Assembly (NCBI GenBank): GCA_019695345.1 | Contig: JAIBAE010000032.1 | Location: forward strand, 1-45,355 | Reading direction: 5' to 3' | Source of the DNA: Bacteroidota bacterium | Lineage (GTDB): Bacteria > Bacteroidota > Ignavibacteria > Kapaibacteriales > NICIL-2 | Length of the DNA stretch: 45,355 nucleotides | Shown: positions 1-45,355 of the stretch, one piece after another | Position numbering within the stretch: the first letter of the stretch is position 1 | How the letters are laid out: each line of letters begins with the position of its first letter | Notes under the pieces: model-generated | Seen by the model: the letters and a program-made list of their open reading frames with translations, nothing else | Database searches by the model: none | What the model was told of the DNA's origin: nothing | Made by a program: the position numbers and the translations under genes

Positions 1-1308
1 ACTGAACCGCTTGGTACACTAGTTCAAGAGGGATATAGGGTTGTGTATGAGAATACAGAGATTGTAAATCAGATTGAGGGCAAAGAGAACAATCTTCCAA
101 TTTTTCTTCAAGGTACAGATTTAGAAACCCCATTTATAAATGATAGTAATTTGTTTTATGTTGGTGAGCATGATTGGATTAGGTATCCAAAAGGTAGAAT
201 TAAAAAAGGTGAAATACTAATCGAGGTCAAAGGTAAAGTTGAAAAAGTAGCGATAGTACCAGATGACTTTTCCGAAAAGGTTTTAGTTAGTGGCACTTTA
301 TATAAAATGACCGTTAAGGATGGCATAAGTAAGCACTTTATCCTAACGTATCTTATCTCTAAATACGGAGTTGCTTTCAAAGATAGATACAAGTCAAATT
401 TGCTTATATCATACTTATCTAAAGATGATTTGTATGCAATTCCAATCCCAATCTTTTCAAAAAAGATTCAGGATAAAATAGATGATTTATTTGGTGGTAT
501 ATTTTCCAAACAAAAATTATCCAAACTTATCTACCAAGAAGCCGAACAACTCCTACTCAAAGAACTTGATTTAGCCAACTGGAAACCCACAAACCAAAAT
601 AACAATACAAAAACATTTAAGGAAAGTTTTGAAACTAACGGTAGGTTTGATGCCGAGTATTACCAACCAAAGTATGATGAGATGCTTGCTAAACTTAGTT
701 CAATCAAAAAAGATTCATTACTAACATTAGTTGATATTAAAAAATCTATTGAACCCGGTTCCGATGCATATACTGAAACAGGTATTCCATTTGTACGTGT
801 AGCTAATTTATCTAAGTATGAAATCACTCAACCTGATATTCACTTACCTGTTGACATCGTTGAAAGTCCTGATACTTTATTTCCACGTAAGGATACAATT
901 TTGCTTTCCAAAGACGGTACAATTGGAATTGCCTATAAAGTTGAAGATGATGTTCCAATTATTACATCTGGGGCAATTTTACATTTGCAACTGAAAACCA
1001 AAACTGTGTTACCGGATTATTTAACACTCGTACTCAATAGTAAAGTTGTACAGATGCAAGCAGAACGGGATTCAGGTGGCTCGATTATACAACATTGGAG
1101 AATTGAACAAATTTATAATATCAAAATTCCTATTTTACCTATGAGCATTCAAAATGAAATTGTTCAAAAGGTTCAAGAATCTTTTCGATTACGGAAACAG
1201 AGTAAAGAGTTATTAGAACGAGCCAAACGAGCAGTTGAAATTGCCATAGAACAAAACGAAGAAGAAGCATTGAAGTATTTAAACGATTCACATGAACAGG
1301 AGATGTAA
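1..1308 (+). CDS. hsdS: Type I restriction enzyme specificity subunit (HsdS), 5' end cut by window
   Basis: DNA-recognition subunit of a type I restriction-modification complex; it directs HsdM/HsdR to the target sequence. The frame is open from the first base of the window (a GTG at 43 is only an internal candidate), so the true start lies to the left. Two target-recognition halves are visible. The first ends with a helical conserved region around residues 150-190 (numbered from 43). The second starts near the motif RFDAEYYQPKYDE (about 206) and contains GIPFVRVANLSKY and LLSKDGTIG, typical of HsdS. A C-terminal helix rich in E/K/R (about 375-410) matches the family spacer helix. About 435 residues are visible, near the usual HsdS length, so little is missing. 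hsdM and hsdR are not in the window and may lie to the left. The ORF ends directly against the next ATG. Confidence 0.85.
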   Translation, partial: TEPLGTLVQEGYRVVYENTEIVNQIEGKENNLPIFLQGTDLETPFINDSNLFYVGEHDWIRYPKGRIKKGEILIEVKGKVEKVAIVPDDFSEKVLVSGTLYKMTVKDGISKHFILTYLISKYGVAFKDRYKSNLLISYLSKDDLYAIPIPIFSKKIQDKIDDLFGGIFSKQKLSKLIYQEAEQLLLKELDLANWKPTNQNNNTKTFKESFETNGRFDAEYYQPKYDEMLAKLSSIKKDSLLTLVDIKKSIEPGSDAYTETGIPFVRVANLSKYEITQPDIHLPVDIVESPDTLFPRKDTILLSKDGTIGIAYKVEDDVPIITSGAILHLQLKTKTVLPDYLTLVLNSKVVQMQAERDSGGSIIQHWRIEQIYNIKIPILPMSIQNEIVQKVQESFRLRKQSKELLERAKRAVEIAIEQNEEEALKYLNDSHEQEM

Positions 1309-1677
1309 ATGGCAAATGGCGATGGGACAACGCCCCCAAAAGGTAATTGTAATGAAAATTCCAACGAGGGCGATATTACATACTTTCTTAGGAGTTTAGA
1401 TAGAAACATTACACTGTTGATTGATAAAGTAGCAACAGTAAGACTGAAACGGACTGATAACGAAACCGAAGTTTCCAAAAAGGAACTGGATTCGGTAAAT
1501 GCTATACATAAATGGAATAGTGTTGTTAAGATGGCAACACTTGTTGCTATTGTTATATTGTTCGTTTGTGATAAAGTTAAGGGTGATTTTATGTCAGCAA
1601 TAATTACCCTGTTAATTAGTAGTGTTTTTCGTGATGATGTACTAAGGGTGTTCTTTTCAAAATCAAAAGATGAATAA
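1309..1677 (+). CDS. Small membrane protein following hsdS, function unknown
   Basis: 122 residues. The ATG follows the hsdS stop codon with no gap, and AGGAGA lies just upstream inside hsdS, so the two are probably co-translated. The N-terminal 70 residues are hydrophilic and charged. A hydrophobic segment at about 71-87 (KMATLVAIVILFVC) and a second at about 94-107 suggest one or two membrane spans near the C terminus. I recognise no family. Its position suggests a passenger or accessory of the type I system, but nothing in the sequence shows a function. Confidence 0.6.
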   Translation: MANGDGTTPPKGNCNENSNEGDITYFLRSLDRNITLLIDKVATVRLKRTDNETEVSKKELDSVNAIHKWNSVVKMATLVAIVILFVCDKVKGDFMSAIITLLISSVFRDDVLRVFFSKSKDE

Positions 1678-1684
1678 TAACTTC

Positions 1685-1762
1685 CCAACATCGAGGACAG
1701 GAATAGGTATGACCTGCGCAATCAATGGTTGCTATGAGAGAGTGCCGTCTCTCCGGTGTTGG
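1685..1762 (+). repeat. 78-nt multi-arm structured repeat, copy 1
   Basis: 76 of 78 bases match the copy at 7039-7116, in the same orientation. Outer arms CCAACATCG and CGGTGTTGG pair over 9 bp; the T here (C in copy 2) keeps a G-U pair. Inside are three further hairpins: CAGG/CCTG, GCAATC-AAT-GGTTGC and GAGAGA/TCTCTC. The overall shape is a four-stem cloverleaf of tRNA-like size, but it lacks a T-loop TTCRA and an anticodon arm. It lies between the small membrane gene and intergenic element II-1. Confidence 0.7.
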
Positions 1763-1773
1763 TTTGTATTTCC

Positions 1774-1846
1774 TTTGCGCCGCACACCGCTCGGCTCCGC
1801 CTGAGTGACGGCGCTGGAGGATTGCTTCGGAAGAGGAGGGGAACAC
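1774..1846 (+). repeat. Intergenic structured element, subfamily II, copy 1
   Basis: Begins TTTGCGCCGCACA and ends CTTCGG, then AGGAGGGGAACAC. It aligns along its length with the elements at 17503-17574 and 32889-32962. Internal palindromic stretches (for example CTCGGCTCCGCCTGAG) can form hairpins. The closing stem seen in other copies is weak here. It lies in the convergent gap before the metH stop. Confidence 0.55.
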
Positions 1847-1859
1847 AAAAATTTCTTTA

Positions 1860-1880
1860 CGTCAGATGTAACATCTGACG
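1860..1880. terminator. Perfect 10-bp inverted repeat after metH, possible terminator
   Basis: Arms CGTCAGATGT and ACATCTGACG flank a single A. Folded, this gives an 8-bp stem with a 5-nt loop. On the minus strand it lies about 20 bases beyond the metH stop and is followed by TAAAGAAATTTTTG, a loose U-rich tail, so termination of metH is plausible. A protein-binding palindrome is the alternative. Confidence 0.4.
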
Positions 1881-1901
1881 GGACTGAAAAGGATTGCAGT
1901 A

Positions 1902-3758
1902 TTACACCGCAACATCTTCCCACTTGCGTTCATCAAAAATCAACTGACGGCATAACTCTCGGCCGCGCTCATCAATTTTATAGAGAGGCATTATCTTGGA
2001 AGCATGAACAATTGCCATATCCAATCCGGCTTCTATGGCATAATGCAGGAACACACTATTTAACACGTGGCGCGTGTGTGCTTTTAACCCAAATGAACAA
2101 TTGCTTAACCCAAGTATTGTTTTTGCGCGGGGCATTAACCGTTTAATTTCTCGGATGGCATTGATAGTATTCATGCCACTATCGCGTAAATCTTCCTGAC
2201 CCGAACCAAGCGGGAATGTAAGTGCATCAAAGATTAAATCGTCTTCGCGTAAGCCGTGAACATCAACCGCATGGTTACGAATACGCAATGCTATGTCTAT
2301 CTTCTTTTGGAATGAGTATGCCTGTCCTTCTTCATCAATAGAAAGAGCTACAACACTTGCACCGTACTTTTTTGCCAAGTGGAGAATCTTATCTGCCTTT
2401 TCTGTTCCGTCCTCGAAGTTAATAGAGTTGATAATAGCTCGTCCGCCATAGTGTTGTAATGCTACCTCAATTACATTAACTTCAGTCGAGTCAATCATTA
2501 ACGGAAGCGTTACTTGTGTGTTAAAGCGTTTGATTACTTCAATCATATCTCGTTCTTCGTCGCGCCCAACATAGGCAACGCAAACATCAAGCACATGCGC
2601 GCCCTCGCGAATTTGTTCCTTTGCCATGTTTACCATAGAATCATAATCTTCGGCAAGCAACAACTCACGGAATCTTTTCGAGCCGTTTGCGTTACAGCGT
2701 TCGCCCACAAGTAATGGGGCGGGGTCAACACGCATGGCAACAGAGGTGTAAATAGAACTAACGCTAGGCGTGTATTCCCAAGTACGTTGAGCTTGGTTGT
2801 TGTGTACTGCAAGCCAATCGGCAAGCGCTTTAATATGCTGGTGGGTTGTGCCGCAACAACCACCAATAATACCAACACCAAACTCTGTAACATAGCGTTG
2901 CATCCACTTTAACATTTCCTCGGGTGTTAAGTGATAATGGGCAACACCTCCAACATTTTCCGGTAAGCCGGCATTAGGCATCAGGAAAACAGGTTTAGGC
3001 GAGTTATGGCAAAGATACCGTACGTTCTCTTCCATCTCTTTGGGACCTGTTGCGCAGTTCATCCCCACAACATACACCGATTGATACGGCTCCAGCGATG
3101 TTAACGCCGATGCAATCTCGGTTCCCATTAACATGGTGCCTGTTGTTTCAATAGTAACACTTACAATAAACGGAATAAGGTGATTCCGCCAATCAATTGT
3201 GCTTGATTCTTTCCATTCTGCAACGGCGCGCTCAGCTCCGGTAATTGCTGCTTTTACTTGCAACATGTCCTGGCAGGTTTCAATACAAAGAACATCGCTG
3301 CCACCATCAATCAATCCTTTTGCGGCAAGGTAATATGATTCTTCTATTCCTTGGTATGTGATGTGTCCTAACGATGGTAACTTAGTGCCGGGTCCCATTG
3401 ACCCCGCAACAAATCGAGGCCTTTCGGGCGTAGAAAACTCATCGGCACACTGGCGTGCAATTTTTGCCGAGAGAAACGAGAGTTCGTAACTCATATCGGC
3501 AATATCGTATTCAGCCAACACAATGCTTGTAGAACCAAACGAGTTAGTTTCAATAATATCCGCACCTGCATTCAAAAAATCATAGTGAACGCGGCGTACA
3601 GCATCGGGTTTGCTGATGCACAAATACTCGTTGCAACCCTCAAGGTGTTTACCGCCAAAGTCGTCGGCTGTTAGGTTTTGCTGTTGTAGGTTGGTACCCG
3701 TTGCGCCGTCAAACAGCAACACACGGGAGTTCATTGCTTCGGTAAATCTATTGGTCAT
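1902..3758 (-). CDS. metH: MetH-type methionine synthase, homocysteine and folate domains only
   Basis: Cobalamin-dependent methionine synthase family, which moves a methyl group from methyltetrahydrofolate via B12 to homocysteine in the cytoplasm. Residues 1-310 form the homocysteine-binding barrel, with the start motif LLFDGATGTNLQ, the zinc cysteine in GMNCATGP (C235) and the pair in GGCCGTTHQH (C301, C302). Residues 345-600 form the pterin-binding barrel (VGERCNANGSKRF, LPLMIDSTEVNV, AIINSINFEDG). The frame ends at residue 618, just after HASKIMPLYKID. The cobalamin-binding modules (DxHxxG motif) and the reactivation domain of the roughly 1,200-residue family are absent. Either the rest is encoded elsewhere (split MetH) or the gene has lost its 3' half. 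Both barrels look intact with no internal stop. A TATCTTTG box lies 29 bases upstream of the ATG. Confidence 0.85.
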   Translation of the reverse strand: MTNRFTEAMNSRVLLFDGATGTNLQQQNLTADDFGGKHLEGCNEYLCISKPDAVRRVHYDFLNAGADIIETNSFGSTSIVLAEYDIADMSYELSFLSAKIARQCADEFSTPERPRFVAGSMGPGTKLPSLGHITYQGIEESYYLAAKGLIDGGSDVLCIETCQDMLQVKAAITGAERAVAEWKESSTIDWRNHLIPFIVSVTIETTGTMLMGTEIASALTSLEPYQSVYVVGMNCATGPKEMEENVRYLCHNSPKPVFLMPNAGLPENVGGVAHYHLTPEEMLKWMQRYVTEFGVGIIGGCCGTTHQHIKALADWLAVHNNQAQRTWEYTPSVSSIYTSVAMRVDPAPLLVGERCNANGSKRFRELLLAEDYDSMVNMAKEQIREGAHVLDVCVAYVGRDEERDMIEVIKRFNTQVTLPLMIDSTEVNVIEVALQHYGGRAIINSINFEDGTEKADKILHLAKKYGASVVALSIDEEGQAYSFQKKIDIALRIRNHAVDVHGLREDDLIFDALTFPLGSGQEDLRDSGMNTINAIREIKRLMPRAKTILGLSNCSFGLKAHTRHVLNSVFLHYAIEAGLDMAIVHASKIMPLYKIDERGRELCRQLIFDERKWEDVAV

Positions 3759-3786
3759 GGCTTGTATAATACATGGTGAATCACTG

Positions 3787-3794
3787 CAAAGATA
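3787..3794 (-). promoter_or_regulatory. Possible -7 box for metH (TATCTTTG)
   Basis: Matches the Bacteroidota -7 consensus TAnnTTTG on the minus strand and would give a leader of about 20 nt before metH. No TTG is found 19-21 bases further upstream, where structured element A begins. Confidence 0.35.
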
Positions 3795-3808
3795 CAGTTT
3801 AATAGTTA

Positions 3809-3873
3809 TTTGCTATCGCCCGACCGCACCGAACCTAGCACAACAACAAACCAACAACTTGCGGATGAGAACC
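3809..3873 (+). repeat. Intergenic structured element, subfamily I, copy A
   Basis: Starts TTTGCTATCGC and ends TGAGAACC. The stem CCGCA (3824-3828) pairs with TGCGG (3860-3864) across a 31-nt A/C-rich loop. It sits in the divergent gap between metH and the gene at 4014. Confidence 0.6.
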
Positions 3874-3974
3874 GTAGTATTAAGTTAAGCGTTTATCGTG
3901 AATTGAATAATTGTATTCGATAACTGAGAATAGATTTTTGCTTTCTGTACTATTTACACAAGCCAGAAAAAGTA

Positions 3975-3982
3975 TATGTTTG
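3975..3982 (+). promoter_or_regulatory. Possible -7 box (TATGTTTG) for the 4014 gene
   Basis: TAnnTTTG match 31 bases before the ATG; no TTG at the usual distance. An inverted repeat with arms TTATCG and CGATAA lies about 50-80 bases upstream and could be an operator. Confidence 0.4.
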
Positions 3983-4013
3983 CAGATAACATTCACACTT
4001 CAATACATTCCCT

Positions 4014-4814
4014 ATGAATTTTATAAGTTCATTTCTTGATGCTGAAATAGATCTATTTGTAGCATCTATCCCAATCTCCCCAATTACAAAAGAACAGGAT
4101 TGTCGAGGTTTAGCTATAGCATTTTGGTCTTACATGTTTAGTAATAAAATAGAACAAGGTGTTAAGGATAAGGTTGGAAATTTAGTAAAAACTAATTGTG
4201 GGTTGGATGATAATTATCTGTGGCATAGGATAGTAGGGTTGCACTCAGCAAACGTTATACTAAATACGAATTACGAATCACATAATATCTTACAGGAAAA
4301 TGTTTCTCATGGATTACTTTCACTCCGCCCATATAGTATAATTGCATTATCCATTGCATTACCAAGTTATCACTGGAGCCAATTTGATACCCTGCAACAG
4401 TCAATTATTTTAAATATAACCCAGGCACATTTTTATTGGGAAGAATCCTTGGTATTGTATTTATTTTCTAACGATAGCAAAAGGAATAAGAGGCTTTGGA
4501 TGATGGATAACATGGATCCTTACTCGGTGAAAAAGCTTGAAAGTGAATCGGTAGGTATGTATGTATCTGAACACCTCGAACAGTTTTTTGGGGTAAAAAG
4601 TGAATATTTCAATACCAATTTTTTTGTTGAATGGTACAGCGATATAAAATCGTATTTGATAGCCAAACTTATTGGTTATAGCCAAGTGTATCATTCTCAA
4701 TCTTTACTTCCAACTTATAACGATGAATACTATACACATCTTTTTAACCATTTACTAGATCATCCGTTTGATTGCGGAACATTTAATCTTAAGAAAATTA
4801 TTCATGAAGACTGA
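4014..4814 (+). CDS. Hypothetical protein, 266 residues
   Basis: I do not recognise this protein. It has no signal peptide and no clear membrane span. It is rich in aromatic residues, with several predicted helices (for example the stretch around LRPYSIIALSIALPSYHWSQF, about 105-125, and DIKSYLIAKLIGYSQVYHSQ, about 212-231). Such composition would fit a soluble helical protein. It stands alone on the plus strand between metH and the restriction pair and converges on the nuclease gene with 27 bases between the stop codons. A short hairpin (ATAGGT/ACCTAT, 4815-4833) fills that gap. A role linked to the nearby restriction genes is possible but unsupported. Confidence 0.6.
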   Translation: MNFISSFLDAEIDLFVASIPISPITKEQDCRGLAIAFWSYMFSNKIEQGVKDKVGNLVKTNCGLDDNYLWHRIVGLHSANVILNTNYESHNILQENVSHGLLSLRPYSIIALSIALPSYHWSQFDTLQQSIILNITQAHFYWEESLVLYLFSNDSKRNKRLWMMDNMDPYSVKKLESESVGMYVSEHLEQFFGVKSEYFNTNFFVEWYSDIKSYLIAKLIGYSQVYHSQSLLPTYNDEYYTHLFNHLLDHPFDCGTFNLKKIIHED

Positions 4815-4841
4815 TAGGTTATGATTTACCTATGTTAATCC

Positions 4842-5921
4842 CTATTTCCCCGATTTCCTTCTGTTACATTCTTTACAAAGCATCTGGCAGTTTTCTTCTA
4901 TGGTTTTTCCGCCGTCGTGCCACGGGGTTATGTGGTCGGCTTCCATTGCATCAAATGCAAAATGTTCTTTACATACTGTGCAAATACCTTTTTGTTTTTC
5001 ATAGACTTTGAGTTTTACCGAATCGGTAAAGGCACGGATGGAAAGATGTTTTTCGTTACGGGTAAATAGGAATGGATAGATTCCAATTTTCTTTGTAACA
5101 TCATCATCAAGTATAAGTTTCGATATTTCTTGTTCAAATTCTTGTTTGTTGATTTCCGCAGTATTGTATGTATTGTATAAGTTGCCCCAATCTACACCTT
5201 TCATTATCTTTTTGTTTCTGGGAAGTGTGTTTACCCAATCAATAACTTTTTCAAAATATTCCCACAATACGGTTGCATCGGTATCATGTTGATGTTTACC
5301 CATGTAATCTTCTATGTTCCCTTCTGAAATCCAATCTATTGCAGTTTCTAAATATTCTTGGCGTATGGCAGAACCGTTTAAATAGTCGTGCCCAATTTGG
5401 TAGGCGGCACATCCTGTTTTGCTAAAGTAACGTTTTGCCGAACTTAACCACGAACCCGCATACACAGCGTTGCGTAGTTCTTGGTCGGTCAGTTTTTCTC
5501 CGGCAATGTTTATGGTTCTAAACCATTCTAATTTTTCGCTATCTGTGCCGCTACATACATACACCATTAACTCGTAGTTGTTGAGTTGTTCTTGTTTATC
5601 GTCGGGTAGGTTATGGTAGTACAAACCACTAAACGAAAAATCGCCTTGCATGTATTGGCAAATAGAAATTGTACGTTGCTGTCCGTCTATCACTTCAAAG
5701 TTTCCATCTTGGCGTACTGCCCAATACATAACATTAAGCGGGAAACCTTTGGTAATAGTATTAATAACAGCATCGCGCTGTTTATCCTTGTATATAAACT
5801 CACGTTGGTAGGGTGGGCGTATATCAAGTTTACCACCATACCCAATAACACCTTGCTCGGCGTTATCCTTATAAGCCTCTGCTAATTCTCTAACTGATAT
5901 TGTTCGGAGTTCTATTTTCAT
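4842..5921 (-). CDS. DUF262 and HNH nuclease fusion, restriction-type
   Basis: 359 residues. The N-terminal half is a DUF262 (ParB/GmrS-like NTPase) domain with PPYQREFIYKDKQR (about 36-49) and the nucleotide-site motif DGQQR (79-83). The C terminus is an HNH endonuclease: C314-x2-C317, then DHITPWHDGG with D329, H330 and H335, then N344 and C349-x2-C352, the usual zinc-bound fold. The family includes nucleases that cut DNA according to its modification state. Its ATG overlaps the TGA of the upstream methylase by 4 bases (ATGA), so the two are translationally coupled. I infer a two-gene restriction-modification or modification-sensing unit; the target sequence is unknown. Confidence 0.85.
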   Translation of the reverse strand: MKIELRTISVRELAEAYKDNAEQGVIGYGGKLDIRPPYQREFIYKDKQRDAVINTITKGFPLNVMYWAVRQDGNFEVIDGQQRTISICQYMQGDFSFSGLYYHNLPDDKQEQLNNYELMVYVCSGTDSEKLEWFRTINIAGEKLTDQELRNAVYAGSWLSSAKRYFSKTGCAAYQIGHDYLNGSAIRQEYLETAIDWISEGNIEDYMGKHQHDTDATVLWEYFEKVIDWVNTLPRNKKIMKGVDWGNLYNTYNTAEINKQEFEQEISKLILDDDVTKKIGIYPFLFTRNEKHLSIRAFTDSVKLKVYEKQKGICTVCKEHFAFDAMEADHITPWHDGGKTIEENCQMLCKECNRRKSGK

Positions 5922-6901
5922 AGTTTCTTGTGTTTGATTAATATTCTTTTGAATATTTTTTGACCATTAATAAAGATTGCCGAACTTAACGAATAACCAT
6001 CTGGTGCATACGAACCTAAATTACCGAGTATCTCAAATTGTTCGGGGTTATACTTATCGAGAAATGTAATTGGAACACCCATTGCTCCAGTGTAATCTTT
6101 TGGAATGTCACTTGTTTTATCAACGTTGATAGCTTCATAGTTATCATACGTTGGATATTCATTTGGGGTATATTTTTTATGGAGTATTAAATCATCATGA
6201 CGTTTAGTAATGTCAAGGTTTGTGAACCAACAAGCATTTCCTAAGCTTCGCCAGTTTGTTCCATTTTCATCACGCCAACTTCTATACTCTCTTTGTTCAT
6301 AGTTGTTAGGCACAATAAAATTTTCGGGATGCATGTATCCTAACCAAATAAGATTATCTTTAATTAGTTTGAAAATATCTTTATAGGTTATAGCATTATA
6401 ATTTCCAATAATGATAAACTTCTTATCGTATTCAATTAACTGCTCTACATATTCTCTAAACAAAGAGAAAGGGGGATTGGTAACAACAATGTCGGCTTGT
6501 TTTAAAAGTTCAATACATTCTTTGCTTCTAAAGTCTCCGTCGCCTTTTAGGTGTTTAATTCCAATTTCTTCGGGGTTAGGAACTTTGTCGCCGTTTTTAT
6601 CACCTTCGTATTCCAAATAGATTGCCTGCTCTTTATCGTTCTGGCTAAACAAATCCATGTCTTGGTTTTTGTAACACGTAGTAATAAGTTTTTTTAGCCC
6701 TAAGGCTTCAAAATTATACGAGAAGTAGGTAAAGAAATTACTAACGCGGGGGTCGTCGCAGTTGCACAGCACTACCTTATCTTTAAAGTGTTCTTTGTAG
6801 TGGCTAACTTCTTTTTCAATATCCGCAAGCTGAGTATAAAATTCGTCTTTCTTGGATGTTTTTGCAGTTTGTAAATTTTTATTACTCGATTTACTTTTCA
6901 T
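5918..6901 (-). CDS. EcoRI-family adenine-specific DNA methyltransferase
   Basis: 327 residues. This type transfers a methyl group from S-adenosylmethionine to adenine in a recognition site. The catalytic motif IV is NPPF (N142-F145) in DIVVTNPPFSLFREY. The front part (KKDEFYTQLADIEKEVSHY, about 17-35) and the KVVLCNCDDPRVSNFF segment (about 42-57) are characteristic of the EcoRI-methylase family. The ATG is at 6901, after a long leader that contains repeated hairpins. It is the first gene of the pair with the DUF262-HNH nuclease and would protect host DNA from it. Confidence 0.85.
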   Translation of the reverse strand: MKSKSSNKNLQTAKTSKKDEFYTQLADIEKEVSHYKEHFKDKVVLCNCDDPRVSNFFTYFSYNFEALGLKKLITTCYKNQDMDLFSQNDKEQAIYLEYEGDKNGDKVPNPEEIGIKHLKGDGDFRSKECIELLKQADIVVTNPPFSLFREYVEQLIEYDKKFIIIGNYNAITYKDIFKLIKDNLIWLGYMHPENFIVPNNYEQREYRSWRDENGTNWRSLGNACWFTNLDITKRHDDLILHKKYTPNEYPTYDNYEAINVDKTSDIPKDYTGAMGVPITFLDKYNPEQFEILGNLGSYAPDGYSLSSAIFINGQKIFKRILIKHKKL

Positions 6902-6973
6902 TCGCTTGTTTCCGTAAGGGTTGTTCTATATTCCAATTTAACTAATTTTGTTCAACACAAAACAGAGCTTTTT

Positions 6974-7028
6974 CCCGCTGTATGTTGAATAAGAACCCCG
7001 ATGCTTATTTACGGCCGCACATAGCGGG
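6974..7028. other. Inverted repeat in methylase leader
   Basis: Arms CCCGCT and AGCGGG about 42 bases apart, with internal short palindromes, between the methylase start and the copy-2 cloverleaf repeat. On the minus strand it would lie in the 5' leader of the methylase transcript. Confidence 0.3.
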
Positions 7029-7038
7029 ATGATTTTTA

Positions 7039-7116
7039 CCAACACCGAGGACAGGAATAGGTATGACCTGCGCAATCAATGGTTGCTATGAGAGAGTGCC
7101 GCCTCTCCGGTGTTGG
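7039..7116 (+). repeat. 78-nt multi-arm structured repeat, copy 2
   Basis: Second copy of the element at 1685-1762. The outer stem here is 10 bp (ACCAACACCG/CGGTGTTGGT). Internal stems are CAGG/CCTG, GCAATC/GGTTGC and GAGAG/CTCTC. On the plus strand it is followed by TTTTATT. The outer stem also folds on the minus strand, where it would be part of the methylase leader. Confidence 0.7.
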
Positions 7117-7164
7117 TTTTATTAAGGTAACTTCTTACGTACCCAACAACTTTAAAATAAAGAT

Positions 7165-7277
7165 CGGTGGACTGCTCCCTTGCTACAATCCACCGAATGA
7201 ACCATGTAGTTGAACAGCATACTCCCTTGCTATACACTGTTCTATGGTAGATTCCAACTCCCTTGCAAATCAGAATC
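7165..7277 (-). repeat. Three hairpins sharing one loop sequence
   Basis: Three consecutive hairpins: CGGTGGA/TCCACCG (7165-7195), GAACAG/CTGTTC (7212-7242) and GATTC/GAATC (7250-7277). Their stems are unrelated, but every loop contains CTCCCTTGC (minus strand GCAAGGGAG). The loop core starts at 7175, 7222 and 7258. A TAAGTTTG box at 7310-7317 on the minus strand suggests transcription leftwards towards the methylase. Confidence 0.6.
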
Positions 7278-7309
7278 CGATGCCAAAATACAAATGCAAT
7301 CCAGATGGA

Positions 7310-7317
7310 CAAACTTA
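7310..7317 (-). promoter_or_regulatory. Possible -7 box (TAAGTTTG) reading towards methylase
   Basis: TAnnTTTG match on the minus strand, about 410 bases before the methylase ATG. No TTG at 19-21 bases upstream. If used, the leader would contain the three hairpins and the reverse of the 78-nt repeat. Confidence 0.35.
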
Positions 7318-7330
7318 TTTTTTACATTGA

Positions 7331-7397
7331 GATTCTTTCCCGCAAACCGAGGTACTGTTTGTATATAGCTGTTGGGGCGGTCAGGCGTTAGCAAAAA
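7331..7397 (-). repeat. Intergenic structured element, subfamily I, copy D
   Basis: Minus strand begins TTTGCTAACGCC and ends GGGAAAGAATC. CCGC (7380-7377) pairs with GCGG (7343-7340). It lies directly upstream of the TAAGTTTG box. Confidence 0.6.
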
Positions 7398-7463
7398 ATA
7401 CTACACCCACTGTTAGATACCACGTAAAATGTTAACTTGCCGCATCACATACTGTAAAGTGTT

Positions 7464-8681
7464 ATGCCTGTACTTGGAATTATTGTTTTTATGGCATTGG
7501 CGTGGCTGATGTCGGTGAATAAAAAAGCGTTTCCTGTTCGCATTGTTGTGTGGGGAGTTATCCTGCAAGTTGCGCTTGCGTTTTTTGTGTTGAATACCGG
7601 CTTTGGCGTTAGTTTGTTTGCCTCGGTTGGGAATGGATTTACTACACTGCTTGGTTACAGTAAAGCGGGCACGTTGTTCCTGTTTGGCAATATGGTTAAA
7701 CCGGAATTCTTTGATACGTTTGGTGCGCAGGTTGCGTTAACAATTGTGCCTACTATTATTTTCTTTTCGTCGTTGGTTTCGGTGTTGTATCATGTGGGTG
7801 TTATAAGCCGCATTGTATATGCTATTGCTTGGGTTATGAATAAAACTATGGGCACAAGCGGACCCGAAACACTTAACGCCGCCGCAAATATTTTTATAGG
7901 ACAAACCGAAGCGCCCATTTTAATTCGTGCGTATTTAGATAAAAGTACCAACAGCGAAATTCAGGCAATTATGGTTGCGGGTTTTGCTACTATTGCAAGC
8001 TCGGTTATGGGTGCGTATATCTCGTTTGGTATCTCTGCGCAGTATCTGTTGTTTGCTTCTATTCTTGCTGCGCCGGGGTCGTTACTTATGTCTAAAATTG
8101 CATTCCCACCGGAAGGGAATGAGCTTACTTTTAATCACATCTCCCCCCGCACCGAAAGAACTGCCTCCAACATTCTGGAAGCCGCTACAAATGGTGCGCG
8201 AGATGGACTTATGCTGGGGCTAAATGTTATTGCAATGTTGTTAGCGTTTATTGCTCTTGTTGCCCTTACCGATGCCGGAATGGGTTGGGTGCATCAGTAT
8301 GTTGCGTGGTTTCCTGCATCGTTAAAAGATATGTTTGCATATGCGTTTATGCCTTTTGCGTATTTGGTTGGTGTACCTGCAAATGAAGCACATATTTTTG
8401 CAAAGTTGTTTGGAACTAAGATTGCCCTGAATGAATTTATTGCATATAAAGATTTAGCAGATTTACTCAAGTCCGGCGCTGTATCGGCAAAGACTGTTAC
8501 GTTGTGTACTATTGCGTTATGCGGTTTTGCAAACATCTCGTCCATTGCAATTCAGATTGGTGGTATTGGTGCGCTTGCCCCAAGCCGTCGCTCCGATTTA
8601 GCAAAGGTTGGCTGGCGTTCCATGGCACTTGGCGCACTAACAAACCTGATGGTAACGGCAATTGCAAGTTTGTTTTTGTAA
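7464..8681 (+). CDS. Concentrative nucleoside transporter (CNT/NupC family)
   Basis: 405 residues, the usual CNT length. Inner-membrane, cation-coupled uptake of nucleosides. The N terminus carries three hydrophobic spans (about 3-50). The family signatures are visible: GPETLNAAANIFIGQTEAPILIRAYL (about 132-156), with the GQTEAP substrate loop, and the C-terminal GFANISSIAIQIGGIGALAP (about 355-374). Scaffold residues in PANEAHIFAKLFGTKIALNEF also fit. The ATG at 7464 gives a sensible first span. It stands alone in its transcription unit unless it continues into the cyclase gene 83 bases downstream. Confidence 0.9.
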   Translation: MPVLGIIVFMALAWLMSVNKKAFPVRIVVWGVILQVALAFFVLNTGFGVSLFASVGNGFTTLLGYSKAGTLFLFGNMVKPEFFDTFGAQVALTIVPTIIFFSSLVSVLYHVGVISRIVYAIAWVMNKTMGTSGPETLNAAANIFIGQTEAPILIRAYLDKSTNSEIQAIMVAGFATIASSVMGAYISFGISAQYLLFASILAAPGSLLMSKIAFPPEGNELTFNHISPRTERTASNILEAATNGARDGLMLGLNVIAMLLAFIALVALTDAGMGWVHQYVAWFPASLKDMFAYAFMPFAYLVGVPANEAHIFAKLFGTKIALNEFIAYKDLADLLKSGAVSAKTVTLCTIALCGFANISSIAIQIGGIGALAPSRRSDLAKVGWRSMALGALTNLMVTAIASLFL

Positions 8682-8683
8682 CA

Positions 8684-8746
8684 TCTGCTAACGCATGACG
8701 GCACCGAACGGTACGTATCAAACAAAACACACTGCCGGAGAGAACC
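8684..8746 (+). repeat. Intergenic structured element, subfamily I, copy B
   Basis: Starts TCTGCTAACGC just after the transporter stop and ends GAGAGAACC. CGGCA (8699-8703) pairs with TGCCG (8733-8737). It fills most of the 83-base gap before the next gene. Confidence 0.65.
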
Positions 8747-8764
8747 TACAATCATTTAATCATC

Positions 8765-9517
8765 ATGAAGATAACAATTGAATATAATCATAACACATAC
8801 CGTGTTGATACAAGCAAGCCAATAGGTATATCAACAACATTAAGCAGAGGTGGGAGCTCGCCAAACGCGTACTTTCTTCCCGCGCCTGATATAAAGCCAT
8901 TTGCAGGCGAGAACTTTGTGTTAACGGTAGAAAGCGGTGCGCCTGTTAACTGCGAAACACTGTTGTTAGCTCCACACGGTAACGGAACACATACCGAATG
9001 TGTTGGGCATATAAGCAAAGAGCGAGTGTTCATTGCTGATGTTATGAAAGAGTTCTTGTATGTTGCCCATGTTGTTACCGTAACGCCTACCCAACAAGAA
9101 TCAGATTGCATCATCACTAAAGAAGAACTTGCAACAGTAATGCCCGCTGTTGTCCCACCTGTGTTGATAGTACGTACACTTCCAAATAATGCGGATAAGT
9201 TATCGCGTAATTGGTCGGGGACGAATCCGGTATATCTGGAAGCAGAAGCGGCGTTGTTGTGCAACCAACATGGCATACAACATTTAGTTGTGGATTTCCC
9301 ATCGGTAGATAGAGAAGAAGATGGTGGAATGTTACAGGCACATCATGCGTTTTGGGGTTATCCGGAAAACACTCGCTTCAATGCAACGATAACCGAAATG
9401 GCGTTTATACCTAACGAAGTTCCCGATGGTATGTACCTCATTCAGTTTCATGTGCTGGATGTAGAAAGTGATGCAAGCCCCGCAAAACTTGTGTTGTATA
9501 ATTTGGAGATTGTGTAA
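8765..9517 (+). CDS. Cyclase-family (kynurenine formamidase-like) metal hydrolase
   Basis: 250 residues, typical of the cyclase/formamidase-like family, which hydrolyses small amides or lactones with a bound metal. The metal motif is HGNGTHTECVGH (71-82), a version of HxGTHxDxPxH with E in place of D and VGH in place of PxH. Later family features are VDFPSVDREEDGG and AHHAFWGYPENTRFNATI (about 177-210). The substrate cannot be told from the sequence. Its TAA overlaps the ATG of the maf gene (TAATG), so the two form an operon. Confidence 0.8.
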   Translation: MKITIEYNHNTYRVDTSKPIGISTTLSRGGSSPNAYFLPAPDIKPFAGENFVLTVESGAPVNCETLLLAPHGNGTHTECVGHISKERVFIADVMKEFLYVAHVVTVTPTQQESDCIITKEELATVMPAVVPPVLIVRTLPNNADKLSRNWSGTNPVYLEAEAALLCNQHGIQHLVVDFPSVDREEDGGMLQAHHAFWGYPENTRFNATITEMAFIPNEVPDGMYLIQFHVLDVESDASPAKLVLYNLEIV

Positions 9518-10113
9518 TGCAATCGTTACTCACCATACCGGTTCCATTAGTTCTTGCATCACAATCTCCGCGACGCAGAGCATTGATGCGTCAGGTTGGG
9601 TTGGAGTGTCATGTTGTTCCATCTAATGTAGATGAAGAAGCAATTCACGACCTAACGTTACATCCCGAGCACTATGTTCAGCAGTTGGCGTTACTCAAAG
9701 CCCAAGATGTTGCCGCACAAGTAATAGAAGACTCCATTGTAATAGGTGCTGATACAACGGTTGTATTGAATAATACTATCCTTAATAAACCCGCAACACC
9801 CGATGAAGCGTTTACCATGTTACGCATGTTAAGCAACAACACACATAGCGTGTTTACAGGCATTGCCGTAGTGCGCGGCGAAACTCATACAACTGCCGTA
9901 AAAGAAACCCGTGTAACATTCCGTGAGTTAGAGGATGATGAAATACGCGCGTACATTGCAACCGGTTCGCCAATGGATAAAGCCGGTTCGTATGGAATTC
10001 AGGATGACTTTGGTGCTGTGTTTGTTCGCCATATCGAGGGGTGTTATTACAACATTGTTGGTTTGCCTTTAGAGCTGTTGTATCAAACGTTGAAGGAGTT
10101 TGTGAAGGAATAG
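9517..10113 (+). CDS. maf: Maf-family nucleoside triphosphate pyrophosphatase
   Basis: 198 residues. House-cleaning enzyme that hydrolyses dTTP/UTP or modified nucleotides to monophosphates. Visible motifs are the N-terminal LASQSPRRRALM (about 13-24), the acidic VIGADTTVVLNN (about 75-86) with KPATPDEAFTML, and the C-terminal YIATGSPMDKAGSYGIQ (about 147-163) with VGLPLELL. GSP and DKAGSYGIQ are the strongest family signatures. It is translationally coupled to the cyclase gene. Confidence 0.92.
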   Translation: MQSLLTIPVPLVLASQSPRRRALMRQVGLECHVVPSNVDEEAIHDLTLHPEHYVQQLALLKAQDVAAQVIEDSIVIGADTTVVLNNTILNKPATPDEAFTMLRMLSNNTHSVFTGIAVVRGETHTTAVKETRVTFRELEDDEIRAYIATGSPMDKAGSYGIQDDFGAVFVRHIEGCYYNIVGLPLELLYQTLKEFVKE

Positions 10114-10120
10114 GAAATTG

Positions 10121-10190
10121 GGTTCCCCGCCTCTGCCGATGCGCTCCTTCTGCGCCGCAACCCGGTCGGGATACAGCGTTACAGCATCGC
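10121..10190 (-). repeat. Intergenic structured element, subfamily II, copy 4
   Basis: Minus strand begins GCGATGCTGTAACGC, contains GCGGCGCAGAAGG and ends CGGGGAACCC. TCCCG near the start can pair with CGGG near the end. The 5' end is clearly related to the element at 32976-33044. It lies in the convergent gap after maf. Confidence 0.6.
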
Positions 10191-10194
10191 ATGA

Positions 10195-10230
10195 AAAAAT
10201 AGGGCGGCTACTCCCTTAGTTGCCGCCCCT
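10195..10230 (-). terminator. Intrinsic terminator of the T9SS cargo operon
   Basis: On the minus strand AGGGGCGGC pairs with GCCGCCCT around a 13-nt loop, then ATTTTTTC follows. It lies 31 bases beyond the stop of the 1,794-residue protein. The loop (AACTAAGGGAGTA) shares AAGGGAG with the three loops at 7165-7277. Confidence 0.85.
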
Positions 10231-10260
10231 TAGTATAGGTTTGATTTGAATCTCACCTAT

Positions 10261-13200
10261 CTATCTTAAAATTGTGACTGGAGAATTGATTGTTTGAATA
10301 GAACCTCGGACACGAACATAATAAATACCTTCTGCATAATCCTGTATATCAAGTGTAGTTGTTTCCATTGCTTTAATGCTTCTCTTTTGTATTGTTTTGC
10401 CAAGTGCATCGGTAAACTCTAAAACATACTCAAAGTTTCTTTCTGCGATGTCCTCCGGCATTCCTTCAAAACGAATAAGGAGTTCTTTGTTAGCTGGATT
10501 TGGATACACAAACAATTGAGTTGATTCTTTGGATAGCAATGTCTGAGACACATCTACAACATAATCATTTTCGGTTGTTGTTTTACCAAGTAGTTCAGGT
10601 ATATCGCCAATATACACATCTTCGTAATACTGCGCTTGTTCGTTTGTTTTACCCATTACAAACCTAAATTCATCACCTCCGCCATTGCGTAATGCAATTC
10701 TACCGGCACGAACCTTTTTTCCATCTTGTGGTGCAAGTGAACGTACATCAATTGGTACTCTCATTCTTGTTCTCTTATTTTCAATACTCATATTTACTAA
10801 ATCTACTTCGTTATCTGCAAGTACAAACTTGATTACTTTGTTTTGGTACACGGAAAACCAATCACTAGTTAAGCTATCACGTAACACGTTACGCTCCTGT
10901 TTTTTTCTTCCTGTATTTCTCATAGTACTCTCTGTTGTTGTACTTAGAATGTCGGCAATAGCAAATCTCGAGTTACCCTGCTGAAAACCGGAAAGTACAA
11001 AGTGGGATAACTGTTGCATTACACTTCGCTTTAAAAGTTCTGTGCCCGATGAAAATATACTTTTGTTTATCGCGTTACTTGGTATTGTTTGAGCACGGCG
11101 AACAAATGTCCAATAGAAGTCTTCTGTGATAAACGGTTGATGTGCGAGTTGAGCATTTTCTGCATTTTCAATATACTGAATTGGACTGCCCCAATAAAAA
11201 TAGCTCTGTGTTATATGTGCAAGCCAACCATATTCAGGTAGATTAAAATTCAGAACATACGATGAATCGGTTAAACGGGGATTCATTGAATCAAAATACC
11301 AATTCATGGCATGAGTACCACTTGGGTTATTAAGTGTTGTTGTGCAACTGAATATAGTACCTCCATAAGCAGACGATAAATATTCAGGGGCAGTAATACT
11401 GTCTCGTATCGAACTGATGTTACTCAGAAAAATTCCACTTCTGTTGTTCACATATCCATTACATGGAATACTACTATCACCTTGAAAGACAATTTTATCG
11501 GAATGGAAATATTTATCACCATTATTTGCAAAAGACATTCTTTCAACCGAAGGAAGTTTAAATTGATGGAATCCTTGTGCCGCAAGTGGCATAACGCTAA
11601 TTCTTGCTTTTGTACCATCTAAGGTATCAATGTTGTGTCCGTTTTGGGAGACTTTCATGCTTGGTAGTTCATGGTATGATAAATCTGTAAAAGGATTCCA
11701 ATACAACCGAGTGTAGTAGATATGCCACTCACCCCATACAGAGGTAGAATCATCAGCATTTTTTTCTTGCCATACCAAAGCACATTCATCCTCATTCTTT
11801 AGATTACTATATGTATTTATACTTGGGTGTCGTGCATCTGCAATAGTTGTAAAGCTTGAATATCGAGGTTGATAACATGAAACATTGTGCCAAACAAAAG
11901 TATGCCTGTGAGTTGTATCTGGTACTCTTCCACTGTATTCTATTCCATTTCCATAGCTCGAAAAAGCATAATAATTATGATGTTGTGAAGCGTTGACAAC
12001 GGGATGACCATAGACTTCTATATTTGAACTATCGGCTCTGGCAATTTCTTCGGACTTTGGAATAGTAGTATTGGATTCAAATTGACTTTCTACAATACGA
12101 AGCCAGTTATAGCTATCATCTTTCTGGCAAGAATACACACAATACACATACTCTTTTAAATCAAAAGTATCAAACCTGACAACAATTGAGGGATATTTAC
12201 ATGGATATTCTGTAACAACATCATACCCAATATCAGGAGGTAGCTTTGTAATAAGGATTGAATCCGTTAGGCAAAACGTTGACTCCCAAACAACATTTAA
12301 TCCTGTTAGTATTGGGTTTGTTACATCATAGGGTGCGCAACGCTCAATAAGTTTACTGCGTTTGTAATACACTCGTGAAACTGCCATAGGTGGTTGTCCC
12401 GGTTTGAATACCGTATCCAATCTGTGAAACACCAAATGATACCGAACATGAGTACTGTCATAAATTGGTTTCCTTGATGTTGAATCAATTCCAATGAGTG
12501 TAGGCATTGCAATTAATTTATGCTGTGAAACTGGCTCGATCGAACCTCTGTCAGTAAATCTATCTTGTGGTTTAACTAACGTAACACGATAAATCTTAGA
12601 TTCGCCGGGCAGATACTTTGAACTCAAAGAACAGCTTTGACAAATAACAGTATCAAGTGTTCCACCGAGTTCTTGAACATGGAGTAATCGGGTTTTTGTA
12701 TCAGGGTGGCGATATGTAAAAGGAATTGTTATTTCCCTTGAACCAATCTGAGAATATTTAGATAATTGGCCTGCGTTTACTAAAGAATCAAACTCAAAAG
12801 TTGGATGGAATTTATATCGGGCTGTATCGAGTAAGGTCGTATCGGGGTTCACTTCTACATTAGGGTTAACATGTCTGTTAAGTACTCCAACATAAAATAT
12901 TGAATCTTGAGTAACATCCTTTCTACGTAAGACAGTCATATCAAAAAATGTGGAGCGTGTGCCCCACGTTTCCGGTTGTGTTTGTGGTAGTTCACGAACT
13001 TTAACTTTGCCCCAAGCAAAGTCAACAAACCGTGTGTACCAAGTTGTGTCATCGTTTCTACATGTACGAAACCAATTAAAGCCCTTTCCTTGCCATGCAC
13101 ATAATTCGAGTTTCATAAGTTCAGATTCTACCGAAATTATTTTATCGTGTTGTTCCATCAAGACCTTTCTTTTTGAGCGCATACCTGTAAAGATTCTGTT

Positions 13201-15645
13201 TAATGGGACACCCATAGAATCGGCAAGTTCTTGAGTGCGGACAAATTTCCATGAATTACTATTTGGTGTTGGTACAAAAAAATCGTGACCTACGGTATCC
13301 GAAAGTAATGTTGTAGTACCTGTTATATCGCCTTGAACCTTGAATGAATATAAGTTAGGCATTTCGTAGAGTGCGGAATAGTTGTGAAAATCACCATTGA
13401 TATAACGGGCACCGTATTGAATACTATTCAGACCTAAATGCTGTGCTATTGTATCTGGATTGAACAGCGTTCCGTTAGAGTATAAGCCGTCTGCGTAGTT
13501 TAGACCTTTGGTTCCCAAAATCAAACTAAAACCAAGTGTATTTCTTAGCTCTTCACCAGTTGTAGCTCTTGTATGTCCGTGATATTTCCAAAATGGTTGA
13601 ATAGTTCCATCCGGTTGTTTTATTGCCCCATATGTATACCATGTTGTAATACTATGTCGTGAGATATATGGTACAGTACTGTAGTATTTTCTTTTGTTAA
13701 GAAACGCTTGTCTTGCCAAACTTTCCATTTGGCAGAGTACGATATTGCTATTAGCATCTAGTCTATTAGGTGGTAGTGTGTCGTTACTCCACGGGAATCC
13801 TTCGTGGTAATGTGGTATCCAAGGGCCATTTGGAATTGGCTGTGTATATGAGATACAGCTTTCACAATCATAATTAGTTGGGCGAACACCTTGAATTGAT
13901 TGTGTTGTAGATTTATTGTTTCCGCCGGGATAGTTTAACAAACGATATGGTGCTAATGTATCAAGTGTTGGCTTATTAAATGATGTTCCATACGTTGCAA
14001 ACTGCCTGCCCGAAGGTATTGCACTTTCTTCTTCCCAAAATGAATGTTGTGGTACATGATGTTGGTATCTATCGCCACTAACAGCCGATATATGGAATCC
14101 TTCCAACAGTGAGTTTAGATATCTATTCATGCGCCAACAACGGGGTGGTGTTTCATCCATGCCATACATACGGTACAAACGTATTTGTTGTTGTGGGTTG
14201 TTTTGTTGCAATAGTTTTATACTTTTTAACGCCCTATCCAGCCCCTGTGCGGCAAGAGTATCTTTAGAACCCCATAGTATATCATTACCATGTGGCGTAG
14301 TTAGTACCAAGTGCGTAATTGCAACATTACAACCACCATTGTAATAGACTCGTAGGTCAATACTATCTATTGGGCCTGTTTGCCCCCAATCACTTGGAAA
14401 CCACGGGTTTGGTGCCCAAAGTGAAGTATCATTTTCAACGGGATCAAACGTTCGGAAATATGCACCCAGAGCAATATTACATGCAGTATCAGATGATGAA
14501 TATACTGGTAAGGCATTACGGCGAATAATAAAACTTGTAGAATCTATGCCGTTAGTACTTGTAAGTTTTGCCCACCGTTTACCACGTGGTGTATTGATAA
14601 TGTCTGTTGAAGTGTTCTTGGTGAATATGGAGTCGAAACGGATAGAATCCTTTTTACTCAAATATGATTGTGCATTTTGGTCATACACTTTACTCCAAAA
14701 AATAATCTTTAGTGTAGCTACTTTTCCGACATCTAATGAATCTTGGTAAATAGCATCAGGTAAGCGGCGCAGATTAACTGATAGTAGCCATGTATTACCT
14801 GAGTTCCCTCTGTTTTCCCATCGGCTTGCGGAATCTGCAATCATGGAATTAACCAATGCAGAATATTGTTGAGCAATAACTATTTTTTCAGCTTGAGTTT
14901 TTCCGGTGGTATCTGGATAACTTGGTCGGGTGAATGCCCGATAGTACGCAACTTGACTATTGCTTCTACGAATTTCGTTAAACATATCGGGCTTACTAAG
15001 TACCAACATATTACCACCACTTGGGAGTGAATCGCGTAATAATTTGTAACCCATGAAGCCCATTGCATTACTATCGGTGATTACCGAACCATGTTGTTTG
15101 TTTTTGAACCCAAAGATGCTTCCATATTTATCGCCTGCTAATGGTTTCCAAACAGAATCTTCGTAAAAGGGTGGTGCGGACGGCCGCCATTCAATCATTG
15201 TGTTTCCGTTTTTAATTACTTCGCTTGTAAAAGCATTAAACTGGAGTATCAAATTTACTTTTCTGCCGTTTGGTTGTCCGTCCATAATTCCCCATGTTTT
15301 ACTAAACTCATAACCATCCTGATTTTTACTCCACCCGTAATGATTCATAGGCATATTTGTATGTAATCGGCGTTCAATAATACCATTTGAACCCTGACTC
15401 CAATGATAACCAAGTAAAAAATTATCTGCGTCTTTTTGCACTATTGAAGTATCATTGAAATTGATGTTTACCGTATTGTTAACAGTGGTATCAAGAACAT
15501 AGCCATTTGATGTACTGTAGTATTTAACAAATGTGTATTGATACCCGTTGAATCTTGAGAGTGAAGGCGGGTCGCCGATTACTTGGGCATTAAGATGTAT
15601 TACGAATGTTGTAATAAGCAGTAGCTGAATAAGTATTGTTTTCAT
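10261..15645 (-). CDS. Large secreted protein with T9SS C-terminal sorting domain
   Basis: 1,794 residues from the ATG at 15645. I chose this start because AAGGAG lies 7 bases upstream and it begins a clean signal peptide (MKTILIQLLLITTFVIHLNAQ); an in-frame TTG six codons earlier is less likely. The body shows many aromatic, beta-rich segments but no domain I recognise. The last 90 residues are a type A sorting domain: VYPNPANKELLIRF, then TDALGKTIQKRSI, then YAEGIYYVRV near the end. This marks it for export through the T9SS and attachment to or release from the cell surface. It is the second gene of a minus-strand operon, starting 10 bases after the stop of the FG-GAP protein. Confidence 0.85.
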   Translation of the reverse strand: MKTILIQLLLITTFVIHLNAQVIGDPPSLSRFNGYQYTFVKYYSTSNGYVLDTTVNNTVNINFNDTSIVQKDADNFLLGYHWSQGSNGIIERRLHTNMPMNHYGWSKNQDGYEFSKTWGIMDGQPNGRKVNLILQFNAFTSEVIKNGNTMIEWRPSAPPFYEDSVWKPLAGDKYGSIFGFKNKQHGSVITDSNAMGFMGYKLLRDSLPSGGNMLVLSKPDMFNEIRRSNSQVAYYRAFTRPSYPDTTGKTQAEKIVIAQQYSALVNSMIADSASRWENRGNSGNTWLLSVNLRRLPDAIYQDSLDVGKVATLKIIFWSKVYDQNAQSYLSKKDSIRFDSIFTKNTSTDIINTPRGKRWAKLTSTNGIDSTSFIIRRNALPVYSSSDTACNIALGAYFRTFDPVENDTSLWAPNPWFPSDWGQTGPIDSIDLRVYYNGGCNVAITHLVLTTPHGNDILWGSKDTLAAQGLDRALKSIKLLQQNNPQQQIRLYRMYGMDETPPRCWRMNRYLNSLLEGFHISAVSGDRYQHHVPQHSFWEEESAIPSGRQFATYGTSFNKPTLDTLAPYRLLNYPGGNNKSTTQSIQGVRPTNYDCESCISYTQPIPNGPWIPHYHEGFPWSNDTLPPNRLDANSNIVLCQMESLARQAFLNKRKYYSTVPYISRHSITTWYTYGAIKQPDGTIQPFWKYHGHTRATTGEELRNTLGFSLILGTKGLNYADGLYSNGTLFNPDTIAQHLGLNSIQYGARYINGDFHNYSALYEMPNLYSFKVQGDITGTTTLLSDTVGHDFFVPTPNSNSWKFVRTQELADSMGVPLNRIFTGMRSKRKVLMEQHDKIISVESELMKLELCAWQGKGFNWFRTCRNDDTTWYTRFVDFAWGKVKVRELPQTQPETWGTRSTFFDMTVLRRKDVTQDSIFYVGVLNRHVNPNVEVNPDTTLLDTARYKFHPTFEFDSLVNAGQLSKYSQIGSREITIPFTYRHPDTKTRLLHVQELGGTLDTVICQSCSLSSKYLPGESKIYRVTLVKPQDRFTDRGSIEPVSQHKLIAMPTLIGIDSTSRKPIYDSTHVRYHLVFHRLDTVFKPGQPPMAVSRVYYKRSKLIERCAPYDVTNPILTGLNVVWESTFCLTDSILITKLPPDIGYDVVTEYPCKYPSIVVRFDTFDLKEYVYCVYSCQKDDSYNWLRIVESQFESNTTIPKSEEIARADSSNIEVYGHPVVNASQHHNYYAFSSYGNGIEYSGRVPDTTHRHTFVWHNVSCYQPRYSSFTTIADARHPSINTYSNLKNEDECALVWQEKNADDSTSVWGEWHIYYTRLYWNPFTDLSYHELPSMKVSQNGHNIDTLDGTKARISVMPLAAQGFHQFKLPSVERMSFANNGDKYFHSDKIVFQGDSSIPCNGYVNNRSGIFLSNISSIRDSITAPEYLSSAYGGTIFSCTTTLNNPSGTHAMNWYFDSMNPRLTDSSYVLNFNLPEYGWLAHITQSYFYWGSPIQYIENAENAQLAHQPFITEDFYWTFVRRAQTIPSNAINKSIFSSGTELLKRSVMQQLSHFVLSGFQQGNSRFAIADILSTTTESTMRNTGRKKQERNVLRDSLTSDWFSVYQNKVIKFVLADNEVDLVNMSIENKRTRMRVPIDVRSLAPQDGKKVRAGRIALRNGGGDEFRFVMGKTNEQAQYYEDVYIGDIPELLGKTTTENDYVVDVSQTLLSKESTQLFVYPNPANKELLIRFEGMPEDIAERNFEYVLEFTDALGKTIQKRSIKAMETTTLDIQDYAEGIYYVRVRGSIQTINSPVTILR

Positions 15646-15655
15646 TTTGTTCTCC

Positions 15656-17155
15656 TTATTCAATTATTATTGCTTTATCTATAATCTGTTTATTAACAAT
15701 TAGCCGTAAATTATACATCCCACTTGGTAAACTGTTTCTCTGTGCATTAAGTGGTATTGAGTTTGCACCTATTGTTAGGCCTCCATTCCAAATATCAATT
15801 ATCTTTATACCCTGTAAGGAGTAAAGCTCAAGTTTAGCCGGAGATTCCTTCGGTGATGTAATCTCTATTGTATATGGTAGGTTTTTTTGTATTGGGTTTT
15901 GAATGCTTATACCAATATCATTCGTGTATGATGAATCTCCCACATTTGTGTTTTGGTCTATGCCAAGATATATTCTGAATATTCTATACTTTCCTGAAGT
16001 ATATGTACTAGCAATATCATTCAAACCGTCATTGTTTACATCTCCTGTTGACACAACCTTTGTAAGTCGGATTAATTCAGTTTCTCCGCTTCTTTCTAAG
16101 TAACATGGAAACCGCGCAAATCCGGTTTGTGGAATTATAGGGCTACCATCAAAGCAGATGATATTACAAGTAGTATTTACCGTTGAACCAACTAACCAAC
16201 CGCATTCACTTTCCTTATGTATAGGTTTTGCAATCTGATAACTAAAACCACTACCTTGTTCCAACGTAATCGGGCTTGTACTAAATACATCATTGATTAA
16301 GTTATATGTAATCGGATGAATTTTTACACAATGAATATCATGTATGTTAGAATGAATTGGATGAAACTTTGCGGCAATTAGTTGTGCATCTTCATTGAAT
16401 AAGTTTACATTAGATATGTTTTGATATTTTAATACTCTCTTACCTACATCACCTTGTATATCAACAGCCCACAAATGGAGTTTGCCGTTTGCCCGTTTAT
16501 TATCCCACGTCATGGTTATTATCCGCATACCTTTGCCTTGCAAATAATAGGCATCCATCAAACATTGGGCGTTTTCGTTGAAGTCTAAGTATTCGGTTAA
16601 AGGTAATGAAACAACTTCCATATTGGTAATTTCAGTATTACCAAGAATGATTGATCCTAAAAGCTTTGTATCGCTTGGAGAGACATATGCAGAGAAAATT
16701 AAATCATCCTTTCCATCTTGGTTTATATCGGTTACTTTACCCCTATATGCTGAATGCCCAGGATAGTAACTTTGAACACTTGGTACTCTTGGTGGTGCGT
16801 TTTTCTTAACACCTAGATAGACCCCATAATTTGAATTAAAGTAATCTGTAATTCCATCGCCATTAAAATCACCATACCATAATTCTGGAATTGAATTTTG
16901 CCAAGAAAACATATTCGCAGTATCACCCTTATATCGGTTGTAAACAGTTATACCGCCAATACCGGGTGCATTGTGATAAACTGCATCTGCACCTCCATTT
17001 GCTGTATCAAAGTAAGGTAAGTATTGCATGTTCAATCCAAGATTTCCATTAACCTGTTCATACCACACAGGTAGTTCGGGGAGTTTAGACCAGTCTTGGG
17101 CGTGTGTTGTGTGTGTGCCTGCTAAAACTATAAGCATTGCAAAAAACAGTTTCAT
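15656..17155 (-). CDS. Secreted FG-GAP/VCBS repeat protein with T9SS sorting domain
   Basis: 499 residues from the ATG at 17155, preceded by GAGG. That start gives a signal peptide MKLFFAMLIVLAGTHTTHAQ; the frame extends 22 codons upstream, but that part is charged and unlike a leader. Calcium-binding FG-GAP type motifs recur: GDFNGDGITDYF, TDINQDGKDDLIF and GDVNNDGLNDIAS, suggesting a beta-propeller. The C-terminal 80 residues resemble a T9SS sorting domain (LELYSLQGIKIIDI, then LPSGMYNLRL). Exported to the cell surface, probably for binding. First gene of the operon with the 1,794-residue protein. Confidence 0.85.
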   Translation of the reverse strand: MKLFFAMLIVLAGTHTTHAQDWSKLPELPVWYEQVNGNLGLNMQYLPYFDTANGGADAVYHNAPGIGGITVYNRYKGDTANMFSWQNSIPELWYGDFNGDGITDYFNSNYGVYLGVKKNAPPRVPSVQSYYPGHSAYRGKVTDINQDGKDDLIFSAYVSPSDTKLLGSIILGNTEITNMEVVSLPLTEYLDFNENAQCLMDAYYLQGKGMRIITMTWDNKRANGKLHLWAVDIQGDVGKRVLKYQNISNVNLFNEDAQLIAAKFHPIHSNIHDIHCVKIHPITYNLINDVFSTSPITLEQGSGFSYQIAKPIHKESECGWLVGSTVNTTCNIICFDGSPIIPQTGFARFPCYLERSGETELIRLTKVVSTGDVNNDGLNDIASTYTSGKYRIFRIYLGIDQNTNVGDSSYTNDIGISIQNPIQKNLPYTIEITSPKESPAKLELYSLQGIKIIDIWNGGLTIGANSIPLNAQRNSLPSGMYNLRLIVNKQIIDKAIIIE

Positions 17156-17221
17156 AAAAACCTCGTAGGGTTTGTGGGTAAATATGTATTTCAATAATGG
17201 CAATTCTCGTTTCTTGTTCAA

Positions 17222-17315
17222 ATAAAAAAGGGCAACGTTACTAATTGCCTACGTGCGGTTCTTGGCAAACCGTGAGAGAACAATAAGAACGCGCCCGTTG
17301 CCGGGCGTTTCCTAC
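17222..17315 (-). promoter_or_regulatory. Attenuator-like structured leader of the T9SS cargo operon
   Basis: Read on the minus strand: a 6-bp hairpin CGCCCG-GCAA-CGGGCG with a GNRA tetraloop; then a stem-loop with arms CGGTT/AACCG (or GTTCTT/AAGAAC); then AGGCAA, a 9-nt loop, TTGCCC and TTTTTT, which looks like an intrinsic terminator. GGCAACG of the first hairpin can also pair with CGTTGCC of the terminator, so two exclusive folds exist. No gene lies upstream on this strand, so the terminator would act on the operon's own leader. Confidence 0.55.
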
Positions 17316-17420
17316 TATAATTCTCTCTTCATCTGCCAAGATTTCACGTAGAATACAGTAACAACGCTATTTAAGACTCTATTTTTCTTTTCTTACTTTA
17401 TTATCCTATTTGATGTTGTT

Positions 17421-17451
17421 CAAACTTAGCGTAGTTAGTTTCAACATGCAA
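17421..17451 (-). promoter_or_regulatory. Promoter of the T9SS cargo operon (TTG-N20-TAAGTTTG)
   Basis: On the minus strand TTG (17451-17449), 20 bases, then TAAGTTTG (17428-17421), a full match to the Bacteroidota consensus. Transcription would start near 17415 and give a leader of about 260 nt that includes the attenuator-like structure. Confidence 0.65.
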
Positions 17452-17502
17452 ACTTCTTTTTCAATACTTATCTTTCAATCTTAAAAACAGGTCACCCAAA
17501 AG

Positions 17503-17574
17503 AATGCGCCGCACAACGCTTGGCTCGCGCCGGGTCTGCGCGCTGGCGCGGTAGCTACGGCAGAAGTGGGAATC
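17503..17574 (+). repeat. Intergenic structured element, subfamily II, copy 2
   Basis: Starts AATGCGCCGCACAACGC, contains CCGGGTCTGCGCGCTGG and GCTACGGCAGAAG, and ends TGGGAATCC. It aligns with 1774-1846 and with the reverse of 32889-32962. It is more GC-rich than its surroundings and lies upstream of rfbA. Confidence 0.6.
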
Positions 17575-17647
17575 CATGATTCTACGGATTTCTATATAAA
17601 TTCCTTACCGTATCTTCGCACTTGAATTTACTTTACCAATACCAATC

Positions 17648-18520
17648 ATGAAAAATACCAAAGGAATAATACTTGCAGGTGGAAGCGGCACACGCCTTTA
17701 CCCCATGACGGCTGTTCAGAGTAAACAACTGCAACCCGTGTACGATAAACCAATGATTTATTATCCTTTGGCAACGCTGATGTTAGCCGGAATAAAAGAG
17801 ATACTGATTATTTCTACACCCGTTGATACGCCGAACATAGAACGTCTGCTTGGTGATGGAAGCCAGTGGGGAATTTCGTTGCAGTATGTTGTTCAGCCCG
17901 CACCAAAAGGTATTGCCGAAGCATTTGTGTATGGCAAAGAGTTTATTGGTAACGACCAAGTGTGTTTGATTCTTGGCGATAATTTGTTTTACGGTAAGCT
18001 CGACTTTTTACGGAATGCATTAGAGAATAATGTCGGTGGAACTATCTTTGGTTACCGCGTTACCGACCCCGAGCGTTATGGTGTTGTTGAGTTTGATGAC
18101 CACGGTAATGTGCGAAGTATCGAAGAAAAACCAAAGCATCCAAAATCTAATTATGCAATTCCGGGAATCTATGTGTTTAGTAACGAAGTTGTTCGCATAG
18201 TTCCTAACCAACAACCAAGCGTGCGCGGCGAGTTAGAAATTACGGATGTTCAACTTGAATACTTACGCCGCAACGAACTCCGTGTTGAAATAATGGGTCG
18301 CGGAATTGCCTGGCTTGATACCGGCACACCCGAAAGTTTGTTAGAGGCAAGTCAGTTTATTCATGCAATCGAAAAACGTCAGGGAACAAAGATTGCCTGC
18401 CTTGAAGAGATTGCCTTGTACGAGCACTACATCACCAAAGAACAGTATCTTCAGCATGTTCAAACACTACCCAAAAGTAGTTACCGCGAGTATTGCTTGA
18501 GTGTTGCAAACGAGATATAA
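17648..18520 (+). CDS. rfbA: Glucose-1-phosphate thymidylyltransferase
   Basis: 290 residues, the normal length. It makes dTDP-glucose from glucose 1-phosphate and dTTP, the first step to dTDP-rhamnose and related sugars for surface polysaccharides. Signature sites: [11 protein letters not shown] (11-21), [17 protein letters not shown] (25-41), magnesium-binding D111 in LGDNLFYG, and the EEKP and WLDTG segments later. The usual partners rfbB, rfbC and rfbD are not adjacent; the gene stands alone between two non-coding stretches. Confidence 0.95.
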
Positions 18521-18530
18521 CAGTGCTATA

Positions 18531-18592
18531 GGTTGCTACCGCAATCCGCCCGAATGGTAGTTATTAAACAACCTTATGCGCGGATTCAGAAA
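18531..18592 (+). repeat. Intergenic structured element, subfamily I, copy G
   Basis: Starts GGTTGCTACCGC. AATCCGC (18543-18549) pairs with GCGGATT (18580-18586), the longest closing stem of the family, followed by CAGAAAC. The loop holds a weaker GGT-AGTT / AAC-AACC hairpin. It lies just after the rfbA stop. Confidence 0.65.
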
Positions 18593-19022
18593 CATCCTGT
18601 AAAACAAAGCATTTATCGCGATATAACGATATTCAAAAATTGCAATGTTGTATTTATGCGGTTTCTGTGGCAATTATGAATAAAAACAAGGCTGAAAAGC
18701 AAGACAGAAATTTTTACCACATGACCAAACGAAAATTTTTTCCACAGCTAAAAAAATATGTTTGTGGTGCCAAACTTATCCTCGAATTTTGACAAGCATA
18801 AAACAGGCAGCTAAAGAGTAAAGAGGAAGTCCGGCAAACAAACAGTATATGCAACAAGCTTCTGCACGGAAGTTCGGGGACGTACACATCAACAGAACAG
18901 ATAAGCAGGGTAGGATAAGAATATATAATGATGTACAATGAATGTTGTAGATGGGATTGTTTTCTTCGCCGTAATCTTTCAATACGTTAAATAACTAATC
19001 AGTAATTTTTAAGGGTAACATC
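18593..19022. other. 430-base gap before nrdJ, little recognisable
   Basis: AT-rich. An inverted repeat CCACA/TGTGG lies at 18742-18767 inside A/T runs. The 68-74 codon minus-strand frames here have no coding character. No cobalamin riboswitch box and no convincing NrdR box were found. AAGGG lies 8 bases before the nrdJ ATG. Confidence 0.5.
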
Positions 19023-22000
19023 ATGAAGATCTCACGTCGTTTTACCAAGGACGGAGTTAGCCCGTACGATATGTTTGAATATACAGAGCGTTCATCTGTT
19101 CTGCGCAACCCCGATGGCTCGGTTGTATTCCAAATGGATAACATCGAAGTGCCAACAGGTTGGTCTCAGGTAGCAACCGATATTTTAGCGCAAAAGTATT
19201 TCCGTCGAGCAGGCGTTCCTCAGGTAGATAAAGAAGGTAATCCAATTCTCGATGAAAACGGAAAACTTAAACTTGGTAGAGAGACTTCATTGAAACAAGT
19301 TGCACACCGTTTAGCAGGTTGTTGGGCGCATTGGGGAAAACAACACAACTACTTTGATACTGAAAGCGATGCACAAGCATTTTACGATGAACTTGTGTAT
19401 ATGTTAATGAAACAAATGGTTGCACCAAACTCGCCGCAATGGTTTAATACCGGGTTGCAGTTTGCCTATGGTATTACCGGCTCGGCACAAGGACACTATT
19501 ATGTTGACCCTGAAACAAAACGTTTAAACAAATCAGCAGATGCTTACACACGTCCGCAACCCCATGCTTGTTTTATACAAAGCGTTGACGATGACTTAGT
19601 AAACGAAGGTGGTATCTTTGATTTAGCAACCCGCGAAGCACGTATCTTCAAATATGGTTCGGGTACCGGTTCAAATTTCTCTAACCTACGCGGACGTGGA
19701 GAAAAATTATCGGGTGGTGGAGTTTCATCCGGACTTATGAGTTTCTTGAAGATATTTGACAGAGCCGCAGGTGCAATTAAATCCGGCGGAACAACCCGCC
19801 GTGCAGCTAAGATGGTAATTGTAAATGTTGACCATCCGGATATTGAAGAGTTTATCGAATGGAAAGCTAAAGAAGAAGAAAAAGTTGCGGCACTTGTTTC
19901 CGGTTCCAAAATCAATACAACCTTCCTTAAAGCGATTATGGAAGAAGCCGCGGCAAACGGCACTGATAGAAAAACAAATCCAAACCTGAATTCATTGATT
20001 AAACGTGCGGTTCACCGTGGCGTGCCAATGAATTATATCCAACGCACATTAAACTTAGTTGATCAAGGATTTACCTCACTTGCGTTTGATACATTTGATA
20101 CTCACTACGAAAGTGAAGCATATGTAACTGTTGCAGGTCAAAACTCCAACAACACCGTGCGTGTTACAACTGAGTTTATGAACGCTGTTGAAAATGATTT
20201 GGAATGGAATTTAACATGGCGTACCGATGGTAGAACTTGTAAAACAGTTAAAGCCCGTGATTTATGGAATAAGATAAACATGAGTGCATGGAAGAGTGCA
20301 GACCCCGGATTGCAGTTTGATACTACAATCAATGAGTGGCACACATGTCCTGCAGATGGAAGAATCAACGCCAGCAATCCATGTAGCGAATACATGTTCT
20401 TAGATGATACTGCATGTAACTTAGCATCGGTAAATCTTGCGCACTATGTAGCTGATGGTTCGGGCGACTTTAAAGTAGATGACTTCCGCCATACTGTTCG
20501 TTTATGGACAACAGTGTTAGAAGTAAGTGTATTGATGGCACAATTTCCATCAAAGAAAATTGCACAGTTAAGCTATGACTTCCGTACACTTGGTTTAGGA
20601 TATGCAAACCTTGGTACCATATTAATGACTGCGGGTATTCCTTACGATTCTCCACAAGCATTAGCAATTGCAGGTGCAATCACGGCGTTAATGACCGGTG
20701 AATCGTACGCAACCTCTGCTGAATTAGCGCGCGATTTAGGTCCGTTCCCACGTTACCAGAGTAATGCTAAAGATATGTTGCGTGTAATGCGCAACCACCG
20801 TCGCGCTGCATACAATGCAGATGCATCGGAGTATGAGAATCTCACCATTACTCCAACCGGTATTCAGGCAGCAAATTGTCCCGACGAGGCGTTGGTTGAA
20901 GCCGCTCAAAAAGCATGGGACAAAGCCGTAGCATTAGGAGAAGAGTTTGGGTACAGAAATGCTCAGGTAACGGTAATAGCACCAACCGGTACAATTGGAT
21001 TGGTAATGGATTGCGATACCACAGGTATTGAGCCCGACTTTGCAATTGTTAAGTTCAAAAAACTTGCCGGCGGTGGGTATTTCAAAATTGTAAATCAGTC
21101 TGTGCATAAAGCATTATTCAAATTAGGATATAGTGATAAGCAGATTGATGAGATTGAAAAGTATTGCAAAGGCCACGGCACATTAGTCGGGTGCCCAACT
21201 ATCAATAAACAGAAATTAAAAGAACTCGGTTTTACCGATGCAAAGATTGACGCAATTGAGTCCCAGCTTGATACCGTGTTTGATATCAAGTTTGCCTTTA
21301 ATAAATGGACACTTAGCGAGGATTTTTGCAAGGATGTACTGAAACTCACGGATGAGCATTTAAATGATTTCTCATTTGATATGCTCCGTCATCTTGGCTT
21401 TACCAAAGAACAAATAGAACAAGCAAACGATTACGTTTGTGGTACTATGATGATTGAAGGCGCACCTCACTTAAAAGCAGAACATTTGCCAATATTTGAT
21501 TGTGCAAACAAATGCGGTAAAAAAGGTGAGCGGTATATCCCATACATGGCACACGTACACATGATGGCTGCTGCACAACCGTTTATTTCCGGTGCTATCT
21601 CCAAAACTATCAACATGCCAAACGAGGCATCTGTAGAAGACATTAACCGTGTTCATATTGAGTCTTGGAAGTTGTGTTTGAAAGCAATTGCATTATACCG
21701 CGATGGCTCAAAACTTTCACAACCGCTTAACTCATCAAACGATGATGATATTGACGAAATAGTATTGCTTGGCGACGAGCAAGAGGTTAACGAACAAGTT
21801 GGACCAAAAGAAATACAAGAACGTATTGTTGAACGTGTTTACCACCGCGCAGAACGCCGCCGCCTACCAAAGAAACGTAAAGGTATTATCCGCGAAGCGT
21901 ACGTTGGCGGACACAAAGTGTTTGTTCGTACTGGCGAATACGAGGATGGTTCATTAGGCGAAGTATTTATTGATATGTACAAAGAAGGTGCATCATTTAA

Positions 22001-22526
22001 AGGACTAATGAATTGCTTTGCCGTGCTTGCTTCAAAAGCATTACAGTACGGAATGCCGTTAGAAGAACTTGTGGATACATTTACCTTCACTCGTTTCGAG
22101 CCATCAGGTCCGGTGCAAGGTCACGAAGCAATCAAAAACTCCACATCCATCCTTGATTATGTGTTCCGTTCCATTGGATATGATTATTTAAATAGAAACG
22201 ACTTTGTTCATGTTAAAGCAATTGATGAAGTTCCCAAAACAGCATCAACAATTGCACCGCCAATGTTAACTACACCACAGTCATCAACTCCCATTGCAAA
22301 ATCAACTTCCGATACAGCATCCATGAAGTTGGAATTCTCTGATAGTGTTGTAAGTGCTACACCTGCAAACGGCAGTTCTAATGGAAATGCCTATAGCAAG
22401 GTACGCGAAGCAAAAGCAAAAGGGTACACCGGCGAACAATGTAGTAACTGTAGCTCTATGCGTGTTAAACGCAATGGCTCATGTACAGTGTGCGATGACT
22501 GTGGCACAACAAGCGGTTGCTCATAA
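19023..22526 (+). CDS. nrdJ: Adenosylcobalamin-dependent (class II) ribonucleotide reductase
   Basis: 1,167 residues. Reduces ribonucleotides to deoxyribonucleotides using a radical made from B12, without oxygen. The active site is visible: radical-bearing C454 in the N-x-C-x-E motif (SNPCSEY), and the redox pair C183 (HACFIQS) and C465 ([10 protein letters not shown]). [13 protein letters not shown] and [10 protein letters not shown] are typical of the barrel. The C-terminal part has the TSCPD region (about 960-1060) and a final cysteine cluster (CSNC, CTVCDDC, then CS at the end) that re-reduces the active site. A terminator follows the stop. With the MetH-like gene this shows dependence on B12. 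Confidence 0.95.
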
Positions 22527-22551
22527 ATCATATAAAAATGTAAGTACTGTA

Positions 22552-22592
22552 AACGCACCTTTACCATTTGGATGAAGGTGCGTTTTAGTTTC
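22552..22592 (+). terminator. Intrinsic terminator after nrdJ
   Basis: Arms AACGCACCTT and AAGGTGCGTT, 10 bp perfect, 13-nt loop, followed by TTAGTTT. It begins 26 bases after the stop codon. Confidence 0.85.
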
Positions 22593-22973
22593 CGCACCCT
22601 TTAAAAATTGATGGTTAACGGGAGTGATTTACACGAATAACCTGAGATGCATGGCGAGGTACTATTATAATGCCGAGGAATTCGCTCAAATCAAAAAAAA
22701 TAATTTGCTATCGCATGACGGCACCGCACCATGTCTGTTAAAAAGCCACATGCGCCGGAAAGAACGCACGATGCATTCCTGCTACATTTAGCGGGATAAT
22801 ACCTATGTTGACTTTTATGTGGAAATACTATGCTAACAACTGAAATATATAGTATTTACTTACGTCGGTACTGGTGGAGTTCGCAACTGATACACTTTTC
22901 GTTCAATTTGGCAAGCAAGATTTCTACCGATAAACAAAAAAATAGTTTGTGAAAAACTATATTACCTGATATA
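22593..22973. other. Non-coding gap between nrdJ and the cysteine-rich gene
   Basis: Contains structured element C (own entry). It also has two inverted repeats, AAATACTA/TAGTATTT at 22823-22857 and ATAGTTT/AAACTAT at 22942-22960. The second lies just upstream of the promoter at 22974 and could be an operator. Confidence 0.4.
22704..22766 (+). repeat. Intergenic structured element, subfamily I, copy C
   Basis: Starts TTTGCTATCGC and ends GGAAAGAACG. CGGC (22719-22722) pairs with GCCG (22754-22757). Its 5' third matches copy B almost base for base (CGCATGACGGCACCG). Confidence 0.65.
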
Positions 22974-23004
22974 TTGTATTGATATTTAACCTAACATAGG
23001 TTTG
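22974..23004 (+). promoter_or_regulatory. Promoter of the cysteine-rich small protein (TTG-N20-TAGGTTTG)
   Basis: TTG at 22974-22976, 20-base spacer, TAGGTTTG at 22997-23004, a full match to the Bacteroidota promoter. Start of transcription would be near 23010, and AAAGGAG at 23018-23024 precedes the ATG at 23030. Confidence 0.7.
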
Positions 23005-23029
23005 TTTCACCATACTGAAAGGAGTTTTT

Positions 23030-23287
23030 ATGAAATTACTCGTTGCATCGTTTGCAGCAGTTGCTATGTTCGTTGGCTTTGCCGCAACATCGAACGCTTG
23101 CGGTAAAGACGGTAAATGTGTTGGCAAATCATCAGCTTCTTGCTGCATGAGTAAGTCAAAATGCTCAACGAAGTCATCTTGCTCAACAAAGTCAAGTGCT
23201 TCAAAAGCAGCAAAAACAGACGAAAAGTCTGCAACAGTTGTTCCTGCTTCCACAGCACCGGCAACAACAGCTACAACAAGCAAATAA
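23030..23287 (+). CDS. Small secreted cysteine/serine-rich protein
   Basis: 85 residues. A signal peptide (about MKLLVASFAAVAMFVGFAATSNA) is followed by a short mature chain with seven cysteines (CGKDGKC, SCCMSKSKC, then CSTKSSC), rich in Ser and Lys. The tail is low-complexity Thr/Ala/Ser. The repeated CSTKSS unit suggests slippage-type growth. The cysteines could bind metal or form disulphides in the envelope, but I recognise no family. It has a strong ribosome site, a consensus promoter and a strong terminator, so it is a single-gene unit that is probably well expressed. Confidence 0.75.
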   Translation: MKLLVASFAAVAMFVGFAATSNACGKDGKCVGKSSASCCMSKSKCSTKSSCSTKSSASKAAKTDEKSATVVPASTAPATTATTSK

Positions 23288-23310
23288 TCTCGAGAAAAGC
23301 ACAATAATGT

Positions 23311-23348
23311 ACGGTATCCTGTCCGTAAAAACAGGATACCGTATTATT
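23311..23348 (+). terminator. Terminator after the cysteine-rich gene
   Basis: Perfect 11-bp stem ACGGTATCCTG/CAGGATACCGT with a 10-nt loop, followed by ATTATTA; AATAATGT upstream extends the pairing imperfectly. It lies 24 bases after the stop. Confidence 0.75.
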
Positions 23349-23628
23349 ACGATGATATTGCCAGTGTTACGCAAATGAGAGATACCCCCTCACAATGCAC
23401 TTTGAATAATCAAAGGTTTTGCGCAACATCAGTGATATTAACCTCTTCTCGGCGTGGGGAAACCCTATCATTATACGCACGCCAAAAATTATATATTCAA
23501 ACATGTTGTGGTTACCATAACTGTGACTTTTTTTGAATCTACGGAAACACATTAGTTTAACTTGGCACTTTCATAGCCAACATCGGGGACTAAAGGTGTG
23601 TTTTCTTATACTTTGAAAGGAAACTACA
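23349..23628. other. Non-coding gap before the GldM-like gene
   Basis: Holds a hairpin CTTTGA/TCAAAG (23400-23415) and an inverted repeat GGCGTG/CACGCC (23451-23483) followed by AAAAATTATAT. TATACTTTG about 20 bases before the ATG is a loose -7 match. Nothing else is recognised. Confidence 0.4.
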
Positions 23629-25833
23629 ATGTCGAAAGGCGGAGCAGGAAAAGTATATTTCGTGCTATATCTCGCGGTAATTTTAGAGCTTCTCATTATT
23701 ATCGTGGAGCGCGATGAGGCCGAAGAGCATTTGATTCAGAAACAAAAAGAATCAATGAAAATCGTTGAGAGTATTCTCTCGCAACTTCAATCCGGTGCTG
23801 GGTCGGAAGGTATTAACACACGCCCTCAGGATGAAATTACACTTCAAGATGCTGCAGCAGTTAAAGGCCCGGATGGAACAAAGATTAAGCAAGACCGTTT
23901 GTATGAAGTACTCGTAGGGGTTACTGATGTAAGTAATTCCGATAAACTCGATGGTCTGGAACCAAAAGAAGCAGAAGAAAAGAAAAAGAACTTGGTACGT
24001 TTAGCAAATGTTCAAGATTTGGAATATCAAATCTTTTATCATTCAGCTGCGAATGAGGAATATGCCCCTATGTTTCCTACCGAAGATTCAATCCGTAAAG
24101 CAAAAATTGATTTTACAAAGTTTAGTCAAGACCAAGCTGTAGGTGAACCTTTTGCCGGAGGACAATGGCATTTATTGGCTTTAAAGAAAATTGAGTTACA
24201 GGTTGACCAAACTCAAGATTACAGACAGCCAATGTACACCATAAATGATATAGTTGGCACAGCATCAAGTTTTGCCCCTGCAAACGCAAAAGACTCTGCA
24301 TTTATGTATTCACAACCACGTACCGATCAAGAAGCATTTAATGTGGGTGGCAAGTTTAAAAAACGTGTCTTTTTAGTTCGTTTTCAACCACCTTCCGGTA
24401 AAGCTGGCTGGTATAAACTAAGATTTGCATCTAAAACTAACCGAATTCTGGGTGTGCAGGGCGGTGAGGGAGTTAAAGACATTTCACCTGAAGAAAAAGT
24501 CAACATCGGTACAGTACAGTTAAAAGTTAAAGACCTTTTGAAAGTTAAAAAAACGTTACAAGAACAATTGGAAGGTGCTGATGTTCCTTCTGCCGATGAC
24601 TTAGCAGCAAACACAATAACTGCTGATGATTTCCAGACAAAGGCAGAAGAGGCTATCAAAAAAGTAAAAGAAACGATGCAGGCAGACGATCCAAAAGCAA
24701 TGGATAAAATTCGCCGTATTGAACTTTATACTTATATAGCTAAGTTGTTAGCACCGGGTGCCTCACAATATTTTGACCAAAACCGTGCAGCCATTGAGTT
24801 TAATGTACACGTAGTTCAGCCTCCTAAACGTCCCGATTTAGAGCCAGTAATTTTGGTTGATAATCCTCAAACAAATACATTTGATAAACTCAGCAAAACA
24901 GAAATTCCGTTCCAGGCCGGTCCGTTTATTCAAGGCAAGATGCCTACAGTATCTGTATCACCTAATATTCCTGTGCAAGTAGTTGATGAAGGAGTGACAA
25001 CAACAGCAAATACTGGTGGTGCAGGTAATACTGCACAGATGAGACGTTATAAATTAGTAATGTCACAACCGGTAACTGCAGGTGAATATGAGTTTACTAT
25101 TCGTCATACAAATCAATCAAATGTTGCCAAAGAAGAAAAAGCTAGATTGAAGGTATTTGAGAGTAAGTTAGAAAATGAAGAAGATATAAGATCAAATGTT
25201 GAGAACCTGTTTTATGGTCAGGAATTGGAAATATTACCCGTGCCATCTGATCAGAAAAAGATACCGGCAGGACAATATTATATCAATGCTGTCATAGGTG
25301 GAGATCAAAGTCAACCACAGCGAGGATTACAGCTAAGAAAGGAAATTCCTGCTTCAGCCAAAACTGTATCAGTTGATATTTTGTGGGAAGACCCACAAAC
25401 AAAGGAACGTGTTTCCTTACTAAAGGCACCTTTCCAAGGTACACCTAAACAACGTCCTCCTAAAGTAATTGTGAACGATGTAAAATATAACCCAATTACA
25501 GATCCTAAAGATCCTACGGTAACTGTGCAGAATATTAAAATAACGTTACCTGTTGGAGATATAGGTGGTGCAAAGCCAACCGAGCTAAAGGATTTAAGAG
25601 CTACCGTTGTTAAAACTGATGTGACTGGTTATAAGGTTACATGTGGCGGACTAAAAGGTGGCGCTGGGGGAGTATTTGAGTTAGAAGTACGATTGGACGG
25701 ACCTGCAATCAGAGGACATGGAAAAATTGAAGGGTCTGCAACTATTATGATTTCGGCAAAAGCTGCTAATAAGAATAATGGTGAGGTTTCATCTGAAGGT
25801 AAAGCACAGATAAACGTTCCAATAAGTTATTAA
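23629..25833 (+). CDS. GldM/PorM-like envelope protein, T9SS motor candidate
   Basis: 734 residues. A single N-terminal membrane span (about 9-26, VYFVLYLAVILELLIIIV) carries a buried glutamate (E20) and is followed by a charged helix and a long periplasmic region. This is the topology of GldM/PorM, which spans the periplasm and links the GldL motor to the outer membrane. The periplasmic part is beta-rich with at least two Ig-like stretches (for example about 395-520 and 600-734). It is longer than typical GldM (about 515). gldL and gldK are not adjacent; GldL has a key in-membrane glutamate and here one sits in the GldM-like span. Assignment rests on topology and context, not a diagnostic motif. 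GAAAGGAA precedes the ATG. Confidence 0.5.
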   Translation: MSKGGAGKVYFVLYLAVILELLIIIVERDEAEEHLIQKQKESMKIVESILSQLQSGAGSEGINTRPQDEITLQDAAAVKGPDGTKIKQDRLYEVLVGVTDVSNSDKLDGLEPKEAEEKKKNLVRLANVQDLEYQIFYHSAANEEYAPMFPTEDSIRKAKIDFTKFSQDQAVGEPFAGGQWHLLALKKIELQVDQTQDYRQPMYTINDIVGTASSFAPANAKDSAFMYSQPRTDQEAFNVGGKFKKRVFLVRFQPPSGKAGWYKLRFASKTNRILGVQGGEGVKDISPEEKVNIGTVQLKVKDLLKVKKTLQEQLEGADVPSADDLAANTITADDFQTKAEEAIKKVKETMQADDPKAMDKIRRIELYTYIAKLLAPGASQYFDQNRAAIEFNVHVVQPPKRPDLEPVILVDNPQTNTFDKLSKTEIPFQAGPFIQGKMPTVSVSPNIPVQVVDEGVTTTANTGGAGNTAQMRRYKLVMSQPVTAGEYEFTIRHTNQSNVAKEEKARLKVFESKLENEEDIRSNVENLFYGQELEILPVPSDQKKIPAGQYYINAVIGGDQSQPQRGLQLRKEIPASAKTVSVDILWEDPQTKERVSLLKAPFQGTPKQRPPKVIVNDVKYNPITDPKDPTVTVQNIKITLPVGDIGGAKPTELKDLRATVVKTDVTGYKVTCGGLKGGAGGVFELEVRLDGPAIRGHGKIEGSATIMISAKAANKNNGEVSSEGKAQINVPISY

Positions 25834-25843
25834 TGGATTTTAA

Positions 25844-25872
25844 GGCGCAACGCAATTCTATTGCGTTGCGCC
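25844..25872 (+). terminator. Strong hairpin after the GldM-like gene
   Basis: Perfect 13-bp stem GGCGCAACGCAAT/ATTGCGTTGCGCC with a 3-nt loop, followed by ATTGTATT rather than a clean U run. It may be a leaky terminator or an RNA-processing or stability hairpin between the first two genes of the cluster. Confidence 0.6.
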
Positions 25873-25909
25873 ATTGTATTGATGTAAACTAAATTTCCAC
25901 AAAATATTA

Positions 25910-27685
25910 ATGGTCATGAAACGGAATAAACTGAATTTTTTTGCTTATAGTGTAAGCGGAATACTACTGCTTTCCTGTTTGTTAATTACTGGGTCAGTTC
26001 AGCAAGTTCATGCACAAGGTGAAGCGCAAATACGTTCCATACTTGGAAAGTTTAAAAATTACCGATATGGTAATATTTCAATTTTCAAAGTTGATGATGA
26101 ATCAATGCGATCAATTGTGCAGTTATTGAACCCAGAGCCCATAATACCTGATGCAGCAAAAAATTGTGCTGCAGCTAAGCAATCTCAAATAGATGACAAA
26201 GTCGCAGAGCTAGGTTGTGCAGCAACGTTAGATGGTATTATGGATGATCCGGAGATAAAAAAGTTACTCCGTGGTGAATGTATGGAGTACGCAAAATTTG
26301 CTGTTAATAAAATGTCTTGGCAATGTAATACATTTAAACGTGCCTATGTAGTTACTACTCGTTTTATTGCTGGTCAACCATTTAAAGTAGTTGCGTTGAT
26401 TACATCAAATTCAGAAAGCAAGAAGTTAACAACTGTTCTTGGTACGCCAAGAGATATTTACACTTACACACAGTTACGCCAAAGTGCCGCACCAGCTGGT
26501 TCACCGGCAAAAACATTATATGAATACCTATCCAATTTTGTTATTCAGCAAAATGAAGCTGATGGGGTAAATGTTACTGCTGAAGCACAAGGGTTAGGTG
26601 AAGAACAATTCCTAAAAAAAGTGTATGGCTTAGCACTACAAGTTGAAGAAGATGATGTAGCTGGGTATGTTCGTACCAGCGAAGGCCAGGCAATGGATTA
26701 TTCAAAACCACGTGAGTTGGTTGTTAGTCCTGATTTAATTAGTTATCGAGATTATTCACCTGCAGACCCAAGTGTTGTAAAAGAAGGTTATATTTACAAC
26801 AGAACCTTGCCAAAGTATGGTGTCGAATTACGCTACGGAGTTGACCAAATAAACCACCCTTCGTTTTTTAGTGAACGTGTTGCTTTGAATGCTGTGTGGG
26901 GTGTTAATAGATTGGGAGTAATATTACCATCAAGTGGATGGTCATCGTTAGGTAAACAGTTTGGAGTTGAACGCAGATTAACTCATGCCGGATGGGGCTT
27001 AAATGCAAACTTCGATTTCCCGTTAAAAATTACGAATGCAAATACTGGTGTGTTTAATATCTCTGGGGGGTATGTATTTGGCGATGCAGTTAAATCAGAC
27101 CATCAATTGGGTGCGAAGATAAGTGATCCTTTACCAACCATAAGTAATGTCGGTACGGATACCATCAAAACTACAATTAAAACTACATCTGCAGCTAAAG
27201 ACTATTTGATTCGATTTAATGCACAAGCACACTATACTTTTGCTATTGGTATTGATAGTGGAAATTTCTTCAGATTTAGAATTGGTGCTGGAGTTTATTC
27301 TCGTGAATTATGGGTAGCAAGTTCTGTATCCACTACAACTCAAAAAATCAAAGATAGTGTATTAGTTCCAGGGACTGAAATTACCAAAACAGTAGACTCA
27401 TATAGAAGAACAGGAACGGTTGAAGATCAAAATGCCATAAAGTATTATGGTGGGATCTCCGGTCGTATTGAATATATGTCGATGTATGTTTCAACACCCT
27501 ATGGCTTTGGTGTGCAATATTTTGATGAATCAATTATGGGTGAAGCTTGGTTGTTAGTACCAATAAATACAAGCTTAGGACTTCGCTTCGATGGTAAAAT
27601 TTCCAGGCCATTATTACGTGACCCATACGCATGGGAAAGTAATACAATTTTTGCGCCATCAATGCGCATCATATATAATTTCTAA
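25910..27685 (+). CDS. Probable outer-membrane beta-barrel protein with periplasmic N-terminal part
   Basis: 591 residues with a signal peptide ending about HAQ (residue 36); a second Met at position 3 is an equally good start. Residues 40-160 are soluble and contain four or five cysteines (CAAAKQ, LGCAAT, GECMEY, WQCNTF). From about 300 to the end, alternating hydrophobic strands (GVELRYGVDQI, LNAVWGVNRLGVILPS, YYGGISGRIEYMSMYVSTP) close with the terminal IIYNF, ending in an aromatic residue as outer-membrane barrels do. I recognise no named family. It lies 76 bases after the GldM-like gene and is probably functionally linked. Confidence 0.6.
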   Translation: MVMKRNKLNFFAYSVSGILLLSCLLITGSVQQVHAQGEAQIRSILGKFKNYRYGNISIFKVDDESMRSIVQLLNPEPIIPDAAKNCAAAKQSQIDDKVAELGCAATLDGIMDDPEIKKLLRGECMEYAKFAVNKMSWQCNTFKRAYVVTTRFIAGQPFKVVALITSNSESKKLTTVLGTPRDIYTYTQLRQSAAPAGSPAKTLYEYLSNFVIQQNEADGVNVTAEAQGLGEEQFLKKVYGLALQVEEDDVAGYVRTSEGQAMDYSKPRELVVSPDLISYRDYSPADPSVVKEGYIYNRTLPKYGVELRYGVDQINHPSFFSERVALNAVWGVNRLGVILPSSGWSSLGKQFGVERRLTHAGWGLNANFDFPLKITNANTGVFNISGGYVFGDAVKSDHQLGAKISDPLPTISNVGTDTIKTTIKTTSAAKDYLIRFNAQAHYTFAIGIDSGNFFRFRIGAGVYSRELWVASSVSTTTQKIKDSVLVPGTEITKTVDSYRRTGTVEDQNAIKYYGGISGRIEYMSMYVSTPYGFGVQYFDESIMGEAWLLVPINTSLGLRFDGKISRPLLRDPYAWESNTIFAPSMRIIYNF

Positions 27686-27743
27686 TCCGTACTTTGATAA
27701 GATATTGAAGTGGATTTCTTAACTTGTACTTAGTAAATAAACA

Positions 27744-29186
27744 ATGATGTATATTATGAATTACTTTCGCAAATCAGTTATTCTTATTGCAGGTTTGATA
27801 GCATTAATGAGTAGCTTGGGGTCTGTAAGTTATGCTTTAGATAAAGAGCAGGATTCAATCTTATCCAATCTGAAACAAATTGACCCAAATATCGTTCGTT
27901 ATTTTCCACGCTGGAGAGTCTGTGAACCCAATTTGCAATTACAAATTCACCAGACATTTTTGGTGTATGGTCGTTCAAAAGATAAATTGGAGATGCAGAA
28001 TATAGTAGTAACAGCGGCACCAAAGAGTAGTGATCCGGAAGATCCTTATGTGATTCTTTTAGTTGAGTGTGGTTCTGAGTCATTTGTTGCATCGGAAGTT
28101 GATGCATATATGAGTAAACTCCGTAATCAAATAGCTGAGCCAAAGCGCCCTTATTGCTACAGAGAAATTCCAGCTGAAGCTGCACCAAGCGAAAAACAGT
28201 TCCGAATAATTACGGACTACTTAATGCCAACAGATGTTTCCCACTCAATATCACTTTCTGCTTTTGAGCAATCATTAAAAATTGGTAAAACAGGTTTTTG
28301 GTTACGCAATTCAATTGGTACAGATGCTGTTGGTTATCATTTTTGGGAATCAGGTGAGTCTCGTTTAACTCTTCAACGCCCATTGTATGAAAATACAGAT
28401 CCTGCAACTTCAACACCTATTCCGTATCTAATCAATACGAGATTAGGTATTGGTTATAGAATGACCACTGGTGGTTTACAAAAAGGTATCCTTAGCTTTA
28501 TACCGGAACGTAAATTAAATTCTACTGCAGGTAAGGCAATAATTGGGTTTGATATTAATGCACCATTCGACCCACGGTTTGGTTTAAGTTTTAACGCAGA
28601 TTTTCCATTAAGCGGACCTGATTCCAATAATGCTGTTGATAAAAAAGAATGGGCTGTAATTAAAACTTCGTTAGATCAACAGTCTTCTTTGGGACAAAAT
28701 GTTTTTGTAGATAATACACAAGTATTGCCAGTTCTTCGTTATTCAATCCAAAGTGGGCTGTTTTACCATTTGTGGTTAGATGAAAAACGTCCCGAAAATT
28801 ATTTCCGTTTTGATGTAGGATTAAACTATACTGAAATATCAGAATGGGCATATGTTCGGAAGGTTCGTTTCTTGAAAACTGATACAACCTCTCCAAACTT
28901 TATTACCAATTCAGCACCTGGTTTAAGAACTTATCATCCAATTGAATTTGGTGATTGGATATATGCCAGAGTTGAATATCGAAGTCAGTCAACATTTCCA
29001 TTTGGTGTAACTTTACAATTGGCGAATAGAATGTTTTTGTTACGTGGCTATTTACCATTAGTAGGTGAATGGTTGTATTTAGAGGCCAAATATTCAACAC
29101 CAATGCGTACAGCTTCGGAGGAACGTCCCTGGGAAATAAAGAATTTCTTTATTATTTCACCCGTGTTACGTTTGAATATCCGATAA
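27744..29186 (+). CDS. Probable outer-membrane beta-barrel protein, related in layout to the previous gene
   Basis: 480 residues. Signal peptide to about SYA (residue 31). A soluble region (about 32-150) with three cysteines (RVCEPN, VECGSES, PYCYRE) is followed by a beta-strand-rich C-terminal half: WLRNSIGTDAVGYHFW, YLINTRLGIGYRMTTG, FRFDVGLNYTEISEWAYV, then LRLNIR at the end. Layout matches the preceding gene (cysteine-bearing N-terminal part plus barrel), which suggests partner or paralogous proteins, though sequence similarity by eye is low. The family is unknown to me. Confidence 0.55.
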   Translation: MMYIMNYFRKSVILIAGLIALMSSLGSVSYALDKEQDSILSNLKQIDPNIVRYFPRWRVCEPNLQLQIHQTFLVYGRSKDKLEMQNIVVTAAPKSSDPEDPYVILLVECGSESFVASEVDAYMSKLRNQIAEPKRPYCYREIPAEAAPSEKQFRIITDYLMPTDVSHSISLSAFEQSLKIGKTGFWLRNSIGTDAVGYHFWESGESRLTLQRPLYENTDPATSTPIPYLINTRLGIGYRMTTGGLQKGILSFIPERKLNSTAGKAIIGFDINAPFDPRFGLSFNADFPLSGPDSNNAVDKKEWAVIKTSLDQQSSLGQNVFVDNTQVLPVLRYSIQSGLFYHLWLDEKRPENYFRFDVGLNYTEISEWAYVRKVRFLKTDTTSPNFITNSAPGLRTYHPIEFGDWIYARVEYRSQSTFPFGVTLQLANRMFLLRGYLPLVGEWLYLEAKYSTPMRTASEERPWEIKNFFIISPVLRLNIR

Positions 29187-29206
29187 CAGATTATTCGTAT
29201 TTTTGT

Positions 29207-29242
29207 AAGCCCTTTCAATGCAATGCAGTATTGAAGGGGCTT
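29207..29242 (+). terminator. Hairpin after the second barrel gene
   Basis: Stem AAGCCCTTTCAAT/ATTGAAGGGGCTT, 13 pairs including a G-U pair, 10-nt loop. No U run follows, so termination is uncertain. Confidence 0.5.
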
Positions 29243-29357
29243 CGTGTATAACAGTATGTTCATAGTCAGATTATCCTGACATATACAATTTGATAATTAA
29301 TATGTGCAGCCATATTAGTTATTTGATTCCGCTTCCCGGATTTACCGCGTTCATATT

Positions 29358-30725
29358 ATGAAAGTCATTTTACAATACAGTCTTTTCTGTGCACTCTTGC
29401 TTTTTTCTCAGGAGATTTATGCGTATTGTCATATCTGTTCGTCATTTTCCGATAACACACCAAGTAATCCCACAGATAGTCTTGATGATAAGGCGAAGAA
29501 GTTAGCAGATGAAGCCAAGGTAAAATCAAAGCAGGCGATTATACTCACTATTCAAAATGTTGACATTAAAAAGTACCCGGAGGTATCTCTCATAGTTGAG
29601 GCAATGAACGACAAAGGGGAGCCACTTGATACCATTGATGCTAAAGATTTGACAGTTGTTGAAAATGGTTCAGAACGAAAAGTAATTTCTGTTCGAAAAA
29701 TTTCGGTTCAGGAGAGAGTACCAGTTGACTTTATGGTTGCTCTTGATGTTACCGGAACAATGCAAGTTCATATTAATGGTATTCGCGATAACATTAACCG
29801 TTTTGTATCTAACCTTGTTTCACGTGGTATTGATTACAGAATTGGATTAGTATTATTCTCCGATGTAATAGAAAAAGTATATCCACCAACCTCCGATGTA
29901 AATGAATTTCAGAAATGGGTAAGTGAGGTACGGGCATGGGGTGGTTTCGACGAAAAAGAAAATGCACTTGAAGCACTTAACGAATGTGCTAAAGCTGAAT
30001 TCCGACCGAGTGCAAACAAGGTGATTGTACTAATTACCGATGCCCCTTACCATCAGCAAGGCGAGCGAGGTAATGGAAGAACAAACTTTACAACCGAGTC
30101 CATTGTAAAACATCTAAAAGATAATAACGATAGATGCTTCTGCATTGTACCTCCTGTGTTAGATCAATACAACCGAATTGCCAAGGAAACACGCGGAACG
30201 GTTTTTGATTTGAACCAATCATTCGGTAAAATTCTAGATGCTTATTCAACGCAGCTAACCAATCTTTTTGCCATAACATTTCGTTCAGATAAACCAGCCA
30301 TTCCGGACTCGATAAATATTGCGGTTCTTAACGAGAAAAAACAAGAGCTACTACGTAAAACAATTCCACTCGTAGAAATCGGACGAAAGCTTATCATACC
30401 AGATTTATTGTTTCCAACTGGCAGTGCGTTGTTACCGGATTCTGTGCAAACGCTTGAAATTCTTACTGAGTTTTTGCGCAATCAACAAAAGGTTACAATA
30501 CGGATTGAAGGCCATACTGATAACACCGGAAACCCTGCAAATAACCGCAAGCTATCGTTTAACCGTGCCGAAAGTGTAAAACGATATTTGGTGGAGAAAA
30601 AAGGAATTGCCTCTTACCGCATCCAAACAAAAGGATTTGGCGATGCTAAACCTATCGCGAACAACGAAACTGAGTTCGGACGTAACCTTAACCGCAGAAC
30701 TGAAGTTGTAATTATTTCTAAATAA
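29358..30725 (+). CDS. VWA domain and OmpA C-terminal domain protein
   Basis: 455 residues. Signal peptide to about IYA (residue 22). A von Willebrand A domain covers about 120-310, with metal site DVTGTM (D130, T132, T134) and the later VIVLITDAPYH. An OmpA-like peptidoglycan-binding domain covers about 345-455, with IEGHTDNTGNPANNRKLSFNRAESV and GFGDAKPIANNE. The protein would tether to peptidoglycan while the VWA domain binds a partner through a metal ion. VWA-OmpA fusions occur near envelope machines; here it closes the GldM-like and barrel cluster, suggesting an envelope-spanning assembly. Confidence 0.85.
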   Translation: MKVILQYSLFCALLLFSQEIYAYCHICSSFSDNTPSNPTDSLDDKAKKLADEAKVKSKQAIILTIQNVDIKKYPEVSLIVEAMNDKGEPLDTIDAKDLTVVENGSERKVISVRKISVQERVPVDFMVALDVTGTMQVHINGIRDNINRFVSNLVSRGIDYRIGLVLFSDVIEKVYPPTSDVNEFQKWVSEVRAWGGFDEKENALEALNECAKAEFRPSANKVIVLITDAPYHQQGERGNGRTNFTTESIVKHLKDNNDRCFCIVPPVLDQYNRIAKETRGTVFDLNQSFGKILDAYSTQLTNLFAITFRSDKPAIPDSINIAVLNEKKQELLRKTIPLVEIGRKLIIPDLLFPTGSALLPDSVQTLEILTEFLRNQQKVTIRIEGHTDNTGNPANNRKLSFNRAESVKRYLVEKKGIASYRIQTKGFGDAKPIANNETEFGRNLNRRTEVVIISK

Positions 30726-30726
30726 T

Positions 30727-30792
30727 TTCTGCTAACGCAAACTGCACCAAGCAGTTGTGTACTACAACCATGTTGCGCTGCAGGACAAGCCC
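30727..30792 (+). repeat. Intergenic structured element, subfamily I, copy E
   Basis: Starts TTCTGCTAACGC. CTGCA (30742-30746) pairs with TGCAG (30779-30783). The loop has its own hairpin GTTGT-GTACT-ACAAC. It faces copy F across about 50 bases. Confidence 0.6.
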
Positions 30793-30841
30793 GTAGTCCA
30801 TACTTTTTACATCTATCGCGAAAGATTAGTTTAACGCACAA

Positions 30842-30907
30842 TGTTCTGTCGCGCTAAGTAAAGATACGTTTAACAATTACGGTTTGGGGCGCACTGCGAT
30901 AGCAAAA
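30842..30907 (-). repeat. Intergenic structured element, subfamily I, copy F
   Basis: Minus strand starts TTTTGCTATCGCAGTGCGC and ends GCGCGACAGAAC. TGCGC pairs with GCGCG through a wobble pair. Its foot abuts the ATG of the acetyltransferase gene (30909). Inverted relative to copy E. Confidence 0.55.
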
Positions 30908-30908
30908 A

Positions 30909-31445
30909 ATGAATCCTACTATATCCATAAGAAAACCAGAAGAACACGAGTGGCAACAATTACGTGAATTGCGTCTGGATGTGCTGAAGCATGAGCCGCA
31001 GTCTTTTGGGTCTTCGTTTCAAAAAGAGGTAGCAAAAGAATCTGAATTCTGGATTACTCTTGCTAAAAACTCCCATCTGAAAGATTCTTCTGTTTGTGCA
31101 ATTGTTGCCGTACTAAATAACAAATTTATTGGGATGATTGGCTGTTACTTGCCAGAACAGGGTAATTGGAATATATGGGGAATGTATGTATTGCAGGAAT
31201 TCCGAGGTAATGGTGTTGCCCGGAGCTTAATGGAATTTGCAATTCGGTTAATACGCCAAAGAAATCCGGACTCTGTTATTCAACTCTATGTAAACGTTGA
31301 ACAAACACCTGCCGTTAGTTTATATAAAGCTATGGGGTTTGAGATATCGGAACTCCTTCCAAATCAGCTAATGGGTGATGGACAGCATTATGATGAATAC
31401 ATTATGTTGTTACAACCCATAAAAACCAATAATACGAATCAGTAG
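30909..31445 (+). CDS. GNAT-family N-acetyltransferase
   Basis: 178 residues. Transfers an acetyl group from acetyl-CoA to an unknown amine. Motif A of the GNAT fold is visible in NIWGMYVLQEFRGNGVARSLMEFA, with the CoA-binding R-G-N-G-V-A at 99-104. The C-terminal motif B includes YVNVEQTPAVSLYKAMGFEI. The start codon directly follows structured element F. It lies 55 bases before miaB. Confidence 0.88.
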   Translation: MNPTISIRKPEEHEWQQLRELRLDVLKHEPQSFGSSFQKEVAKESEFWITLAKNSHLKDSSVCAIVAVLNNKFIGMIGCYLPEQGNWNIWGMYVLQEFRGNGVARSLMEFAIRLIRQRNPDSVIQLYVNVEQTPAVSLYKAMGFEISELLPNQLMGDGQHYDEYIMLLQPIKTNNTNQ

Positions 31446-31500
31446 ATGTTTGTAGAAAAGGAAATCCGTAATTTTGCGCCTCAATTTTACAGATGTTACT

Positions 31501-32883
31501 ATGACGATAGATTTACCGGTACTTGATAACACCAAAGAAACCCAACTTCCAGAACAACTGCTTAACCGCAAGATTTATGTTGAGACATACGGTTGCCAGA
31601 TGAATGTGAATGATTCTGAAATTGTTCAGGGGGTCATGACAAAACACGGATATTCAACCACAGATACGCCGGATAATGCCGACGTTATTTTGCTTAATAC
31701 ATGTGCCGTTCGCGATAATGCCGAAAAGAAAATACACGAGCGGTTGAACCACTTAAAGTATTACAAAAAACGGAATAAAGATTTAGTAGTTGGCTTGTTG
31801 GGCTGTATGGCTGAACGATTACGTGCCGATTTGCTTGGCGAGAAAAATCTTGTTGATATAGTGGTCGGTCCGGATGAATACCGCAAAGTACCCGAACTTA
31901 TTGAGAACGCTTTAACAGGCGAACAAGGTATTGCCGTTAAGCTTTCCCGCGTTGAAACCTACGATGATATCATACCTTTACGTACCGAAGGCATAAGTGC
32001 ATGGGTGTCCATTATGCGTGGTTGCGACAAATTCTGTACGTTCTGCGTTGTGCCTTTTACACGCGGAAGAGAACGTTCAAGAGGATTACAATCGGTTGTT
32101 GATGAGGTTAAGCAGCTTTGGGAAAACGGATTTAAAGAAGTAACGCTACTTGGACAGAATGTTAATTCGTACAGAGATGATGAATCGGGTTACGACTTTG
32201 CCGATTTATTGGATGCTTGTGCCAACGCTGTTCCAACAATGCGCATACGCTATACCACTTCACACCCCTACGATATGAGTGATAAACTCATTGAAACAAT
32301 GGCAGCGCACCACAACATTTGTAAATACATCCATCTACCTGTGCAGTCCGGAAGTGATAGAGTGTTACAGTTAATGAACCGACATTATACCGTTGAACAT
32401 TACAAAGAGCGCATCAGGAAAATTAAAGAGTTAATGCCAAACTGCGCACTTTCAACGGATATTATTGTAGGGTTTTGTACCGAAACCGAAGACGACCACA
32501 AGCTAACAATGGACTTAATGCGCCAGGTTCGTTACGAAGGCGCATATATGTTTAATTATTCACCGCGAGAAAACACCAAAGCGTGGAAAATGGAAGATGA
32601 CGTACCGCTTGATGTAAAAACCCGCAGGTTAAACGAAATCATTGAGTTACAGAATTCAATATCGCGTGAGCTTAATCAGGAAGAAATTGGAAACGTACAT
32701 GAGGTTTTGGTAGAAGGTCCAAGCAAGAAAAATGTTATGGAATGGCAGGGCAGAACAAGTTCCAACAAGGTTCTCATTTTCCCGCATCGCGATGAACTTG
32801 GGTATATAGTTGGCGATTTGATTCATGTTAAGGTAAGCCGGTCAACCAGTGCTACGTTGTTTGGAGAGATAGTTTCCAATTAG
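31501..32883 (+). CDS. miaB: tRNA-2-methylthio-N6-dimethylallyladenosine synthase
   Basis: 460 residues from the ATG at 31501; an in-frame TTG nine codons earlier, with AAGGA further upstream, is possible. A radical-SAM methylthiotransferase that adds a methylthio group to A37 of tRNAs reading UNN codons. The N-terminal domain carries C32 (YGCQMNVNDSE), C68 (NTCAVRD) and C102 (LGCMAE) for one iron-sulphur cluster. The radical-SAM motif is C175-x3-C179-x2-C182 (RGCDKFCTFC). A TRAM domain covers about 385-455. VPFTRGRERSR is characteristic of MiaB. Confidence 0.94.
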   Translation: MTIDLPVLDNTKETQLPEQLLNRKIYVETYGCQMNVNDSEIVQGVMTKHGYSTTDTPDNADVILLNTCAVRDNAEKKIHERLNHLKYYKKRNKDLVVGLLGCMAERLRADLLGEKNLVDIVVGPDEYRKVPELIENALTGEQGIAVKLSRVETYDDIIPLRTEGISAWVSIMRGCDKFCTFCVVPFTRGRERSRGLQSVVDEVKQLWENGFKEVTLLGQNVNSYRDDESGYDFADLLDACANAVPTMRIRYTTSHPYDMSDKLIETMAAHHNICKYIHLPVQSGSDRVLQLMNRHYTVEHYKERIRKIKELMPNCALSTDIIVGFCTETEDDHKLTMDLMRQVRYEGAYMFNYSPRENTKAWKMEDDVPLDVKTRRLNEIIELQNSISRELNQEEIGNVHEVLVEGPSKKNVMEWQGRTSSNKVLIFPHRDELGYIVGDLIHVKVSRSTSATLFGEIVSN

Positions 32884-32888
32884 AAATT

Positions 32889-32962
32889 GTGTTTCCCGCA
32901 ACTGCCGAAGCGAGGCTTCAGCGCGCAAACCCGGTGCGAACCGTTCATTCTGCGGCGCACTT
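32889..32962 (-). repeat. Intergenic structured element, subfamily II, copy 3
   Basis: Minus strand starts GTGCGCCGCAGAATG, contains CCGGGTTTGCGCGCTG and GCTTCGGCAGTTG and ends CGGGAAACAC. CCGCA near the start pairs with TGCGG near the end. It begins right after the miaB stop and is oriented away from copy 5. Confidence 0.6.
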
Positions 32963-32975
32963 CGTTCACGAGATT

Positions 32976-33044
32976 GCGATGCTGAAACGGTCTGTTCCGC
33001 CCGTGTGCCGGCGCAGTAGGGTAGCTTCGGTTATGGAGAGTAAC
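32976..33044 (+). repeat. Intergenic structured element, subfamily II, copy 5
   Basis: Starts GCGATGCTGAAACGG, contains CCGGCGCAGTAGG and GTAGCTTCGG, ends GAGAGTAAC. Its first 40 bases align with the minus strand of 10121-10190. Confidence 0.5.
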
Positions 33045-33063
33045 ATAAAATTGTTTAACTAAT

Positions 33064-33567
33064 ATGAACCCTTGCATGGATTATCAATGCCATACACCCG
33101 CCAGAAAGGCCTTTGGAATAGTAGCACCATTAATGACTGTTAGTTTAGTGTTTATGTTTGTAACATACATTATTCTGGATTATGGATTAAGCTATCTGTG
33201 GGGAGATGAGCCGGTTTGGAAACCAAACCCTGCTTTATTAGCAAGCCTACTTTTCAATGTGGTCTTTACAGTAATTGGGCCAATGCAAACCGTTGCCAAA
33301 TGGAGCAACGTGGCAATATCCGGAGGCACTTTAATTCTCACACCTTTTTTAGGGAAACCAATGAGAATTGATTTGAAAGATTGTCATAAAGGAGAGGTTC
33401 ATGTATTCAATATGTTGTTTTCTAAACAGGAACAACTAATATTACATTACAAAGCTGTGGTGAGTAAAAGGACAGACGCACAGATATATATCCCTTTATC
33501 TTTGATTGGAGATACTGGCAATTTCAGGAACATTCTAAAAACTCAAAATCCGAAGCTGAGTTTTTGA
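33064..33567 (+). CDS. Hypothetical membrane protein, 167 residues
   Basis: Two membrane spans at about 17-38 (FGIVAPLMTVSLVFMFVTYIIL is the start of the first) and about 56-74, then a soluble beta-rich C-terminal domain of about 90 residues (ISGGTLILTPFLGKPMRIDL). The N terminus has two cysteines before the first span. The layout, a short two-span anchor with a PH-like or other small beta domain, is seen in many uncharacterised bacterial proteins. I recognise no family. The gene stands alone. Confidence 0.65.
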   Translation: MNPCMDYQCHTPARKAFGIVAPLMTVSLVFMFVTYIILDYGLSYLWGDEPVWKPNPALLASLLFNVVFTVIGPMQTVAKWSNVAISGGTLILTPFLGKPMRIDLKDCHKGEVHVFNMLFSKQEQLILHYKAVVSKRTDAQIYIPLSLIGDTGNFRNILKTQNPKLSF

Positions 33568-33668
33568 AAATGCGTTGAAAATGCGTGAAATATTAAAAAA
33601 ATCGTAATATTTTTATTATCTCTAAACTCACTAAAACTACCTACTGATATACCCTAAAGGGGAAAAAT

Positions 33669-33684
33669 TACGTACTACTACGTA
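33669..33684. promoter_or_regulatory. Two TACGTA palindromes one helical turn apart
   Basis: TACGTACTACTACGTA: two copies of the palindrome TACGTA with starts 10 bases apart, so both face the same side of the helix. This suits binding of a dimeric or cooperative regulator. It lies about 390 bases before the giant gene. Confidence 0.4.
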
Positions 33685-33874
33685 TTTGGGTGCTTGGTGG
33701 GGGTGGGTAATTTGCGATATGAAGTTAAGAAATCTCTTTTCTTGGCCGATGTATGGCTAAGATACAACAACACAGTTAAGCGAAAACCTTCGATTTTCGC
33801 TCAGAATCTTGTTGTTAATAGGCACGGATGCCAATCGTAAGCAACTGCATGGAAGAATTATGTCAGTGTTGCGG

Positions 33875-33882
33875 TAGGTTTG
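33875..33882 (+). promoter_or_regulatory. Possible -7 box (TAGGTTTG) for the giant gene
   Basis: TAnnTTTG match; no TTG at 19-21 bases upstream. It would give a leader of about 170 nt carrying the last two hairpins. It overlaps the TTTGCA hairpin, which weakens the case. Confidence 0.35.
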
Positions 33883-34059
33883 CATCGTGCAAAACAACCC
33901 TCCTTCTGCATAATCCTAATAGTATTTACCATGCAATAAAAATCTTAGCAGGAACAATTTCACCCTTAAACGGGTAAGAGTGCCTGCTTTGATAGTTCCT
34001 TTTGGGAACGTTGAATTTTGAAATTGCAAACATTATACCAATTATTACTAAGGTTTAGT

Positions 34060-37000
34060 ATGAAGACTCGTTACACTACCCACATCCTACTGGTATTGCT
34101 GTCGTTCGCTGCATTTAGCGGTGTTTCGTTTGCTTCCCAGTGGTATGTATCGCCGGGCGGTAATAACAGCAACAATGGCAATTCTGATGTAACTCCGTGG
34201 AGAGATATTCAGTTTGCTGTTAATAATGCATCTGTTGTTAACGGAGATACGTTGAATGTAATGGCAGGGACATTTGCTGAAAATGTGAATGTTTCAAAGT
34301 CATTACTAGTAAGAAATTACAACGGAGCTACCGTAACCGTGCAAGCGCCTAATACTGCAACTAACAGTGCTGTATTTACGGTAGCTGCCAATGGTGTTAC
34401 AATAAGTGGTCTGAATATTAATCCTGATGGTTCAAATGGTACAGTTGGTATCTATGCACTTAACAGGAATAACCTTGCTGTAGTTAACACCATCATTACA
34501 AGAAGTGGTGCCGGTGGAACGTTTACAGTAACGAGTACGAACATTAATTCTACATTTGGTCCTTCTGCAATAGTGTTTGTTGGTGATAATGCTTCACCAT
34601 ACGAAACTGTTACCATTTCAGGTTGTACAATAAACGGTACAGGAGGAAATTACTTTGAGCGTGGTATATGGTTACGTGCAGTAAATGGAACTGTAAGTGG
34701 TAATACTATTCGTTCCACAGATGCAGATGTAAGTGCTCAATATATAGCCGGTGGAAATGTAACCATTAGTAATAACACATTTAATGGTGCTGGAGTTTTA
34801 ATTGATGAACCAAATATGGTTGGTTCATCGGGTAGCGTATCTGTTTCAGTTAGTAACAATACATTTTCTCCTGCAATATCAACATTCAGTCAATCATTAT
34901 ATATCAGGCACAACTATGTAACTGATGCATCAGTATCTGTTACAGGTAATACATTCACCGGACATACGGTTGGTATCTTGAGTGGCGGTTCAAGAAACGT
35001 AACAATATCCGGTAATACCTTTACTCCAGCTTCAGGTTCATCATTTGCTCATATCAGAGTAAACAGTGCTTTTGCAAGTTCAACCGGAAATTACATTCAA
35101 AACGGTATTGCCATCAACTCAAACACATTTAACCAGTTCAGCGCAAATGGTACTGCTATTGAGTTAATGAATGGTAATGCAGGTGCATCCGGACAGCCAA
35201 CACCGGAGTTTTCATCGGTTGTGGTGGGAGCAAATAATTCATCGAGAAACTCTTTTGTTAATGGTTTACAGAAGTTTATCACCATGAATAATGGTTTTAA
35301 TACAGACGTAGACGCACGTGAGAATCTATACGGAACAACCGGGAACTCACCCGCACACTTTACTTCATTAACAACAGCAATGTTGTACGAAGTTGAAGAC
35401 AAGATGAATCATAAGTCTGACGCGGGAAGTTTAGGTCACATCAGATTTGCTACCGGACGAACATTTACAACACAAAATAGTTTTATAACCGGCTTAAGTA
35501 CTTCACCAAGCATACAACGTGCAATTGATGCTGCAAGTGCAGGTGATACCGTTTATGTAAAACAAGGAACTTACACCGATAATCTTACACTTAATAAAGC
35601 AATTACTCTTGCAGGTGATGATTTTGTTTCCGGACTTCCAACAACAGTTATTGATGGAAATAGTGGAAGTGTGATTACTGCAACCGGTAGCGCAGAGAAA
35701 ACGATTAGAAATTGCGAACTGAAAATTACAAACGGTAGCGGTGCGCGATGGGGGAACATCCCTAATAGTGCTACAAATACCGGAAACGTTGTAGCTGACC
35801 ATATTTTGTGGAGAAGAAGCAGTCAACCAATAGGGGGCATGAATAATCCTGGTGTGCAAGGTGTAGATATTCCTGCAAACATTGACGATGCAAACGACTA
35901 CGGTGCTAATACTACCGTTGGTCGTTTTACCATTTCTAATGTTATCGGTTGTCCAACTGTTTATACATTAACGTCACTAAATCAAAACCCATGTGAAGGT
36001 GAACCCATTGTATTATCAATCAATGGAAATCAAGGCGATGTAACATATACAGTATATGCTAACAACGTACCTGTAAATGCCTCACAATCTGTGGTTAGCG
36101 GTAATCGCAGATTTACACTTACAAACTACCCAAGTGGTTCGTATACCTTTACAGTACAAGCTGTATTGGGTACATGTACTGTTAATATGAGTGGTTCGGT
36201 AAATGTATCTGTGTACTCACCGCAATATCCTGTTTTATCACTTAACTCGTTATCGCAGTTTATTTGTCGTGGTGATGCAGGATCAATCACACTTATTCAG
36301 ACAGATCCTTTAGCAGTGTACACAGTTCGTGACGGTAATGCTGTTGTTGCGGGTCCACAAGCAGGAAACAACGGTAACATTACATTCCAGATACCTGCAA
36401 ACCTTTTCCCATTAAGTGGTAACAAGACTTTCTCAATCCGTGCAACCAGTTCAAACAATAGCCAGTGTTATAATGAAACTTCAAATGGTGAACCGGATGG
36501 GGCTGCATTTACAGTATATCCTCTGCCTGCAGCGCCGGTTATCTCAACAACAAATCCAAATGCTTGTTCACCGGGTGGTTTTGCTTCTGTCTCAGTTACA
36601 AATGCCGAGGCAGGTTACCAATATCAAGTAGTAGACGGTAACACAGCTATCTTGTCAGTTACTGCAACTCAAAATGGAGTGCTTAATATCAGCAATATTC
36701 CTGTAGCTCCGTCTATTCCTGGTTTAGGATTTGGAAACCGTAACGTTCGCGTTTTTGCAATCAATATTCAAAACAACAACTGTAGAATACCATCAAACAA
36801 TCTTGTTATTAATGTTAGCCAGCGTCCAGCAACACCTCAGATTGCAACAGGTACAACTGTTCAATCTTATTGTGAAACAAACGGAGGAGTAACAGCCTTT
36901 GCAGCAGTTGCCAATGGCGATCCATCGTTACAATACGAAGTACGCAACATGGCAAATAACCAACAAGTAGCTTTGGTTAACGGTCAATCAGGACTATTTA

Positions 37001-40000
37001 CAATCCCTATCAATGGTTTAACCTCTAACGGATCTCCATATACATTTAGAGTTTTTGCTATTAATCCTAATACAACATGTCCAAGTTTACAAAGCGCACA
37101 AACAACAGTTAATGTTAGTCCACAGCCTATACCAGTAGTAAACGTACAAGGTATAAATCAAACAGGAACTATAAACATTACAGTTTGTTTAGGCTATAAT
37201 CAAACATTTACAATTAATTCTTCCACTAACGTGGGTGGCACTTACCAATGGTACTTAAACAATAATCCAATCAGCGGTGCGACAGGTACCTCGTTTATTG
37301 TTCAGAAGGGAGTTAATTTAGGAACATGTACATTTAAACTAAAAATTACATCAACAAATGGTTGTACAGGGGAATCTAATATTGTAAATTTCGTAGTAAT
37401 TCCAGCCGTTGATGTTACAGCACAGTTACAATCAGGTGGCGTTACTTCAACGTTCTTTACTGGCACAACAACACCGGTAAACATTGTATCCACGTTAAGT
37501 CCTGTTGGTTCAACTGCTAATTATTCATGGTTGCAAAACAGTAATGTAATTAGTAATGCTACAACTGCAAACTATCAGGTTCCAGTTAATACAACACCTG
37601 GTACTTATCAATATAAAGTGGTTGCTATTCCTGCCTCGGGTTGCTTAGATACATCAAACACCATTACAATCACTGTATTGCCAAAACCGGTTATTGATGC
37701 ATTTGTTCAGGGTAATAATCGTAACGATACAACATACACCTTTGGAGTTAATCCACCGACATTAGGTTCTACAACTACAGGTAATAACAATCAAACTGTT
37801 GCTTATCAATGGCAACACGATGGTACAAATGTTACAGGTGCAACAAATCAAACCTATTTATTACCAACTTCTCTATCAGTTGGTGTACACAAGTACGCAG
37901 TTACCGGTACAGTTGGTGGTGTAACTGTTTACTCTGATACAGTTACAGTTACAATTCTAACTTCAGCTACAGTTGATATCTTTGTTCAAGGTAATAATCG
38001 TAATGATTCCACATACTTTGTAGGTGTTAATCCGCCAACAATTGGGTCAGCCATTTCTAATGGTAATGGCATTACATTTACGTATCAATGGTTCGGACCA
38101 AATAATACAAATCCTATTAGCGGAGCAACTAACTCTACCTATCCAGTCCCGAACAACTTAACTATCGGAGTGTACCGTTATTTCATGCGAATAACTGGTG
38201 GTGGTGTAACAATTGGCTCGGACACAGTAACAATAACAGTAATATCTCAACCAGTATCCAACGCGTACATCAATCCTAATGTTAATCAGAATGATAGCAC
38301 GTATTATGCAGGTGTAACACCTCCAACATTAAATACTCAGGTAACGGGCAACAATGGTAATCCTGTAGCATACCAATGGTACGGACCAAACAACACGAAT
38401 CCAATTAGTGGAGCAACAAATGCTACCTACAATGTTCCAAACAACCTGACTCCTGGAACATACCGTTACTTCAACCGTATCACAGTTGGTGGAATTACAG
38501 TTGCATCGGATACAGTTACAGTAACAATCTTAACAATGCCAACTGTTACAGTATCATCTAACAATGCTTCATTCTGTACCACACAAGGAAGTGCGTTATT
38601 AACTGGTGCTACATCAGGGGCTACTCCGGTGTCATATCAGTGGTTACTCAGTGGAAATCCTGTTTCATCTGCAACAAATTCAACATATACGGTTGTATCA
38701 ACAACCTCACCGGGAACATACAGTTATTCTTTAAGAGTTACATTCCAAGGTGGCTTGGTGATTACATCACAGGCTTATACAGTTACCGTACATGCTTTAC
38801 CAAATCCATCAATTGTATTACAAAGCGGTCAACATTTCTGGTGCGAAGGTTCGTTAAATCGTGGTGTGGCAACTGTGGTAGGAACATACGCACAATACCA
38901 GTGGTATCTGAATGGCATTGCAATAAATGGTGCAACTCAGCAAACTTATGCACCACCTGTTACATTAACTGCTGGGAACTATCAATATTCTGTTTCAGTA
39001 ACTGATGTTAATGGCTGTACAGGAACTAATGCAACAATAAATAACTTCTCAGTTATTGTTTATCCACAACCTATTGTAACAGTAACAGCAAGTGGTAGTA
39101 CTACTATTATTGTAGGTTCAACTACAACACCAACATTAAACAGTTCAGTTACACCAAACAATATTTCTGGGCTTACATATCAGTGGCTGTTAAACGGTAA
39201 TACAGTTACGGGGGCTACAAACAGTAGCTATGCCGTACCGTCTACTCTATCAGTTGGAACACATAATTATAAAGTTATCGTTGTAACACCAAGCGGATGT
39301 CGTGATACATCCGATTCTCCTGTTACAATCACAGTTATCAATCAGCCAATAATTACTCAAAATATCAACCCTGAGCCAACAAGAAAAGATTCTACGTATT
39401 TTGTTGGAACAGCTCAGCCAACATTAAATTCAACGTTAACAGGAGCGGGTGGCTTTACACCTGCATATCAGTGGTACAATGCAACTTCTGGTACGCCAGT
39501 TTCAGGTGCAACAAATGCAACGTACAATGTAGGCAGTCTTTCTGTTGGTAACTATAAGTATTATGTAACAGCAACCGTTGGTGGCTTAACCATACGTCCT
39601 AACGATACCCTTCGTATCAATGTTCTTCAAGCTCCAACAATTAGTCAGAATATCAATCCTGAACCGACACGTAAAGACACTACATACTTTGTTGGCTCAG
39701 CTCAACCAACTTTAAACTCAACTCTATCAGGTAATAATGGTATTACGCCAACATACCAATGGTACAATGCAACTACTGGTACTCCAATTGCCGGTGCTAC
39801 AAATGCAACTTACAATGTTGGAAATCTATCAGTTGGTATTTACAAATATTATATTACAGCAACTTTTGGTTCATTAACAATTCGTCCAAACGATACATTA
39901 ACAGTTAATGTTACAATTCAACCAACTGTTTCTGTAAATGCTACAAGTACCTCATATTGCGAAGGTAGTACATCACCAACATTAACAGCAATTGTAACCG

Positions 40001-43000
40001 GGAATAATGGGTTGCCTGTTACATATCAGTGGCGTCGCGATGGTGTTAATTTAACAGGTGCTACAAATCAAACATATACATTGCCAGCAACACTAACAGA
40101 TGGAACATATCAATATTCCGTAAGTATTACCACTGGCGGAGTAACGGTAGCATCTACAGCAACAACAATTACCGTTTATCCAAAACCAGATGTAACAGTT
40201 ACGCCAAGCACTGCATCATTCTGCGAAGGTACTACAGGAACTACACTAAACAGCAGTGTAACACCAACAGGTAGCTATACCTATCAGTGGACACAAAACG
40301 GAACTGCAGTTACAGGAGCAACAACAGCTACCTATCAGGTTCCATCAACCACTGCTGCCGGAACATATAACTATGCTGTGATCGTAACATCTGTAAACGG
40401 CTGTAAAGACACATCAAATACCAGCGTAATAACTGTAAAACCAAATCCGGTTCCGTTAACATCTATAGTAGGTGCACCATATTCAGTACGTTCAGTATCG
40501 TGGTGTACAAATAATCCTACAACACCATATGGTATCCCATGTATCCAAACAACCAATTACGATACATATCAATGGTCGGTTAACGGAGTTGATGTCTCTG
40601 GCGCAACCGGAAGAATCTATACAGTATTCGATTTTGCAACATTCGCACCAGGTACGTATGTATATCGTGTACGAGTAACACAAAATGGCTGTACATCAAC
40701 TTCAGCAGATAGCATTGTATTCTATGTATACGAAGTACCAAATGCGGTTGCGTCAATTCAAGGTCAGGCAGGAACAAGCAAATCTTGGTGTCAGGGCTTA
40801 GGAAGTGCTGTGTTAACCACAGGTACATTCAACACATATCAATGGTTATTAAATGGCAGTCCAATAAATGGTGCTACTCAACAAACATATAATGTAAGTT
40901 CTGCAACAACAGCAGGTACATATACCTATAGCGTTATTGTATCAAACGGCAATAGCTGTATCGATACATCAAACACTGTAACAATAACTGTATATCCACA
41001 ACCGGATGTAACAATCGCGAGCAGCGGACCAAACACATTCATCACAGGTGGAAGTCCAACGCCAACCTTAACATCAAGTGTAACGCCAAGTATCAGTGGA
41101 TTACAATATCAATGGTATGCTAACGCAGCGGCAATAAGCGGCGCAACACAAACAAGCTACGCTGTGCCGAACAGTCTCACACCTGGTACCTACACGTACA
41201 CCGTGACGGTAACCACACCAAACGGATGTAAAGACACCTCAAATACAATAACAATTACTGTTGTTCAGCAACCTTCAGTGTCAATTACCATGCAAGGTAA
41301 TGCACAATATTGCGAAGGCACTATACCAACACCAACACTAACAGCTAATGTTACCGGTGGCAATGGTACAGTAACATATCAATGGTTACGCGATGGCGTT
41401 GCTATCACAGGTGCAACAAATCAAACATACACCGTACCAACTAATTTAACGGCTGGGTTATATCAATATACAGTGTCTGCAACAACAGGTGGTGTAACCG
41501 TAACTTCTGGTCCTGCAACAATTACAGTATATGCTAATCCAGTTCCAACAATTAGCCTTCAAAGCGGTCAACATTACTGGTGTATAAATAATCCAACACA
41601 AACAGTACTTACAACAACTCAGTATGCATCGTATCAATGGATGAAAGATGGAGTGAATATTACAGGAGCTACAAATCAGTTATATGTAGTACCAACAAAT
41701 CTTCCTGTAGGTACATATCAGTATAGCATCCGCGTAGTAGATAATCACGGTTGTTCTGGTGTAAATGTGGCTATTAATAACATCTCAATTCAAGTATATC
41801 CTGCACCAGAACCAACAATAAGTGTTACTGGTCCTGCAACATGGTGTTCAAACAACCCGGGTACCACAACGTTAAGTACAGCTTCGGGTTTAGCATCTTA
41901 TCAATGGATGCTTAACAACACAAATATCACTGGTGCAACAAACAATACGTACCAGGTTCCAACATCACTAAGTGCGGGTACCTATTCATATACAGTACAA
42001 GTTACCAATACAAACGGTTGTTCAGGTACATCATCTGCACAAACAATTACGGTATTTAGTCAACCGGAAGTCACAGTAAATACAACAGGTGGAAATTCAT
42101 TCTGTCAAGGAGCTTCTTCACGTCCTTCATTATCTGCTACAGCGGGAATGAACACATATCAATGGCTGTTAAATGGTAACGCAATTACCGGTGCAACAAC
42201 CTCAACATATAACGTACCACAGAACGTAACTGCGGGTAGTTACAACTATAGTGTTGTAGCATCAAACGGTAATAACTGTGTAGATACCTCTAACACAGTA
42301 AATGTAACTGTATACCCACAACCGGATGTAACAATCGTAAGTAGCGGACCAAACACGTTTATCACTGGTGGAAGTCCAGCACCAACATTAACATCAAGTG
42401 TAACGCCAAGTATCAGTGGATTACAATATCAATGGTATGCTAACGCAGCGGCAATAAGCGGCGCAACACAAACAAGCTACGCAGTGCCGAACAGTCTCGC
42501 ACCTGGTACCTACACGTACACCGTGACGGTAACCACACCAAACGGATGTAAAGACACTTCAAATACAATTACAATCACTGTTCTTGAACAACCAACAGTT
42601 AACATTTCACTTCAAGGAAGCAACCAATTCTGTGAAGGTACTACTCAAACGCCAATACTTACTGCAACAGTAACTGGTGGTAGTAATCCTATAACCTACC
42701 AATGGCGTCGCGATGGTGTAAATTTAACCGGTGCAACAAACCAAAGTTATACTGTTTCTACAACCTTATCTGCAGGAACCTATCAATTCTCAGTTAGTGC
42801 TACTACAGGTGGAGTTACAGTAACATCAGGCAACGTAACTATAGTTGTATATCCAAAACCCGATGTAACGATTACACCAAGTAGTGCATCATTCTGCGAA
42901 GGTACTACAGGAACTACACTAAACAGCAGTGTAACACCAACAGGTAACTATGCATATCAATGGATGGTAAATGGTACATCTATCACAGGTGCAACAAATG

Positions 43001-45355
43001 CAACATATCAAGTACCTTCAACAACAGCTGTTGGTGTGTACAATTATGCACTTATTGTAACTTCAGAAAACGGCTGTAAAGACACATCAAATACAAGTGT
43101 TATAACGGTAAAAGCAAATCCGGTTCCATTAACATCTATTGTAGGAGCACCGTACGCAGTGCGTTCAATCTCATGGTGTACAAATAATCCAACTACACAA
43201 TATGGTATTCCATGTATCCAAACAACAGATTACGATAGCTACCAATGGACGTTAAATGGTGTAGATGTAACAGGTGCAACAACTCGTATATATACAATTT
43301 TCAACTTTGCAACATTCGCACCGGGTACGTATGTATATCGTGTACGAGTAACACAAAATGGTTGTACAGCAACTTCAGCAGATAGCATTGTATTCTATGT
43401 ATACGAAGTACCAAATGCGGTTGCATCAATTCAAGGTCAGGCAGGAACAAGCAAGTCTTGGTGTCAGGGTTTAGGAAGTGCTGTGTTAACTACAGGTACA
43501 TTCAACACATATCAATGGTTATTAAATGGCAGTCCAATAAGTGGTGCTACTCAACAAAATTATACAGTAGGTTCAACTACAGCTGCAGGTACGTATACAT
43601 ACAGCGTAATAGTATCAAACGGCAATAGCTGTATCGATACATCAAACACTGTAACAATAACTGTATATCCACAACCGGATGTAACAATCGTAAGTAGCGG
43701 ACCAAACACATTCATCACAGGTGGAAGTCCAACGCCAACCTTAACATCAAGTGTAACGCCAAGTATCAGTGGATTACAATATCAATGGTATGCTAACGCA
43801 GCGGCAATCAGCGGCGCAACACAAACAAGCTATGCTGTGCCGAACAGTCTCACACCTGGTACCTACACGTACACCGTGACGGTAACCACACCAAACGGAT
43901 GTAAAGACACATCAAATACAATTACAATAACTGTTGTTCAACAACCTTCAGTGTCAATTACCATGCAAGGTAATGCACAATATTGCGAAGGCACTATACC
44001 AACACCAACACTAACAGCTAATGTTACCGGTGGCAATGGTACGATAACATACCAATGGTTACGAGATGGCGTTGCTATCACAGGTGCTACAAATCAGACA
44101 TATAGTGTTCCAACAAACTTAGCAGTAGGTACATATCAATATACGGTATCTGCAACAACAGGTGGTGTAACCGTAACTTCAGGTCCGGCAACAATAACCG
44201 TATTTGCTAATCCTGTTCCTGAGTTAAGTGTTCAAACAGGTCAGCACTACTGGTGTGTAAATAACCCAATTCAAACTGTACTTACAACAACGCCATACGC
44301 TATATATCAGTGGATGCTTGATGGAGTAAATATTACAGGAGCAACCAACCAAACATATTCAGTTCCAACAAATCTTCCTGTAGGTACATATCAATACAGT
44401 GTCAGAGTTGTAAACAGCAATGGTTGTTCAGGTGTAAACGCAGCAATTAATAACATCAGCATTATTGTATATCCTGCACCAGCACCAACAATTAATGTAA
44501 TTGGTCCGGCAACATGGTGTTCAAACAACCCGGGTACCACAACGTTAAGTACAGCTTCGGGTTTAGCATCTTATCAATGGATGCTTAACAACACAAATAT
44601 CACTGGTGCAACAAACAATACGTACCAGGTTCCAACATCACTAAGTGCGGGTACCTATTCATATACAGTACAAGTTACCAATACAAACGGTTGTTCAGGT
44701 ACATCATCTGCACAAACAATTACGGTATTTAGTCAACCGGAAGTCACAGTAAATACAACAGGTGGAAATTCATTCTGTCAAGGAGCTTCTTCACGTCCTT
44801 CATTATCTGCTACAGCGGGAATGAACACATATCAATGGCTGTTAAATGGTAACGCAATTACCGGTGCAACAACCTCAACATATAACGTACCACAGAATGT
44901 AGCTGCGGGTAGTTACAACTATAGTGTTGTAGCATCAAACGGTAATAACTGTGTAGATACTTCAAACGTAGTAACAGTAACTGTATACCCACAACCGGAT
45001 GTAACAGCAACCGCAACAGGTAGCACAACATTGTGTACAGGTTACACAAGTGGAACAGTAATCAATAGCACCGTAACCCCAAGCGGAGTAGGTGTAACCT
45101 ATCAATGGATATTAAATGGAAGTGCAATCAGTGGTGCAACAACAGGTAGCTACACAGTACCAACCGGATTAACCGCAGGTACATACAACTATCGTGTAAT
45201 AGTAGTAGCAACAAATGGAGGTTGTACAGATACCTCAAACGTAGTAACAGTAACTGTAACAACACAACCAGCACCAACAATCAGTGCACAACCAGGTACA
45301 AACAGTTTCTGTTCAGGTGCAAATACAGCAGTAGTGTTAACAACACCTGCAGTAA
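34060..45355 (+). CDS. Giant secreted beta-helix and Ig-repeat protein, 3' end beyond window
   Basis: The frame is open from the ATG at 34060 to the window edge, at least 3,765 codons. I found no stop in the lines I translated. Signal peptide MKTRYTTHILLVLLSFAAFSGVSFA. Residues about 26-625 form a right-handed parallel beta-helix of the pectin-lyase/NosD type, given by two openings (WYVSPGGNNSNNGNS with IQFAVNNA; IQRAIDAASAGDTVYVKQGTY) and ladders of NxT-rich turns. After about 630 come dozens of Ig/PKD-like units of 85-100 residues. The later ones share YQW, a G-AT segment, GTY and a final TITV strand, with two spaced cysteines in many. This architecture fits a T9SS-exported surface adhesin; the sorting domain would be past the edge. 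Near-identical repeats show recent duplication. Confidence 0.88.
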   Translation, partial: MKTRYTTHILLVLLSFAAFSGVSFASQWYVSPGGNNSNNGNSDVTPWRDIQFAVNNASVVNGDTLNVMAGTFAENVNVSKSLLVRNYNGATVTVQAPNTATNSAVFTVAANGVTISGLNINPDGSNGTVGIYALNRNNLAVVNTIITRSGAGGTFTVTSTNINSTFGPSAIVFVGDNASPYETVTISGCTINGTGGNYFERGIWLRAVNGTVSGNTIRSTDADVSAQYIAGGNVTISNNTFNGAGVLIDEPNMVGSSGSVSVSVSNNTFSPAISTFSQSLYIRHNYVTDASVSVTGNTFTGHTVGILSGGSRNVTISGNTFTPASGSSFAHIRVNSAFASSTGNYIQNGIAINSNTFNQFSANGTAIELMNGNAGASGQPTPEFSSVVVGANNSSRNSFVNGLQKFITMNNGFNTDVDARENLYGTTGNSPAHFTSLTTAMLYEVEDKMNHKSDAGSLGHIRFATGRTFTTQNSFITGLSTSPSIQRAIDAASAGDTVYVKQGTYTDNLTLNKAITLAGDDFVSGLPTTVIDGNSGSVITATGSAEKTIRNCELKITNGSGARWGNIPNSATNTGNVVADHILWRRSSQPIGGMNNPGVQGVDIPANIDDANDYGANTTVGRFTISNVIGCPTVYTLTSLNQNPCEGEPIVLSINGNQGDVTYTVYANNVPVNASQSVVSGNRRFTLTNYPSGSYTFTVQAVLGTCTVNMSGSVNVSVYSPQYPVLSLNSLSQFICRGDAGSITLIQTDPLAVYTVRDGNAVVAGPQAGNNGNITFQIPANLFPLSGNKTFSIRATSSNNSQCYNETSNGEPDGAAFTVYPLPAAPVISTTNPNACSPGGFASVSVTNAEAGYQYQVVDGNTAILSVTATQNGVLNISNIPVAPSIPGLGFGNRNVRVFAINIQNNNCRIPSNNLVINVSQRPATPQIATGTTVQSYCETNGGVTAFAAVANGDPSLQYEVRNMANNQQVALVNGQSGLFTIPINGLTSNGSPYTFRVFAINPNTTCPSLQSAQTTVNVSPQPIPVVNVQGINQTGTINITVCLGYNQTFTINSSTNVGGTYQWYLNNNPISGATGTSFIVQKGVNLGTCTFKLKITSTNGCTGESNIVNFVVIPAVDVTAQLQSGGVTSTFFTGTTTPVNIVSTLSPVGSTANYSWLQNSNVISNATTANYQVPVNTTPGTYQYKVVAIPASGCLDTSNTITITVLPKPVIDAFVQGNNRNDTTYTFGVNPPTLGSTTTGNNNQTVAYQWQHDGTNVTGATNQTYLLPTSLSVGVHKYAVTGTVGGVTVYSDTVTVTILTSATVDIFVQGNNRNDSTYFVGVNPPTIGSAISNGNGITFTYQWFGPNNTNPISGATNSTYPVPNNLTIGVYRYFMRITGGGVTIGSDTVTITVISQPVSNAYINPNVNQNDSTYYAGVTPPTLNTQVTGNNGNPVAYQWYGPNNTNPISGATNATYNVPNNLTPGTYRYFNRITVGGITVASDTVTVTILTMPTVTVSSNNASFCTTQGSALLTGATSGATPVSYQWLLSGNPVSSATNSTYTVVSTTSPGTYSYSLRVTFQGGLVITSQAYTVTVHALPNPSIVLQSGQHFWCEGSLNRGVATVVGTYAQYQWYLNGIAINGATQQTYAPPVTLTAGNYQYSVSVTDVNGCTGTNATINNFSVIVYPQPIVTVTASGSTTIIVGSTTTPTLNSSVTPNNISGLTYQWLLNGNTVTGATNSSYAVPSTLSVGTHNYKVIVVTPSGCRDTSDSPVTITVINQPIITQNINPEPTRKDSTYFVGTAQPTLNSTLTGAGGFTPAYQWYNATSGTPVSGATNATYNVGSLSVGNYKYYVTATVGGLTIRPNDTLRINVLQAPTISQNINPEPTRKDTTYFVGSAQPTLNSTLSGNNGITPTYQWYNATTGTPIAGATNATYNVGNLSVGIYKYYITATFGSLTIRPNDTLTVNVTIQPTVSVNATSTSYCEGSTSPTLTAIVTGNNGLPVTYQWRRDGVNLTGATNQTYTLPATLTDGTYQYSVSITTGGVTVASTATTITVYPKPDVTVTPSTASFCEGTTGTTLNSSVTPTGSYTYQWTQNGTAVTGATTATYQVPSTTAAGTYNYAVIVTSVNGCKDTSNTSVITVKPNPVPLTSIVGAPYSVRSVSWCTNNPTTPYGIPCIQTTNYDTYQWSVNGVDVSGATGRIYTVFDFATFAPGTYVYRVRVTQNGCTSTSADSIVFYVYEVPNAVASIQGQAGTSKSWCQGLGSAVLTTGTFNTYQWLLNGSPINGATQQTYNVSSATTAGTYTYSVIVSNGNSCIDTSNTVTITVYPQPDVTIASSGPNTFITGGSPTPTLTSSVTPSISGLQYQWYANAAAISGATQTSYAVPNSLTPGTYTYTVTVTTPNGCKDTSNTITITVVQQPSVSITMQGNAQYCEGTIPTPTLTANVTGGNGTVTYQWLRDGVAITGATNQTYTVPTNLTAGLYQYTVSATTGGVTVTSGPATITVYANPVPTISLQSGQHYWCINNPTQTVLTTTQYASYQWMKDGVNITGATNQLYVVPTNLPVGTYQYSIRVVDNHGCSGVNVAINNISIQVYPAPEPTISVTGPATWCSNNPGTTTLSTASGLASYQWMLNNTNITGATNNTYQVPTSLSAGTYSYTVQVTNTNGCSGTSSAQTITVFSQPEVTVNTTGGNSFCQGASSRPSLSATAGMNTYQWLLNGNAITGATTSTYNVPQNVTAGSYNYSVVASNGNNCVDTSNTVNVTVYPQPDVTIVSSGPNTFITGGSPAPTLTSSVTPSISGLQYQWYANAAAISGATQTSYAVPNSLAPGTYTYTVTVTTPNGCKDTSNTITITVLEQPTVNISLQGSNQFCEGTTQTPILTATVTGGSNPITYQWRRDGVNLTGATNQSYTVSTTLSAGTYQFSVSATTGGVTVTSGNVTIVVYPKPDVTITPSSASFCEGTTGTTLNSSVTPTGNYAYQWMVNGTSITGATNATYQVPSTTAVGVYNYALIVTSENGCKDTSNTSVITVKANPVPLTSIVGAPYAVRSISWCTNNPTTQYGIPCIQTTDYDSYQWTLNGVDVTGATTRIYTIFNFATFAPGTYVYRVRVTQNGCTATSADSIVFYVYEVPNAVASIQGQAGTSKSWCQGLGSAVLTTGTFNTYQWLLNGSPISGATQQNYTVGSTTAAGTYTYSVIVSNGNSCIDTSNTVTITVYPQPDVTIVSSGPNTFITGGSPTPTLTSSVTPSISGLQYQWYANAAAISGATQTSYAVPNSLTPGTYTYTVTVTTPNGCKDTSNTITITVVQQPSVSITMQGNAQYCEGTIPTPTLTANVTGGNGTITYQWLRDGVAITGATNQTYSVPTNLAVGTYQYTVSATTGGVTVTSGPATITVFANPVPELSVQTGQHYWCVNNPIQTVLTTTPYAIYQWMLDGVNITGATNQTYSVPTNLPVGTYQYSVRVVNSNGCSGVNAAINNISIIVYPAPAPTINVIGPATWCSNNPGTTTLSTASGLASYQWMLNNTNITGATNNTYQVPTSLSAGTYSYTVQVTNTNGCSGTSSAQTITVFSQPEVTVNTTGGNSFCQGASSRPSLSATAGMNTYQWLLNGNAITGATTSTYNVPQNVAAGSYNYSVVASNGNNCVDTSNVVTVTVYPQPDVTATATGSTTLCTGYTSGTVINSTVTPSGVGVTYQWILNGSAISGATTGSYTVPTGLTAGTYNYRVIVVATNGGCTDTSNVVTVTVTTQPAPTISAQPGTNSFCSGANTAVVLTTPAV
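40180..42852 (+). repeat. Superrepeat copy 1 (10 Ig units, 2,673 bp)
   Basis: Ten successive Ig units, beginning at PKPDVTVTPSTASFCEG, recur in the same order 2,673 bases (891 codons) later. Bases 41836-42224 are identical to 44509-44897. One unit inside (40996-41265, PQPDVTIASSGPNTF) also recurs at 42316-42585 within the same copy. Confidence 0.85.
42853..45355 (+). repeat. Superrepeat copy 2, running into the window edge
   Basis: Units match copy 1 in order up to about 44988. The following unit (PQPDVTATATGSTTLCTG) is a diverged form of the one at 42316, and the next begins TQPAPTISAQPG. Identity to copy 1 is highest over the VNTTGGNSFCQG and GPATWCSNNPG units. Confidence 0.8.

Follow-up and report, generated by a model that had tools for sequence, protein, structure and literature searches.

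A multi-copy family of predicted small RNA genes with fixed GGA loops, candidate CsrA decoys in a FliW-bearing member of the Bacteroidota

Results

A three-hairpin array beside a restriction pair

The window, meaning the whole 45,355-nucleotide stretch of DNA analysed, carries a methylase–nuclease pair in the minus orientation and, close to it, a compact array of hairpins. The window contains three copies, and no more, of the word CTCCCTTGC (GCAAGGGAG on the minus strand), at 7175-7183, 7222-7230 and 7258-7266, and every copy forms the loop of a different stem. Shuffled versions of the window held 0.08 copies on average and never reached three. Across the whole genome there are 25 copies against 4 of the reversed control word, an excess that reading the surroundings of the sites traced to hairpins. 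In minus-strand order, hairpin 3 (7249-7278) comes first, with a 9-bp stem and a 12-nt loop, UUUGCAAGGGAG. It is followed by hairpin 2 (7212-7242), with a 10-bp stem and an 11-nt loop, UAGCAAGGGAG, and by hairpin 1 (7164-7196), which places the same UAGCAAGGGAG loop on an 11-bp stem and runs into the U-tract UCUUUAUUUU (7154-7163). Folded as a single sequence, the minus strand of 7153-7285 is more stable than its shuffles (z = -3.97).

Several other elements were noted. Direct copies of an element of ~89 bp, which has inverted ends of 9 bp (CCAACACCG/CGGTGTTGG) and a multibranched fold, stand at 1682-1770 and 7036-7124, on either side of the window's methionine-synthase and restriction genes. 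Tandem copies (7951-8033 and 8044-8127), with a diverged third at ~7859-7937, stand before a duplicate restriction pair on contig C122 (L441). Possible identities of the element are a site of recombination and a further RNA. A Type I restriction specificity subunit (43-1308) sits at the contig edge and adjoins the repeat copy at 1682. Positions ~7327-7404 hold one member of an intergenic repeat family that is dispersed in this genome and has the core GCGGT...GGCGWTAGCA; 1.57 Mb of the genome gave ~40 partial matches to it.

The array belongs to a family whose loops are fixed and whose stems covary

The array is one copy of a multi-copy element. Clear arrays of the loop word are found in the window (contig C26), at C4:2622-2706 and C25:25075-25152 (three hairpins each) and at C39:374-424 (two), and the number of AGGGAG loops is likewise three in the first three and two in C39. 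A diverged fifth array of two hairpins lies at C60:4461-4533, where the second hairpin reads AAGGGGG and has lost its GGA, leaving AGGGAG in one of the two loops. Single loop-word hairpins outside arrays occur on C1, C27 and C163. A covariance model of the array (R1) matched the window at 7153-7291 with 138.6 bits and also recovered C4, C25 and C39. All four arrays fold more stably than their shuffles when taken as single sequences (z from -4.0 to -7.7).

We aligned three arrays on the minus strand, taking the structure from one of these three rows, and found that all 30 base pairs (9, 10 and 11 bp) hold, those of hairpin 3 in each of the three arrays. The aligned cells comprise 76 Watson-Crick pairs, 13 G-U pairs, one gap and no mismatch, so that 100% are paired; for shuffles the figure is 83.5%, and for slid controls it is 22-51%. 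Fourteen pairs changed on both sides, against 5.5 in shuffles, and hairpin 2 shows such double changes in 7 of its 10 pairs. The GCAAGGGAG loop core is meanwhile identical throughout (81/81 positions), whereas the stems agree at only 58% (104/178). An earlier note on this DNA had described a common loop on unlike stems, displayed by an RNA from the minus strand and bearing a GGA-type motif, and the alignment upholds each point: AGGGAG contains ANGGA, and the 13 G-U pairs would become A-C mismatches on the other strand, which assigns the RNA to the minus strand and led us to reject a plus-strand sRNA with CU-rich loops. The loop variants GCAAGGGAG, GCAGGGAG, GTAAGGGAG and CUAAGGGAG keep AGGGAG, a form of ANGGAN, in all hairpins but one, and a GCA precedes the loop core in most copies.

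Each array resembles an independent small RNA gene

On the minus strand, a predicted -33 element (TTTG, 7310-7313) and a -7 element of the TAnnTTTG type (TATTTTGG, 7283-7290) precede hairpin 3. The latter aligns with TATTTTCG, TAACTTGC and TATGTTTG of the other arrays, always 11 nt ahead of an invariant CGG. The pattern TTTK-N19-TAnnTTnS, framed after the sites had been seen, stands ahead of the first hairpin by the same distance in four of four arrays, against a background of 5.6e-5 per base. The flavobacterial -7 consensus is TAnnTTTG (PMC9723704), and the predicted promoter shared by the four arrays is of a Bacteroidota, housekeeping type. A TAAGTTTG box singled out earlier is indeed present at 7310-7317, but the element kept among the copies differs slightly from it, consisting of the TTTG and TATTTTGG just described. 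At the other end, the last hairpin of the arrays and its U-tract, which is conserved in four arrays, form a predicted intrinsic terminator.

The predicted transcript spans 7153-7279 (~127 nt), its start placed by the promoter and its end by the terminator. A shared promoter and a terminator in the last hairpin point to an independent sRNA gene of this length rather than a methylase leader. As predicted from sequence, then, the region is an independent minus-strand sRNA gene, and the genome has at least five such paralogues, this one included.

The proximity to the restriction genes had suggested a leader that times methylase versus nuclease. The array does share its strand with the pair and lies upstream of it, but its predicted terminator ends ~250 nt before the methylase start, it has its own predicted promoter, and the remaining array copies adjoin unrelated genes rather than a restriction pair. 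There is also a duplicate nuclease/methylase pair on C122: its nuclease and methylase share 97% and 83% DNA identity with those of the window, yet homology extends only to the equivalent of window position 7124, short of the hairpins, and no such hairpin, loop word or AAGGGAG was found in the 16 kb read there. We rejected a cis-leader of the restriction-modification operon because of the terminator before the gene and the missing array at the duplicate, and regard the timing role as highly improbable.

The family is confined to this genome among those searched

Rfam, including RNAs of the CsrB/RsmZ type, gave no match at the gathering threshold and only chance-level ones at E values up to 10, which excluded a known Rfam RNA. 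Because of this lack of an Rfam match, the arrays are, by sequence, a previously undescribed family of predicted sRNA genes. Searches with R1 across the order, under stricter filters that lose weak matches, matched no other genome (123 genomes tallied, 51 genera; the window's genus is represented by one genome). Within the window's family, a search covering two loop words found no convincing equivalent array of AGGGA or AAGGA, and among the matches listed elsewhere, those fetched (genome and viral contigs) were chance pairs without hairpins.

CsrA was present in 53 of 99 relatives tested. Its distribution in the order is patchy: it was found in no tested genome of one family (f2) or of two genera (g9 and g22), and in all but one of the tested genomes of the window's own family.

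The genome encodes CsrA, FliW and canonical CsrA sites

The check proposed earlier for a CsrA/RsmA-type protein succeeded. The genome encodes one CsrA (C18:14428, 78.6 bits), with FliW directly upstream and a MotB-like gene before that. Aligned to RsmE (2JPP), this CsrA keeps L4 and R44. Its position 55 is N, which has been described as central to the binding of FliW (PMC13407953).

One flagellin leader contains two tandem hexaloop hairpins, AAUUC-AAGGAU-GAAUU and GUUAC-AUGGAG-GUAAC, on the minus strand of C41 (L379; 18145 and 18174), the second directly before the AUG start codon. In 1.57 Mb there are just 16 hairpins that close an ANGGAN hexaloop with a perfect 5-bp stem, these two included, and hairpins with ANGGAN hexaloops show no genome-wide enrichment. 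Textbook hexaloops in tandem before a flagellin start suggest that CsrA here probably reads canonical ANGGAN hexaloop sites. Another leader carries AUACAGGGAGGU, one letter off the CsrA SELEX consensus RUACARGGAUGU (PMC7652899). The C25 array itself lies in a flagellar cluster, 3' of flagellin, FliD, FlaG and an FlgM-like frame (called by eye) on the same strand. Separately, a conserved intergenic block with possible CsrA sites of the GTAAGGAGTAC type occurs in three copies (L354, C13:36102; L355, C128:67917; L356, C44:3384).

The same loop recurs on terminators of secreted-protein genes

The earlier note had also proposed looking for further hairpins with this loop in the genome, and these exist. 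The R2 terminator model and a hairpin census turned up 22 hairpins whose loop contains or adjoins AGGGAG, against none with the reversed word, in 1.57 Mb of contigs partly picked for holding matches. Ten are single terminators located 27-31 nt past the stops of related genes, whose ends resemble sorting domains of the type IX secretion system (T9SS), and the edge of a contig carries one more. The ten use three stem kinds and the loops GCAAGGGAG, GCAGGGAG or CUAAGGGAG. One is in the window on the minus strand (10201-10229, loop AACUAAGGGAGUA with the same AGGGAG core), behind the gene at 10261-15663, for which Pfam confirmed a Por_Secre_tail domain. Matches of R2 read out in relatives were ordinary terminators without AGGGAG, and we accordingly discarded the loop as a general feature of terminators. 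Shared descent of the T9SS gene ends accounts for part of their common loop. These terminators may also be further candidate CsrA sites at mRNA 3' ends.

Discussion

AGGGAG loops that fit ANGGAN, an encoded CsrA, flagellin operators and the flagellar setting of the C25 array together make a CsrB/RsmZ-like CsrA decoy the best explanation of this sRNA family, one that we consider somewhat probable. The features by which such RNAs are recognized are present: several hairpin loops with GGA (ANGGA), an individual promoter and terminator as predicted from sequence, and a CsrA with its RNA-contact residues in the same genome. Two or three tandem hairpins would each present AGGGAG, usually within GCAAGGGAG. 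Since each loop offers an ANGGA site, one sRNA could hold one or more CsrA dimers off weaker mRNA sites such as those in the flagellin leaders, acting alongside the FliW encoded next to CsrA. The suggestion of a small RNA sponge in the earlier note best fits the fixed GGA loops, the independent gene and the encoded CsrA.

Some observations count against a decoy. A classic CsrA site presents a hexaloop on a short stem, whereas the loops here measure 11-12 nt on stems of 9-11 bp. Additional loop nucleotides can lower CsrA affinity (PMC7652899). The conserved GCA before the core exceeds what CsrA should need, and there are relatives that possess CsrA without the array family, as judged by R1. The missing GGA in one C60 loop, the lack of genome-wide enrichment of ANGGAN hexaloop hairpins and the failure to find equivalent AGGGA or AAGGA arrays in the family also weigh on this side. 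The long loops and the GCA leave room for a different reader, either another RNA-binding protein or a CU-rich RNA that base-pairs with GCAAGGGAG. The conserved loop is indeed longer than the CsrA core and forms no closed hexaloop, and AAGGGAG could by our reasoning pair with a CUCCUUU-type anti-Shine-Dalgarno sequence via one G-U. Yet the genome already encodes the classic GGA reader, CsrA, and GCAGGGAG, GUAAGGGAG and CUAAGGGAG break any fixed seed while keeping AGGGAG. Moreover, CTCCCTTGC has 11 sites that are not part of hairpins, all of them within or next to coding frames and none at a sense-strand start codon, a number close to the ~8 expected from scaled-up window shuffles. Antisense action by the full 9-nt complement was rejected, with no site at gene starts. 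We judge such a reader unlikely, be it a protein or a CU-rich partner such as a target mRNA or the anti-Shine-Dalgarno end of the 16S RNA. Still less plausible is a family with no function in trans, in which duplicated terminators or repeats share a loop through common descent or structural preference. Dispersed repeats are common nearby, and single terminators at a constant 27-31 nt past the stops of related T9SS genes fit gene duplication. Against this, the loop stays 100% identical while stems fall to 58% with compensatory changes, the arrays carry promoters and two to three hairpins, and the terminator-model matches read out in relatives lack AGGGAG.

As a proposed decoy, the family resembles CsrB/CsrC and RsmX/Y/Z of the Gammaproteobacteria in having several independent sRNA genes in a genome with CsrA, and tandem hairpins with GGA in the loop. 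It differs from them in lacking any sequence or Rfam match to them, in its long stems of 9-11 bp and invariant loop word of 9 nt, in offering no more than two or three sites, and in a host that also has FliW. FliW is almost never found with BarA-UvrY, the system that transcribes CsrB/C, and a 2015 survey describes the two as almost mutually exclusive (PMC4682653). The flaA mRNA leader of Campylobacter jejuni provides RNA-based CsrA titration in a FliW-bearing bacterium (PMC4894983). It shares that kind of host and the flagellar link with the titration proposed here, but its two hexaloops belong to the leader of an mRNA and not to a family of separate sRNAs. For Bacillus subtilis, a CsrB-like sRNA has been reported, with a role that the citing paper treats as unsettled (PMC4347634), and it too has been put forward as an sRNA antagonist in a bacterium with FliW. 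FliW and the proposed decoy would both be CsrA antagonists, and the FliW gene adjoins csrA here. Unlike the sRNA, however, FliW is a protein that binds the C-terminal extension of CsrA.

FliW restrains CsrA in other bacteria and is regarded as the main control on CsrA outside the Gammaproteobacteria. To our knowledge, decoy RNAs of the CsrB kind are established only in bacteria without FliW, yet this bacterium has FliW, and it is for this reason that the finding matters. A more tentative possibility, which we think rather doubtful, is that two layers act on CsrA, FliW and multi-copy decoy sRNAs, with additional decoy loops in the terminators of secreted-protein genes. If so, a single class of genes would report to CsrA through the 3' ends of its mRNAs. 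Looking for fixed loops on covarying stems is a route to decoy RNAs that have no sequence in common with CsrB. Whether FliW and sRNAs act jointly on CsrA in any species was named an open question in a 2020 review (PMC7652899). With CsrA, FliW, flagellin operators and candidate decoys together in one genome, that question becomes directly testable.
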